NCBI RefSeq assembly: GCF_024868665.1 | Contig: NW_026634395.1 | Span: forward strand, 1 to 64,000 | Direction: 5' to 3' | Length of the DNA stretch: 64,000 nt | Source: Triplophysa rosa | Lineage: Eukaryota > Chordata > Actinopteri > Cypriniformes > Nemacheilidae | In this document: positions 1-64,000 of the stretch, piece by piece | Layout: every line of letters starts with the position of its first letter | Position numbering within the stretch: position 1 is the stretch's first letter | The notes under the pieces: model-generated | What the model was told of the DNA's origin: nothing | The model's database searches: none | The model's input: the letters and a program-made list of their open reading frames with translations, nothing else | Position numbers and translations under genes: made by a program

Positions 1-225
1 GTGTGTGTCTCTGTGTCTGTGTGTGTTGGTGCGTGTTGTGTGTGTGGAGTGTTTTGTGTGTGGGTGTGTCTGTCTTCTGTGTTTTCAACCTTTTCTTGTT
101 TTTGCAGGTACAACTTTGATTGTTTTGCTTGTAGTCAATGTGTCTCCTGTACAGCTGCTTTGTAACAATGAAAATTGTAAAAGCGCTATATAAATAAAGT
201 TGAGTTGAGTTGAGTTGAGTATTTA
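1..225 (+). repeat. TG-rich simple repeat and L2-like LINE 3' tail
   Basis: The first 75 bases are a degenerate TG-rich simple repeat. Bases about 150-220 carry the terminal signature of a fish L2/CR1-like LINE: CAGCTGCTTTGTAACAATG, then GCGCTATATAAATAAA and a short TTGAG repeat array at 199-220. A closely related tail lies at 16190-16303. No coding part of this LINE is visible; it is the 3' stub of a 5'-truncated copy. Confidence 0.7.
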
Positions 226-384
226 AGCCCTAGTTTTTCCTTTGTCTGGTGTTGGTCTTTATTTTTACGTTCCTGTGTTGTTCGAGGATTACCTTGGTTT
301 GTTTTGTCTGTTTATTTAATTAAATTCTAAACTGCATTTGGATCTACTCTCTGCTTGTTTACTCACTTTTACAGGAACACGAAC

Positions 385-760
385 ATAGATGCACCAGCCA
401 CACCATAGTCAAATGTTTACTGGGAGCCAGAGCGCCTGATATCAAATCAAATTTAAATGTGCTGGCTAAGGCTAATCGTAAATTCAGTAAGATTGTCATT
501 CACGTCGGCACAAATGATGTTCGACTCCGTCAATCGGAGATCACAAAAGATAACATTAAAGAGGTGTGTGAGCTCGCAAGCATGATGTCAGACACTGTAA
601 TATTATCTGGCCCCCTCCATGCATATCATGGTGATGAGATACATAGACAAGCAGTCGTTTAGTGAGAACAGTGTACTAAGTGGTGCCTGCAGAATAATGG
701 AGGTTTTTTAAATAACTGGAAGAGTTTTTGGGGCTCTCCTGTCCAGAAATATTGCATGTA
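385..760 (+). pseudogene. L2-like LINE ORF1 fragment (SGNH/esterase-like domain)
   Basis: The frame through 459-662 reads [20 protein letters not shown], typical of the SGNH hydrolase (esterase-like) ORF1 protein of fish L2/CR1-clade LINEs; the GTND block is the family's conserved motif. The similarity starts near 385 ([10 protein letters not shown] just before the ORF) and continues past the stop at 660-662 in another frame (NNGGFLNNWKSFWG-like), so the gene is frameshifted and truncated. In intact elements this protein accompanies the ORF2 endonuclease/reverse transcriptase. It lies in the same strand and order as ORF2 pieces at 3586, 4905 and 6531, so it may be the 5' part of the same insertion; that link is inference. 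Confidence 0.75.
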
Positions 761-1395
761 GTCTTAATGCTAAAATTTGATTCACTCTTGTCTAGGTCAG
801 GGAGTATTGAAAATTCTCTTACACATTGTTTATATATTTTACATCAAACAGAGAGCACATTCACTAATGCACAAGTTCTAGAGACATAGTTGGATTTATT
901 ATCACTCTCTCACTCAGCACAGTCCCACCACAGTTATTAAACACATTTATGAACATGTAAAAGACACTTAAAGAAGTATTCATAGGAATTAATGATGATG
1001 ACATAGACACACTATTAGAATGAGATGATTGAGTAACACACAAATGAATTTACTGTGTTTTGATGATACAATATGTTACAACGAGTATATTTAGTAAATG
1101 ATGATTCACACAGATGCACTTTGACTTTGTAATGTTTTTGAGTATTTTAGAGCACATTTGAGCACATTATAAAATCCAGTAATGTCTAAGGGCCTTTGAG
1201 GCCTTAAGGCTTTGAGGCCTAAAGTAAGCCAAACTATTTTTTTAAAGTCTATGTGAAGCGTAGGTACTTTCCACAGTTTACTGGTATCTATGACTATGGA
1301 TTCATTCAGTAATATTGGGAAAAACATATTTTTCTGTACCACTGGAAGACTAGTACCACCAAGATGATGTAAAGTCTACCCATTGAGTGTAAATA

Positions 1396-2620
1396 TACAC
1401 TCACCTAAAGGATTATTAGGAACACCTGTTCAATTTCTCATTAATGCAATTATCTAATCAACCAATCACATGGCAGTTGCTTCAATGCATTTAGGGGTGT
1501 GGTCCTGGTCAAGACAATCTCCTGAACTCCAAACTGAATGTCAGAATGGGAAAGAAAGGTGATTTAAGCAATTTTGAGCGTGGCATGGTTGTTGGTGCCA
1601 GACGGGCCGGTCTGAGTATTTCACAATCTGCTCAGTTACTGGGATTTTCACGCACAACCATTTCTAGGGTTTACAAAGAATGGTGTGAAAAGGGAAAAAC
1701 ATCCAGTATGCGGCAGTCCTGTGGGCGAAAATGCCTTGTTGATGCTAGAGGTCAGAGGAGAATGGGCCGACTGATTCAAGCTGATAGAAGAGCAACTTTG
1801 ACTGAAATAACCACTCGTTACAACCGAGGTATGCAGCAAAGCATTTGTGAAGCCACAACACGCACAACCTTGAGGCAGATGGGCTACAACAGCAGAAGAC
1901 CCCACCGGGTACCACTCATCTCCACTACAAATAGGAAAAAGAGGCTACAATTTGCACGAGCTCACCAAAATTGGACAGTTGAAGACTGGAAAAATGTTGC
2001 CTGGTCTGATGAGTCTCGATTTCTGTTGAGACATTCAAATGGTAGAGTCAGAATTTGGCGTAAACAGAATGAGAACATGGATCCATCATGCCTTGTTACC
2101 ACTGTGCAGGCTGGTGGTGGTGGTGTAATGGTGTGGGGGATGTTTTCTTGGCACACTTTAGGCCCCTTAGTGCCAATTGGGCATCGTTTAAATGCCACGG
2201 CCTACCTGAGCATTGTTTCTGACCATGTCCATCCCTTTATGACCACCATGTACCCATCCTCTAATGGCTACTTCCAGCAGGATAATGCACCATGTCACAA
2301 AGCTCGAATCATTTCAAATTGGTTTCTTGAACATGACAATGAGTTCACTGTACTAGAATGGCCCCCACAGTCACCAGATCTCAACCCGATAGAACATCTT
2401 TGGGATGTGGTGGAACGGGAGCTTCGTGCCCTGGATGTGCATCCCACAAATCTCCATCAACTGCAAGATGCTATCCTATCAATATGGGCCAACATTTCTA
2501 AAGAATGCTTTCAGCACCTTGTTGAATCAATGCCACGTAGAATTAAGGCAGTTCTGAAGGCGAAAGGGGGTCAAACACCGTATTAGTATGGTGTTCCTAA
2601 TAATCCTTTAGGTGAGTGTA
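1396..2620 (+). mobile_element. Intact Tc1/mariner transposon, DD36E type
   Basis: The ends are perfect inverted repeats: TACACTCACCTAAAGGATTA at the left and its reverse complement at the right, extending to GGAACACC, 31 bases each. They are flanked by the TA target duplication (1394-1395 and 2621-2622). The element is 1225 bp and holds one uninterrupted transposase ORF. Perfect terminal repeats plus an open ORF suggest a young, possibly mobile copy. It sits in the degraded spacer of an old LINE. Confidence 0.95.
1546..2586 (+). CDS. Tc1/mariner transposase (DD36E), full length
   Basis: This is a 346-residue cut-and-paste transposase starting at ATG 1546, the first in-frame Met inside the left repeat. 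Residues about 1-50 form a paired-type helix-turn-helix (SISQSAQLLGFSRTTISRVY); a second HTH follows to about 120 with a basic GRKC block between. The DDE catalytic domain has Asp155 (WSDESRF), Asp246 (QQDNAPCH) and Glu283 (PDLNPIEHLW). There are 36 residues between the second Asp and the Glu, not the 34 of Tc1 and Sleeping Beauty. The length and all three acidic residues are intact, and there is no frameshift or stop. The spacing fits the DD36E group described in animals under the name Incomer; that family name is from memory. Confidence 0.95.
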   Translation: MGKKGDLSNFERGMVVGARRAGLSISQSAQLLGFSRTTISRVYKEWCEKGKTSSMRQSCGRKCLVDARGQRRMGRLIQADRRATLTEITTRYNRGMQQSICEATTRTTLRQMGYNSRRPHRVPLISTTNRKKRLQFARAHQNWTVEDWKNVAWSDESRFLLRHSNGRVRIWRKQNENMDPSCLVTTVQAGGGGVMVWGMFSWHTLGPLVPIGHRLNATAYLSIVSDHVHPFMTTMYPSSNGYFQQDNAPCHKARIISNWFLEHDNEFTVLEWPPQSPDLNPIEHLWDVVERELRALDVHPTNLHQLQDAILSIWANISKECFQHLVESMPRRIKAVLKAKGGQTPY

Positions 2621-2622
2621 TA

Positions 2623-3130
2623 TAAAAAAATTAAACGAAGATGGGTTTGCCACAATTAGAAACGTACCTTGTTGCTTAAGAAATAAGGGTGGCAGACGAA
2701 AGGGCATTGGCTAATAAAAATAAGAGATAACAGGAAATTACCTGATTGGTGTGAGGTGAGAAAAACTTCTTGAAGTTTGGGTATATTGATGCAAAATGCT
2801 GTATGGTCAGAAGCTTTTGGGGTATCTCAGACTTTGTTGGCTCGGGCAAATAAAGTTTAAACTCTTTGACAAAAGGACCTTCTTTGTCTGCAAGATTTTT
2901 TCTGCAATTAAAGACTGACTTTTCCCGACAGGAGCAGACAGAATGGTTTAACCAACCATCTGCTAGCCATATCATGTAACAGAATCCATGGTGGGCAAAA
3001 TCCACAACATACAATAATCCTGTCTCCAATTTATAATTTATAATACTACCTCGCACTAGTAAATACAAAAAAATATGTAAAACATTTACAGGTAATTTAA
3101 TAAATGTTAGTAATTAAATAAAAACACATA
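2623..3130. other. Unassigned sequence, weak ORF on minus strand
   Basis: A 130-codon open frame runs on the minus strand from 3068 to 2676. It starts with TTG, not ATG, and I recognise no domain in it. By position it could be spacer of the interrupted LINE, but the sequence itself gives no proof. Confidence 0.3.
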
Positions 3131-3563
3131 TGTGACCCTGGACAACAAAACCAGTTTTAAGTAGCACGGGAACATTTTAGTAATCGCCAAAAATACATTA
3201 TAGGGGTAAAAATTACAGATTTTTCTTTTTACCAAAAATCATTAGGATATTAAGTAAAGATCATGTTCCTTGAAGATATTTTATACATTTCCTACCATAA
3301 ATGTATAAAAACTTTCTTTTTGTGAGTGGATGGCCTGCTACAGTGCCTCAGATGAACAACTTCAAAGGCGATTTTCTCAATATTTTGCTTTTTTAGCACC
3401 CTCAGATTCCAGCTTTGTAAACTGTTGTTGTTCCGCCAGATAATGTCCTATCCTAACAAACCACATATCAATAGAAAGCTTATTTCTTCAGCTTTCAGAT
3501 GATGTAAAAATCTTAATTTCGAAAAATTTACCCTTATGACTGGTTTTGTCGTCCAGGGTCACA
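3131..3563. mobile_element. Palindromic MITE (TGTGACCCTGGAC ends)
   Basis: The left end TGTGACCCTGGACAACAAAA is matched by an inverted right end TTTTGTCGTCCAGGGTCACA at 3544-3563. The element is 433 bp, non-coding, and of a type widespread in fish genomes. A second, left-truncated copy of the same family lies at about 22400-22795. The flanks are TA-rich (ACATA before, TATAA after), so the target duplication cannot be fixed exactly. Confidence 0.85.
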
Positions 3564-3585
3564 TATAATGTGGATGAACAATTAA

Positions 3586-3712
3586 TACAGCTTGCTAAAT
3601 ACTAGATCCCTTTACAATAAAGCACTTTTTGCTAATGATATAATTATGGATCATCACCTAGATGTGCTCTGTTTGACAGAAGCGTGGTTTATATGACTTT
3701 ACCTAGTGTAGT
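3586..3712 (+). pseudogene. L2-like LINE ORF2, endonuclease start
   Basis: The frame from about 3590 reads NTRSLYNKALFANDIIMDHH and then DVLCLTEAW. This is the first conserved block of the apurinic-type endonuclease domain of L2/CR1 LINEs (the E of LTEAW is catalytic in the family). The frame is lost after about 3700, where a second LINE fragment begins. The following endonuclease blocks resume near 4905. Confidence 0.75.
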
Positions 3713-3839
3713 TGTAAATGAGGGACTAGTTTGGATGTTTTACTGGCGACAAGGGCACCACAAAGATTTTATTCAAGAATTTGGCAACTTTCTATCAGAA
3801 TTAGTATTGGGCACAGATAAACTATTCAACTAGGTTCAT

Positions 3840-4899
3840 CAACCATTACATCTTCCAGGACAGCCAGGATCTTGGGTGTGGTAATTGATCATTAGCTATG
3901 TATCATGTTGCCAGCACTACAGGGTCCTGTTGATTGGTCCTGCACAACATTAGGAAAATTAGACCTTTCCTATCAGAGCTACACAAGTACTGGTGCAAGC
4001 TCTAGTCCTGTCCAGACTGCACTACTGTAATGCTCTCCTGGCTGGACTTCCAGCTTGTACAACCAAACCTCAATGAGTCAAAGAGAGCACATGTCACTCC
4101 TCTATTCATTAGGTTACATTGGCTCCCTAGTCACTCGCATCAAATCTAAAGCTCTGCTGTTGGCCTAAAAACTACCACTGGTTCTGCACCTTTTCTAAGA
4201 TAATGCAGATGTATATACTATACCCTCCAGATTCTTGCACTCTGCTAGTGCCATCCCAAATAGGCAAAAAAATCACTCTCATGTACCTTTTTTGGATCTG
4301 TTCCATGATGGTGGGATGACCTGCCTGTTGCTGGAAGATCATCAGAAACTTTAGCCATCTTTAGGAATTGGCAAAAAAACACCCTTACCCTAATATTTTT
4401 TAGCAACACTTGACCCAATAATACAGACACCAATTTCTATTTCGCTCACACTTCTTTTTCTACCCTTACACACAAAAAACATTGTATGTAGCTTTGTATA
4501 CTGTGTTAGGCTAAATGAAACCAGAGCCGTTGAGAGAGAGGAAGTTATGTTTTCTCTTTAAATGCTTTATTTCTTTCATTTTTTAATGAATTAAATTATT
4601 TACATCTTTAAATGGGTTAAAGTTCGTCACAATCGGTCTGTTTTGCTGCAGCTCCATGCATAATAGTAACTTCTGGGAACTATTGAGAGGCTCAATGAAC
4701 CGTCATTGCTGTGAAGAAACTGTTGGAGTCAACAGAGTTGATGCAACTCTCTCTCTCAATGGCTCTGACTGAGACCAATTCAATTGCACTTATGCATTGC
4801 TGCCCTTGTGTTGTCCTAATTGCTTCTATTGTTTGCCTCATTTGTAAGTTGCTTTGGATAAAAGCGACTGCTAAATTACTGAATGTAAATGTTAATGTA
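3840..4899 (+). pseudogene. L2-like LINE 3' end: RT C-terminus and 3' UTR
   Basis: Bases about 3950-4200 encode, over broken frames, the thumb/C-terminal region typical of fish L2 reverse transcriptases (LDYCNALLAGLPA-like, then HVTPLFIRLHWLP-like). The trace continues to a WWN-type block near 4310. The 3' end is the tail GTAAGTTGCTTTGGATAAAAGCG at 4841-4863, followed by TGTAAATG repeats ending about 4899. The fragment separates two pieces of another LINE's endonuclease gene (3586-3712 and 4905-5334), so I read it as a later, 5'-truncated insertion. Confidence 0.7.
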
Positions 4900-4904
4900 C
4901 AGTC

Positions 4905-5334
4905 TTAATTGTTGGGGATTTTAACATCCATGTAACATCCACGTAATGATAAAGATCCTCTGGGACTGTCTTTCAAATGAATGAACATGTGTCAGGACTC
5001 ACTCACTAGCATAATCACACTTTAGATTTAATACTATCACATGGTATTAATGTGGATGACATTAAAATACTGCAACAGAGCAAAGACGTTTCCGATCATT
5101 ATTTAGTTTCATATTACCTGCCTGAAAAATGGAGTGCGCCTAGAAGAAAAAAAAGTGAGGTATTGCGCATCACATGGAAGGATGGTGTTTCAAACCTACA
5201 GAAAAGCTTTAAGAACATCTAGATCTGCTTACTTTTAGTCTTTAACAGAAGAAGACCAACACAACTCTTTCTTTTTGATACAGTGGCTAAATTAACCAAA
5301 AAAATAGCATCAACTACTTTAGATCAGTGGTTCC
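4905..5334 (+). pseudogene. L2-like LINE ORF2, endonuclease middle and linker
   Basis: The trace begins with an IVGDFNIHV-type block (the catalytic GDFN motif of the endonuclease), then THTLDLILSHGINVDDI-like and the SDHYLVSY block (the catalytic SDH). A linker resembling FDTVAKLTKKIASTT leads up to 5330. Several frame changes make it non-functional. It is cut at 5334 by the hAT MITE insertion and continues at 6531. Confidence 0.75.
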
Positions 5335-5389
5335 CAACCCTGTTCCTCGGGCCCTCCTTTCAGAATGTTTTAGACGTCTCCCTATATAG

Positions 5390-6250
5390 CAGGGTTCACC
5401 AACTAGCGGACTCTGATCCGAATGCGGACTGCGAGATGCGTCCGTCCGGACCTCAAAGCCTTTTGACATAATAAACAAATGAACGCCTATTATTATTTTC
5501 TAATGCAATCATTTATACCAGGCACATCAAGGTCCGCTCAGTAGCAGTTTGGGTCCTACCGCACAATGGACAGTTAAGATTTGCGCACTGTTGCTACGCT
5601 CAGACGTCGATGAGTGAAGAGAGCCGAGACAGACTCGCTGCACAGCGCGCAGACAGATGTAACTGTCAGTGACTGAAAAACAATGTCCTTTTCAAAAGTT
5701 AGAAATGTTGACGCTGAAAACCATGTTTTCCGAGATGACCGGGTCGAGAGATTTGCATTTATTCTTCCTGCATTGACATGCATAAGACCGGTTTGTCTCA
5801 TTTGCTCAGAGTCTGTTGCGGTTGTCAAAATTGGAAACCTTAAACGGCATTATGAAACTAGACGTAGACACTTTGAAGAAACTTACCCGCAGCAGTCCGA
5901 GGTAAGGACACGGAAAATATATTAGCTCAAAGCCCAGTAGGAGCGATCTACACGGGCCCTCCCTCACTCACTTACCGCCCAACAACGTGCATATGAATGT
6001 TCCCTAAGAAAACAGTGGATCTTAGGAAAACAAAGTTTTTATTGTTGTTGAAATGAATGTTCAGTTCAGGTTTAGAGATTAGGGCATTTTGCACATTTTC
6101 CTTCATTATATTGTTGTCAGACATTGTTATGCCATCGTATAGATATGAAAAACCATCTATTCATATTTTTAGGTATTTAATTGTCCGGACCTCGGCTGGT
6201 AAGGAGGGTTCGTTTACTGGACCTCAAGCAATTTTAGTTGAAGACTCCTG
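5390..6250 (+). mobile_element. Internally deleted hAT element nested in the MITE
   Basis: The left end CAGGGTTCACCAACTA and right end TAGTTGAAGACTCCTG form an imperfect terminal inverted repeat. Both sides carry the 8-bp duplication CTATATAG (5382-5389 and 6251-6258), identical and exactly adjacent. The 861-bp element retains only the 5' part of a transposase gene (5683-5925), so it could move only with help from a complete relative. Confidence 0.9.
5683..5925 (+). pseudogene. hAT (Charlie-like) transposase, N-terminal BED finger only
   Basis: The 80-codon ORF from ATG 5683 begins MSFSKVRNVDAENHVF. It then shows a C2H2 BED-type finger with CLIC at about residues 38-41 and HYETRRRH at about 55-62, the DNA-binding domain at the start of Charlie-like hAT transposases (and their domesticated ZBED/GTF2IRD2-type relatives). 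The catalytic RNase H-fold and C-terminal dimerisation region are absent, and the frame ends at TAG 5923. It is a remnant of an internally deleted element. Confidence 0.8.
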
Positions 6251-6309
6251 CTATATAGAACACCTGATTCAAATAATTAGGGAGATTAATTAATACACTA
6301 ACCAACATT

Positions 6310-6446
6310 CGGTGCGGGTCTGACGAGTAGCATGGCCTTGTAAACTAATGGTACTGTTTAGCGTGTTGACAAAATGTTTATATGCTCTCTTTCTTGTAGT
6401 CGCTTTGGATAAAAGCGTCTGCCAAATGAATAATTGTAAATGTAGA
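6310..6446 (+). repeat. LINE/SINE 3' tail inside hAT MITE
   Basis: The sequence CTTGTAGTCGCTTTGGATAA at 6391-6410, then AAAGCGTCTGCCAAATGAATAA, is the shared 3' tail of fish L2 LINEs and the SINEs that borrow it. It interrupts the MITE right arm, as comparison with the clean copy at 30801-31023 shows. No clear pol III box is visible in the short upstream part, so LINE or SINE origin is open. Confidence 0.6.
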
Positions 6447-6530
6447 ATCAGGTGTTCTATATAGGGAAACAATGAAAACATACTGGGAGGGGGGACCCGA
6501 GAACCAAGGTTGGGAACCACTGCTTTACAT

Positions 6531-6700
6531 ACCAACCATCAGCAACACAGTAGTGACGAATTTATGAACTTCTTGCAAACAAAACTGACAACATCAGAGA
6601 GAAGGTTACAACAGCGCAACTGTATGGTTCACCTGAACAATTAGCGTCTTATAGTTCACTTAAAGAGCAGCTGCAATCATTGAAGTGAGACCATTTTCTA
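6531..6700 (+). pseudogene. L2-like LINE ORF2 continuation after hAT insertion
   Basis: Right after the MITE target duplication the frame reads HSSDEFMNFLQTKLTTS-like, the linker block that precedes the reverse transcriptase in L2 LINEs. It continues the trace that stops at 5334, so removing 5335-6530 rejoins the LINE. The trace fades by 6700 and no RT catalytic motif of this copy is visible downstream. Confidence 0.65.
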
Positions 6701-8086
6701 GCTAAAATGACACAGGCATGTAAATATGCTTACATTTTCTCAATTCATGTTTATTTATATATAGATGATACAGCGGTTTATATAAGTCTGTATGCTTTCA
6801 TGTGTTTCTCTTTTTAAGCAAGAAAGCATCCTATCTTACTTCTTATAGCAAAACAGCCAACTGCTTGTTCATCTGCGCCACCTACCATACAGGTGAAAAA
6901 TAACGGTTGACTGTGAATTTATTTATTTCATTCATTTGCTTAGCATTATCGCATCACCTGCAATGCGAATTAAGCTTTAGATTTTATATCCTTAACCTGG
7001 ATTTAAATCTGACATCCTTACCACTGACTCAACTATCTCTGTACCTTTGGTCTCACATTAAACATCTTAACCATCTTAATTTCTTGTACCACAGACTGGA
7101 ATGGTGGGGGAATAGAGGGCCTTACACCATGTCCTAACCAAACAGAACGCAACAAGCAATACTGTATGTCTGTTCACACTGAACACGAAAAATAGCCATG
7201 ACATGACAATCAATCACAAAACGCAACCAATCAGAACAATTTTTCTCTGTTTGCCCACCCTCTCACGCTCCAGCTATAGGGTGTGCACATACATAGATGC
7301 ATCCTATTCTCATGACTTCTGTGATGCCTCACCGGATACTATGCTATAATTTCAAATATATAATCAGTCTCTTCTCATTCATGTTTGATGATTAATATTC
7401 ATGAGGTGAATAACTACCCTCAAATAAGATTATTAACCATATAAAAGACACCTTTCATCAAGTGTCACAGCGTTTGTCTAAGACGCTGGAGTTAGCCTCG
7501 ACTGGAAGTCTTCCTCCAGATTCAACAATCCTGGGAGGTCCACAGCAAGATAACCCAAGCCTGCACACAGGGAGCAAACACCAGCCCCCTTTGGCAATGT
7601 AAAACACTAAGGACATGTTGTGTAGGTGGACAATCTCTTAGCAGTTAATGTGCTAAGTGAGATGAAAGGGTCTTATACATAGGCTGATTCTCGTGGATTG
7701 TGCCTGTAATGCCTGACACACAACAGCCGTTGGGCAATGTTGGGGGATTTTTAAACATTGGTCACCTTCAGTTTTGTCTGTGTGTTCCACACCATTAGCT
7801 CTAACTCTGACTGGCTGTTAAGCTTAGTGCACAAGACAAAAATGACAAAAACAAACCAACAACACCCTTGTGCCTGCCACTGCAATATCCACGATTTCAC
7901 CCATTTAGTGGGGTGAATTATCTGTTATCTGATCTTATCTGTTTCTTTCTTTCTTTATCTACAAGAAGCCCAAGGGCTGACAATGTGTGACTGAAAAAGC
8001 TACACGAACCTGTCAATGAGCACACTGGTGTAAACAATGGTAAAAGCAAGCACCACTTGCTTTGTATATCCACAGTTCCCACTGTA
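6701..8086. other. No gene recognised
   Basis: About 1.4 kb of AT-rich sequence with only short random open frames. I found no transposon ends, RNA gene or splice-flanked exon that I can support. Confidence 0.5.
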
Positions 8087-8492
8087 TACAGTTGGGGACA
8101 AAAATATTAGCCCCCTTGGTCGCATTTGTCTCCCTCGGAAAAGGCTGATTTGGTTATCCAGTTTCCAATGTTGCTTAATGACATTCCCGGTCAAACATCC
8201 GTTATTGAGCATGACATTGATGTAGGTTCGACTTTACCTATTAAACAACATCCATATCGGGTTAATCCCCTTAAGAAAGTTCTTCTTGAAAAAGAAGTAC
8301 AGTATATGTTAGAAAATAACATTGCCGAACCTAGCTCTAGTTCGTGGAGTTGTCCGCGTTTACTCGTGAGTAAACTTGATGGCACTACTGTTTTTGTACG
8401 GACTACCGCCGTGTAAATGCCGTCACAAAAACGGACTGTTATCCTTTGCCCAGAATGGACGACTGCGTCGATCGGGTGGGTTCTGCTAAGTA

Positions 8493-10050
8493 CAGTGGCT
8501 TGCAAAAGTATTCATCCCCCTTCATTTTATTCACATTTTGTTATGCTGCTGCCTTATCTTAAACTACTTAAACAATTTTTTTTTTTTTACAATATTCTAC
8601 ACTCCATGCACAATAATGACAAAACAAAAAACTGATTTTTGACAGCTTTGCCAATTTATTAAAAATAAAAAACAAAAATAAGTACATTGCTTAAGTATTC
8701 ATACCCCCACCTCAGAAAATGGTTATAGCGCCTTTACAGACTCAAATCTTTTTGGGTATGATGTGAAAAGCTTTACACATCTGCATTTGTCAATTTTCTG
8801 TCATTCTTCACCTAAGATCCTATCAAACTCTATCAGGTTGGATGGAGATCATCAGTAGACAGACATTTTCAGGTTTCTACAGAGATGTTCAGTTGGGTTC
8901 AAGCACTAGCTGGGCCACTCAAGGACATAGACAGAGTTGTCCATAAGCCACTCTTGCATTGTTTTAGTTGTGTGCTTAGGATCATTGTCATGTTGGAGAA
9001 TGAACCTTCTGCCCTGTCCGAGGTTCTGAATGTTCTGGGCTAGGTTTTCATGATCATTATCTCCGTAATTTGTGTACAGTCCCTGAAGCTGAAAAACACC
9101 CCCACATCATGATGCTGTTTACACAACACTTAACTGTTAAGACGGTATTGTACAGGAGTTGAGCAGTGCTTGTTTTTCTCCAGACATGATGCATGAATCT
9201 GAGATTCATCAGACCAGAATATCTTGTTTCTGACAGTTTGAAAGATTTGTTGAAGTATGTTTTTGCATATTTCAAGTTTCCATGTGTCTTCACTGAGCAA
9301 AGGCTTGACTCTGGCCACTAAGCCATAAAGCCCAGATTGGTGGAGTGTTGCAGTGATGTTTCTCCTTCTGTAAGTTTCTCCCATCTCCATATATGATCAT
9401 GGAGCTCAACCAGAGTAATCATCAGCTTCTTGGTCACCGCACTAACCAAGACCCTTCTCCATCGATGGCTCAGTTTGGACAGGAGGTCAGCTCAAGTAAG
9501 AGATCTGGTGGTTCCAAACCTCTTTCATTGAGGATAAATGGAGGCTACATGCTTCTGTGAATCTTCAATACAGCAGTTTTTTTCAGAAGTCTTCCCCAGA
9601 TCTGTGCCTTGATACAATCCTGTCTCCGAGCTCTACTGGCAGTTCTTTTGACCTCATGTCTTGGTTTTTACTTTGATATGCATTTTCAGCTGTTGCACCC
9701 TTTATAGAGAGGTATGTGCCACTCCAAATCATACTTATTCAATTGAATTTGGCACAGGTTAACTCCACTCGAAGTGTATAAACATCAACAAGCAAAACTA
9801 ATGCTTCTGAGCTAAATTTCAAGTGTCCCAGAAAAGGGTATGAATACTAATGCAAATGTACTTACTTCAGTTTTTAATTTTTAATAAATTTGCAAAGTTG
9901 TCACAAACCAGTTTTTTTTTGTTTTGTCATTATTGTGCATGGAGTGTAGATTAATGCAATTTTTTTTAATTTAAAGTAGTTTAAGATAAGGCAGCAACAT
10001 AACCAAATTTGAATAAAATGAAGAGGGATGAATACTTTTGCAAGCCACTG
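8493..10050 (-). mobile_element. Tc1-like transposon inside gypsy RT
   Basis: The ends are CAGTGGCTTGCAAAAGTATT at the left and its inverted match AATACTTTTGCAAGCCACTG at the right, flanked by TA at 8491-8492 and 10051-10052. Long inverted repeats of about 200 bp (ending in the GTTTTTTGTTTTGTCATTAT-type block) are recognisable on both arms. The 1558-bp element carries a decayed transposase on the minus strand. Excision in silico restores the gypsy reading frame exactly. Confidence 0.95.
9057..9700 (-). pseudogene. Decayed Tc1 transposase
   Basis: On the minus strand two overlapping frames share the gene. One reads NITATLHQSGLYGLVARVKP (second HTH and linker) and NKIFWSDESQIHASC (first catalytic Asp, WSDES). 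The other reads VNSIMMWGCFSASGT. The segments lie in different frames, showing at least one frameshift. The region that should hold the second Asp and the Glu (9000-9060 and lower) is degraded. It cannot make active protein. Confidence 0.8.
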
Positions 10051-10683
10051 TATATCTCAAAGCTAGACTTATTGAAGGGATATTGGCAGGTTCCTTTGAC
10101 GGAACGTGCCAAGGAAATTTCGGCCTTCGTGACACCTGATGCTTTTCTGGAGTATGAAGTTGTGGCTTTTGGGATGAAAAATGCACCCAGTACTATTCAA
10201 CGTCTCGTTAACATTGTTTTATCTGGTATTTCTGGATGCGAGGCTTATTTGGATGATATCATCTTATATAGCGTGTCATGGCTGAATCATTTAAATTTGC
10301 TTCGAGAAGTTTTTCAGCGCCTGGTAGATGCGAGTCTTACCGTTAATCTCGCAGAATGCGAATTTGGTAAGGCCACACTAATTTATCTGGGGAAAATTGT
10401 CGGACAAGGTCGACCAGTCGGTGCCAAAGTTGAAACTATTTTCGAGTTTCCACCTCCCACTGATCGAAAACAGTTGCGCCGATTTTTGGGAATGGTGGGT
10501 TACTACCGCTCGTTCTGTAAGAACTTTGCGACTGAATGCAAAGAATGCTGTGAAAACAAATCTGCATTGTTTCTCCTCTTGATCTTTTATTTTTTAAAAA
10601 TCACAAAAATGCAATGTTTCATTGAAGAAAAAAAATTAAATTAGGGGGAAATCCCATTATGAAATAAATGTTTTTCTCTAATA

Positions 10684-11890
10684 CACACTGGCCACAATTA
10701 TTAGCCCCCCTTCATTTAATTCATTTTGCTACCTTCATTTGCAAGAAAAACAGATCTGAGTCTTCTCTTATAATGTCCGATGAGGTTGAAGAATACATGA
10801 CAAGTGATCTTAGACTATTCCTCCATACAGAATTTCTCCACATCCTTCAAATGTTGGTGCTGCCTCTTCTTCAGTTCATCACACCCATTTTTTATAGTGT
10901 TCAGGTCAGGGAATTGGAATGGCTATGGCAGGATCTTGATTTTGTGTTCAGTGAGTAATTTTTTTGTTGATTTGGATGTTTGTTTTGAACTTGTGCTGAT
11001 GGAAGATCTAACCACGAACCATTATAAGATTTCTAGCAGAGCAAGTCAGGTTTTGATTTTTTTATCTGTTGGTATTTAATATAATCCATGATGCCATGTA
11101 TCTGAACAAGACGTACAGAACCTCTGGTATAAAATTAGTTCCAGATCAATGAAGTTCCGGCAGTATATTTAAATGTGGACATGGGGCACTTTTTTATCCC
11201 TGTGTGCACCAAACTTATCTTGTGTTCTTGCTGCCAAAATGGCCATAGAACCCAGTCCTGGTTGAAGTTCCAGTATGGCAAATTAATATGGTGGAGTTTA
11301 TTTTGCATGAGAGCAGAATATTTGTTTCTTGAACAGTTTCCCAAACAACTTGTGGTGATGGAGGTCCAGTGTTCCTCTATTTTTATTAAATGCTTTCTGA
11401 CCCCAAAATTAAACTAATTTCTGCAATTCTCCATCTGTGATCTTTGGAGAGTCTTTCAAGTGGAGAGGCCACTCAAATTCTTCTCCTCACTTTGCATTAA
11501 GATAATATAGACACACATTCTCTTTCAGGCAGATTTGCAACATCTCCAGTCAATTAAAACTTCTTGCTCATTGCCCTGATGTTGGAAATTAGAATTTTTA
11601 TTGTTTTAACTATTTCTTTAAAGTTACTTTCTATTTTGTGTAGCCCAAAAATCTTTTGTTGCCCATCAGAACTATATTCTTTCGTTTTACCCATTGTGAT
11701 TAATGATTAAGGGGGTTTGGGCTTTTTGTTACTTAATATTTATTCTCCTGTGCAAAAAGAAGTAATGACTGGACAACATCATGTTTCTAGTCACCTTGGT
11801 GTGCTAAGAAAATGTAAAAATCAATGAAAATATACTTGAGAGATCACTCGTAAGAATTTCTGGGGGGGGCTAATAATTGTGGCCTGAGTG
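10684..11890 (-). pseudogene. Decayed Tc1 transposase region
   Basis: Read on the minus strand, bases about 10920-10820 give PDLNTIKN, a weathered form of the PDLNPIEN catalytic-Glu block, then a KKRQHQHLKDVEKF-like tail. The rest toward 11700 is broken into short frames, none reaching 100 codons. Both ends of this interval carry GGCCACAATTATTAGCCCCC-type repeats. The element is dead and older than the intact DD36E copy at 1396. Confidence 0.65.
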
Positions 11891-11892
11891 TA

Positions 11893-12277
11893 TTACAGAA
11901 AATGATGTAACATCAATGCGACGACGAACGCAAGTGCTTTGACTGGTCTGCATGAACCCCCTCTCTTCAGGTCTAAATAAATTACGTGTTTTTCTGTATT
12001 TAACAGCTGCAAAAATGACAGCGCACACAAAAAAAACACGTCTTTTTCAGCTCTTGTCTTGGTTACACAAGCAACACACCTGTGGACACTGACGTCTAGT
12101 GGCCTTTGCCTGTCGACGCCGACAACAACGCGCAAGTATAAATGAAAACCGGCACATTGCCTACGATGCAGAGGCTACGGCTTAGGTCCAACGCAGAAGT
12201 AAATAAAAAAGTCACCACACTGCCAAATGGTCAAAAAAGGGTTTTAAACAACAGGGGATCCCCACAATACCCTAAAC
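11893..12277. other. No gene recognised
   Basis: Non-repetitive sequence between two transposons. I see no supported feature except the target duplication CCCTAAAC at 12270-12277 that belongs to the next element. Confidence 0.5.
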
Positions 12278-13077
12278 CAGTGGTCACCAACCTTTTTGAA
12301 CCCATGATCCCGACCTCGGACTTGTTGAAAGGCAAGATCTACCACTCAAAAAGTTGAAACTAAAAAACAGCCCAGATTGAACCTCCAGCTTGAGGCCTTT
12401 TATTTAGCCTATAATTGTGGGTCTATTTGAATTACCTGAAATTCTTTGTTCCACTTTTCAGATGCAACTAAGCAAACTCTGTAACATGACGAGTTGCCAC
12501 TTTCAATGTGCCATAAATGATGTAAAAAACACCAATTCAAACACCAGTTCAAGGACTTTAATTCACAGCTTGACATTAAAACGAGGTTAAGAATTAGTTT
12601 AACAAGACCCTAATTATTGAGGTATTTACTGTATAAAGATTTGTTATTTATGATTCATTTATTTGGTTTACTTTTATTAAGTAAATACAGTATATAGATG
12701 GAAATGTTATAAATAGGCCCTAGTAATAACAAGGTCAATCATTCATTTTAAATCATTTATCTATTTACTTTTACCCATGTAATAATGTTTTTGTCATACC
12801 TTTAGCTATTTTGTGAAACAGATAGTTATTACAATGTAAATGGAATGGTCTTTCATATTAGGCTAATTGAAAACATAAATAGGATGTCAACAGGGACGTC
12901 ATCTCCCGCATGAGATAGTATTGAAAACTGTGCAGTTTACCATCACTGACAGACCCACGGATCATTCACAATTACAACTTTGTGAAGAAGAGACTGATGT
13001 TTTCTTTCAGAAGCTCAACTTTAAAATACATGCGCACATAGGTGTAATTGGCGGGTGGGACACATTTTGAAAGAAAT

Positions 13078-13355
13078 TAAGTGAAGTGAAGTGAAAGTGA
13101 CCTATTAGTCAGATATGGTGACCCATACCCGAAATGTGACCTCTGCATTTAACCCATCCAGAGAGTAGTGAACACACGCACAGCAAGTCGTGAACACACG
13201 TACACCCGGAGCAGTGGGCAGCTATCACTGTAGCGCCCGGGGAGCAAGTAGGGGTAAGGTGCCTTGCTCAAGGGCACCTCAGTCGTTACCCGCTGGCCCT
13301 GGGAATCGAACCGGCACGAGTCCGACTCTCTAACCATTAGGCCACGACTGCCCCC
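13078..13355 (-). repeat. tRNA-derived SINE
   Basis: On the minus strand the element begins GGGGGCAGTCGTGGCCTAAT (13355-13336), containing a pol III A box (TGGCCTAATGG). A B box GGTTCGATTCC lies at 13312-13302. The body holds the TGAGGTGCCCTTGAGCAAGG core common to a fish SINE family, and the end is a TTCACTTCACTT simple repeat at 13098-13078. AATTAAG beside both ends is a probable target duplication. It would be transcribed by RNA polymerase III and moved by a LINE. Confidence 0.85.
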
Positions 13356-13435
13356 TTAATTAAGAAATTCCTTGAAAACACAGGATGCGCCGCTTTCTCA
13401 CCATCTCCCTTTGCTCACACTCGTTATTTAAGTTA

Positions 13436-15004
13436 CAGTGGGTACGGAAAGTATTCAGACCCCCTTAAATTCTTCACTCTTTGTTATATTGCAGTCATTT
13501 GCTAAAATCATTTAAGTTAAAACACAGAATTGTTGACATTTTTGCACATTTATTAAAAAAGAAAAACTGAAATATCACATGGACCTAAGTATTCAGACCC
13601 TTTGCTGTGACACTCATATATTTAACTCAGCTGCTGTCCATTTCTTCTGATCATCCTTGAGATGGTTCTACACCTTCATTTGAGTCCATAGCTGTGTTTG
13701 ATTATACTGATTGGACTTGATTAGGAAAGCCACACACCTGTCTATATAAGACCTTACAGCTCTCAGTGCATGTCAGAGCAAATGAGAATCATGAGGTCAA
13801 AGGAACTGCCTGAAGAGCTCAGAGACAGAATTGTGGCAAGGCACAGATCTGGCCAAGGTTACAAAAAAATTCTGCTGCACTTAAGGTTCCTAAGAGCACA
13901 GTGGCCTCCATAATCCTTAAATGGAAGACGTTTGGGACGACCAGAACCCTTCCTAGAGCTGGCCGTCCGGCCAAACTGAGCTATCGGGGGAGAAGAGCCT
14001 TGGTGAGAGAGGTAAAGAAGAACCCAAAGATCACTGTGGCTGAGCTCCAGAGATGCAGTCGGGAGATGGGAGAAAGTTGTAGAAAGTCAACCATCACTGC
14101 AGCCCTCCACCAGTCGGGGCTTTATGGCAGAGTGGCCTCTCCTCAGTGCAAGACACATGAAAGCCCGCATGGAGTTTGCTAAAAAACACCTGAAGGACTC
14201 CAAGATGGTGAGAAATAAGATTCTCTGGTCTGATGAGACCAAGATAGAACTTTTTGGCCTTAATTCTAAGCGGTATGTGTGGAGAAAACCAGGCACTGCT
14301 CATCACCTGTCCAATACAGTCCCAACAGTGGTGGCAGCATCATGCTGTGGGGGTGTTTTTCAGCTGCAGGGACAGGACGACTGGTTGCAATCGAGGGAAG
14401 GATGAATGCGGCCAAGTACAGGGATATCCTGGACGAAAACCTTCTCCAGAGTGCTCAGGACCTCAGACTGGGCCGAAGGTTCATCTTCCAACAAGACAAT
14501 GACCCTAAGCACACAGCTAAAATAACGAAGGAGTGGCTTCACAACAACTCCGTGACTGTTCTTGAATGGCCTAGCCAGAGCCCTGACTTGAACCCAATTG
14601 AGCATCTCTGGAGAGACCTGAAAATGGCTGTCCACCAACGTTTGCCATCCAACCTGACAGAACTGGAGAGGATCTGCAAGGAGGAATGGCAGAGGATCCC
14701 CAAATCCAGGTGTGACAAACTTGTTGCATCTTTCCCAAAAAGACTCATGGCTGTATTAGATCAAAAGGGTGCTTCTACTAAATACTGAGCAAAGGGTCTG
14801 AATACTTAGGACCATGTGGTAGTTCAGTTTTTCTTTTTTAATAAATATGCAAAAATGTCAACAATTCTGTGTTTTTCTGTCAATATGGGGTGCTGTGTGT
14901 ACATTAATGAGGAAAAAAATGAACTTAAATGATTTTAGCAAATGGCTGCAATATAACAAAGAGTGAAAAATTTAAGGGGGTCTGAATACTTTCCGTACCC
15001 ACTG
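13436..15004 (+). mobile_element. Tc1-like transposon inside hAT
   Basis: The ends CAGTGGGTACGGAAAGTATT and AATACTTTCCGTACCCACTG are perfect inverted matches on TA (13434-13435, 15005-15006). Outer arms extend about 130 bp with smaller differences (the AATTCTTCACTCTTTGTTAT block and its inverted partner). The 1569-bp element carries a near-complete but frameshifted DD34E transposase gene. Confidence 0.95.
13791..14788 (+). pseudogene. Tc1 transposase (DD34E), frameshifted
   Basis: The gene starts at ATG 13791 (MRSKELPEELRDRIVARHRS, first HTH) and ends at TGA 14786. It occupies at least three frames. The first break is in an A-run near 13865, another falls around 14150 and a third near 14330-14350. 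The conserved residues remain: WSDETKIE (first Asp, near 14235), QQDNDPKH (second Asp, near 14495) and PDLNPIEH (Glu, near 14600), with 34 residues between the last two. The longest intact part is the C-terminal 169 codons, 14279-14788. About 330 codons would be the family's usual length. Confidence 0.9.
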
Positions 15005-15812
15005 TATATTCGCTGAAGACAGAGAGCCGCGACTCCAGATACACGTACAGTATGAAATGCGTGCATCATCTGCGCTCGTGGCGCTTGCTTGCGCATCCAG
15101 TGTCAAAGCACAAATACGCGTCCACCAACGAACAAGTGACATTTTTATGTCATATGAATAAGCTGTTTTTAAGTGTAATGCACTGCAACAGTCAAGTGAC
15201 CTCCAAATGACAGTTACGCCACTGCATGCTCGAGTCATTTTGCGTGTGATCACTGACCACCGACATTAGAAACACTGAAGAGTGATCACGCGCAGTCGTG
15301 CATCACAATGAAATGTGATTAATGATAACGGTCACATTAAAAACTCACGCAGGGAATCCTTATTTACACAGCCATGAAAAGAGTCATGCAGAACTTAAAA
15401 ACATACAACCGCTGAATGAAGAGAAAGAGAGATGCGCTTGCAAAACTGAACATTAATCAGGCACAATATATTTGTCTATTAATTTTCCCATTTGCCTACT
15501 TTCGGGGATCGACCGGTTACGTCTCAAAGATCGACCAGTCGATCGCGATCGACGGGTTGGCGACCACTGCCCTAAACCATCCAGTTTTGCATAAAGAAAA
15601 AAACACAATACCAAAAGGGAACTGTAAAACAAAACACAAACTTTAGCAAGTTTAGCGACACAGAACCCCGGTTTGTAATTTCTTTCTTCGTTCTTATTTC
15701 AAAATTGCCTTAACTTTTCCTAACACATTCACTGAACGAATCGTTGAGTCTGAACGAGAGAGAGCTTTAGCAAACTGAATGAACTGGTACAGTTCATGGA
15801 CTGAACATTTGT

Positions 15813-16303
15813 GTGTTTAGTATGTTTTTTAAAAATTTCTCCTCATATGCCCCTACCTACTTAACAGAACTTCTATCACATTACAACCCATCATGCTCTC
15901 TAAGATCTAAAAACTCCGGACTTTTGATAACACCTAAAATAAAATCCACCAAAGGGGGTAGAACTTTCTCATATGTAGCACCTAAACTCTGGAATAGCCT
16001 TCCCGATACTCGATTCGAGGTTCTGACACACTCTCCAAATTTAAATCTAGATTAAAGACACATCTTTTCAGCCAAGCTTTCAATTAATGCATAATATGCT
16101 AAATAAACCACCGGGAGACTGCATTTATTAGATATTATTTACTAGAATCATCTTGCTTGTTCTATAAACACCATGCACTGTGCTGTGTTTTACCTTTTTT
16201 TGTGTTTTTCAGTTTTTCTTATTTTCTCCTGTAAAGCAGCTTTGGAACAATGCACATTGTGAAAAGCGCTATATAAATAAAATTGAATTGAATTGAATTG
16301 AAT
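15813..16303 (+). pseudogene. L2-like LINE 3' end (RT C-terminus and tail)
   Basis: The ORF at 15813-16055 reads LTELLSHYNPSCSLRSKNSG and GGRTFSYVAPKLWNSLPDT, the conserved C-terminal block of L2-type ORF2. A frameshift near 16017 is followed by KFKSRLKTHLFSQAFN in another frame, the normal protein end. The 3' UTR ends with GCGCTATATAAATAAAATTG and a TTGAA array at 16278-16303. The copy is 5'-truncated. Confidence 0.85.
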
Positions 16304-17420
16304 AGGCACCAATGTCAAAATTTCACAGTATAGCTGATTTTGTGTTTTACTCAAGGGAGGTTGGGGGCATGTTGAAACCACCATCACATAGTTGAAACAT
16401 GACCCCCACACACACTCACTTTATTGTTTAAACACCATTAACAATTGTGACCTTAATGTGTAAATGTAATAATTAAGATGATGTAAAAAAGAGATAGACA
16501 TCTATAAATGAGAGAAAGAGGGAGTCAGTGAAAGAAAGAGGCAGCTTTAGGCCTCAGAAGGTGTGGTATGGGTGGGATTCCCGTGGTCAGCAGGGATATT
16601 TTCTATTTTCTCCTCTTGTCTACGCCCTAGTACACACTAACATGTCTGCTGTCTGGAACTGCTGGAACTCTACCCACGTACAACTTAACCACATCAGAGG
16701 GATGAAATTAGAGTGGTCGGACTCTGTCTCTCCCAAACACACAAACCATCCCCCTACAGCTGAGTACTTGCACAAAGATCCAAAATACATAACTAAAGCT
16801 CAAGATGCTTTTATATAAACACAATGGTGCATATTATTCACGGGTTAGTCTATGTCACGGGCCGGGAGCCATTTTTTTACCAAATAATTTTTTTCCAGCT
16901 ATGATTCATTCACTTTTGCAAAATAGCAATTGCAAAAAACTATTATATGACTATAAAACATGTTTTTGATTAATTTTCAATACTAATAACATGATTTAGG
17001 TCCACAGACAACTAAAAAAAAATGCGAAACACACTGTCACGTTACACTTAGATTTAACTAAGTAGCATACTGTAAAACCTCTTCAGTCTCTGTGTCTGTA
17101 CGTGTGAGTGTGTGTGAGAGATAGAGTGAGAGAGAGAGCACAAAGCACAGTGCATACATGACTCCATAAATGACTTCCATTATTTATAAACTTACAGGTT
17201 TACATGGGGTCTCCATGAAATTAAACTTTCGGGGGGCTTTGCTGGGGCTATAGCCCCGTCAGAAAATTGCTTAGTCCCGGCAAAGGACCCCCAAAGATTT
17301 CCTAATATCTTTTATGTAGTGTCAATTTACACTGAGTGCAAATAGCCCGTCTTGTAAGCAGATACTATTTACACTAACTCCGCCCACCAGTTTCTGATTG
17401 GAATAGAGAAAATGTAAGAA
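16304..17420. other. Unassigned; weak ORF 16528-16818
   Basis: A 96-codon open frame at 16528-16818 contains no domain I recognise. Nothing else in the stretch resembles a gene, and no transposon ends could be paired. Confidence 0.35.
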
Positions 17421-17424
17421 TGAC

Positions 17425-17545
17425 ACCAACAAACTAGCGTCTCCAGTGGTGTAGAGAGTAAAGTTTATGTTGACTACTTCATATCACGTAAGTTCAAATC
17501 TGCCTTTTGCCAAACTATTTCCCATCACATATCAGATCATAAAGC
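17425..17545 (+). repeat. Possible tRNA-derived SINE
   Basis: CAGTGGTGTAGAGAGTAAAG (17442-17461) resembles a pol III A box region. AAGTTCAAATCTGCC at 17490-17504 resembles a B box with two changes. The spacing of about 45 bases fits a tRNA-like head. The preceding CTAACTCCGCCCACCAGTTT block is familiar from fish interspersed repeats. No clear end is visible. Confidence 0.4.
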
Positions 17546-18988
17546 CGTTTATCTTTAATAAGATGAAAAAATACTGAAAATTGGTTAACAAGTGTTTCAT
17601 AATAAAGTTGTAGGGTAAAGTTGGGGTGAACGACTGGCAGTGTAACTAAACAGACCTGACGGCATTGTCCCTCTCACCAATGATGAAAAGTCCCACTGAT
17701 ATTTTATATAAATAATTAATTTATTAAAATATTGTTATTTTATTGATTTTAATATAATTACAAACAAGCTGATAACATCTGAAATCAATAAAAATATATA
17801 AAATGCATTTTTGGATAATGTTTGATTGGCATATGTTATTAAAACTCAGCCTGTGAGTTTGTCGTTGGCTGCCCAGTCGAACTTTTCTAGTACTTTAGTG
17901 TAAGAAAATGTGACTTTTGGATAGCAGCGCACTCAACAAAAAACATCACTTAAAACAACTTGCATTGATCTGGAAGAGAAGCTCTCCATCTTCCTGCAGA
18001 GAGCAGCTCAAGTGCAGGTAAACCATATTGTTTATGCCCGCCATGGCGAATCAGATGTTGTGTTGTGTTGTTTTTGTATGTGAAGTGTGGGTGCTATCTG
18101 ATTTTACATTATGTTTATGAGTATATTAGGGCTGGGATGATATATTGTGCAATTCTTATGCTCAGTTTCTCAATGAATTACGGTTAAATGCCGCCACATC
18201 CGAAAGCCAGTACCTTTTACACACGTAGTTCCAGGAAATGCCAATGTGCATATTCTATCGCTGTTCTTCAAACCTTTTCAGGTATTTTCATGATAATAAA
18301 GTATATTTATAATGATGATGTTTGACGAGTGTTGCTTTTTTAAATGCACATTATAAACGACTCAATCTCATAGTGATTTTAGCAGTACTTCCTACTGATC
18401 AAATTTATCCACTTTCGAGTGCGTTTTCAAAAAGCTCTATTTTCGTTGACAAAAATGCTGTCTCAGGGTGGATAAAAGGGCCAAAACGGAGAGAAAAGGA
18501 TGCGTTTTAAAACGAAAACGTATTAATGTGGACATAGTCTAAATGTGGAACCAAGCTTCAATACCTCTGAAAAGCCTTAGAGGCCATGTTTGGGTGTGAA
18601 GTCAAAGTTAAACAAACCCTGTTTGAAACTAATGTGTTTTTGTTAAATATTCCTCTCTGGCCAAACTTAGCCACCAGCTATGGCTCAGCAAAACATTGGG
18701 GAAAATATTTGATTTCAGGAAACATTACTCTGGTTATTTTCATAGTCGGGGATAAGTTGCTTCCTTAGCTGGATTGGGTTTCACGGGTACTGCTGTCTGG
18801 TGTGCAGAACTCATTGTGGTTAAGCGGTGCGGGCCCCACCCAGCAAGGGATAGTGAGGTGATTGTGTGCATCCGCACTGGGGGAAACAGCCAAACCATTC
18901 ATCACACACTGTTTACATAGCCTTTTCAGAAGCTCTGCGAAAAACCACGCATAGCAAATATGAGCTAATCCTACTGAGTGCAGCCAGG
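17546..18988. other. No gene recognised
   Basis: AT-rich sequence. Near 18440-18540 is a GGATAAAAGGGCCAAAACGG / AAAACGAAAACGTATTAATG block seen in fish interspersed repeats, but its partner end could not be found. The short ORFs show no domains. Confidence 0.4.
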
Positions 18989-18989
18989 A

Positions 18990-19014
18990 AGACACACACG
19001 CACATGCACACACA

Positions 19015-19085
<71 letters not shown>

Positions 19086-19165
19086 GCACACACACATGCG
19101 CACACACACACACACGCACACGCGCACACACACACGCGTACACACACGCGCACACACACACGCAC
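18990..19165. repeat. CA / CGCA microsatellite
   Basis: A compound array: CACA units, a run of nine CGCA units near 19015-19050, a pure CA run near 19052-19082, then mixed CGCA/CACA to 19165. The long threonine-histidine or cysteine-valine open frames across it on both strands are artefacts of the repeat. Confidence 0.95.
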
Positions 19166-19462
19166 AGGCTTTGGTTGACTATCCCCGTGGGGACAGTCCA
19201 TAGGCGTAATTTTATACTGTACAAACTGTATATTTTATCCCCTATCCCTAACCCTATCCCTAAACCTAAAGATCATAGAACACTTTTTGCATTTTTAGAT
19301 TTGTAAAAAATATTGTTCTGTACAATTTATTAGCTTTTTTGCCCCTGGGGACCTCAATTTTGGTCCCCACGGTGACACGAGTCCCCATGTGTTGGTGTGT
19401 ATTCAGGTTTAGGTCCCCACCGGGATATACAAACATGAATACACACACACACACACACACAG
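19166..19462. repeat. Fish interspersed repeat ending in CA tract
   Basis: CTATCCCCGTGGGGACAGTC near the left, and GGGGACCTCAATTTTGGTCC then GGTCCCCACCGGGATATACA at 19411-19430, form a block common in fish introns, here between two CA tracts (19165 and 19441-19460). GGGGAC/GTCCCC motifs occur in both orientations, suggesting hairpin potential. I cannot assign it to a transposon class. Confidence 0.55.
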
Positions 19463-20321
19463 CTCTTAAAAGCAATTTTAGCCAGGACCATGCTTCATCG
19501 ATTATTAATTGACTAGAAGAAAATAGTATCTAGTTTTCCCAACCCCTAATGCTTAACAATATTTGTGAGTAGGGATGCAACGATTATAGATTTTGTTGGT
19601 ACGTCTGAGGAATAATCACAGTTGGACGGTTATGGCGATTATAATGCATTCATTATTTCTACATATGCATTCTTAATAAATAAGGTTATAATACCATAAA
19701 ACAATTAGCCTAACTCACAGATATTTCATATAGCCAAAGACAGTGAATCAGTAAGTACTAAAATTAGAACAAATGATCAATGATCAATAGCACAAATAAA
19801 TGTAATAAAGCAAACACACAAATGAAATTAACAGTGCTTTTTAGGTGGTTCAAGTTGGTTAGAAATAAAAAAATAAAGTAATAAAATGTAAAATAACACG
19901 TTATAGTCTTGTGACTTTATAGTCACAGAATAAATGAAATGTAGATAAAACCTAATTAAAGTTATTAAAGTTGATCAGTCAGGAGTGGTGAGTGGGATTT
20001 TGTCTTTGTTTTTGTTGTTTGATGAGCATTAAAACAGAGATGTTTATTATGCTGCTGTCCCTTTAAGAGCTAGTGGCACGGACGGATCATATGCATTTTG
20101 TTTCCCCACTGATTGCGTACAATCATGGATTTATCAACGTGATATAGAGCCTATTCGCTAACTAACATTCAAACACCACATATTGTTTAATAAAAATAAC
20201 ATTAAAAAATACGTTAAATTAGTCTAACTTTCATCAGCAGTAGACTTTGAACTTTGAACTTGTGCATACAGAATGTACGCTTCCTATGAGCTGTCCTCTT
20301 CTTTTCCGGCGTGCAACTCCG
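19463..20321. other. No gene recognised; possible hAT end
   Basis: AT-rich. TAGGGATGCAACGATTATAG at 19572-19591 resembles a hAT terminus, but no inverted partner was found nearby. No supported coding region. Confidence 0.35.
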
Positions 20322-20325
20322 TTAA

Positions 20326-20551
20326 AGGGATGCTTCACCCAAAAATGAAAATTCTGTCATCAGTTACTCACCCTCAGAATGTTCCAAACCTGTATACATT
20401 TCTTTGTTCTGATGAACACAAAGGAAGATATTTGGAAGAATGTCAATAACCTAAAAGATCTCATCCCCATTGACTCCCATAGTATTTATTTTCCTAATAT
20501 GCAGTAAATGAGGGATGAGATCTGATTTTCATTTTTGGGTGAACTGATCCT
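20326..20551. mobile_element. Angel-like MITE with TTAA duplication
   Basis: The left arm AGGGATGCTTCACCCAAAAA and the right arm TTTTTGGGTGAACTGATCCT are inverted and bounded by TTAA (20322-20325 and 20552-20555). The body ATTCTGTCATCAGTTACTCA and CAAACCTGTATACATTTCTT matches a very abundant cyprinid MITE, which I believe is the Angel type. A partial copy starts at 25413. Confidence 0.85.
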
Positions 20552-21123
20552 TTAACTTACATGCCGCTTTGTTTGTTTACGTTGCACTGAAAGCCCAAAC
20601 TTTCACTGCTACAGCTTTGATTGTGAATGTCCAAGAATCGCTTTTTGGTCTCTCTGCGATAGTTAATCTGGTGTGTGTAATAGCTTCTGTGTCTCTGATA
20701 AGAACGGCTCTTTAAGCTGGTGCACCGCTGGTGTAACTTTGTTTTCATTTTGTGCAAGTTGCAACAGTTCCATTCCTTGCAATAGAAACACACAGTGTAA
20801 GTAACAGAGCCTTTACGATTAATCAACCGTGACATTTTTAAGTGCTGTTAATAGTGAAATTCGGTAATCACTGCATCACTATTTGTGAGACCGTCCGAGT
20901 CATACTGTAGGTACAGCCAGAGTGAGATGAATTTAATAAGTGAGCAGAATCTGACTAAACCTGTGTTTATTCGAAAATAAGGTAATTACACCATATTACA
21001 ATGGGCAGAAACAGTACCGTGAGCGACTCTGTGGTACTAAAGATTGATGCTAAGGATTTTTTTCTAAGGGCTCTGTTTGGCCAGTGGTTCTAATTTTTAC
21101 ATACTCTAAAATGGTTGTGTTAA

Positions 21124-21663
21124 AGAGTACATAACATGAGATCATGTAAATTACATTTCATGCGGTGTGTAATGTTGCCGTATTTGAAAGTAAGCAATCT
21201 GCCAAGTTGTAAATCCGAAGGTGAATGAATAACAAAGTTATTGGCTTGGACAAAAAGGGAGTCGACTCTGGATCATGCAAACGAGTCGTCCCTAGTCCGA
21301 TTCGCGAACCGCCGCAGATTTACATCAGTACATATAGTCCCCGCCTACGTTTTACTAGGACTGACCGCGAAAACTTCACTCTTCTCCACCAAACACTGTA
21401 GCTCATGAGCCTCATTCGCGGTAGACCAATCACGGCAGACTAGACCATCTGACCAATCACATCAGACTAGGCTAGCGGAAAGGAGTGGATTAGACAGATG
21501 AATCATGCAACGAATCATTTGAGAGTCAGTCAAGAAGTAAAGTAAGAATAACGGCCTATTATTAGAAAATAATAGTGTTTTTACACCTTCTATGTACATA
21601 AACGTGTTGCTGGACACTCTATAAACCAATGTAGGACCTTAAAAATCCCTAGTTATGTACTCT
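21124..21663. mobile_element. Kolobok-like MITE (AGAGTACAT ends, TTAA)
   Basis: The left end AGAGTACATAACATGAGATC and right end CTAGTTATGTACTCT are inverted and flanked by TTAA at 21120-21123 and 21664-21667. Internal blocks (AAATCCGAAGGTGAATGAAT, AGAGTCAGTCAAGAAGTAA) match the longer element at 29081-30412, which carries a THAP exon here missing. It is therefore an internal-deletion derivative of that family. Confidence 0.9.
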
Positions 21664-21684
21664 TTAAAAACAACATATACCCTC

Positions 21685-21853
21685 ACATCTCAGTCTTGTA
21701 AAGGACATCACATTTTGTGTTACTAACTCAACCTTGCGTTGACCCTTTTATTTATTTAACACAAAATAAGTAATAATGTGTTAAAGAAACAAGTTAAAAT
21801 TGCATAACACAAAAAATGTGTTATTATTTAACACGTCCTTTTGAGAGTGTACT
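21685..21853. repeat. Partial MITE, ACACTCTCAAAAGG family
   Basis: It ends with AACACGTCCTTTTGAGAGTG at 21832-21851 and contains repeated AACACA/TGTGTT motifs. The same end, inverted, opens a related fragment at 55031. Only one terminus is recognisable. Confidence 0.4.
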
Positions 21854-21960
21854 TGCCCCGCTAAAATATAACAAGAAGTAATAAATTAATCAATAAAAAT
21901 AAAAAAGGCTTAGTTATTGTTTTCATTATTTTTGGCCAAAGTAACCATAAATAAGGTTAA

Positions 21961-22385
21961 AGGGGTGATATGACATGGCTGAAACGAATATTATCATTTG
22001 TTTTAAATGTAATGCAATGTGTATACACAATTTAAGGTTCAAAAACGCTGTATTTTCCACAGACCGTGCATGTTTGTATCTCCTCTTTATCTCGTTGTCT
22101 CAGAAACGCACAGATTTTTCACAAAGCTCATCGCTCTGAAAAGTGAGGTGTGCTATGATTGGCCAGTTAACCAGTGCGTAGAGATTGGTCGAATACTGCA
22201 AGCGTGTGACGGAAATGTAACCCCTCTTACCATATTTGGAACATTAGGTTCCAACGCAATTGTACTGACAGGTACGCCGTATACATTTTGGCGGTCTTAG
22301 TCAAATCATACCACGAACTGAGGTAGATTCATGGGGGTGTGGTTACACGAGGCGTTTCAGGCAGGTCTGGGTGAGTATTCGCTTT
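21961..22385. mobile_element. TTAA-type MITE, right end missing
   Basis: It begins directly after TTAA (21957-21960) with AGGGGTGATATGACATGGCT. The interior (CAAAGCTCATCGCTCTGAAA, then GTGTGCTATGATTGGCCAGT) matches, inverted, the complete copy at 42055-42633. The right arm is lost where the next repeat starts near 22390. Confidence 0.8.
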
Positions 22386-22394
22386 TTTAGTAAA

Positions 22395-22795
22395 AACATT
22401 TTTAGTAAAAGACAAAAATACATTGTGTGGGTCAAAATTATCGATTTTTCTTTTATGCCAAAAATCATTAGGATATTAAATAAAGATCATGTTCCATGAT
22501 GATATTTTGTAAATTTCCTGCCTTAAATATATAAAAACTTTATTTTTGTGAGTGGATGGCCTGCTACAGTGCCCCTGATTAACAACTTCAAAGGCAATTT
22601 TCTCAATATTTTGATTTTTTTGCGCTCTCAGATTCCAGAGTTGTAAACGGTTGTATCTCAGCCAGATATTGTCCTATTCTAACAACTCATATATCTATAG
22701 AAAGTTTATTTATTCAGCTTTCAGATTATGTAAAAATCTCAATTTCGATTGACCCAAATTGACCCATAAGACTGGTTTTGTTGTCCAGGGTCACA
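22395..22795. mobile_element. Palindromic MITE (TGTGACCCTGGAC family), left-truncated
   Basis: It matches the element at 3131-3563 over CAAAAATACATT, AAAATCATTAGGATATTAAA and GTGAGTGGATGGCCTGCTAC, and ends with GTCCAGGGTCACA at 22783-22795. The left terminus is absent. Confidence 0.8.
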
Positions 22796-22796
22796 A

Positions 22797-22985
22797 ATGT
22801 TAACGTGCAGATTTTCTCACAAATGTGACCCTGCAGATTTTCTCACAAACGTTACGTGCAGATTTTCTCACAAATGTTAACGTGCAGATTTTCTCACAAA
22901 TGTTAACGTGCAGATTTTCTCACAAACGTTACCGTGCAGATTTTCTCACAAATGTTAACGTGCAGATTTTCTCACAAATGCATGT
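22797..22985 (+). repeat. 25-bp minisatellite (left arm)
   Basis: Seven to eight units of the form CAGATTTTCTCACAAATGTT plus AACGTG, with single-base variants (GTGACC, GTTACC). It is the left arm of the inverted-end element. Confidence 0.9.
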
Positions 22986-23380
22986 GCAACTTCCTCTTAC
23001 AAAACAGCAGGTGGTGCTATTGGGAATTTGACACTATTTTCTATAGGAAGAAGCCATGTACATTACCTTGCCTGCCACCCTTGCCAGTGCCAGAAACTGA
23101 ATTAATTTCATTCATTAAGTTTCATTCAGTTAGTCTCATGAAATTTATTGAAACCGTTAATAATAATCAGTTGCTGTTCTTAATAATAAATAATGAATTA
23201 TGCATTGGTTTTAATATACAAATAACGTACAACAAACTGGATGCATTTACAATGTTGTCACCCCCTCCACCCATCTCATTCTCTCGTTCTTGTTTCCCAA
23301 CTGTGTACATTCACAAAACACACTACTTTTACAAGGATACTTTCTTATAAGGGAATTTTGACATCATTTTGTGTTTATAT

Positions 23381-24723
23381 CAGGGCCGGCACTAGACATG
23401 GGCAGGGGTGGGCTGAACCCACCTAAACGTCTGTCTTGCCCACCCAATGAGAATCAAAAAATAACACCAAAAATTGTTGTATTTTCTATTGGCTGAAAGC
23501 AACGTCACTCTTCACTTCACTGCTCTGGCTTTAGTTTGTAACAGAGAAGCATGCTACATGCTACAGGTGGAAGCAAAATACTGTGCAAAGGAATTTTAGA
23601 CGCAATGCACATATGTAAAATTAAGCATGTAAAATTAATTGTGCAGTAAAATCAGATTAATTTATTCGTTTTTGCGGTCTTATTTTGTGCTGTTAACAAA
23701 CAGCTATTATTTGCTTGCAATATATAGCTAGATTTTAACCTATTGACTTTCAGTAATGACTGAAAGCTCCATCTTCCGAAGCTCCCGCTTCAGAAATAAA
23801 TCTGTTTCTCTCCATCTCAAACACCCCAATTCACGCAGCAGTGGTAGCGAAACAATGTGCAAAATAGTTTAGTTTAGGCCCGATGCGCGCTCATGATACC
23901 ACATGAAAAACAGCAGACACATGTAAAGTTCATTGTGCAGTGTAATAAGATTAATTAATTCAATTCAATAAACGAATTTAAACAGAAATCAGTGATCATT
24001 CAGTGATGGGGAATGTTCTTAGCCCGCTTTCTTTTGTAGGCTTCTATTTATGTCCAGTTTACATAATCGCTTTATTTAATGTGTAAAACATCAATGAAAT
24101 TACTATATAATTTATACACAATTACTATATAAAAGGCAATAATCAACAATAATTATTTTTTGTTTTAAACTCGCAGTCTTCTGTAATGAATGCCTGTTTG
24201 TTATATTTATAACATCATAAATCATTTAAATCATGCATGTATTGCAGTCATATACTGCAGTGTTTGTTGAATTCCAACAAAAGCAAACCTCAAGAGAGCA
24301 TGATAATAAACTAATTTGAAAAAATCTGGGTTATTTCATAAAACTCTTTTCTACTTTTTCTAAAGTGTACAAACATTAGTTTTGTGTTGCTTAAAACTAA
24401 ATATGAACTTGTTTTTTGCGGTGTTTCTGTTTTAAAAATACAGATCATCTTTTCTGTTGTTTTGACCTGTTTTCTCCAGTTCATTTTCTCCAAATAAATA
24501 AAAAGAAATTATATGAAATTTGGGAGAAATGTTATCAGAAGTTCACAGAAATAAACAAAAATGATCATTTTACCAAAACACATTCTTATCAGAAAAAAAG
24601 GAAAATACTTTTGAAATGGACTCTTAATTTTGTCTGCAGCTATACTGTCTGTGTGGTTGGGGTATATGCCCACCCAGGATATCTGTTAGTCCACCCTTCT
24701 GCACCTGGCAGGAACCGGGCCTG
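23381..24723. mobile_element. hAT element with perfect GTTTATAT duplication
   Basis: The ends CAGGGCCGGCACTAG and GGAACCGGGCCTG are inverted with a few changes. They are flanked by identical GTTTATAT at 23373-23380 and 24724-24731. The interior includes mirrored CCCACCCA / TGGGTGGG-type blocks near each end (23440, 24670). I see no transposase domain, so the 1343-bp copy is non-autonomous. Confidence 0.88.
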
Positions 24724-25135
24724 GTTTATATGTCAATTTTTTTGTAAGATTTTAGTATTTTGCGCGCTTTCTGAGATGCGACTCGGTTTTTAGTATTTTT
24801 TCTGCATGAAAGTTGCATTGATACATATTTGTTTGACATGTTTGACTTTTATCCATAGCAACTCATAGATAAAAAGTATTTAACATTATGTCAAACACTA
24901 TGGCATTAAAGTAGAGAGTTTTCTAGGCTATAAAAGATGAAAAAGCAAATAAATCGTCGTGGCAGTTGTTTCAGTCAGTCATCTACATTGTTTGGTTGTC
25001 ATATGCAATATTTATATAGCATATAAATATAGCATATAGCAATTTTTGCAATAAAATAAACCAGCACAAAAAAACTGTAATATACTGTAAATGTAAGTCA
25101 AACATTTGAACTATCTGCTGTTTTGGAAGAAGTTG

Positions 25136-25236
25136 CATAACTGAGAAAATCTGCACGGTCACATTTGTGAGAAAATCTGCACGTTAACATTTGTGAGAAA
25201 ATCGGCACGTTAACATTTGTGAGAAAATCAAGCTGA
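25136..25236 (-). repeat. 25-bp minisatellite, inverted (right arm)
   Basis: Four units of TGAGAAAATCTGCACGTTAA plus CATTTG, the reverse complement of the array at 22797-22985. A preceding GTTTTGGAAGAAGTTGCAT is the inverse of the left inner arm. Confidence 0.9.
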
Positions 25237-25412
25237 GAGAATCTCATAAAGAGGTGAGACTTAGTACATTTATATGGTACACCTTTGCATTTTCTCTCGA
25301 ATTGCATTACGTATTTGTAAAACGCTTTCTGTTTGTTTCAGAGTTTATTTCTTTTGCATAAAAGGTTGCGTTTGTTTCCAAAAATTAGCCTGACTAACAT
25401 AAGTTTCAAATT

Positions 25413-25475
25413 AAAGGGCCACTCTGCCAAAAAATGAAAATTCTGTCATGAATTACTCACCCTCGCATGCGTCGT
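25413..25475. repeat. Angel-like MITE fragment
   Basis: TTAAAGGGCCACTCTGCCAA then AAAATGAAAATTCTGTCATG and AATTACTCACCCTC match the left arm of the MITE at 20326-20551. The right arm is not present before the hAT at 25515. Confidence 0.7.
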
Positions 25476-25514
25476 GTGGTGCTGACCCCGGATGCACTAT
25501 TACCGTGTCATGGT

Positions 25515-26075
25515 TAGGGTTGGTTACCGGACTCGGTACTTTCAAGGGCCCTGACCGAATTACATTGGTACTACCGAGTACCAATTCGTATTAAATCAAA
25601 CGTTCCCATTAAATCGGTGCCAAATTTTAAAGAAATGCACGCTCAGACGCAGCAGGCATGCACACACATAACACTGTGCTGACCGATCAAGTTTGTTAAG
25701 GCGCTTTGTGTTTTCTGTCCACCGATAAATAAAAGTCCCGAAAAGAAGTTATTACTGACAGATCCATTAGAGAAGTCGAAACACGATAAAAACAAACATT
25801 TACATTATGTATTATTGTATGATGAACACTATACATAATATATGTAATTCTTTCTGCAACTCTGTTAAAAATATAAAAAAATCAATCTGTTAATTTCAGT
25901 TATGATACTGTTAAAAATAGTTTTTGTGGACTATTTAAGTTTTGTTTTATGGTATACTATCTAAGGGTGTGCTAATGGTGGAGGCCTCATGGTTAAGGTA
26001 AATTATCACACTGCCGTTTGGTACCAGCACCGAATTACTGTACCGGTACCGGTTAAAATGTGGTACCCAACCCTA
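25515..26075. mobile_element. hAT MITE (TAGGGTTGG ends) with perfect duplication
   Basis: The left end TAGGGTTGGTTACCGGACTC and right end GTGGTACCCAACCCTA are inverted. The flanks are GTCATGGT on both sides (25507-25514, 26076-26083), a perfect 8-bp duplication. Subterminal GGTACCGG-type palindromes (GGTACTACCGAGTACC, ACCGGTACCGGT) occur in both arms and may be transposase-binding repeats. There is no coding region in the 561 bp. Confidence 0.92.
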
Positions 26076-26083
26076 GTCATGGT

Positions 26084-27215
26084 ACACTCGTGAACGCACG
26101 TATGCACAGTAGCTGAAGTGACCTCGAAAAAGGCGATTTTACTGCAATTTTTAAAAGCTTAGCAAATCTAAGTTATCATACAGTTCATGCCATTTATTAA
26201 TCGGAAATATGCTATTTAATTGTAAACAAATTTGCCAGCGATTTTAGAAATATCTGCCTTCCTCCAGAGGCGAGGGGCACAACTTTAACTCTACACCTAC
26301 ATTTTAAATTACTCAACCCTGTTGCATTTGTAAGGATTTTCTTCATATAAATATTCTTTTTGTGCCCTAAAAGTGTCTGGCAGCCATAGACTATAAGTCA
26401 TAGAGATATCAAACTTGGTGGAATCTTTACTGAGGCGCAGTGGTTTCCTAGTGCCACGGAGTTATCATGCTAAGTGAGAGCACCAATGTTTTACTTAGAA
26501 CAGCTCTAAAAAATAAAAACCCAAAGATACAAAAAATAAGTGAACAATGGCCTGGAAAGAATAATTGCACAAAACTAGCAATAACATAAAACAGAATTGT
26601 GTGTTACACATTGACTTCATCCATCCAAGAAAAAAAAAGAAATATTATGAAAGTTTGCCATAATAGACTTTTTGATTTGAGTAAAGCCTATCTGAGGTTA
26701 TGTGCGGGGCATAAACCTTGATCACACTCATCTGCTTTTTAAAGTAAAGTAAATATTTTACTTGCATTTATTTGCTAACATGGAAACAAAGGATGCTCTA
26801 TGTATGAGATGGAATGCTAGCAGTGGCAGTTGGCCCTGCTGATTGTTAAGACATGAGTGTGTGTGCATTTAAAGGTTTTAATGCTGAAACATTGTAAGAA
26901 AGAGAGCTTTTAATGTCCTTAGTTGATTAACTCTTTGAGTTATGAGCTGGCCCACAAAGAATCTGTGCCTGCAAAATTCAAAAACACAGAAACCTCTGCA
27001 TATTTCTGCAGAACTTCTACACTTTTCCTGTTCATTTCCTGTTTGTTACATTTTTCATTATATTTTAAGCTGCTAATAAGTGAAATACTCGCAGTTCCAT
27101 ATAATGCATTTTGAACTGAAGCTGAATATTGACATACAGTATGTATTAGCTTAGAGAAAATTATTTTGTCCATAAAAAAACTTAACTCAACTTAAAAGTT
27201 AAGTTAACTTAAGTA
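26084..27215. other. No gene recognised
   Basis: AT-rich unique-looking sequence. The 63- and 77-codon frames on opposite strands at 26923-27173 overlap each other and show no domain. A palindromic run of AACTT/AAGTT units lies at 27180-27232. Confidence 0.45.
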
Positions 27216-27219
27216 AACT

Positions 27220-27569
27220 TAACTTAAACTTCTTAATAATATTTGCAACTGTTGTCACAGGAACATCGAGCTGCTTGGAGATGGTCTTGTAGCCTTTACC
27301 TTTACCATGTTTGTCTATTATTTTCTTTCTGAGCTCCTCAGACAACTCTCTCTCTATCCTTTGCTTTCTCTGGTCCATGTTCAGTGTGGTGCACAAAATG
27401 ATACCAAACAACACAGTGACTACTTTTCTCCACAGCTTTTATTCTATGACATACCAAAGGCATGCAAGTATACATGATACAATAGCTTTTAATTTCATCA
27501 CTCTTCAGGAGGAATGAAGCATTATTTCAATGAGTTGTAAGGGTACCAACAAATTTGAGCACGTCTGTA
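27220..27569 (-). mobile_element. Tc1-like transposon fragment (5' end only)
   Basis: On the minus strand the end TACAGACGTGCTCAAATTTG (27569-27550) is a Tc1 terminus with the TA site. It is followed by ATG at 27378 opening MDQRKQRIERELSEELRKKI and GYKTISKQLDVPVTTVANII, the first HTH of a Tc1 transposase. The frame is lost at about 27225 and the remainder is missing. The copy is dead. Confidence 0.85.
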
Positions 27570-27719
27570 TATACCCGCTGTGTGAACAAAAGAGCATAAG
27601 AGAAAAAAGAAAACGCGCTGTTTACGAAAAATATATATAATCTATTTATATTTACTTAATACTAACTAAGATTAAAAATCAAATAAAAAAATAAAAGCTG
27701 CTTTTTGGAACAATTACGA

Positions 27720-27930
27720 TCATGTCGTTTCAACCAACAAAGAGCCCAGCGGTTGTGTATTACAGTGCAGAGCTTGCAAAGCTGTCTTGACTTATGACAG
27801 CAAGAAAACAGGCACACGTTCTTCTGTACAGCGACACACTGATCGTGGATGCACTCCTCCAGCAGGCGTAGCCGTTAATAGCCACAGACAGTCATCTCTT
27901 TCGGATTATTTATCTAATTTAATTCATCAT
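27720..27930 (+). pseudogene. hAT transposase piece 1: BED finger
   Basis: The frame at about 27735-27860 reads CVLQCRACKAVLTYDSKKTG, then SSVQRHTDRGC, the C2HC-like BED finger at the start of hAT transposases. Its downstream parts are at 28800-29080, 30413-30800, 31024-31097 and 35566-36320, all on the same strand and in protein order. The gene is split by later insertions and has internal stops. Confidence 0.7.
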
Positions 27931-27999
27931 TATATCATTTATTAAAATCTAATCTTAAAACGCCCTTGTTACTGAAATAACAACTGTTACTGACACGAG

Positions 28000-28794
28000 G
28001 CTCAGCGAACGGCAGGTCCTGGAATGCACCTATAGATAGGTTGAACACTGCCTCCACAGAAGAATATCAACACCTACTTCTCGAGCCCTGCCAGCTGGTT
28101 CGCGCACAAGCTGAACACAAGCTGCATGGAACCAGATAGAGCGAGTGTAAGCATCATGCCGTTAAAGATCGCAAAATATTGTGCAGTGCCTGGTTGTGGA
28201 AGAACACAGTCGCTGGATAACCTTCCTTCGGATTCCGACAGTAGGAATGCGTGGTTGAAGTTCATCTTTAAAGACATTCCAGCTCACGTGGGGAAAACAT
28301 TGAGCGTTTGTTCGCTTCATTTCAACGCGGATTCCTTGAACAAGTCACAGGTCGACCCTTGGTTTTGCAGAGAGACTAAAATTAAAAAGCAGCGCTGTGC
28401 CGTCAATACTGGATTCGATAGGAATGGCGCAGAAATCTTATGGGAGTAAAACATATTTGTACTATGTGTCACTATTGCTTTGTTAGAGATCGCTTGATAT
28501 GTTCTGATAATGTGTAACCTAACGTTACGTGTCTAACCAAATTCACAGAAGGCTCCAACTAAGTCAACTACGCAAGCTGCTATCCAATCATAGCAGTGGG
28601 CGTTTACTTCCAAGTCTTCTATGCGGCCCGCCTTTAAAAACCGAGCGTTTCTCCAGCCGGCCTCAAAACCAGGGTAGAAAATAGCCTATTACTTATTGAT
28701 TTTGATGTTTTCGTTTTGTAAAAACCACGCGAACGTCATAAGTAGACATCAGACAATAGTATAAAACAATAAAAACATCCAGTTCACTGCACCT
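28000..28794 (+). mobile_element. THAP-bearing TTAA element (family A), copy 1
   Basis: The right end is CAGTTCACTGCACCT directly before TTAA (28795-28798), and hAT coding resumes right after (EKCVEF, EFCF). The copy carries a THAP exon at 28126-28449. A related copy at 39440-39985 ends in the same way at TTAA. The left end could not be found. TTAA duplication plus a THAP domain suggests the Kolobok superfamily. Confidence 0.6.
28126..28449 (+). CDS. THAP zinc-finger domain exon (transposon-borne)
   Basis: An ORF of 107 codons from ATG 28126. A THAP domain spans residues about 18-66: CAVPGCGR (first Cys pair), a central tryptophan in RNAWLKFIF, and VCSLHF (Cys-x2-His pair). This DNA-binding domain is found in P-element and Kolobok transposases and in host THAP proteins. 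Only one exon is present; near the stop, CTTATGGGAGTAAAAC resembles a decayed splice donor (the sister copy at 39640 reads ATGTGAGTA). The remaining transposase exons are absent. The ORF is intact but probably a remnant. Confidence 0.7.
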   Translation: MEPDRASVSIMPLKIAKYCAVPGCGRTQSLDNLPSDSDSRNAWLKFIFKDIPAHVGKTLSVCSLHFNADSLNKSQVDPWFCRETKIKKQRCAVNTGFDRNGAEILWE

Positions 28795-28798
28795 TTAA

Positions 28799-29080
28799 AG
28801 AAAAATGTGTGGAATTTTGTTTTCTCTGGATATAAGGTCATTTCATACGGTTGCTGGAAAGAGGTTTTCTTGAGCTAGCGCAAGACCTAATTTGTGTGGG
28901 GACAATATGGCCGCTTCTTAGTGGCTAGTGTACTACCTGATCCCACAATCATCTCTCGGAGAGGTAAGGAAATAGCAGCATCCAAACGACAGGAGCTGGC
29001 CAAAGAAATATAAGAGATTATGTCTAATTTTAGTTTTGGGATGATCACTGACATGTCGACTGACGATTTCAGTTTCTTAA
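28799..29080 (+). pseudogene. hAT transposase piece 2
   Basis: The trace reads KEKCVEFCF, LELAQDLICVG, SVLPDPTIIS, then KEIAASKRQELAKEI and FGMITDMSTDDF, the N-terminal half of a BED-hAT catalytic region (TDMW-like block). Stops and small shifts are present (for example TAA at 29010-29012). It is broken at TTAA 29077-29080 by the Kolobok-like insertion and resumes in frame at 30413. Confidence 0.75.
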
Positions 29081-29372
29081 AGAGTACATTCCTCGAGATC
29101 ATAAAAAATACATTTCATGAAGTGTTTAATTTTGCCGTGTTTGAATGTATGCAATCTGCCAAGTTGTAAATCCGAAGGTGAACGAATAACAAAGTTATTA
29201 GCTTATAAAAAAGGTAATCGACTTTGAATCACGCGAACAAGTCATGACCTGTCCGAATCTTTAACCACAATGTATCTACGTCACTAGAAATAATCCCCAC
29301 CTAGGACTGACTGCGAAAACTTAACTCTCTCCTCCCCAAACACTGTACTAGCTCGTTCGTGACGTGTGCATC

Positions 29373-29666
29373 ATGTCTAAGAGAAGCTGTGTTCTATGTA
29401 GTGAAACTAAGTCAATCTTATTTTCACTACCAAAGGAAGAACTTCTGAGGAAAAAATGGTTACTATTTATTTTTCAAAAGACACCAAAGGAGTATAAACC
29501 GAACGTTTTACTTTGCGCGCGTCATTTTACCGAAGATTGCTTCATCAATCATGGCGCCTTTACTGCAGGATACATTAAACGTCTTTCCTTAAAAGATGTT
29601 GCAATACCAACTTTATTTGGACCTGTAAGCTCCACCGAATCACAACCTGTAAGTGTGACTCTTTAA
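29373..29666 (+). CDS. THAP zinc-finger exon with splice donor
   Basis: From ATG 29373 the frame encodes a THAP domain within the first 65 residues: CVLCSETKSILFSLPKEE (first Cys pair), KKWLLFIF (core Trp) and LLCARHFTEDCF (Cys-x2-His). It closes with an IPTLFGP motif that matches the AVPTIF box of the family. At 29646-29653, ACCTGTAAGT is a strong 5' splice site, so the reading to the stop at 29666 is probably unspliced run-on and the true exon ends near 29647. It is likely exon 1 of a Kolobok-type transposase whose later exons are deleted. Confidence 0.8.
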   Translation: MSKRSCVLCSETKSILFSLPKEELLRKKWLLFIFQKTPKEYKPNVLLCARHFTEDCFINHGAFTAGYIKRLSLKDVAIPTLFGPVSSTESQPVSVTL

Positions 29667-30115
29667 TTTTGTCTTTACTTAAAATTAAATTTGTGTGACG
29701 TTATCTCATGTCTGTGTTTAGCTAACGTTACCGTTATTTTTGGGGTTGTTACTGTTTGTTTACCTAACGTTAGCTATAAACTCGTTGCGCTAATGTAAGT
29801 GTTCAACCATATTAACTCGCAAAGTCTTTATTTCAAGAACTGCGTGGTGTACTATAGTTATAATAACATCTGAAGATACGAACACCGTACACTGTATGCC
29901 GTGATAACTAACTGTTACAAGAGAAGTGTCTAAAACAGTCCTTTTTCTTACTGGCATCTGTATAAGGATTAAAGAATGATTCGTCAGACTCGGGCTCGAA
30001 CTGGTAAGGTAAAATCGACGCCATCTCTCTCTATACACTGTTAATATCCAACCACCTGCAAACCGTAATACAGCAGTAATGATAGGCGGTCCATTTGCGA
30101 CACATGCTGAACGCG

Positions 30116-30225
30116 TTTGACCAATCACAGCAGACTAGACCATTTGACCAATCACAGCAGACTAGACCATCTGACCAATCACAGCAGACTACACTATCTG
30201 ACCAATCAGATCAGACTACGCTGGC
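30116..30225. repeat. 24-bp tandem repeat inside Kolobok-like element
   Basis: Four units of TGACCAATCACAGCAGACTA plus GACCATC, with the last units diverged. The shorter relatives at 21420-21475 and 58324-58345 have two or one units, so unit number varies between family members. Confidence 0.85.
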
Positions 30226-30412
30226 GGAAAGGCGGAGATTACACAGATGAATCGCGGAACGAATCATTTGAGAGTCAGTCAAGAAGTAAGGTAATAAAAA
30301 CTGCTTATTATTACGAAATAATAGTATTTTTACATCATGTATGTACATAAACTTGTTGTCGGACACTCCATAAACCAAAATAAGCCCTTAAAAATATTGA
30401 GGAATGTACTCT

Positions 30413-30800
30413 TTAACAATCACTTGCCACTACATCACACAAGAATTTTGCTTTAGATTTTTAGCTTAAAATTTTTCTTTACTGCAGCACTGTTCTCTCC
30501 TGAGCAAGCAAAAACTGGGGACAATATTCAAAAAGAATTATAGAGACAGCTTGTATCTGTACTTGGATTTGATGCTTGCGTTATGAACAAAGTCATCTGG
30601 GCCGCTGACCAGACATGATTTCTGCACTCACACTCTTTCATCGTCTGGACTGTCAAGACCATGTTTATAACAGTTCTCAAAAATGCGCTCGATTCTGCCA
30701 AACTGTGAGACCGTACACCAGAGGTCACACAGACTTTACTGGCAGCAAAGGCACTTGAGATATGTGTCAAGCTAACAGGTATAATAACTGTTGTCTAAAA
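30413..30800 (+). pseudogene. hAT transposase piece 3
   Basis: It resumes the host hAT with LTITCHYITQEFCFRFL and continues through a degraded centre region (LALWTKSSGP, TRHDFCTHTLSSSGL) with several stops. It is cut at 30800 by the MITE whose duplication is GTCTAAAA/GTCTACAA. Confidence 0.65.
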
Positions 30801-31023
30801 GAGTGGTTCTCAGATCCAGTGCCAGACCCCCCTGCCAGAATGTTTTAGATCTCTCCTTATATAAAACACCTGACTGAACTCATCAGCCTTCTACCAGAAT
30901 GCTGAAGATGTCTCCCTAATTAACACACTAACCAGCTGGTGAGTTGAGTCAAGTGTTTTATAAAAGGAGAGACCTAAAACATTCTGGGAGGGGAATCCCG
31001 AGGACTGGATTTGGGAACCACAG
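30801..31023. mobile_element. hAT MITE, clean copy of the 5335 family
   Basis: The ends GAGTGGTTCTCAGATCCAGT and GGATTTGGGAACCAC are inverted. CCAGAATGTTTTAGATCTCT near the left is mirrored by GACCTAAAACATTCTGG near the right. The flanks GTCTAAAA (30793-30800) and GTCTACAA (31024-31031) are an 8-bp duplication with one change. It is the same family as 5335-6522 without inserts. Confidence 0.88.
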
Positions 31024-31097
31024 GTCTACAACTGTCAGGCAAATGTCAGACACTAGATTTAGCACTGTATTCGTTACCTTGGATTCAATTAAGCGTG
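31024..31097 (+). pseudogene. hAT transposase piece 4
   Basis: After the MITE the frame reads MSDTRFSTVFVTLDSIKR, the conserved TRF(S/N)S block before the dimerisation region of hAT transposases. The codon run is interrupted at GCGTG (31093-31097) by the LTR retrotransposon and continues at 35566 as VYAELREKLES. Confidence 0.8.
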
Positions 31098-31280
31098 TGT
31101 AGATTATATTGATGGTTTCTTGTACCCACCCCCCGGTGGCTGTCATAAGCATGACGTAGAACGCCATGACGACGTGTGTAGCGTGATAAATAAGGAAGTG
31201 GGGTTGGGTTGGTTAATAAAGAAAAAGTGAGACCTGAGTTCTACACGAGTGTCGTACATTTGTTTCTGTATGCTTCTACA
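31098..31280 (+). repeat. 5' LTR of gypsy element
   Basis: It starts TGTAGA and ends TCTACA, a 6-bp inverted terminus. It contains GGTTAATAAAGAAAAAGTGA, with an AATAAA polyadenylation signal near 31216. PBS TGGTGTCAGAAGT begins at 31281. Confidence 0.97.
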
Positions 31281-31308
31281 TGGTGTCAGAAGTTAGCCTG
31301 TAGTTACT

Positions 31309-32160
31309 ATGGCACAAGGACTTCGCAAAATCGACTCCCTGGTCTTTGACGAGAACATCGCGGACAATTGGATTAAGTTTAAGCGCGAGTGGCGCATATA
31401 CAGCAACGCCGGTCTTTCTGCAGCAACTGAAAAAGTGAAAGCGTACACGTTTCTGAACCTCGCTGGTCCCGATGCCCAGGATAAATATGACACATTCACT
31501 TTCATGGAGGAGGAAAATCCGGAAGATTCAGAGGTATACTGGTAAAGAAATTTGAAGAAATTTGCCTGCCAGTAAAGAATGTAATTATGGACAGACATGC
31601 ATTCAATACGACAAACCAGAAGCCACACGAAACAATCCAGTCATACGTTGCCACGTTAAAAACACTTGCCAGAAAATGTGAATTTGGCGCGCTGCACGAC
31701 GAACTGATAAGAGATCGAGTGGTATGTGGTATTCAAAATGACACTGTCCGCACACAAATGCTGAAAGAAAAACATCTAACTTTAAACTCAGCTATCGAAA
31801 TATGCATGCTTCATGAACAATCTGAAAAAGGGAACAAAGAAATAAAAAAAGAAGCAGGTTCCACAGAAATAAAGAAGGAAAGCGAAGTTTGTGCTGTGCA
31901 ATATTCTACGTGCTTGAACTGTAATGGCCAGCATTCATATGACCGCAGCAGCTGTCCAGCTTTTAACAAGCGCTGCAACGCATGTGGAAAATGGAATCAC
32001 TTCTCTAAATGCTGCAGATCAAGCAAAACACGCACCTTCAACAGACCAGGACAAGGTCCATCTCAGGCAGGCAGGGCACCCCACACCATACACAGAGGAG
32101 GGCTGACACATAGGATAAGTGAACTAGATGCACAGATTGCATACGAACCAGCAGACCTAT
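31309..32160 (+). pseudogene. Gypsy gag with zinc knuckles, frameshifted
   Basis: ATG 31309 opens MAQGLRKIDSLVFDENIADN, a Ty3/gypsy-type capsid start (NWIKFKREW block). The frame hits TAA at 31543, and the gag trace continues in another frame from about 31540 (CLPVKNVIMDRHAFNTT, then ETIQSYVATLKTLARKC), so one frameshift separates them. A C-rich nucleocapsid follows near 31915-32010: CLNCNGQHSYDRSSC and CNACGKWNHFSKCC, two zinc-knuckle-like motifs that would bind the RNA genome. Downstream it runs on into protease without a stop. Confidence 0.85.
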
Positions 32161-34793
32161 TCTACTGTGAAAGTGTAGAGGAGCCGGCTGAAAAAGGGGA
32201 GATATTTACTGTCCTGTCCACCTCCAACACAGGGAAGCAACTTAAGGTAAAGATTGACACTGGAGCCCGGTGCAATGTATTGCCCAGAGGCGTTCTCCAG
32301 CACATCGACCCAGGCGCTAATGTGGACCACAACCATGTAGTCAACCTTGTGGCTTATGGCGGTCAGATAATAAAGACTCTAGGTGTTACCAATGTAAACT
32401 TCACATGCGGGACATTACAATTTCATGTTGTTGACAGTGATGTAAAACCTCTACTGGGCCTCAGAGACAGCGTTAACCTAGGCTTTGTGCAAATTGGTCC
32501 AAATGTGCATGCTCTCCAGCAGGGGGCCCCTGAGCTCGCAGAATACAAAGATCTCTTTGACTGCAGCACTATAGGCAAACTGCCTGTAGTATATCACATG
32601 CGCTTAGACCCCTCTGGGCAACCTGCAATATGTGCTCCCAGACGAGTGCCATTAGCAATGAGAGACAAAATAGTCAATGAACTCAACAGAATGACTAAAC
32701 TGGGAGTCATTAAGTCAGTTCAGGAGCCCACTGAGTGGGTGTCTTCTATGGTGGCTGCACGTAAAAAAGATGGTGCCGTAAGACTGTGTATTGACCCTGT
32801 TCATCTCAACAAAGCTCTCCTCAGGCCGCATCATCCTATGAAAACAGTAGAACAGGTGATCGCTGACATGCCCGGAGCAAAGGTGTTCAGCATCCTTGAT
32901 GCAAAGTATGGATTCTGGCAGGTGCCACTCAGTGAGGAGTCATCAAAACTAACCACCTTTATGACCCCGGTGGGCCGATATGCCTTCCTCCGAATGCCAT
33001 ATGGAATATCCACAGGCAGTGAAGTTTTCCAAAGGTGAATGGAGCAACTTTTTGAAGGACAACCATGTGCAATTGTTGTTGATGACATCCTCGTTTGGGG
33101 CAGCACAAGAGAAGAGCATGATTTACGCCTCAGGCAGGTCATGGACAGAATACGCACCGTGAACCTCAAGCTGAACCCCGACAAGTGCCGTTTCCGGGTG
33201 TCTGAGGTGTCATATGTGGGTCATCTCCTAACAGACCAAGGCATAAAGCCCGACCCTACAAAGACAGATGCAGTCCGTTCCATGCCAAACCCAAAGGACG
33301 AGCATGATGTTCAACGGTTCCTTGGAATGACAAATTATTTGTCTAAATTCATCCCCGGCTATAGTGAAATCACAGCACCCCTGCGTCAACTCCTCCTTCA
33401 GGATGTGGAATGGAGCTGGCAGGAACACCACGTGGCAGCTTTCACCAGACTTAAAGACCTCCTCATAAGTCCTCCTATACTCCAGTACTTTGATGTACAC
33501 CAGCCAGTAGTGTTGTCTGCAGATGCCTCTCAGCATGGCCTGGGTGCTGTATGCCTTCAAAAAGACAAACCAGTGGCGTTTGCCTCAAGAGCACTTACGG
33601 AGACCGAGTCACACTACGCTCAGATAGAGAAGGAGCTGTTGGCCGTGGTCTATGCTTGTAAAAAATTTCATGACTACATATAAGGCCGTCCAGTGACTGT
33701 TGAAACTGATCATCAGCCCCTCATCACTATTCTGAGAAAACCACTACACTCAGCCTCTGCACGTCTTCAGATGATGATGCTCAAGCTGCAGCGCTATAAT
33801 CTCAATGTCATTTACAAGAGAAGCAAAGAGCTGTACCTAGCAGATGCTCTCTCACGTGCACACCTGCCCTCTACTGACTGGGCTGAAACCAGTGAAGACT
33901 ATGAGGTGATGACAGTGGAAGCCCTCTCCTCAAGAAGAGTTGAGGAACTCAGACAGGAAACACAGGCAGACCCTTTATGCAGGCGCCTGTCAGAGGTCGT
34001 TGCCGTGGGCTGGCCTGACTCATCAAAGAAGCTGCCACATGACCTCAGACAGTTTTATGCCATAAGAGATGAGCTTACATTCGACAATGGGTTGCTGCTC
34101 CGGGGTCAGCGTTTCATCATTCCCCACTCGCTGCAACACTATTATGTCAAACAGCTGCATCAAGGACACCCAGGCCTAGAAGCAACAAAGCGCAGGGCCA
34201 GAGAAACCATGTTTTGGCCCACCATATACCAAGACATCTCCAGATGCACTCCTTGTAATGCCCTCAAGCCGCACCAAACTAAGGAGCCCCTTCTACTACA
34301 TGATATACCAGACTTGCCGTGGGCCCTTACGGCAGCGGATGTTTTTGAGTGGGGGGGGGAACACCTGGTGCTCGTCGACTCGTACTCTGGTTGGTTTGAA
34401 GTAGACCAGCTCCCTAACATGACCAGTGCGACCATCATAACCAGGCTAAAGCGCCACTTTGCCACCCATGGAGCTCCTCAGCAGCTAATGACTGACAATG
34501 CAGCATATTTCACAAGCAGGGAGTTCCAAGAATTTGCCCGCATATGGGATTTCTGCCATGTCACCAGCAGTCCCCACTACCCCCAGTCAAATGGGCTAGC
34601 TGAGAGAGCTGTACGCTCAGCCAAACACCTTCTGGAAAAGTGTGCACGTGATGGAACTGATGTGTATGCGGCACTACTCAATCTACGTAATATACCAAGA
34701 GATGGGCTGCCCTCACCAGCGCAGCGTCTACTTTCTCGGCGCACCAAGACCCTTATTCCCATGACCAAAGCCATGTATGTGCCAAAGGTATAG
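32161..34793 (+). pseudogene. Gypsy pol: PR-RT-RNaseH-IN with stop codons
   Basis: Protease has the active-site DTGA at about 32256. RT includes KVFSILDAKYGFWQVPLSEE (the catalytic Asp block is ILDAK), FLRMPYGIS and AIVVDDILVW (VVDD motif near 33078). RNase H has LSADASQHGLGAV. Integrase shows a zinc-binding CTPCNALK end, then AADVFEW, MTDNAAYF and NGLAERA as the D, D and E blocks. TGA at 33036 falls within the RT where Trp is expected, and TAA at 33681 follows HDYI in RNase H. A frameshift near 34790 separates the integrase tail. At least three lesions make it defective despite 98% LTR identity. Confidence 0.92.
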
Positions 34794-35212
34794 AAACACA
34801 GGTCCAGGCAGCTCTAACACGGACTAGAAAGAGAGGAAAAACCCATTATGACAGGTCAGCCAGACCTTTGACTGCACTGCAAGCAGTGCAGACGGTGAGG
34901 ATACAGACGAACAGGGGCTATGACAGGATGGCAACGGTAATAGGAAGAGCACTACAGCCAAACAGCTACCAGGTTCAGGCCGGAGATGCCACATATGTGA
35001 GAAACAGGCGTCACCTCCTACATACACCTGAACAACATACCCAACCTACAACAGCAGAGGTCCCACTTAATAATAGTGAAACTCTGCCACAAGTACAGCC
35101 TCATGTCGACCAGCCACAAACCGAACAGGTGCAAGAACCACCCGTGGTTGTCACCCGCTCAGGCAGAATATCAAAGCCTATCTCTGTATACAAAGACTAC
35201 ATTACATCATAA
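34794..35212 (+). pseudogene. Gypsy integrase C-terminal tail
   Basis: The ORF at 34868-35212 continues the pol protein after the frameshift, with TRTRKRGKTHYDRSARPLTA-like sequence leading to NSYQVQAGDATYVRNRRHLL, a GPY/F-like end. It then has a Pro/Gln-rich tail ending SGRISKPISVYKDYITS. The tail resembles gypsy polyprotein ends; no chromodomain is visible. Confidence 0.7.
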
Positions 35213-35382
35213 GCACAAACTATTCATATCTCTATTATTGTAATAGTTATGTTTCTTTGAAAAAAAAAAAAAAGGGCGTATATATATATATGTATATACA
35301 GCTGTTCTAATTTTCTGTATCTGTTTGAATCTTCTCTGTTCATGTTTAACATACCCAGGTATCCCGTCATTAAGAAGGGGGA

Positions 35383-35565
35383 TGTAGATTATATTGATGG
35401 TTTCTTGTACCCACCCCCCGGTGGCTGTCATAAGCATGATGTAGAACGCCACGACGACGTGTGTAGCATGATAAATAAGGAAGTGGGGTTGGGTTGGTTA
35501 ATAAAGAAAAAGTGAGACCTGAGTTCTACACGAGTGTCGTACATTTGTTTCTGTATGCTTCTACA
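35383..35565 (+). repeat. 3' LTR of gypsy element
   Basis: Identical in length to the 5' LTR, with three substitutions. It is preceded by the polypurine tract AAGAAGGGGGA (35372-35382) and followed by GCGTG, the duplicated target. Confidence 0.97.
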
Positions 35566-36320
35566 GCGTGTATATGCTGAGCTCCGTGAAAAACTTGAAA
35601 GCTGTGGGGAAAGCTGTAAAATCGACGTAATATCTCCAGATGTCATGAAGTTACAGCTGGAATTTCTTCACTCAATCTACCAGGCTCACAGGGAACTGGA
35701 GGGTGATCTGCACCACACACTTAACCTGGTTGCTTTGTGGCATGAGAGGCTTAAGCGCCACTGCAGACCTGTGGCGTCAGACAGCCCTCATCAGACCATA
35801 ATTCGTGAGCGATATCTTAATTGGTTAAATTACAAAATCAAAATCGAGACACTGCACAGCACTGCTTGTTATATTCCTGTGGCCGAAATTCAGTCAACTC
35901 CGTATGCTGTCTAACCCGGAAAGAGAAGATATCCAGCAAGAAGCCAGGTGTCGGACAGCCAGCTTTACCACTGGTGGCGAATCAGTAGATGAACCTGACA
36001 CTAAAAGAAGCAAGACAGTAGTGGCAGAGTTTGAAGAGTGGGTAAACGTGCCCCCCAGTGAAACAGCAGATGAGGTTATGCAGTACATCAGCTGTAACCA
36101 CTACATGGAAGATGAACGGGATCTCTTGGGTTGGTGGAAAAACAACAGTGGTGTTTTCCCTTTACTGTCAAGACTAGCCCATAGTATCCTCAGCATTCCT
36201 GCATGTAGCACCAGCAGCGAGAGGAAGTTTAGTGCAGCTGGACTAACTTTTAATCAGAGGAGGACGGCACTGAAACCATCAACTGTAGATGCCGTTCTCT
36301 TCCTTCATAACTTGCACTGA
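35566..36320 (+). pseudogene. hAT transposase piece 5, dimerisation domain
   Basis: The reading from GCGTG gives VYAELREKLESCGESC, continuing the TRF block cut at 31097. A frameshift near 35890 is followed by the ORF 35904-36320. It ends with the hAT C-terminal dimerisation signature: DLLGWWKNNSGVFPLLSRLA, then STSSERKFSAAGL and RRTALKPSTVDAVLFLH. The stop TGA at 36318 is in the normal place. This is the end of the gene that begins near 27720. It is split over 8.6 kb by four insertions. Confidence 0.9.
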
Positions 36321-37619
36321 GAAGGATACATTTTTGTAAATAGTTTTGAAACACTGTGCAATGTTTTTGAAGTTTCAAGTTTGAGTTCTAGAGGGATTTA
36401 TGTGACTTGTACACCTGTTTAGCAACAACCAAGTTTCGTAATTGTTAAGTCTGTGCTATTTCTCATTTTTTCCTTTGGGCTGACTGCTGAAAGGGCCTGT
36501 TTCAACCAAGGTGTTCGTTGTGTGAAACGCACTTCAGGTTTAAAATGTAACTGTAATGGTAGGTTCGGCTCAGGTCGGGTTAAGCGATCTCGGTTACGGG
36601 CGTCCGTTTAAAGCACATGCAGACCTCTAACGAGAAAATATCACGTGCTCACAAGAAAAGTTTCTCATGCCCGCTCAAAATGTTTTTTTGTGCCCACAAG
36701 AAAATTTTAGCACGCACACGCTTTATAATGTGTGCCTGTTATTCATAAAAAGGCCTCTAGATGTCACTAGGTTAAATGAGATGTTAAAAACTGTGCAAGA
36801 CATATGAATTCTAAAATAATAACCAAATATGTCTGTATGCAGCTGACTTGAAGTTTGGAGGGGAGATTTTAAAACATTTGATGTAACAAAAAAGCACACT
36901 CAAAAAATGAACTGTTGCTATATATAAATATCTGCCTTTCCCCATTCAGTTTTTTTTATTGCCAAGGGTAAATACAAAGTTGTATAAATTTACATTTCAA
37001 TCAAGAGTACAGTTACAATACATTAGAAAATAAAGTAAATAGGTTGAAAAAAAAAAAACAATAACAAAACAAACAATGAACAAGGAGAAAGAAGAGCGAC
37101 AACATCAACATAAATAAATACAAGAAAGAATTATTCAGTAAAAAAATTATAATATTGCACAGTGACTTTTAACAAAATATATTAAAAAATAAGCACAGGT
37201 CTAAAGTTGTATGGGCTTTAGTGTTTTTAGAATATGAACGAGCCTGAATGTACTGTTGAGTTTCATTTTTAAAATTAATAAATGAAGGCTCTTCCCCAAT
37301 TCAAGTAGATAGGACTGTGTACTTGCTACGATGTAAATAGCTGCCCAGAGGCATTGCAAACATGGCTGCTGAGTGGCACGGCTTCCGTAAACGGGCTTTG
37401 TTTTTAAGACTGCATAGGCTTTAAGGCTGCGGGGCAGCCTAAAATCTCAGCAAGCCTTGTTTATTGTCTACCAAGTACCAAAGAGATCATTCCTGACATT
37501 CATTAAAAATCATAAACGTGTTAGGCGTGTTTCAGAGCGCAAAGAACTGTATCTTTGTGACGAAGTAATCATCACCGCTGGGAATGGCAGCACTGGCGTC
37601 CTGCTCACACACATACGTA
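36321..37619. other. hAT 3' flank and unassigned sequence
   Basis: 36321-36630 is presumably the hAT 3' UTR; GGTTCGGCTCAGGTCGGG at 36563-36580 and the GCAGACCTCTAA end near 36630 resemble hAT subterminal DNA, but no left partner was found. 36630-36720 has repeated CTCACAAGAAAA-type units. The rest is AT-rich without genes. Confidence 0.4.
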
Positions 37620-37742
37620 CCTCTTTTACTTTCACTTTCTCTCAGCTATTTTGTTGTTACTTTCACTTTCTCTTAGCTGTTTTGTTTTTACTTTCACTTT
37701 CTCTCAGCTGTTTTGTTGTTACTTTCACTTTCTCTCAGCTGC
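37620..37742. repeat. 38-bp minisatellite
   Basis: Three to four units of TACTTTCACTTTCTCTCAGC plus TGTTTTGTTGT with small differences. They give the Phe/Leu-rich open frame at 37457-37765, which is an artefact. Confidence 0.85.
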
Positions 37743-38960
37743 CGGAGAAGCGGGTGCACACATGATCCGGTAGCGCATGGTTATAAATTACAGTATACCC
37801 ATCCTGTTTTACTCTTCAGTACTTTGGTTGTTTGTTAGCATTCTGTATTTTGGTAGTTGGTTACCCATAAGTGAGATTGGGTAACAAAACTCACTTATGT
37901 GCTAATTATGTGCTCACAATGTGCTATTGTGGGTGAGCCATCCTTTTTTTGTTTGTTAGATATTTTTGTTTTGATAATATTTTTAAATGAACCCTGAATC
38001 TCTTGGTGGATTTAGTGGGCCTCGCTGGGTTTAACGAAGGGAGAAACCAGGCAGGAGCGGATCCAAAAGCAGTGTCAAACATGTAATGAAGTAAAACAGA
38101 TGTATAACAAAACAAGGTAATCCAAGGAGAAGACACAATTTAACACAGTACAGGGGAAACACAGACAGGGATCATGAAACTGGGATTACGAATACCAACA
38201 ATCTTGAAATAATATTTTTTTTTCCATAAAACCAGAAATACACCTCACGTTGAGCTTTTATTGCATTTGTGTGAGGGGTAAACGATCGCATCGTGGTATA
38301 ATCTCTTCATCATCATTATTAAAATAAGCTTCTTGAAGAGGTGTTTCAACGGCCAAGGTGTAGACAAATGACCATATTCTGTGCAGAGTCGTAAAGAAAG
38401 TGAATATGAAGCACACTATGGGATTTGGTTTCCACTTATTGCAGTCATACACAGTGGCTTTGGCTGTGCATTATACAGGAAACACACATATTTTGTTCTA
38501 TATTATGATATGTGAGGTCTGATAAATTATTTTGTACACCCAGAAAGCGACATCTAGAACAGATGAGGATAATTTGGAGCACATAGAGAAAAAAATAAGA
38601 TGTATACTGGAAGTTCTAATTAAACAAAAACTTTAAAATATACGACAGGTCTGTATGTTTTTAACACCAAGATATTTACTTTAAGCTTATATTGGTAATG
38701 ATGTAAACTGACAATCCTTCAGTTTACCCAGTACTCATTGCTGTGGACATCTATAACCCCCCGTAACAGCAGTCTGCATGTGTGTTTTTAAAACACTGCA
38801 CTTCTTATAGCAGATGGAGATGAGCTACATTAACACTGAAAAGACAAACAAATCCGCTCAGTGTAGCATGGAAGACAAACAGACAAAGAGCCAGAGACTT
38901 TTTATGAATTCATCACAAATGTTGACTGTACTGTCCATTCATGAAGCAATGGTGTTCCTG
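37743..38960. other. No gene recognised; fish repeat near 38030
   Basis: GAGAAACCAGGCAGGAGCGG at 38041-38060 and the following block resemble a fish interspersed repeat whose terminus cannot be fixed. No coding region or RNA gene is supported. Confidence 0.4.
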
Positions 38961-38964
38961 TAGT

Positions 38965-39060
38965 GTTCCTGTAGCTCAGTAGAGAGAGCACTGTGCTAGC
39001 AACACAAACTGTAAGGGTTCGATTTACAAGCAACACATACTGATAAAATACATGTACAGT
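38965..39060 (+). repeat. tRNA-derived SINE fragment
   Basis: TGTAGCTCAGTAGAGAGAGC (38970-38989) is an A-box region like a tRNA D arm. GGTTCGATTTAC at 39016-39027 is a B box. ACACATACTGATAAAATACA follows, as in an abundant fish SINE. A folded functional tRNA is unlikely because the acceptor stem does not pair. Confidence 0.75.
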
Positions 39061-39430
39061 ATACTTTAAATGCAATGGAGGTCACTTTCAATTAAAGTGT
39101 CTGTCACATGTGACAAATCTTTAGCTTTAAGGCGCTACCTTTGTTACACCTTTTACACTACAACACAGGAATCACTACAGAAAATCTCACAAAGGGTTAA
39201 ACTAAGAGAGAAGTGTGCCTCTTTATAGACTTGTTTTTCAACATATACTGTCTGCAACATTCTAAGATCTTAATTCAAGAAATCACGTAATGTACATCAT
39301 ATAACAACGCACAAATGAAAGGGTGAATTTACATCCTTACCAGAACCCTGCAGTCAATGAATGCCCTGCAGTAACCTTACAAGAGCACAAAACCTTTCTT
39401 GTTCATTCACATTCACTGGGACACGATTAA
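39061..39430. other. No gene recognised
   Basis: AT-rich spacer between a SINE and a THAP-bearing element. Confidence 0.45.
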
Positions 39431-39434
39431 CTGC

Positions 39435-39985
39435 TGCATAACCTTCCTTCAGATTCCCACATTAGTAAGTGGTTGAAGTTTATTTTTAAAGGCGTTCCAG
39501 ATCACGTAGGTAAAACCTTACCGCGGATTCCTTTGTGAACAAGGCAGAGGTCGACGATGGATTTGCGGCGAGACTAAAATTAAAAAGCAGTGCTGTGCCG
39601 TCAATATTGGATCCAATAGGAATGGCGCAGCAATCTTATGTGAGTACAACATTTTTGTACTATGCGTCACTATTGCTTTGTTAGAGATTGCTTGATATGC
39701 CCTGTGTAACCTAACATTACGTCTCTAACCAAATTCACAGAAGTCTCCAACTAAGTTTACTACGCAAACTCCTATCCAATCATAGCAGTGGGCATTTACT
39801 TCCAAGTCTTCATGGCAGAACGCCCATTCAAACTGATCGTTTGTCGAGCCGGCCTCAAAACCCGGGTAGAAAATAGCCTATAATTTATTGATTTTGATGT
39901 TTTTGAATGTAAAAACCATGCAAACGTCATATGTAGACCTCATACAACAGTATAAATAAATAAACAAGCCCAGTTCATCACACCT
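39435..39985 (+). mobile_element. THAP-bearing TTAA element (family A), copy 2
   Basis: Starting near 39440 it matches copy 1 from CTGGATAACCTTCCTTCGGA onward, with many differences and a deletion that removes part of the THAP frame (SLHF block lost). GGCGCAGCAATCTTATGTGAGTA at 39621 keeps what looks like the splice donor after the exon. It ends CAGTTCATCACACCT at TTAA 39986-39989. No open frame remains. Confidence 0.75.
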
Positions 39986-39989
39986 TTAA

Positions 39990-41136
39990 ACCTATTTTGC
40001 GTGGTAAACAAAAAATCCAATCACATATCCAGTTACAGAAGCCACTTTAGGCTGTAAACGCGCTGTGTCCTAATACTCTCTGAAAATTTGACCAGATTAC
40101 TGTAATCGAATGTCAATGCTAAGGCATGCAAACGCAGCCTTAAAAAGATCAAAAGATGTGAACTCACCATGGTGCGGTAATAAATGAAAATCAAATAAAC
40201 TGTAGCGAAAAAAGTCTCATATTTTCTGTGTGCATTGCCTGATTTGAATTATATTTTTGTTGTTTGTTTGGTCATAGATTACCTGGATGTGACTATTGTG
40301 AGTCATGGTAATTTTTCACTACTAGGTGTAGAAAGTATTCCGCCTGCAACATGGACTCTCCCGATCACCCCCTATCCTTCGACCCGAAATGGACTGTACC
40401 AAAGTTCGTGCTCCGGTTTCCAGGTAACGGAGCGGGAAAGTGAATGGTAGGACAGAGTTCAGCTGTGCGCTGTAAAGTTTAGAGAAGAAACAGGTGGTTC
40501 TAACCTTCAAAGTGTACATTGTCTGTATATGTGTGCGTGCATCATGATGTAAGTACCCGAATTATGTATACCTGTAAATGTTTGGTTGTTTGCATGTAAC
40601 TGTCGCGTTCGGCGCTATAATATACATATGTTTACATTTAATACTGTTACGTGACTGCGCTATTGCCGGTCAACTGTTATTGGAGGCCATTAACATTCAC
40701 GTTATGTGTATGTGTATATCTATTTCTAAGCACAACCACTCGGTAATAGTATAACAGCGCATAAGCATTCAGAGTTGTTTGCTAAATCAGCGCACGTGCA
40801 GCAGCAGCCGCGTACACGTGAGCAACACATACATATCAGCGATCAGAGTTGTCGCTTTGTGTTGAGTTAATCTATATAGTACTTAAAGTAGTTGAAAGTC
40901 AAACTGCAGTGCAGTTTAATAAGTATTTACTATTTGATTTATGTTTGTTGTGATACTTTTCTATATATTCATGTTTGTGTTTTATATTTATTTGTTACAG
41001 AACCACACACGGTTTATGCATGATCAATAAACAAGATTTGAAGTAATCACTGGATTGAGACATTGTTGTCCTTACCAGCAACTTGTAGCCATCAGCCTAC
41101 CCGAACTAGCAATAAACAAAAAGAAGTTTTACAGTA
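39990..41136. other. No gene recognised
   Basis: Includes a 71-codon frame at 40235-40450 with no recognised domain. No paired transposon ends were found. Confidence 0.4.
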
Positions 41137-42695
41137 GGGGTGGGTTGCACCAACAAGGATTAAAGTAAACCGAGTTTAGAGCTAATCTAGGGTTTGTTGA
41201 TCCTAGTTTTATTGTAATTCAAATTGCGTTGCACCACTTAATTTTAAACAGAGATTAACAAATCGTGGATTAAAACTTTAACCTGTATTTAAACCGTCAT
41301 ATGCGATTAATTTTGTCCGCCATAATGGATGTGCCGGTGTAACTAAACAGCAACAGTGTTGCACTGTCATGTAAAAAGGAAATAAACAGCTCGTGCATTT
41401 AAAAGAAACGTAGTTTTGCTATTTAAAACCTCTCTCTGGATAATTCGTTCATCATTCTGATCACCCATAAACACATTTTATGTTTCTGGGGGTCGTCCTC
41501 GGTCGTGTTCTGGGGCTGTTTGCGGCAGCACCGCCGGCTGAGGTGCGCCTGTTCGGGACCGGATCACAATTTAGACAGGGCGTCCCTGGTCACTGGTGCC
41601 ACTAAAATACTCTTCAGGATGTCGGTCTCTTCCGTTTAATCACAGATGTTGTGCTTGTATCTATTGGATAAGAAAGCAGGGCAATTTGAACTTGACGCTT
41701 CACAGCAGACCACCCTATCAAACTACCGTGCCCTGACTAGTGCTGAGGTGTTTTATTTATTTTCATTTTTATTTACAATAAACATCACTGAAGCATGACA
41801 TCACGCTTATGTATCTGTTTCTGGTCATTTTCCTGCACATTTTATTATAGATCTGTGTTTTTTTTTATATTTAAACATCCACAGTAGCAAGTTTAAAGTT
41901 AATCCCTAACTGAGAGATAAATTAGAGTTTAAAATAATGGAGCAACAGAATTAATCTAGGTTTACTGTAAAATTAAAACCTGGATCAAACGATATCTTAA
42001 ATATAAACCTGATTATTTTTAAACAAGGTTTAGAGTTTGGTGCAACAGAATTAAAAGGGTCATATGGCGGAAGTACGTGTTTTTCTGTGTTTTTGGTGTG
42101 TTATAAATTGCCAATGCATGTATTAGTCACGTAAAATTGTGTGGGAAGTGTGGGAACAAAAGATGCATTCTATCTAAAAGCGAATGCTCAACCAGACTTG
42201 CCTGAAACGCCTCGTGTAACCACACCCCGGCGAATCTACGTAACTTCGTAACATGATTTGACTAAGACCGCCCAAATCTACACGTAGTTAAGGTGGGCGT
42301 AATTGTAAATCTCATTGTATCGTCTGTCAGTACAATTGCTTTGGAACCTGATGTTCCGAATATGGTAAGAGGCGTTACATTTCCGTGAAATGCTTGCAGT
42401 ATTTGACCAATTACTACGCACTGGTGAACTGGCCAATCATAGCACACCTCGCTTTTCAGAGCGATGAGTTTTGTAAAAAATCTGCGCATTTCAGAGAGGC
42501 AGGGCAAAGAGGAGATACAAACATACACGATATGTGGAAAATACAACGTTTTTAAACTTTAAATGGTGTATACACATTGTGTTACATCTAAAACAAACAA
42601 TAATATTCGTTTTAGCCGTGCAATATGACTCCTTTAATAAATAAACCTTGATTTAATCTAGATTTAAGACTAATCCTTTTTGGTGCAACCCACCC
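41137..42695. mobile_element. MITE with GGGTGGGTTGCACCAA ends, host of TTAA MITE
   Basis: The left end GGGGTGGGTTGCACCAACAA then GGATTAAA, and the right end TAATCCTTTTTGGTGCAACC CACCC, are inverted repeats. Extra GGTGCAAC and ATTAATCTAGGTTTACTGTA-type blocks inside repeat the theme. The ends look like the PIF/Harbinger class, though the 3-bp duplication is not clear. A second MITE (42055-42633) sits in the right arm. Confidence 0.7.
42055..42633. mobile_element. TTAA-type MITE, complete copy
   Basis: It is flanked by TTAA at 42051-42054 and 42634-42637. Left AAGGGTCATATGGCGG and right GCCGTGCAATATGACTCCT are inverted with differences. The interior is the reverse of the copy at 21961-22385. 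No coding region. Confidence 0.85.
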
Positions 42696-42699
42696 TAAA

Positions 42700-43050
42700 T
42701 AAATTAAATTCTGACTTAAACTGGTCCTGCCAAAAGAGAGCTGCAGACGTGATTTATTTTTGTAGTCCACTCCATAGGTTAGTGTCTTAAGGCTTAATTC
42801 ACACTGATCCCACAATTTCCAACAAAGCCAGTGTAAAACCCCGTTGGCATTTGTTGGATCAAAGTCAATGAGAATTTAGAATGTTAACGTTTGTTGGTGT
42901 TTGAGTTAAATTTACAGTATTTATTTATTGCTTCATTCTTAACACTATTCCAGCATCTAAGTCTATATTCATGGTGAAAACTAGTCAATTTATACACAAG
43001 TCGATCAATACACAAGTTTGGGGAGGGACAATTTGGAATCCTCACTCAAC
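42700..43050. other. No gene recognised
   Basis: Short AT-rich stretch without supported features. Confidence 0.45.
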
Positions 43051-43580
43051 CTAAAGGCCGAAGTATGGTCCGTCCATCTGCATGACGCAATTTACGTCAT
43101 CAGAAGGGTCCGCGGTCGTCCGCACACCGTGCAGCCCATTTTTTGAGACCGCACGGGTGCCGCATACAACAGCACATGCACGAAAAAAGTGCACTAGTCC
43201 ACTAGGGGTCAATACACACACAGAAAGTGTGCAGTGTATCGTTGTCGAAGAAGAATGATACAAAACCAACACACTGAAACCAAGAACAGTAAGCTAAGAA
43301 GCATATCCTTCTCCATACTGTTTGGTTGTTGTTCTTGTTGTCTTGCTCTTTGCTCGGATTGTTTGCAATGGCAAATGACTTCCTCAATCATTAACTTGCA
43401 GAGGGTCTGTGAATGATGCGACTCTGATGAGTGCTGCCCTCTGATGGTCTGGTGGAGCACGCATGCGTTGAACTCGGACGTCCGCGCTTAATCCGTGATG
43501 AGTATGCTCAAGAAGCTGTGCGGACACATTTGTGCACGAGGCGGACACGGACGCGGAAAGTCAAGTATACCCGCGGCTTA
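43051..43580. mobile_element. Possible MITE (GGCCGAAGTATGGTCC end)
   Basis: GGCCGAAGTATGGTCCGTCC at 43056 and the inverted GGACACGGACGCGGAAAGTC then AAGTATACCCGCGGC at 43544-43579 look like imperfect terminal repeats. Internal GTCCGCACACC / GTGCGGACAC blocks are also mirrored. No duplication could be confirmed. Confidence 0.45.
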
Positions 43581-44575
43581 ACATGCATGTGTTTGGGCTG
43601 TGGGAGGAAGCTGGAGCACTCGGAGTGGTGTCGGAGTTTGTTAGATCTGTGTGAATTAGCCTAGGGAATAGGATTTTTTTTCATAGGTGTTTGGATTATC
43701 ACTAAAAATAAACTGTTATCTACAAAAGACACTTACACATTTGTGACCCTGCCTGTGAAAACCGAGCTAAAGTATTTTTTGTGTGATTTGCTATTTTTTT
43801 TACATAAAATCATCCTACATAAATTAAGAAAAAACATCGTGAAAATATAATCTTGATATCTTTAATATTGACATGTCAAAGAGTTGTTACACTTTGTTAT
43901 CAGAAAATCATAATTTTGAGAAATGCCAATGTATAAACAAGCTTATATTTAAAGCTAAAACACACTTAAACCATAATTATCCTGTCTATGTGCTGAGATT
44001 CTCCCGTTTCAATTATATAAATGACGGCGGAAACTCTTGAAGCGTTGTAAAATAAAATATTTATGATTATGCACATGTACAAAAAACATGGAAACAAATG
44101 GGGGTACCACAATAGCTTAATTGTAGCAACAATAAACCACTAGAACGATTTGTATCATTTTATTAGTAATATAAATGTAAAAAAATCAAAAATGTCTCTA
44201 AATCTAACTCTATAGCGCCACCACCACTTCAAACTTCAACATACATTTTTGCCTATAACTTTTGATCCACACATCCTAGAAACAAAATTATGTTCCTGCT
44301 CATGGCAATTCGAATGCACTGTATGAAGTCATTTTCAATCATAAAAAATTCTGCCAATTTTGATTTTTTGCAACACCTACTTTTTCGAAGTCTTTGTCCA
44401 ATTTGCACGAAATTTGGTATGTAGCATCTAGAAACAGTGCTAACTAAAAGTTATTAAAAAATTGATTGTCCAGTCGGTACTTGTATATCTGTCACCACAC
44501 AAGGCAGATAAACAATGCCACATAAGAACTGAAGTGAACTGGAGATTTAATGGGGTGAACAGGTGCACAATAGAC
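43581..44575. other. No gene recognised; repeat-like GTGACCCTGCC start
   Basis: TGTGACCCTGCCTGTGAAAA at 43743 resembles a fish repeat end, but no inverted partner is present. The remainder is AT-rich. Confidence 0.35.
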
Positions 44576-44778
44576 AGGTAACATCCACAGGTAAGCATAC
44601 ATCCACAGGTAAGCATACATCCACATGTAAGCATACATCCACAGGTAAGCATACATCCACAGGTAAGCATACATCCACAGGTAAGCATACATCCACAGGT
44701 AAGCATATATCCACAGGTAAGCATATATCCACAGGTTTACATCCGCCGGTAAGCATGCATACATCCACAGGTATACAT
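44576..44778. repeat. 18-bp minisatellite
   Basis: Eleven or so tandem units of ACATCCACAGGTAAGCAT with few variants (ACATGT, GCATATATCC, a diverged GTTTACATCCGCCGG unit near 44735). Open frames on both strands (STGKHT and LPVDVC repeats) are artefacts of the 18-bp period. Confidence 0.95.
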
Positions 44779-45140
44779 TGTGGGAATATTTTTTAGATAA
44801 AAGTATGATTTAAATATCAATATAATCAATAAGTGTTTTCTTTCATTTGTTTCATTAAGCTGTGTGTTTTGGTCATGTGCTTTCTATTTCACTCAGTGGA
44901 AAGTACTGGGGCAAACAAAGAAAACAGAGAAAGTTGGGGGTTGGAGTCGTAAATTATCTAGATAAACACACACACATATAAAGAGTCACAAAGAAAAATA
45001 AATGTTATGAATCAATCCATTGCATATGTTCTAAGTATAATCATGAGTTGTGATGTGTTTTAATGAATCATAGGATTAAGAAACAACGCTATATAATTAA
45101 AAACATTAGATGATTAAGTGTTTTCTTTTTACTAAAAGAA

Positions 45141-45515
45141 TGTTAAGAATGTTGGTGTGTTGTCCGGCCACAATAAACTGTTTTTAGGAGACCACTCCTT
45201 GGGGGAGGGAGAACATTCCTAAGGACTGGCGATTGACCACAGGATATACGTTTTGAAATGTTATTTTACAGGAACTAAGAAAAAGGACTTCACGGTGATT
45301 GGTGGAAACGGAGCAGCACTCCTTAAAAGGCAGAGGAGGAGTCAGAAGATACGAGCGACGTCACATACTTTATAAATATGGGTGTTTTTGAATATTTGAG
45401 GTTGTTGGTTTTTCGGAGGTCGTCTGACAACCCAAAGCTTTGTTACAGCTTTTCACATCTGATAATAAAACCTCATATTACTTTTGAGCAAATTGTCTCT
45501 TCAAATTTCTGAACA
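45141..45515 (+). repeat. Probable 5' LTR of endogenous retrovirus
   Basis: The proposed LTR runs from TGTTAAGAATGTTGG to ATTTCTGAACA, giving TGTT...AACA termini. It has TATAAATA at 45371-45378 and AATAAA at 45464-45469, spaced as in a U3-R region. No 3' LTR is available to confirm the boundaries, and the primer-binding site is not obvious (TGCAGGACTGCC follows). The presence of an LTR is likely; the exact ends are inference. Confidence 0.5.
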
Positions 45516-45630
45516 TGCAGGACTGCCTTTAAAGTCAAACAAAGCGTGACCCACGTGATTAAACGATTTCAGCAGCATTCGTGAGGAAAGAACGGAACGA
45601 TTCGGTTCAACACACAGGTCGACCTAAAAA

Positions 45631-45640
45631 AAAGGTAAGC
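45631..45640 (+). promoter_or_regulatory. Leader 5' splice donor of the retrovirus
   Basis: AAAGGTAAGC is a near-consensus donor, with the cut after 45634. It lies about 120 bases downstream of the proposed LTR and upstream of gag, the usual place for the major donor that makes subgenomic retroviral mRNA. A strong acceptor ends at 52532. Confidence 0.55.
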
Positions 45641-45775
45641 AGAAGCCTGTTTAATCAAAATTCTGCTATTGAATATACCTAAATTGTTGTGTTGAATTTG
45701 ATGAACATTCCGTATGAGTAACAAGTAAAGTATAAAGAAGTTTTGAGAAATCAGATTTAAAAAGACAATACTGTA

Positions 45776-46225
45776 AGACGTTGCGTCACACAAGGAAATT
45801 GTGAGACGTTGCGTCAACCATAAATTCTGTCAGGTTAGAGTCCCTTGGTTGAAAAATACATAAATTCTGTCAGGTTGAGTCCTGGTTAAGAACATAAATT
45901 CTGTCGGGTTAGAGTCACGATTGAAATATATCGTAAATTCTGTCAGGTTTTGAGTCCTTTGGTTAAAGAAACATAAATTCTGTCGGGTTAGAGTCCCACG
46001 ATTGAAATAATATCGTAAATTCTGCGGTTTGAGTCCCTTTGGTTAAAGAAATCATAATTCTGTCGGGTTAGAGTCCCTCGAGTCGGCGAACTCGTAAAGG
46101 AATATTCCAAAATTGTTTGTTGTGTGTTAAATGTTAAGAGTTGAATGTGAATACTGATAAAGGCGATTGAAGAAAAGACGTTGCGTCACAGAGACTTGTT
46201 GAGAAACTGAGACGTTGCGTCATAA
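45776..46225 (+). repeat. Repeat-rich retroviral leader
   Basis: Seven tandem units of about 38 bases, built on CATAAATTCTGTCGGGTTAG plus AGTCCC and TTGGTTAAAGAAA, start at about 45819, 45858, 45894, 45932, 45970, 46013 and 46051. Spacer halves alternate between TTTGGTTAAAGAA and ACGATTGAAATA. The block is bracketed by four copies of GACGTTGCGTCA, a 12-base near-palindrome (near 45778, 45804, 46179 and 46212). A role in packaging, translation or dimerisation is possible but not shown. Confidence 0.85.
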
Positions 46226-46328
46226 TTAGAGTACTTAATTTGGAAAACTGGTCACAAAGACCACCTTATACTATAAATTGGAATACATAAGGCTGTAAAA
46301 GATTGTGAACAGTACAATTGTGTGTAAA

Positions 46329-48032
46329 ATGGCTGAATTTCAGAAAGAATGTGATGAATACGGATGTCCGCCAGTAATGGTGCAGTGGCAAAATGTTACA
46401 AATATGCTTTTAGCACAGACTGAGCCAGAAGACGGAAAGAAAAGACAGAAAGAGATTGATAAATGTTGGATAGCGTTGTGTGATGATCAAGGGTGGGGCA
46501 GAGAGGAAAAAATTGTGACTCCTCTTGCGCCAAAAGTTAGAGAGATGGAAAAGAAAGCCCATAATAAGTTACGTAGACATGTTGAAGAGAAAGACAAAGT
46601 TAAGTGGTATAATGCAGGAAAACACAGAAGTGAAGAAGAAAGTTTAAAAAAGAACTTGAGGGTATGGACTAGAGTGGCATTAACAGCTACGGCACTCAGC
46701 ACACAGAAACAGGACGTGAACATCTCAGCAGCTAGAGAGAGAAATGAAGACAAAACAGGAAGCATTCAGACTAACCCAACAGCTCCTCCCCTTCAGAAAC
46801 ACATACCTTCAATATATCCTTCATTAAGCCATCCTCCGTCATATGAGCCGTCTCACCAGCAGATGGTGGTAGAGATAAACAGTGGAGAAGTAGATGTAGA
46901 CTTAACAGGAGTTACAAACCAGATACAGGCTTTGGAACAGAGATTTGACCACCTGGTTAAGGCAGTAAAGAAGGATGTGGATGACACATTACATAAAGCC
47001 AAAGCAGCCATAAAAGAAGTGGAGAACACTCAGAATAGTGAGGGAGCGGACTCAACTGATGAGGGAGGGGAAGCTGATGATGACAGTGAGGAAGAGGATA
47101 AGAGTAAGGAACCATTACGCACACCAAAACCAAAACATACATCAACACCCCGTTGTCTTAACAAACAGGAAGAATCACTTAAGGTGCAAATTACGGGAGA
47201 CATGATTGTAGATGGACCTATAGCAACTAGATTGAGAAGCAAGCAGGGTCCATGGGAAAGGGAGTTTGTTTTATATGGTCCAGGTAACCAGCTAATGGCA
47301 CCTCAAATACAGGCACCGTTGATGCAGAGACCTGGAGGGAATTTGCAGTACCAACCATGGTCACATAGTGATATGACAGCAATAGTGAGTAAACTGCCAC
47401 CTATTACCTCTGGGGGCAGCAGATGGCTAAGTAAATTAACCATCCTATGTCATGGAACTTGTTTGGCTTTGGGTGACTTGAGATGCCTGTTAGGACAAAT
47501 ACTGACAGCCTCACAAATGCAGGGTTTAGAAGTGGAAGCTGGCATTGTACGAGAACCAAATGAGACTCTATTCGTCAGGGTAAGCACTGATGTTGGCGGA
47601 GCATTAAGACGCTTATATCCTGTACCACCAACTGTGTACCAAAACATTAAATTCCGTATCAAACCAGGTGAGACTGGAGCAGCCTATTATTTTCGTTGTG
47701 CTGCTGAATGGGAACAAATGGTTGAAGAAAATAGTCTAATTAATCCGGTAACAAGAGACATATTCAGAACAGCAGTCATGACAGGAGCTCCAAATGGAGT
47801 TAAACAATCCATGGAGAATAACCCAGACATTCCAGTTGCAACTAATGAAGTATGGGAAAGACATTTAGTGCACCACACTGATAGGGCTGTAGAGAGGGTC
47901 AGCAAAGAAGAAGAAGAATTAGAAAAGGTCAAAACACAACTGTTGAAATTACAATTAGAGAAGGCTAAGAGCTGGGAAAATAAGAGAATAAACTATAAAG
48001 TGATTGTGATGAAAAGGAGATATAGAAAATAA
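46329..48032 (+). CDS. gag: Endogenous retrovirus gag
   Basis: The frame opens at 46305 with GTG; the first ATG is 46329 (MAEFQKECDEY), giving 567 residues. The N-terminal part (to about 150) is basic and matrix-like. A PPSY late-domain motif lies at about residues 169-172. A coiled-coil-like VTNQIQALEQRFDHLVKAVK segment and an acidic stretch (about 245-268) follow. A capsid-like region starts around 320 (SKLPPITSGG, then LGDLRCLLGQIL). The C-terminus is Lys/Glu-rich and stops at 48032 without any Cys-His zinc knuckle, so it may be truncated by a frameshift. There are no other lesions. Gag would form the particle core; the assignment rests on position before pol, the late motif and layout. 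Confidence 0.75.
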   Translation: MAEFQKECDEYGCPPVMVQWQNVTNMLLAQTEPEDGKKRQKEIDKCWIALCDDQGWGREEKIVTPLAPKVREMEKKAHNKLRRHVEEKDKVKWYNAGKHRSEEESLKKNLRVWTRVALTATALSTQKQDVNISAARERNEDKTGSIQTNPTAPPLQKHIPSIYPSLSHPPSYEPSHQQMVVEINSGEVDVDLTGVTNQIQALEQRFDHLVKAVKKDVDDTLHKAKAAIKEVENTQNSEGADSTDEGGEADDDSEEEDKSKEPLRTPKPKHTSTPRCLNKQEESLKVQITGDMIVDGPIATRLRSKQGPWEREFVLYGPGNQLMAPQIQAPLMQRPGGNLQYQPWSHSDMTAIVSKLPPITSGGSRWLSKLTILCHGTCLALGDLRCLLGQILTASQMQGLEVEAGIVREPNETLFVRVSTDVGGALRRLYPVPPTVYQNIKFRIKPGETGAAYYFRCAAEWEQMVEENSLINPVTRDIFRTAVMTGAPNGVKQSMENNPDIPVATNEVWERHLVHHTDRAVERVSKEEEELEKVKTQLLKLQLEKAKSWENKRINYKVIVMKRRYRK

Positions 48033-49397
48033 TAATAAAAGCAATAACTATTAAAAAAGCTAAGGTTTGTTGTAATAAAAAGTAATGGCTCCAAAAGGCA
48101 GAGAGAGAGACAAATGGAGGGTGTGTGTGCAGAACCCCCTCCTTATGTGACCTCTAAGGTCAAATTTCCCTAACTCACAGGAGTTGTAAAAGTTTCTGGA
48201 GTTAAGAGATGAAAGACATATGGGGCCATGTAAGACCAAAGAGCAAACGTTATTAGGGGCAGAGTTAAATAGGAAAATTAAGGAGATAGAAAAGTTTGTG
48301 GATAAGACATGAATAATTAAGAAAAAGCAGACCACTAGCAGGCAGAGAGACAGAGGGAGGAAGGGAAAAAGAGCCATCATTTGATGAAGGAAGGAAGGTG
48401 TCACAGGAAATAGATCATTTTAAACCACGGACTGAGAAACCTTTATTTTGAAATAAAGATACAGTTACCAAGAGACCCTATGTGTTCTGGGCCACATCAG
48501 ACCTTGAGAGGCTAATGCTCACTCTCCCCCTGACATGCACAAAGCGGCTGGGAATTGGATTAAGGTGGTATTAGCAAAACAAGGGCAAACTTTAACATCG
48601 GAATTTGACAGAGATGTGGACTCTCATTACATGAGTGGGATTATTTTGATGCACGTGACGCAAGCACTGCATGCTGAATTTCAAGCCATAGAGGACCCTA
48701 AGGACACAAAAAGAAAAAAAAGGGGGAACAGCTTTGAGAAAGAGAAAACCCAAAGACACACGCCCAGAGACATTAAAACAGAGACTTAAACTCCATGGCA
48801 CATCTGAGTGAAGTTTTTGGCACCAAGTGATTCATGGCTCAAAAAGAAAATGGACTGAACAATGAGATATTGGCCAGCCTGAAGGAAAAAACTGCCCCCA
48901 CCAGTCCATGAAACAGCCGCCTGAGGGTGAAAGGGAGAGGTGATAGTAGACTTTTGAGGTCCAGGTCAAAGCCCAATAAAACCATTAAAAAAAATAAAAA
49001 TAAAAAAAAAGACAAGGATATGGGGAAAGCCCAGTAAATAAAAAAAAAAAAATAAACGAGATGTGACCAACCTTTCCTTATATCAAATCAGACTCCTATT
49101 AATCTGTTAGAAAGAGATGCATTGTGTAAATTGGGTCTTCAAATTTGGCGTTCTACAGAAGTATAGATAGACATAGACATGAAAGAAACTCAAATGATGA
49201 TCACTGTGCGAAAAGCAAACGTGTACAGGATAGGACAGATGGAGAAAGATGTAAGGCTGGCAGTTGATAAATGGGGTAAATTCACTGAAACTCAGCACAG
49301 TTACCGAAATCAGAATTCCACTGTACAATGATAGAGGACCCCCTGAGAAATTCAAATCATACTAGGTAAACAATGAACAGCTATAAAATAACTGAGA
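48033..49397 (+). pseudogene. Degraded gag-pro junction with protease remnant
   Basis: No long frame crosses this 1.4 kb. Bases about 49086-49157 read TPINLLERDALCKLGLQI, the C-terminal block of a retroviral protease (the LLGRD-like motif). Upstream I find no DTGA/DSGA active site. The stretch around 48980-49045 holds A-rich runs (AAAATAAAAATAAAAAAAAA). An 84-codon frame at 48535-48789 is lysine-rich and might derive from nucleocapsid, but no zinc knuckle is visible. The protease is therefore broken in this copy. Confidence 0.6.
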
Positions 49398-52300
49398 ATG
49401 AATTATAAACAAATGGTTCAGCGTAGCAAATTCTGTACTACATACTGCATATCCTTATATGTAGGGAAAAATTGGGAAACAACAGATGTAGGATTTTGTA
49501 ACATTAAACCTGTAAGTTTCAGCATAAAAACCAATTCACCCATTTGGGTCCCACAGTATCATAACAAACCAGAGGCAGAACAAGGTGTAGCCACCACTGT
49601 CGCTGGACTAATGGAAAGGGGAGTTATAACACCCTATATTTCAGATTGGAACACACCAATTTTTCCTGTGCCAAAACCAGGAACTAACAAGTACAGATTG
49701 GTACATGATCTAAGAAATATCAATTCCATTGTGGCAACACCCACAATGACTGTGCCAAACCCATATATTTCATTATCTACCTTGACACCAGCACATCAAT
49801 GGTTCACATGCATTGATTTGGCAAATGCATTCTTTTGTATTCCAATTGCAGAAGAGTGCAAAGCATGTTTGGCTTTTACATACAGGGGGTGCCAGTATTC
49901 CTATAACAGATTACCTCAGGGATTTATTCTATCCCCAGGAATTTTTAATCATGTTTTGAAACAACAGCTACAGGACTGTAGCTTACCTGAAAACTGTGTC
50001 ATGATCATGTATGTTGATGACCTATTGCTGGCTGCCACAACAGAAAAGGCATGCTTGGAAGCCACCAGACTTGTGTTACTTCAGTTGCATAAGTCTGGGT
50101 TTAAGGTAAGCAAGGACAAACTGCAGGTTTGCAGACCTTGTGTTACATTTTTGGGTCGACTGATCACGGCACAGGGTTCAACTTTGACAGGAACACAAAG
50201 ACAGGGTATACTGAGCCATCCCAAGCCAACCACAGTGAAAGACATGTTGTCATTTCTAGGTTTGACAGGATTCAGTAGACATTACATTCCCATGTATGTT
50301 TCACTAACCTTGCCTTTAAGACAATTGATCAAGGAACATGGCATGAAAAATCTGAAAGCAGAACTTCAGTGGACACCAGAGGCTGAACGGACGTTCATTG
50401 ACCTTAAGACACAATTAGCTCATGCAGTGCACCTGAGCTGTGCTAATTATGAGTTACCATTTTTCCTGGATACCTCTGAGTCAGGATCCAGTGCACACGG
50501 TGTCCTATTCCAAAAAGACCAGGGTAGGAGAAAAGTTCTGATGTATGCCAGTGTACTTTTAGACTGTGTGGAGCAGAGACAACCTCTTTGTTCTAGGTTC
50601 GCAGCAGGCCTGGCTAAGGTAGTACACAAGACTTCACACATTGTTATGGGTCATCCATTAACAATCCTGACAACACATTCAATCATGTCTTTTGTAAATT
50701 CATCATCATTCACGTTTTCTCCTTTGCGACAAAGACGCATTGCCAAGATTCTGACCAGTCCAAATCTAACATACACACATGAAGGCATAAACATGGCTGA
50801 TCTGATGACTGAAGGCCAACCACATGATTGTGCACCCATCACTGAGAAAGCATCTAAAATCAGGGAAGATTTGTCAGCTGTTCCATTGACTAGCCCACCA
50901 CCAGTTAGAACACTTTTCACAGATGGTTGTTGTTTCAGAGCAGAAGATGGTAGCCTGAAAGCAGCATATGCAGTAGTGGAACAGGTAGGGAGTTCATTAG
51001 TGACCAGAGAATCTGAATTGTTGACAGGAAAACAGTCAGCACAGAGAGCAGAGATGATTGCAGTAACCAGAGCCTTGTACTATGCTGGTGAGACCCGTGT
51101 GAACATATATTCCGATTCAGCATATGTTGTAACAGCTGTCCACGTGGAAATGCCCTTATGGCAAAGATGTGGGTTCACCACATCTACAGGTCGACCAATT
51201 ACGCATGCATGTGAAGCCAGAGACCTTTTAGAGGCTCTGATGATACCCAAAGAGGTAGCAGTAATTAAATGTCCAGGACATTCCAAAAATGATTCCCATA
51301 TCACTGATGGAAACAATGCAGCTGATCTAGCTGCCAAAACTGCGGCTGGCTATGTTGCCAATCAGCAGGTGGTGAGATCAGACGGAGCTTGTACTGATCT
51401 TTTGCCAAGATTCACTAGAGAATATCTGATAAAAGAACAACAGAAATCTGCCCCTGAAGAACAATCAGTTTGGTCACAGCATGGAGGCATCTGTGCTAGT
51501 GATGGTCTATGGCAAGCGCCAGACGGACGTCCGGCATTGCCTGTGTCACTGTCCGGCTCAATGTTAACTCAAGCTCATGGTCTCAGCCATGTCAATGATA
51601 AACAAATGATGAGAGTTCTTGAACATTGGTGGCATCCATTTTTGCAATCAATGGTGTCAGGTCACGTGACAAGTTGTTCTATCTGTCAGGAACATAATGT
51701 GAAACCCAGTATCAAACCAAAGAAAGGTTCATTTCCTTTGACATCAGGCCCAGGGGAGGAAATTGTGATTGATTTCACAGACATGATCACAAAAGTACAT
51801 GGTAAACGCTATGTTTTGGTGATTGTTGATTATTTCACTGGTTGGCCTGAAGCATATCCTGTCGGCCGAGAGGACAGTACGGCCGTGATAAAGTGTCTAA
51901 TCAACCATTACATTCCACATTATGGGTTCCCCAGACGTGTCAGATCGGATAACGGCACTCACTTTAAAAATGACCATTTGAGAGTTGTTGAACAGGCCCT
52001 AGGCCTCACGCATGCGTACGGAGCAGTCCATCATCCGGAAAGCCAAGGTAAGGTTGAGAGGTTGAACTTAACGTTAAAACTAAAATTGGCAAAAATCTGT
52101 GCACAGACAAAATTGAACTGGCTATCTGCATTGCCAATTGCTCTAATGTCTATCCGTTCTTCTGTTAACAGGATCTCAGGCTTTACACCCTTTGAATTGC
52201 TTACAGGTCGTCAATTTCCAGGTCCCAGTACGGCGTTGAGAGAAGACACCGTGCAACCATTGTCTCATACTGTGTATTTTGATAAACTAACAGCTCTGAT

Positions 52301-52532
52301 TCGAACCTTTTCCCATCAGGTGACTCCTGTACCAGTGCAACCTGAGGAACTGCCATTACCAGTCACAACAGACTGGGTCAGGATCAGAAAATTCCGCAGA
52401 AAGTGGAATGAACCACGGTGGTCTCAACCTATACGTGTGACAGCTCGCACCTCACATTGTGTGCAACTCCAAGGCAAAGGAGACACTTGGTTCCATTTAA
52501 CATCCTGTGTAGCTTGTGTACCCCCCTTCTAG
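49398..52532 (+). CDS. pol: Endogenous retrovirus pol: RT, RNase H, integrase
   Basis: One uninterrupted frame of 1044 codons from ATG 49398; an in-frame TAA lies nine bases upstream, so the fusion to protease is lost. RT: catalytic Asp140 (CIDLANAFF), LPQGFILSPG at 172-181 and YVDD at 205-208. RNase H: Asp509 (LFTDG), Glu552 (QRAEM), Asp573 (YSDSA), Asp643 (NAADLA). Integrase: zinc-binding His727 and His731 with Cys760 and Cys763, and Asp792 (VIDFTD), Asp851 (RSDNGTHF) and Glu887 (GKVERL), the last two separated by 35 residues. A WVRIRKFRRK...PRW end resembles the gammaretroviral integrase C-terminus. All active-site residues are retained, unusual for an old insertion. The stop TAG at 52530 overlaps the macro ORF by about 20 bases. 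Confidence 0.93.
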   Translation: MNYKQMVQRSKFCTTYCISLYVGKNWETTDVGFCNIKPVSFSIKTNSPIWVPQYHNKPEAEQGVATTVAGLMERGVITPYISDWNTPIFPVPKPGTNKYRLVHDLRNINSIVATPTMTVPNPYISLSTLTPAHQWFTCIDLANAFFCIPIAEECKACLAFTYRGCQYSYNRLPQGFILSPGIFNHVLKQQLQDCSLPENCVMIMYVDDLLLAATTEKACLEATRLVLLQLHKSGFKVSKDKLQVCRPCVTFLGRLITAQGSTLTGTQRQGILSHPKPTTVKDMLSFLGLTGFSRHYIPMYVSLTLPLRQLIKEHGMKNLKAELQWTPEAERTFIDLKTQLAHAVHLSCANYELPFFLDTSESGSSAHGVLFQKDQGRRKVLMYASVLLDCVEQRQPLCSRFAAGLAKVVHKTSHIVMGHPLTILTTHSIMSFVNSSSFTFSPLRQRRIAKILTSPNLTYTHEGINMADLMTEGQPHDCAPITEKASKIREDLSAVPLTSPPPVRTLFTDGCCFRAEDGSLKAAYAVVEQVGSSLVTRESELLTGKQSAQRAEMIAVTRALYYAGETRVNIYSDSAYVVTAVHVEMPLWQRCGFTTSTGRPITHACEARDLLEALMIPKEVAVIKCPGHSKNDSHITDGNNAADLAAKTAAGYVANQQVVRSDGACTDLLPRFTREYLIKEQQKSAPEEQSVWSQHGGICASDGLWQAPDGRPALPVSLSGSMLTQAHGLSHVNDKQMMRVLEHWWHPFLQSMVSGHVTSCSICQEHNVKPSIKPKKGSFPLTSGPGEEIVIDFTDMITKVHGKRYVLVIVDYFTGWPEAYPVGREDSTAVIKCLINHYIPHYGFPRRVRSDNGTHFKNDHLRVVEQALGLTHAYGAVHHPESQGKVERLNLTLKLKLAKICAQTKLNWLSALPIALMSIRSSVNRISGFTPFELLTGRQFPGPSTALREDTVQPLSHTVYFDKLTALIRTFSHQVTPVPVQPEELPLPVTTDWVRIRKFRRKWNEPRWSQPIRVTARTSHCVQLQGKGDTWFHLTSCVACVPPF

Positions 52533-53070
52533 GTCTCTTGCTGACACTGGTTTGGACCTGAGGACTCAGGTCCAAGAGAGGGAGGATACACAGAGTGGGA
52601 ACGGTAACACAGACACTGAAATTGCTATTGAACAACACCAACAGCTCCAAATTATACACAAAACAGGTGACATTTTCACAAGTCCACACACAGAACCATT
52701 GGCTCACTGTGTAAGTGCTGACTGTGCATACGGAGCAGGTATAGCTAAACAGTTCAAACAACGATACGGTACACAGAAAGTAATTGATCAAAATAAACAA
52801 CCAGGTGAATGTGCAGTGACTACAGAAGAAGACGGCAGAATCATTTTTCACTTAATAACTAAAGAACAATGTACTGATTTACCAACATATGACTGTTTCA
52901 CAGAGAGCCTAAAACACATGAGAGATTGGTGTGTGGATAACAGAGTAAAAACAGTCTCAGTACCCCGGCTAGGGTGTGGTCTAGATAAACTAGACTTCAA
53001 GAAAGTACAAAAGATTCTGAGTGAAGTGTTCACGGACGTGGACATACAAATAACCATTTATTCCTTATAA
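52513..53070 (+). CDS. TARG1/OARD1-like macro domain ORF in a retrovirus
   Basis: The open frame runs from just after TAG 52510-52512 to TAA 53068. It has no ATG before the domain (counting from GTG 52516 gives 184 residues). Residues about 45-184 form a complete macro domain of the TARG1/OARD1 type: GDIFTSP near 51-57, CAYGAGIAKQF at 70-80, LITK with Lys116, PRLGCGLDKL with Asp157 and a TIYSL end. Lys116 and Asp157 align with the catalytic Lys84 and Asp125 of human TARG1, which removes ADP-ribose from glutamate and deacylates O-acyl-ADP-ribose. There are no introns, stops or frameshifts. The 40-residue leader is acidic and polar. How translation starts (splicing, frameshift or fusion to pol) is open. 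It lies where env would be expected. Confidence 0.9.
   Translation, partial: LVYPPSRSLADTGLDLRTQVQEREDTQSGNGNTDTEIAIEQHQQLQIIHKTGDIFTSPHTEPLAHCVSADCAYGAGIAKQFKQRYGTQKVIDQNKQPGECAVTTEEDGRIIFHLITKEQCTDLPTYDCFTESLKHMRDWCVDNRVKTVSVPRLGCGLDKLDFKKVQKILSEVFTDVDIQITIYSL
52521..52532 (+). promoter_or_regulatory. Candidate 3' splice acceptor or slippage run before macro ORF
   Basis: CCCCCCTTCTAG is a pyrimidine tract ending in AG, close to an ideal acceptor; splicing there would join the leader donor (45634) to the macro ORF at 52533. The same C6 run also lies where the pol and macro frames overlap, so slippage by +1 could fuse macro to integrase. Both are inference. Confidence 0.45.
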
Positions 53071-53076
53071 TCAAGT

Positions 53077-53077
53077 N
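53077..53077. other. Single N: probable assembly break
   Basis: The only undetermined base in the window falls seven bases after the macro stop codon. It is exactly where retroviral sequence ends and a DIRS coding trace begins in mid-gene. A collapsed gap or misjoin is likely, so the virus 3' end (env, polypurine tract, 3' LTR) may simply be missing. Confidence 0.8.
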
Positions 53078-53720
53078 AGTCTTGATAAAGACGGCTTTCC
53101 GCAGGGCTCTCACCTCCAAGAGGGTAGGGGATCTACAAGCACCCTCCGTGTCCACAGATTGCCTAGAACTTGGGGCCGGGATTCTCACGTTATCTTGAGA
53201 CCCCACCCCGGCTACATGCCCGAGGTTCCCACCACTCTCCCGAGAGACCAGGTGGTGAACCTGCAGGCGCTCCCCACCGGGGAGGAAGACCCAACCTATC
53301 CGTGTTGTGTCCAGTACGCGCACGGCGCACGCAGTGCCCAGAAGCTCTGAGCAGCTCTTTGTCTGTTTCGGGGGTCAGCAGAAGGGAGGGCTGTCTCCAA
53401 ACAGAGGCTGGCGCACTGGATCGGGGATGCCCTCATTAGGGCATACCGATCTCTATTTGTCCCTGCTCGTGGGGGTGAGGCACACCCCTCATGGGCACTG
53501 GCTCAGGGCGCCTCTCTGGCAGACATATGCGGAGCTGCGGGTTGGGCTATGCCTAACAACTCCGTGAGGTTCTAATACCTACGCGCGGAACCGGTGTCAG
53601 CCCGCATCCTGGCAAGGTGTGGGACGGCAGCCGGTAGGGCGTATGCCTGCGGAAGCCCTTCCCCCTCCGGAGGGAGCAGTGGCGATCCCGCCTCACTTCT
53701 TTCCCCTCGGGTAAAGAACA
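53078..53720 (+). pseudogene. DIRS retrotransposon tyrosine recombinase fragment
   Basis: The plus-strand trace starts in mid-protein (LIKTAFRRALTSKRVGDLQA) and continues over several frames with EQLFVCFGGQQKGG, HTPHGHWLRAP and ADICGAAGWAMPNNSVRF, all typical of the C-terminal part of fish DIRS tyrosine recombinases. Stop codons (near 53203 and 53572) and frameshifts break it. The 5' part (gag, RT) is absent on this side of the N. Confidence 0.75.
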
Positions 53721-54715
53721 GGCATTCCATCCATCACTAAGCACCCTTCGAGGGGACAGGCTGGGCAGAGCAGCCCTGCCCCCTTAGGCCAGGGAACAGT
53801 TGAGTTATTCCCACATAGCTCTAACCGGACCTAGTGCTCCAGACGTTGTAACACCCCCTCTGTGGGCTGTTCCGTCTGATGTATCCTCATGAATGGTTCC
53901 CACCTTGGCAACCCATGACCTCCCCAGGTGGACTCCCACCTTGCGGTTAACACCTGTCCGCACTTCTTCCCATGAGTTCTCCCCTGATGGTGAGACCATG
54001 TGGTGTCTCCACTATTCCTCCCTACGGTAGGTAGTGGCCTCTGCAGCGTTTTTCCCCCCAAGGGGGAATAATGCTTACCCAGTGGCCCGTACGGTGCCGG
54101 GCGGCTTCTCTGCATTTAGAGAATCAGGCCTCCGCCCGTGACGGCCGGCGTTAGGGGGCTTCCCAACTTTTTGTGGAAAGCTCTGGGTCCCCCTTCCTCT
54201 CCACTGGAAGGTCATAATTTCGCTATAGCGTGTTCGTCTGACTCGCCCAGGCCAGTCAACGTCGCTCCGCAGAGATTGTGACGCGGCTCAGTGCTGTGGC
54301 GTCTTCCATAGGAACCCCATTCTGTCGGTTCAACACAACGTCGAGAGACCGACAGAAAGGGAACGTCTTGGTTATGGATGTAACCTCGGTTCCCTGATGG
54401 AGGGAACGAGACGTTGTGTCCCTCATGCCACAACACTGGCCGCCCACCCCAGCGGTCGGGGGAGGATGCTTTAGGCTCCTCAGACCAAAGGTGAATGAAT
54501 GAGCACGCCGGCTTCCCTCTTATACCCGGACATCCGGGGAGGAGCCCGGCATGCAAATTTCATTTGCCAATTTTCATTGGCCTTTTCTAAATACTCAGAA
54601 GATGATAGGTTCTCAAGACAAACCCCATTCTGTCGGTTCGACACAACGTCTCATTCCCTCCATCAGGGAACCGAGGTAACATCCGTAACCAAGACGTTTC
54701 CCTATTTATAAGAGT
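53721..54715 (+). repeat. DIRS 3' region and terminal repeat
   Basis: GC-rich non-coding DIRS 3' DNA. Bases about 54310-54440 hold TTCTGTCGGTTCAACACAAC, GACCGACAGAAAGGGAACGT, CTTGGTTATGGATGTAACCT and TCCCTGATGGAGGGAACGAG. These recur inverted at 60485-60620, the end of the minus-strand DIRS. A further inverted copy lies at 54625-54700. They are the element's terminal/internal complementary repeats. Confidence 0.75.
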
Positions 54716-54724
54716 GCGTGCTTG

Positions 54725-54835
54725 AGCTGATAGGGTAGACGCGGTGATTGCTGATGGTAGACCAGCCTGGCTGATTAAATGCTGGGTAGATGCGGTGATT
54801 ACTGATGGTAGACCAGCCTGGCTGATTATATGCTC
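54725..54835. repeat. 53-bp tandem duplication
   Basis: GGTAGACGCGGTGATTGCTG (54735-54754), ATGGTAGACCAGCCTGGCTG and ATTAAATGCTG are repeated once, directly, 53 bases further on with two changes. Confidence 0.9.
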
Positions 54836-55400
54836 CGTCTCCTCCCGAACTTTGTTAATTAAACATCATTAAAAATTGAATTGTTGATATCAAAAATGCA
54901 TATACTGAAAATGATTTAAAGCTAATTTGGCTTGCCATACCTGATTTTCTGATAGCACTTTGAGTATTCTAAAAATACATTAGATGAGATATTTTATTAT
55001 TTGCTACATTATTTAAATGAAGTTAAAGATAATACACTCTCAAAAGGATGTGTTTATCATTAACACATCGCTTGCGTTATACTATTTAACACATCATTTT
55101 GTGTTGATTAGCGTTCAATAAATAAAAGGGACAAAACATGTTGTATTAAAAGTTACAAAAAAGAGATGTGTTTAGTTAAGGACAACACATTTTGTGTGTT
55201 GTCCTAGAAATAACAGATTGTGTTTTTTACACTAAACTGTTTCTAGTGCCACTGGATATTGGGCTCTTATTTTTAGGAGGATCTCATGTGACACCCTCTT
55301 GAAGTATGTCCATTTGCTGAAGACGTAACAAGTATATACTGCTCCTTGATAGGATCTGCTATTTAACAGATGTCTGCAGCAAGTGCAGGAGATTGAGCCT
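54836..55400. other. Spacer with partial MITE at 55031
   Basis: ACACTCTCAAAAGGATGTGT at 55034-55053 and repeated AACACA/TGTGTT motifs to about 55200 belong to the same family as 21685-21853. 55200-55400 may be promoter and 5' UTR of the exon at 55407; I see no clear TATA box in a fixed position. Confidence 0.4.
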
Positions 55401-55406
55401 GTAACC

Positions 55407-55558
55407 ATGCGTTCAGTATGGGGTTTAATTGCTGTGGTAGCAGTTGCAACTTTTTACTTATATTTACTCTCCACGTTCCTTCCACCGGTTCGGCACACAC
55501 TCCACACAGACACCACTGATCTGGAACACACAGCTAAGTCGCAGGAAGAAGAACTCAG
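55407..55558 (+). CDS. Putative first coding exon of a host membrane protein
   Basis: ATG 55407 (context GTAACCATGC) opens 50 codons plus two bases, ending at a consensus donor CTCAG|GTAAT (55558/55559). The peptide has a hydrophobic segment WGLIAVVAVATFYLYLLSTF at residues 5-24. A proline pair and a polar, Glu-rich stretch ending SQEEELR follow, which looks like the start of a coiled coil. This is the pattern of a type II signal-anchored or secreted protein. I do not recognise the gene. No matching next exon was found within the window, which continues with transposons; it may lie beyond, or the exon may be an orphan. Confidence 0.5.
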
Positions 55559-55559
55559 G

Positions 55560-56400
55560 TAATCCATTTTATCACATCATATCTTTGGTACTTCATTGTA
55601 AAGCTGTTTATAACAGTATGCAGTTTCCATATTAAACATGTTAACATATCTTAGCAATTTTGTTATAACAACAGATAAAGATCTTATTCTGTCTTTTGAC
55701 TGGCTTGCATGTGTACAACGGACAATTATGCAATTATGTATAAAGACAGTCTAAAATGACAGCATCCAAAACAAAGTTTTAAACAAAGCAAATTATTTAC
55801 AGGAATTCAGTGGTTTTAAGTTGCAATGAGAACCGCCCCATGTGTCAGGGCACTTGCCTGCTAGGTGGTCAGTTATTATTGTAGTGATTGCTAACATCAT
55901 TCGTCATGTATATTGACAAAACACTTCCCAAATACAAAAAAAGATCAAGCAATATCCCAGATTTGACACACACAGACTGGTGTCTGAAATTTCTAAAATA
56001 AAATATATAAAAACAAAACAAATGTAATGAGTCAGTACATGAAAATCTCTATAAATCTGTTATTTGCAGCTTGTAAGAGTTCGTTTGTTAATCTGTGAAG
56101 CAACTTCTAATATATACAAATTCAATTTGACATCTTTTAGTTTGTCAAAAGAATAAAAGTGCTGTTTTGTGTGCGTATGTGCAGAAGAACAGGCTATAGG
56201 AATTAACATGAATTAAACATCTTAAAATAAACTTGCAAAATAAACAAGAATTAAATAGGATAACAAAAGTAGATGCAGTGTACGTTATATACAGCAATAA
56301 TCTGACATTAATTAAATCTGAATGGACTAATTAGTAGACATTATTACCCCACCACCTGTGTGATGTCATCAACTACACAAAAAATGATGACTCATTAGTT
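55560..56400. other. Possible intron, no feature seen
   Basis: AT-rich unique sequence after the splice donor, without recognisable repeats or exons. Confidence 0.4.
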
Positions 56401-56875
56401 GAACGTAATTTAATTATGTGGAAAATTAACTAAGATACAAAACATGAAACAAAAACTTCCCACAATGGGGGCAGAACAAGAACTAAAAATAATCAACAAG
56501 AACTCGACCAAACGTCTCACACAAAACCACGGCAGGGTAAACACAAAACTTAATCCACGGACAAGGTGAAGAACAGGAAGACTGAACGCAAGTACATACA
56601 ATCCACAAGCACAGGACAATGAAACATGAGGGCATTTATAGGGGAACAAACAAAGGAAGATAACGAGGGGCAGGTGAGAAACATAAGACAACATAAGGCA
56701 ATACAGGAAACGAGAGGGGCGGGGCCAATGACAAGACACGAGAAAACACATGGAGTGTCAAAAGATAAACACCCCATGGTTTTCTCACACAAAACCAAAG
56801 GTTTTGTCACGGCTCTGCCACAAGACCATGAAAACCATGACAAGATAAGGCAGAGCCGTGACAAAATCTTATAAT
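56401..56875. repeat. Fish interspersed repeat with terminal hairpin
   Basis: A purine-rich block (AAACCACGGCAGGGTAAACA onward) like the one near 38040. It ends in an inverted repeat GTCACGGCTCTGCC (56806-56819) / GGCAGAGCCGTGAC (56850-56863) around a 30-base loop. It is non-coding; the minus-strand frames here have no domain. Confidence 0.6.
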
Positions 56876-57094
56876 AATCACTTTACAACGTATTTTACAA
56901 ACATTGGCTCAATTTAAGCAGTAAATTTTAATGAACAATAAAATAGCACACTAAAGTTTCATTTATCCTATCTCTGTTTACATATAATTTAGAAAAATAC
57001 AATAATAGATACACTTTACATTAATACTACAAACATGGAGGGAAACAAAGGGACACGAGAACAAAATTAGCTGCAAAGCAGCCATCAGCGAAAC
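56876..57094. other. No gene recognised
   Basis: AT-rich spacer before the hAT element. Confidence 0.4.
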
Positions 57095-57988
57095 CAAAGA
57101 TGGGAAGTAACGAAGTACAAATACTTTGTTACTGTACTTAAGTAGATTTTTTTGGTATCTGTACTTTACTTCACTATTTATTTTTCTGACAACTTTTTAC
57201 TTTAACTTCTTACATTTTTAAACAAATATCTGTACTTTCTACTTCTTACATTTTCAAACCAGACTCGCTACTTTATTTTAATCTGTATTATTTTTTTGTA
57301 ATGCGTGCCTCGCCTTCGTTTTAAACACGAAGCCCATTGGTTTATCGTTTCCCTGCTTATAATGCGCCACAGTCATACGCTAGTCAGTACAAAGCTAACA
57401 CACAAGGCAACCGAAAGCAATGGATGAGACAGACGGAGTTAGCAGTGTCGAAGTGGTCGAGGTTAGAGACATCCCTAATCACCCATGGCCATATATTCGG
57501 GAGATGTTTGAAATTGTCTGCGTCAAAAAGGAAAAGAAGTGATTGCTTGGTCAGCTGTGAAAAAGGTGCTTGACATATGGCGTTTTTACAGAAAAGTTTT
57601 TTGCAAACACTCTTCACTCCATAGGATTATAATGTGCTACAGATGCTGGCAGCTTCAATAAAGAAGTCAAATGTGAACATAGCCAACTTTAGTGCAGCTT
57701 CATGGAAATTAATTAACCATGTTTTTGTGGTAGCTTTCGTTTTAATTGAAAAATAAATGAACTTAATTCACCATCAGTAGAGGATGTGAGGTCCAGTTAC
57801 CAGCGTGACACTAAAGCAGGTAGTAGTAATGGCTACTTTTTACTTAAGTATATTGTAGAGCACATACTTTTTTACTTTTACTTGAGTAACAAGTTAAGTC
57901 AGTACTTCAACTTTCACCAGAGTATTTTTAAACATGAGTATCTGTACTTCTACTTGAGTAAGGGATGTGTGTACTTTTGCCATCTCTG
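57095..57988 (+). mobile_element. hAT element (CAAAGATGGGAAGTAA end), deleted
   Basis: The left end CAAAGATGGGAAGTAACGAA and right end TGCCATCTCTG are inverted at the outermost bases. Subterminal TACTT/AAGTA repeats (ACTTAAGTAGA left, TACTTGAGTAA right) cover both arms. The flanks AGCGAAAC and AGTGCAAC match at six of eight bases. Near 57423 the frame MDETDGVSSVEVVEVRDIPN, then HPWPYIREMFEIV, is the N-terminus of a hAT transposase; it stops at 57540. The rest is deleted. Confidence 0.75.
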
Positions 57989-58077
57989 AGTGCAACCACC
58001 ATCCTGGTGGCATCTGGAAAATAGTGCACCCTCTGGCAATCTGGTTTTAAGAGTTGACAGCAATGATTTGATGATTT

Positions 58078-58537
58078 GCCGTGTTTGAAAGTAAGCAGTC
58101 TGCCAATTTGTAAATCCGAAGGTGAATGAATAACAAAGTTATTGGCTTGGAAAAAAGGGAGTCGACTCTGAATCATGCAAACGAGTCATCCCTGGTCCGA
58201 TTAGCGAACCGCCGCGGATTTACGTCACTACATATAGTACCCGCCTACGTTTTGCTAGGACTGCCCGAGAAAACTGCACTCTTCTCCCCCAAACACTGCA
58301 GCTCGTGAGGCTCATTCGCGGTAGACCAATCACAGCAGACTAGGCTAGTGGAAAGGAGGGGATTAGACAGATGAATTGCGGTACGAATCATTTGAGAGTC
58401 AGTCAAGAAGTAAGGTAAGAATAACTGCCTATTATAACGAAATAATAGTGTTTTTACACCTTCTATGTACATAAACTTGTTGTTGGACACTACATAAACC
58501 AAAGTAGGACCTTAAAAATCCCTAGTTATGTACTCTT
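58078..58537. mobile_element. Kolobok-like MITE (family B), left-truncated
   Basis: It matches 21124-21663 from GCCGTGTTTGAAAGTAAGCA to the right end CTAGTTATGTACTCTTTA (58521-58538). Here the terminal TTAA has become TTTA or TTAT. The first 60 bases of the family and the left TTAA are missing. Confidence 0.85.
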
Positions 58538-58539
58538 TA

Positions 58540-59085
58540 TGAGAACAAGAGTGTCCTGCGCCATTCTTTGCTTGGGCCCTAATAATAGCGAGTTGTCCCC
58601 CAGTCTCAGGGGTACGTAAGGCCCTCGCACAACCATGCAGGGTTAACCATTGTAAACTGTGTAATAGTGAAAATTTTGACACACAATATCAGGGATTTTA
58701 GGGCAAAGCACCTGTGTAGGAGTGTCACCAGGACTGCACTAACTGAGTAGAATATATCGAACAGATAAATTGTTTATCTTGTGGGGAGTGTCCATACCAA
58801 ATATTGTGAAAATCAGATGAATTTTGGGGCAGCTACAACAATAAAAAAAAAATCTTGTGAGTTGCATGTCATGCAAATAAATTGTTCGCCATTGCGCCAT
58901 ATTTTTATCTATTCACTAATTCTTCGCAATTTACCACGACATGTCTGTAATTTCTTCCAACAAATTTGTAGTGAAATCCGATGCACTGTCTCTAGGAGAT
59001 GTACGAAAAAGTTTACAAGAAATTACTCTTTTCAAAATTTCAAAATGTCAGACTTCCTGTTGGGCGGAGCTAAGTCAACTGCATA
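58540..59085. other. No gene recognised
   Basis: Contains a 131-codon open frame at 58781-59176 that begins with TTG or GTG, runs into the tandem repeat below and has no recognised domain. Confidence 0.4.
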
Positions 59086-59101
59086 CATAATATTGTACTA
59101 T

Positions 59102-59230
59102 TGTCAAGCCAGTTGGCATGGTAACCAAGACTCACATAGTCATTGGACATTAGCATTAAGCTGGTTGGCATGGTAGCTAAGGCTCACATAGTCATAGGTA
59201 CTATCGTTAAGCGGCCGGCATGGTAGCCGA
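59102..59230. repeat. 52-bp tandem repeat
   Basis: Two and a half units of AGCCAGTTGGCATGGTAACC AAGACTCACATAGTCAT..GTTAAG with diverged copies (CTGGTTGGCATGGTAGCTAA, CGGCCGGCATGGTAGCCGAG). Confidence 0.8.
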
Positions 59231-59790
59231 GGCATTAATATTAATACATGTGGTTCATATGGCTCTTCGGAGCAGCAACAGTACATATATCTTGGTGGTA
59301 GATCTGCTGGGGGATGTTTTGATCGATCTGTCTTTTCATCTTTCATGCGTGTGTGTATGTCCACTTAGTCAATTCTTGCACTCAGCAGCATTCATATGCT
59401 GGCTTGTGTAGTCTGATTCTGTATTCCCTGCTTTATTGGGGGGTATTTCATATACGTATGTCAAATGTGCAGCAGCAGTATTCCCACATGCTCAGTAGCT
59501 GTACTTGCTCTGCCGCAGCAACAGTGTAGCAGATCTATTCCACCAAGATCAAACACATTAATGGTGAACCAAGTGATTTGGTAATATAAAAGGAGTCTTT
59601 ACTAGATCTGTGCTCGATACACTCCCCCAAGGTTCGTATAGGTTTCTGAAAGCTTTTTTCGAACATGAAATTCCCCTACGTAACAATTTTTCTTAGTCCC
59701 TTATTGGACAATTCTCCCGGAAAAGCACATATCAACCAGCAAGAGCGGGAAAAAGAGCACACCCACGCGTCAACCAGGGAGAGTGGGAGA
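59231..59790. other. No gene recognised
   Basis: No supported feature except a short direct repeat of GAGCGGGAAAAAGAGCA / GAGTGGGAGAAAGAGCA near 59740-59795. Confidence 0.4.
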
Positions 59791-59799
59791 AAGAGCATG

Positions 59800-59975
59800 C
59801 CCATGAATGTGTTCCTTCGTTCGCAAAGTTCAGCTGTGTTTGTTTCTTCACTGCATTTCGCTGAGGAATGTTATACAAATGGTGGATATTTGGAGATTGT
59901 TTGAAACTGATAGCTGGAGCGGTCCCAGCACTAAAAGATGCCAGACATGAACCACACGCAGTAAGTGTACCTGAG
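59800..59975 (+). pseudogene. Degraded THAP domain fragment
   Basis: The frame reads SSLHFAEECYTNGGYLEIV and, after a one-base shift near 59900, LKLIAGAVPALK. This matches the C-terminal half of a THAP domain: Cys-x2-His replaced by SLHF, then the AVPTL box. The CAGTAAGTGTACC at 59958-59970 resembles a splice donor just after the domain, as in the exon at 29373. It is probably a third THAP-bearing transposon exon. Confidence 0.6.
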
Positions 59976-60440
59976 TCAAATGTCTGTGTTTTGTTGGCAA
60001 TTGGTGCGTATGTGCATACGATAAACAATGTAGAGTCTGGTATTGCCAACTGTTGGGACATGTCATGTCATAAAACTTACCCCTCACCATAGTTTTGCAG
60101 AACTCGCTTGGGGGTCACCTAGATCATAGAGAAGTCGGCTCCAAATAGCCTGATACCCGGTGCTCCTCCAAAGTTTTGTGACCATCATCTCTCCAGGGGT
60201 TCCAGAGGCCCTTTTGATAGCAGTAAGCCGTTAAAGAACACATCCCCTCTTCCCCCATCTGATGCTAGCCAGAGGAACTTCTGTGACAAAACTACACTAA
60301 ACTGTACTTTTCTATAAATATATTATCAGACCACAGGACATGGTTCCAGTAATCCATGTCCTTAGTCTGCTCGTCTTCAGCAAACTGTTTGCGGGCTTTC
60401 TAGTGCATCATCTCGGCATGCTGCATTCATTCACCTTTGG
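59976..60440. other. No gene recognised
   Basis: No supported feature. Confidence 0.4.
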
Positions 60441-60484
60441 GCTGAGGAGCCTGAGAGCCTCTCTCAACTGCTGCAGCTGTCAGC

Positions 60485-60620
60485 ACGCGTTGTGGCATAA
60501 AGGACACAACATCTCGTTCCCTCTATCAGGGAACTGAGGTTACATCCGTAACCAAGACGTTCCCTTTCTGTCTGTCTCTCGACGTTGTGTTGAACCGACA
60601 GATGGGGTTGCTATGGAAAA
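60485..60620 (-). repeat. DIRS terminal repeat
   Basis: AACATCTCGTTCCCTCTATC, CGTAACCAAGACGTTCCCTT, TCTGTCTGTCTCTCGACGTT and GTGTTGAACCGACAGATGGG match, inverted, the repeat at 54310-54440 with few differences. Confidence 0.85.
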
Positions 60621-61180
60621 CGCAATGAGGCTCACTGGGGGGAAGGCATACTTCCGCTTGTCCCGCGGCCAGCTATGCGCTAGAGCATCCGTGCCGAGGG
60701 GAGCCTTGGACAGGGAGTACCATAGCGGGCAATGGGTGGTGTCCAGGGAGTGAACAGGTCTACCTGAGACTGTCCGAATTGCACCCAAATGAGCTGGACC
60801 GCGCGGTGGTGGAGTCGCCACTCTCTGCGAGATGTCAACTGATGAGAGAGCCGTCGGCTGTCTGGTTCAGGTCGCCTGGGGGTATGTGTGGATTGTAGGG
60901 AGCGGATCACCTGCTGACTCCACAAGAGGAGGCGTCGGGCGAGTCATGTTAACTGCCGTGAGCGAATGCCACCCTGGTGGTTGATGTATGCTACGGAAGT
61001 TGTGCTGTCCGACTGAATCAGCACGTGCTTGTCCTGCACGAGAGGTTGTAGCCTCTTCAGTGCAAGTAGCACAGCCAACAACTTTAGGCAGTTGATATGC
61101 CAGCGCAGGCGGGGGCCCGTTCATCGCCCCGACACTGCGTGCCCATTGCACACGGCACCCCACCCTGCAGGGAGGCATCT
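60540..61180 (-). pseudogene. DIRS RNase H region
   Basis: Minus-strand frames give NMTRPTPPLVESAGDPL, REWRLHHRAVQLIWVQFGQS, QVDLFTPW and DALAHSWPRDKRKYAFPPV, the conserved RNase H and post-RNase H block of vertebrate DIRS elements. The protein is split over at least three frames. Confidence 0.8.
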
Positions 61181-61991
61181 GTCATCACAACGACATGCCT
61201 CGTAACCTGCCCGAGAGGGACCCCTGTCAGTTTAAAGGTCATTGACGACCATTGGGTTAGGGTGCGTCTGCAGAGAGGCATAATGACCATCCGCCTGCTG
61301 CCGGTGTGCCACGCTCTCCAGGGAACTCGACTCTGTAGCCAGTGTTGGAGCGGTCTCATGTGCATCAACCCGAGGGGTATCACCCCCGCCGAGGATGCCA
61401 TGTGTCCCAGGAGCCTCTGAAGTTGTTTCAGGGGGACTGCTGACTGCTTGAAATGTCCCAGGCAGTTCAACACTGACTGAGCGCGCTCTGTAGTTAGTCG
61501 CGCTGTCATGGAGACAGAGTTGAGTTCCATACCAAGAAAGGGGATGCTCTGCATGGGGAGAGCTTGCTCTTTTCTCGGTTGACCTGTAGTCCCAATCGAT
61601 CTAGGTGCCGGAGCACTAGGTCCCTGTGTGTACACAACAGATCTCGCGAGTGTGTCAAGATGAGCCAGTCTTCGAGATAGTTTAGTACCCACACACCTCT
61701 CTCCCTGAGGGGAGTGAGGGCAGCTTCCCCGATCTTCGTGAAGACTCATGGGGACAGGGACAGACCGAACGGGAAGACTCTGTAAAGGTATGCCTGACCC
61801 TCGAAAGTGAACCGTAGGAACGGGCGATGACGAGGGAGAATCGAGACATGAAAGTAAGCATCCTTCAGGTCGATTGCCATGAACCAATCCTGACATCTGA
61901 TAGACGTCATGATGCGCTTCTGCGTGAGCATCCTGAACGGCAGCTTGTGCTGGTGCCTGTTCAGGGTACGCAGATCTAGAATGGGGCGCAA
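61084..61991 (-). pseudogene. DIRS reverse transcriptase, frameshifted
   Basis: MRPILDLRTLNRHQHKLPFR (61991) and MAIDLKDAYFHVSILPRHRP (first catalytic Asp block) open the RT. The frame changes near 61750. NYLEDWLILTHSR at about 61690 stands where YLDDWLI is normal, so the YxDD motif has lost its first Asp to Glu. The 270-codon frame 61084-61896 has FLGMELNS, LLGHMASSAG and VVVMTDASLQGG (start of RNase H). Several frames are mixed, so it is inactive. Confidence 0.85.
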
Positions 61992-62027
61992 CCCCCCATC
62001 GTTTTTGGGGGCGATGAAGTACGAGCT

Positions 62028-62447
62028 TTAAAACCCGTTGAACATCTCAGCTAGAGGGACAAGCTCGATCGCTTCCTTCGCCAGAAGGGTGGCGACCTCG
62101 GCCCGAAACACGGGAGCATCCCTGCCTCTGACTGAGGTTGAGAGGATGCCCCGAAACCTAGGCGGGCGTCTGGCAAATTGGATCGTGTAGCCGAGACGGA
62201 TCATTTCCCATAGCCACCATGACGGTATGGGAAGCTCGAGCCAAGCTCCCAGGGACCGAGACAAGGGGACTAAGGGTACGATCTGCTTCACCGTTCCCCC
62301 GGGGGGTGGTTCGATGGCTGGCTGGGTTGGGATCCCTGGGGAGGATATTGGCTCTGCTGGTTTTCCTGCCTGGCGATGCAGCTCCACACACCGTCGACTT
62401 GAGAGTGCTGAGGGCTGCAGTGTATGTTCAACATTGCGTCTCGCCAT
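62028..62447 (-). pseudogene. DIRS ORF between gag and RT
   Basis: The 139-codon frame reads RRPPRFRGILSTSV and APVFRAEVATLLAKEAIELV, the segment that precedes the RT in DIRS pol. It stops at 62028 at FNGF, where a frameshift leads to the RT frame (62025 downward). The start codon is uncertain. Confidence 0.7.
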
Positions 62448-62668
62448 GACGCAATGTCAGGTTGCCGAACACCATGGTGTAGCGGGTGAGAGCGGCTGTG
62501 AGAAACACCCAGGGAGATTGGAAACTCTTTTTGTGAGAAATTGGGCACTAGGCCCCCGGAGGGCCTAGCTGATGATGAGACGGGGCAGGAACCATCCCAG
62601 ATCGACCGACCAGTGATGTTATGGCTGGGGTCAGGCCCGATGATGTTGATCCCCCTGGGCTCTTCCCG

Positions 62669-63550
62669 TCAGAGCCGCTTCTTCCGCGACGGTTGCTGAC
62701 TGGGTGGCAGCCTCATCTTCGACGTCCTCTTCCGGGGGGCCGCCTGGTTAGGGGGCGCCGGAGCTGGCGTCGGAGAGGGTCGGGGCTGCTGGGGAGCAGA
62801 CGCCGCTCGGGATCTTGAAGGCCTGTAGGTGGCCGAGTCGCGGCGGGGTAGGACGTGGCTGATCGCCCCTGTCTGCTTCTTTACTGTCGAGAACTGTTGT
62901 GAAAAGTCCTCGATAGTGTCGCCGAACAGCCCACCTTGCGCGATGTGTGCGTCGAGAAAGCGAACTTTCTCGGCGTCACTCATCTGCGCAAGGTTGAGCC
63001 AGAGATGCCTCTCCTGGACCACGAGTGTGGATATCGCCTGACCCAGGGTCCGCGCGGTCACCTTGGTCGCCCGTAGGGTGAGGTCGGTGGTGGTGCGGAG
63101 TTCCTGCATCAACCTTGTGTCGGTCTTACCCTCGTGGAGCTCTTTCAATGCCTTGGCCTGGTGGACCTGCAGGATGGCCATGGCGTGGAGAGAGGAGGCA
63201 GCTTGGCCTGCAACATTGTAGGCCTTCGACACCAGAGATGCCTTGGAAGGGAGTCTAGGTCGACCTCTCCAGGTGGCCGCCTGCGGCCACAGGTGCCCCG
63301 CGACTGCATGTTCCACCTGGGGCACGTCGACATAGCCTCTAGCTGCCCCACCATCGAGGGAAGAAAGGGCGACGGAACTGGTTTGACACGAACGAGCCAA
63401 AAAACGGGTGTTCCAGGTCTTACACAGTTCCTCATGCACTTCCGGGAAGAATGTAACCGGGGTCGGGCGAGGCTTGGAGTCGTGCTCAGAGCCCAGGTAC
63501 CATGTGTCCAGCCGCGAGCGTTGGGGAAGAGGCGGTGTGGTGCACTGCAA
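62669..63550 (-). pseudogene. DIRS ORF1 (gag-like)
   Basis: An open frame of 293 codons (from TTG 63550) shows VTFFPEVHEELCKTWNTRFL, GGAARGYVDVPQVEHAVAGH, VQERHLWLNLAQMSDAEKVR and FLDAHIAQGGLFGDTI, hallmark blocks of the DIRS ORF1 protein. It ends in a Pro/Arg-rich basic tail (PSQQPSRKKRL). The upstream part of the protein is in another frame (63486-63704), so at least one frameshift exists. It is presumed to bind RNA and form particles. Confidence 0.8.
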
Positions 63551-63700
63551 CCCAATGCTCGGGCCGGGAAAGCATGGTTGACATCACGATATCCGCTTCT
63601 TCCTGAGCTCGACCCCCCCGTGGGAGGGAGCTGCTAGGAATCGTCAGGATCGGATGCCAGCAAATCGCCCTCCGATGCTGCGATCGACATCTCATCATCA

Positions 63701-64000
63701 TCACGTTTCAGAATGCGTGACTGAGGATTCAGATGGTATGTAACCGCCTTGTAAGGAACGGTCGGACGAGCGAGACGGGGTGCAAGCGGCCCGCGAGCGC
63801 TTGGCTGACGGGTTTACGCTCGCAATAGTCCCCACATCACCCTCGCTGCTTGCCTTGGCGGACGGCAGGGTCTCAGCCACTGTCGTCACGGCCCGGGAAG
63901 CAAACGAGGTGGTGGCTGGTTCTCGGGAGAAGGCAACCACCCGTGACCGCAACGTCTGGAACACCATCCACCCCCAGTGCGGGCAAGATGTGTCCACGAA
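63701..64000 (-). pseudogene. DIRS ORF1 N-terminal region
   Basis: A Ser/Ala-rich frame at 63701-63997 continues out of the window. It overlaps the next gag frame at 63704 by a shift. The rest of the 5' end is not visible. Confidence 0.55.

What the first reader, a model, noticed from the sequence alone, without database searches (positions are those of the whole stretch)
52513..53070. Retrovirus carrying a TARG1-type macro domain
Directly after the integrase of an endogenous retrovirus is a complete, open, intronless macro domain of the TARG1/OARD1 subfamily. The two TARG1 catalytic residues are kept (Lys116, Asp157 in the ORF). Macro domains that strip ADP-ribose are known in some RNA viruses (coronaviruses, alphaviruses), where they counter PARP-based immunity. 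I know of none as a standard retroviral part. The absence of introns suggests capture of a spliced host mRNA. A retroviral ADP-ribosyl hydrolase, possibly aimed at ADP-ribosylation defence, would be a new accessory function.
Basis: partly seen in the sequence, partly recalled or inferred. Interest (0 to 1): 0.93.

Follow-up and report, generated by a model that had tools for sequence, protein, structure and literature searches.

The report
Fish retrovirus carrying ADP-ribose-removing enzyme domain
Retroviruses preserved in a fish genome, probably that of a loach, carry at the end of their polymerase-integrase protein a domain of a cellular enzyme that strips ADP-ribose tags; macro domains in fish retroviruses were already in print, but here the domain is seen to be a selected part of the virus.

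Summary
Window 52645-53067 encodes a complete TARG1/OARD1-type macro domain (135 bits to human TARG1; predicted fold TM 0.95, target-normalised) with both catalytic residues. It is neither a stray pseudogene nor a separate accessory gene: in 47 of 49 loci with integrase, window included, the macro domain continues the integrase frame, so it is the C-terminal domain of Pol. A gamma-type env follows in two copies checked. The window copy is an exception: pol and macro frames differ, the protease region is decayed, and env and 3' LTR are not found. The genome has 152 matches to the ORF, some being pieces of one copy. The domain is under purifying selection like integrase (median omega per bin 0.14-0.29 against 0.11-0.17); K and D are kept in 50 of 50 loci. 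Retroviral macro rows form one clade apart from vertebrate OARD1. Most likely a virion-packaged ADP-ribosyl hydrolase; activity, packaging and target are untested. Prior art: a 2016 review, citing Basta et al. 2009, reports macro-domain ORFs in ray-finned-fish ERVs. New member of a known kind; interest 0.5.

The parts
44779..45541 (+). 5' LTR of the provirus (begins TG, ends CA)
   Evidence: Window 44777-45542 aligns over 766 positions at 98.0% to the 3' LTR of the copy on contig C250, L054; edges read by eye
45819..46081 (+). leader with short tandem repeats
   Evidence: repeat finder and self-comparison
46305..48032 (+). gag ORF, 575 aa
   Evidence: open frame; 45% over 226 positions to the N-terminal part of the Danio aesculapii protein P0044; no clear Pfam gag match
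48033..49397 (+). protease region, decayed in this copy (stops in all three frames)
   Evidence: P0036 residues 1-332 find no tblastn match in the window at E 1e-3; three-frame translation
49398..52532 (+). pol ORF: reverse transcriptase, RNase H, integrase
   Evidence: Pfam RVT_1, RNase_H, rve; 91.4% over 1015 positions to the Triplophysa rosa polyprotein P0036
52516..52644 (+). linker between integrase and macro domain (DLRTQVQERE motif), in the macro frame
   Evidence: the same linker joins integrase and macro in frame in relatives
52645..53070 (+). TARG1/OARD1-type macro domain with stop codon
   Evidence: 135 bits to human TARG1; predicted fold TM 0.95 to TARG1, target-normalised; K116 and D157
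53077..53077 (.). single N; junction beyond which no env or 3' LTR is found in the window

Best explanation
It is the C-terminal domain of the Pol polyprotein of a family of cypriniform-fish retroviruses (order: LTR, gag, protease-RT-RNaseH-integrase-macro, gamma-type env, LTR). Shown: the domain is TARG1-type, fused in frame to integrase in nearly all loci read, keeps the catalytic Lys/Asp pair, and is under purifying selection like integrase. Inferred: being part of Pol it is made at Pol level, packaged in the particle and delivered with RT and integrase; there, as TARG1 does, it removes ADP-ribose from Asp/Glu side chains or nucleic acid ends, so reversing PARP-made marks on the viral complex, the viral DNA or nearby host chromatin early in infection. 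Whether protease frees it from integrase is unknown. The window's own copy is defective.
For: Similarity and fold. In-frame Pol fusion: 8 of 8 listed pol proteins with at least 74% identity over the whole integrase query carry macro, whole or cut; integrase end and macro share a frame in 47 of 49 loci with integrase, 46 without a stop in the linker. Number: 152 matches in the genome. Catalytic pair: K in 50 of 50 and D in 50 of 50 loci; K in 33 of 35 and D in 24 of 25 database rows with a residue there. Selection: median omega per dS bin 0.14-0.29 for macro, 0.11-0.17 for integrase; bootstrap 95% upper bounds for macro at most 0.45 in 6 of 6 chosen pairs. Mean identity 75.5% macro, 76.4% integrase, 58.3% linker, over 91 of 105 pairs long enough. 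Env downstream. PARP1 has been reported to affect retroviral integration, with conflicting results (PMC7050484, passages); TARG1 acts on Asp/Glu-ADPr and nucleic acid ends (PMC7050489, passages).
Against: No activity, substrate, expression, cleavage or packaging was or could be tested. Of 63 positions conserved in host OARD1, 15 have another residue as the ERV consensus, so substrate range may have changed. A few database copies lack K (2 of 35) or D (1 of 25); these may be decayed copies. The 20 loci L031-L050 were picked by me and are mostly stop-free, which favours intact copies. Acting early rather than late is inference from position alone.
Confidence: 0.5

Rival explanations
1. Counter-defence in the cytoplasm: the domain strips ADP-ribose put on viral or host proteins by interferon-induced PARPs, as coronavirus and alphavirus macrodomains do, and its place in Pol is only a convenient site of expression.
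For: Viral macrodomains are reported to counter PARP-mediated restriction (title and abstract start of PMC6521996 and PMC7729036, listing); the domain keeps the hydrolase residues.
Against: A Pol-fused copy should be made in small amounts and packaged (general knowledge of retroviruses), which suits an early act better. No PARP link was tested.
Confidence: 0.3
2. A reader: the domain binds ADP-ribose or PAR and tethers the integration complex to PARP-active chromatin, with catalysis secondary.
For: Fused to the C-terminus of integrase; the ALC1-like class contains readers as well as erasers (PMC7050489).
Against: Both catalytic residues are kept in 50 of 50 loci, which a pure reader would not need.
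Confidence: 0.12
3. Passenger: a captured host sequence without function, amplified with the virus.
For: Several copies are identical or nearly so over the ORF, which needs no function.
Against: Purifying selection between subfamilies; domain about as conserved as integrase while the linker is not.
Confidence: 0.04
4. A retropseudogene of host OARD1 that lies next to pol by chance.
For: TARG1-type and intronless; a join with cypriniform OARD1 is not rejected (p-AU 0.36).
Against: Same position and frame behind integrase in 47 of 49 loci and in proteins of other sources, among them Triplophysa dalaica; one ERV clade apart from 24 vertebrate OARD1 rows (100/100).
Confidence: 0.01

Closest known systems
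Ray-finned-fish (epsilon-like) ERVs with macro domain ORFs (Basta et al. 2009, as cited by Naville & Volff 2016)
   Same: Fish ERVs carrying a macro domain of cellular kind besides the standard genes (passage).
   Different: Basta et al. was not held, so I cannot say whether it is the same lineage, whether their ORF is fused to pol, or whether it is TARG1-type. The frame analysis, copies and selection test here are my own.
Cellular TARG1/OARD1
   Same: 41-46% identity to the human structures, same predicted fold (TM up to 0.96, target-normalised), Lys/Asp pair.
   Different: Fused to integrase through a variable linker; own clade; 15 of 63 host-conserved positions changed.
Macrodomains of coronaviruses, alphaviruses, rubella virus
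   Same: Viral macro domains; appear in the fold searches.
   Different: 13-17% identity in the listed rows; in RNA viruses, inside non-structural polyproteins.
Macro domains predicted in Kadipiro virus VP8, virga-like viruses and a Cressdnaviricota virus
   Same: Nearest named viral proteins in the viral fold library, 25-32% identity for the best rows.
   Different: Not retroviruses; not examined further, so their class is open.
Fish ERVs with gamma-type env (class I)
   Same: Pol nearest to gammaretroviral-type RT among solved structures (names of the top chains recalled as XMRV/MLV); TLV_coat env.
   Different: None of the other 112 pol proteins listed for the integrase query has a macro match at E 1e-3 (P0044-P0155); three of these (P0126, P0134, P0135) are cut pieces of the same kind.

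Membership tests
TARG1-type (ALC1-like) macro domain hydrolase | best match by sequence and fold to TARG1 rather than other macro classes | tested here: met
   TARG1 135 bits, next (5m3i, DarG by its title) 22.5 bits; TARG1 chains fill ranks 1-8 of the fold search
TARG1-type (ALC1-like) macro domain hydrolase | catalytic Lys84 and the acidic residue at 125 | tested here: met
   ORF K116 and D157 align to them; roles from PMC7050489, which writes Glu125 where the solved chain has D; the numbering offset is recalled
TARG1-type (ALC1-like) macro domain hydrolase | hydrolysis of Asp/Glu-linked ADP-ribose | not testable with these tools
   needs an enzyme assay
copy of a cypriniform host OARD1 | groups with cypriniform OARD1 | tested here: inconclusive
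   best tree puts all 16 ERV rows apart from 24 OARD1 rows; a join with cypriniform, otophysan or teleost OARD1 is not rejected (p-AU 0.36, 0.37, 0.39)
endogenous retrovirus | LTRs, gag, pol with RT and integrase, env | tested here: met
   LTR pairs in four of eight copies tried, pol domains, env TLV_coat in both copies scanned; the window copy itself lacks env and 3' LTR
fish ERVs with macro domains (Basta et al. 2009) | macro domain ORF in a ray-finned-fish ERV | tested here: met
   the kind is known from the review passage
fish ERVs with macro domains (Basta et al. 2009) | same virus lineage | not testable with these tools
   paper not held
genus Epsilonretrovirus | RT groups with walleye dermal sarcoma virus | not tested
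   no reference set was built

The most novel reading that the evidence does not exclude
A whole clade of cypriniform-fish retroviruses has an ADP-ribosyl hydrolase as a standard, selected, particle-borne domain of Pol, fused to integrase, which edits ADP-ribosylation of the incoming viral complex or its integration site.
Probability: 0.35. Interest if true: 0.8.

Novelty: new member of a known kind. Interest (0 to 1): 0.5.

Why it matters
If the domain is active, it would be a naturally selected link between ADP-ribosylation and retroviral infection, in a field where the role of PARP1 in integration has been disputed (PMC7050484, passages). It also gives a clear case of a host-type enzyme domain built into Pol that spread in many copies, so capture, recombination and selection can be studied in one genome.

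Tried and rejected
Rejected: chance-adjacent pseudogene; passenger; separate accessory ORF (see rivals). The different frame in the window was considered as programmed frameshifting and set aside, because relatives read through in one frame.

Led nowhere: scans of viral contigs with three queries and of genome contigs with two gave no relatives; PHROGs gave nothing for env; Rfam gave no match in the window. Rows dropped: seven of 47 before the second macro tree (P0030, Mytilus, Acropora, two bacterial rows, P0010, P0012); in the first tree with them the ERV clade had 94/98 and host rows needed 2 changes. In the integrase tree 46 of 77 non-macro rows were kept. L031-L050 were chosen by me among listed matches, mostly stop-free, so and the omega values lean towards intact copies. 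Not answered (tool busy): a search for the host's own OARD1 exons and one for integrase copies, to find any without macro.

Full report
What is there. The ORF 52516-53070 (+) is open for 184 aa. It matches human TARG1/OARD1 with 135.5 bits over residues 41-184; the next hit, a DarG macrodomain, has 22.5 bits. Pfam Macro is just below its cut-off, and NCBIfam gives DarG at 48.5 bits, far below its cut-off of 250. A model from a 26-row alignment (mean pLDDT 85.5, pTM 0.74) has TARG1 chains as its eight best solved matches, TM-score up to 0.96 by target length and 0.72-0.75 by query length. Residues 116 and 157 are K and D, aligned with Lys84 and residue 125 of TARG1, the catalytic pair according to the review PMC7050489 (passages).

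Its setting. It lies behind a pol ORF (RT, RNase H, integrase) whose best solved relatives are RT/RNase H p80 chains, recalled as XMRV; MLV chains follow in the list. Upstream are a gag-like ORF and a 5' LTR at about 44779-45541. The window copy is broken: the protease region has stops in all frames and no match to the protease part of P0036; pol and macro are in different frames; and right of the single N at 53077 nothing matches the downstream parts of eight other copies or the env parts of two fish proteins (P0080, P0124).

Whose genome. G000, the window's assembly, is unnamed, 684.8 Mb in 1038 contigs. The Triplophysa rosa proteins P0037 and P0036 are 100% identical over 377 and 324 positions to loci L031 and L015 of G000, and the contig given for P0037 has the length of C236, 264,974 bases. 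I infer that the window is from Triplophysa rosa, a cypriniform loach, or something very near; these two proteins are thus copies from the same genome, not another species.

Relatives in protein databases. The macro query found 35 proteins; two bear organism names, Triplophysa dalaica and a Brevinema MAG. The integrase query listed 120 of 125 proteins. All 8 with at least 74% identity over the whole query (P0036-P0043) carry the macro domain, whole or cut, in frame behind integrase; none of the other 112 has a macro match at E 1e-3. Among these 112, P0126 breaks off at the start of a macro domain, and P0134 and P0135 (76% over a third of the query) break off before it. The Danio aesculapii rows (70%) keep the QVQERE linker motif but have no macro in their annotated models, which may be wrongly spliced. 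In a tree of 58 integrase rows the 12 macro-bearing rows and the two Danio aesculapii rows make one clade (97/89); because Danio falls beside the short row P0016, the tree needs 2 changes, such as one gain and one loss or a faulty Danio model.

Copies in the genome. 152 matches to the ORF were reported; 150 of 180 candidates were scored, pieces of one copy count apart, and the list is cut. By my hand count of the rows shown, 65 run from residue 4 or earlier to 184, and 56 of these have no stop inside. Several lie in open frames of 1,000-2,600 aa. In 50 loci read (30 best matches, window included, and 20 chosen by me), integrase was found beside macro in 49; its end shares the macro frame in 47, with no stop in the linker in 46; the two exceptions are the window and L037, and L013 has no integrase. 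K and D are kept in 50 of 50. In database rows K is kept in 33 of 35 and D in 24 of 25.

Env and age. In the 5 kb downstream of macro in eight copies, a stop-free frame begins 135-187 bases after the domain in six. In L056 it is open for 650 aa and matches TLV_coat; in L053 the TLV_coat match lies in a second frame behind a stop; L056 also matches syncytin structures. The other env frames were not scanned. The two LTRs are 98.6%, 98.5% and 98.7% identical in three copies and 95.8% in a fourth; the other four of the eight copies gave partial, unclear or no pairs. So some insertions look young; I measured no clock.

Selection. Pairwise omega (Nei-Gojobori) for macro has medians of 0.14-0.29 over six dS bins, integrase 0.11-0.17. 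Six chosen pairs have macro omega 0.14-0.22 with bootstrap upper bounds at or below 0.45. dS is saturated in the deepest pairs (49 macro pairs had no finite dS; two integrase values rest on a cap), and pairs are not independent. Across 91 of 105 pairs of fused proteins that were long enough, mean identity is 76.4% for integrase, 75.5% for macro and 58.3% for the linker; macro exceeds linker in 85 of 91. Of 63 positions conserved in host OARD1, the ERV consensus keeps 48. The domain is therefore kept by selection in the replicating virus, about as strongly as integrase.

Origin. In a tree of 40 rows the 16 ERV macro domains form one clade with 100/100, apart from 24 vertebrate OARD1 rows. Holding them with cypriniform OARD1 costs 0.83 log units, p-AU 0.36; with otophysan or teleost OARD1 p-AU is 0.37 and 0.39. 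One capture is supported; its donor and date are not.

How it may work. Being fused to integrase, the domain should be made with Pol and enter the particle (inference from retroviral biology in general). TARG1 cleaves Asp/Glu-linked ADP-ribose, O-acyl-ADPr and ADP-ribose at nucleic acid ends and can release whole chains (PMC7050489). PARP1 has been reported to help, not to affect, or to repress retroviral integration and infection (PMC7050484, passages). I therefore favour an act early in infection on the viral complex, its DNA or nearby chromatin, over a late cytoplasmic act against PARPs; the evidence does not separate them.

Is it new. PMC4977317 (passage) says that epsilon-like sequences of ray-finned fish occasionally include ORFs for CNPase or macro domain proteins, citing Basta et al. 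2009, whose text was not held. PMC10499221 cites the same paper for the evolutionary relation of viral and cellular macrodomains (passages). Word searches inside a zebrafish ERV survey (PMC8672886), an Env review (PMC9967133), a review of fish mobile elements (PMC7599744) and a survey of viral macrodomains (PMC7729036) showed no retroviral macro domain. Ten paper searches, eight of them on retroviral or fish macro domains, listed nothing whose title or abstract start describes a TARG1-type domain fused to retroviral Pol, or selection on it, in a library that lacks most subscription papers and Basta et al. itself. I file it as a new member of a known kind.

Noticed in passing
P0017, P0038, P0043: Fish ERV pol-macro proteins are filed under bacterial MAG names (Brevinema, Cetobacterium, Plesiomonas): probably host DNA in fish-gut bins, and a trap for surveys of bacterial macro domains.
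   Followed up: partly
L031 with L050; L001 with L010: Integrase and macro have discordant divergence (dS 0.07 against 0.60; 0.37 against 0.04), pointing to recombination near the integrase-macro junction.
   Followed up: no
L002-L006: Five copies with macro identical to the window's share an integrase frame break at about the same place: amplified while defective, or duplicated segments.
   Followed up: no
window 44527-44796: 18-base minisatellite reaching the 5' edge of the LTR.
   Followed up: no
window 31587-34793: Another retroelement: RT, RNase H and integrase domains in three consecutive ORFs.
   Followed up: partly
window 1546-2586: Open 346-aa ORF of a Tc1/mariner-type transposase (HTH_Tnp_Tc3_2, DDE_3).
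   Followed up: partly
window 10009-10644 and 61542-62018: Further reverse transcriptase fragments, the second on the minus strand.
   Followed up: no
window 53077: Single N where provirus sequence ends and other sequence begins: an assembly join or a masked base is possible.
   Followed up: partly
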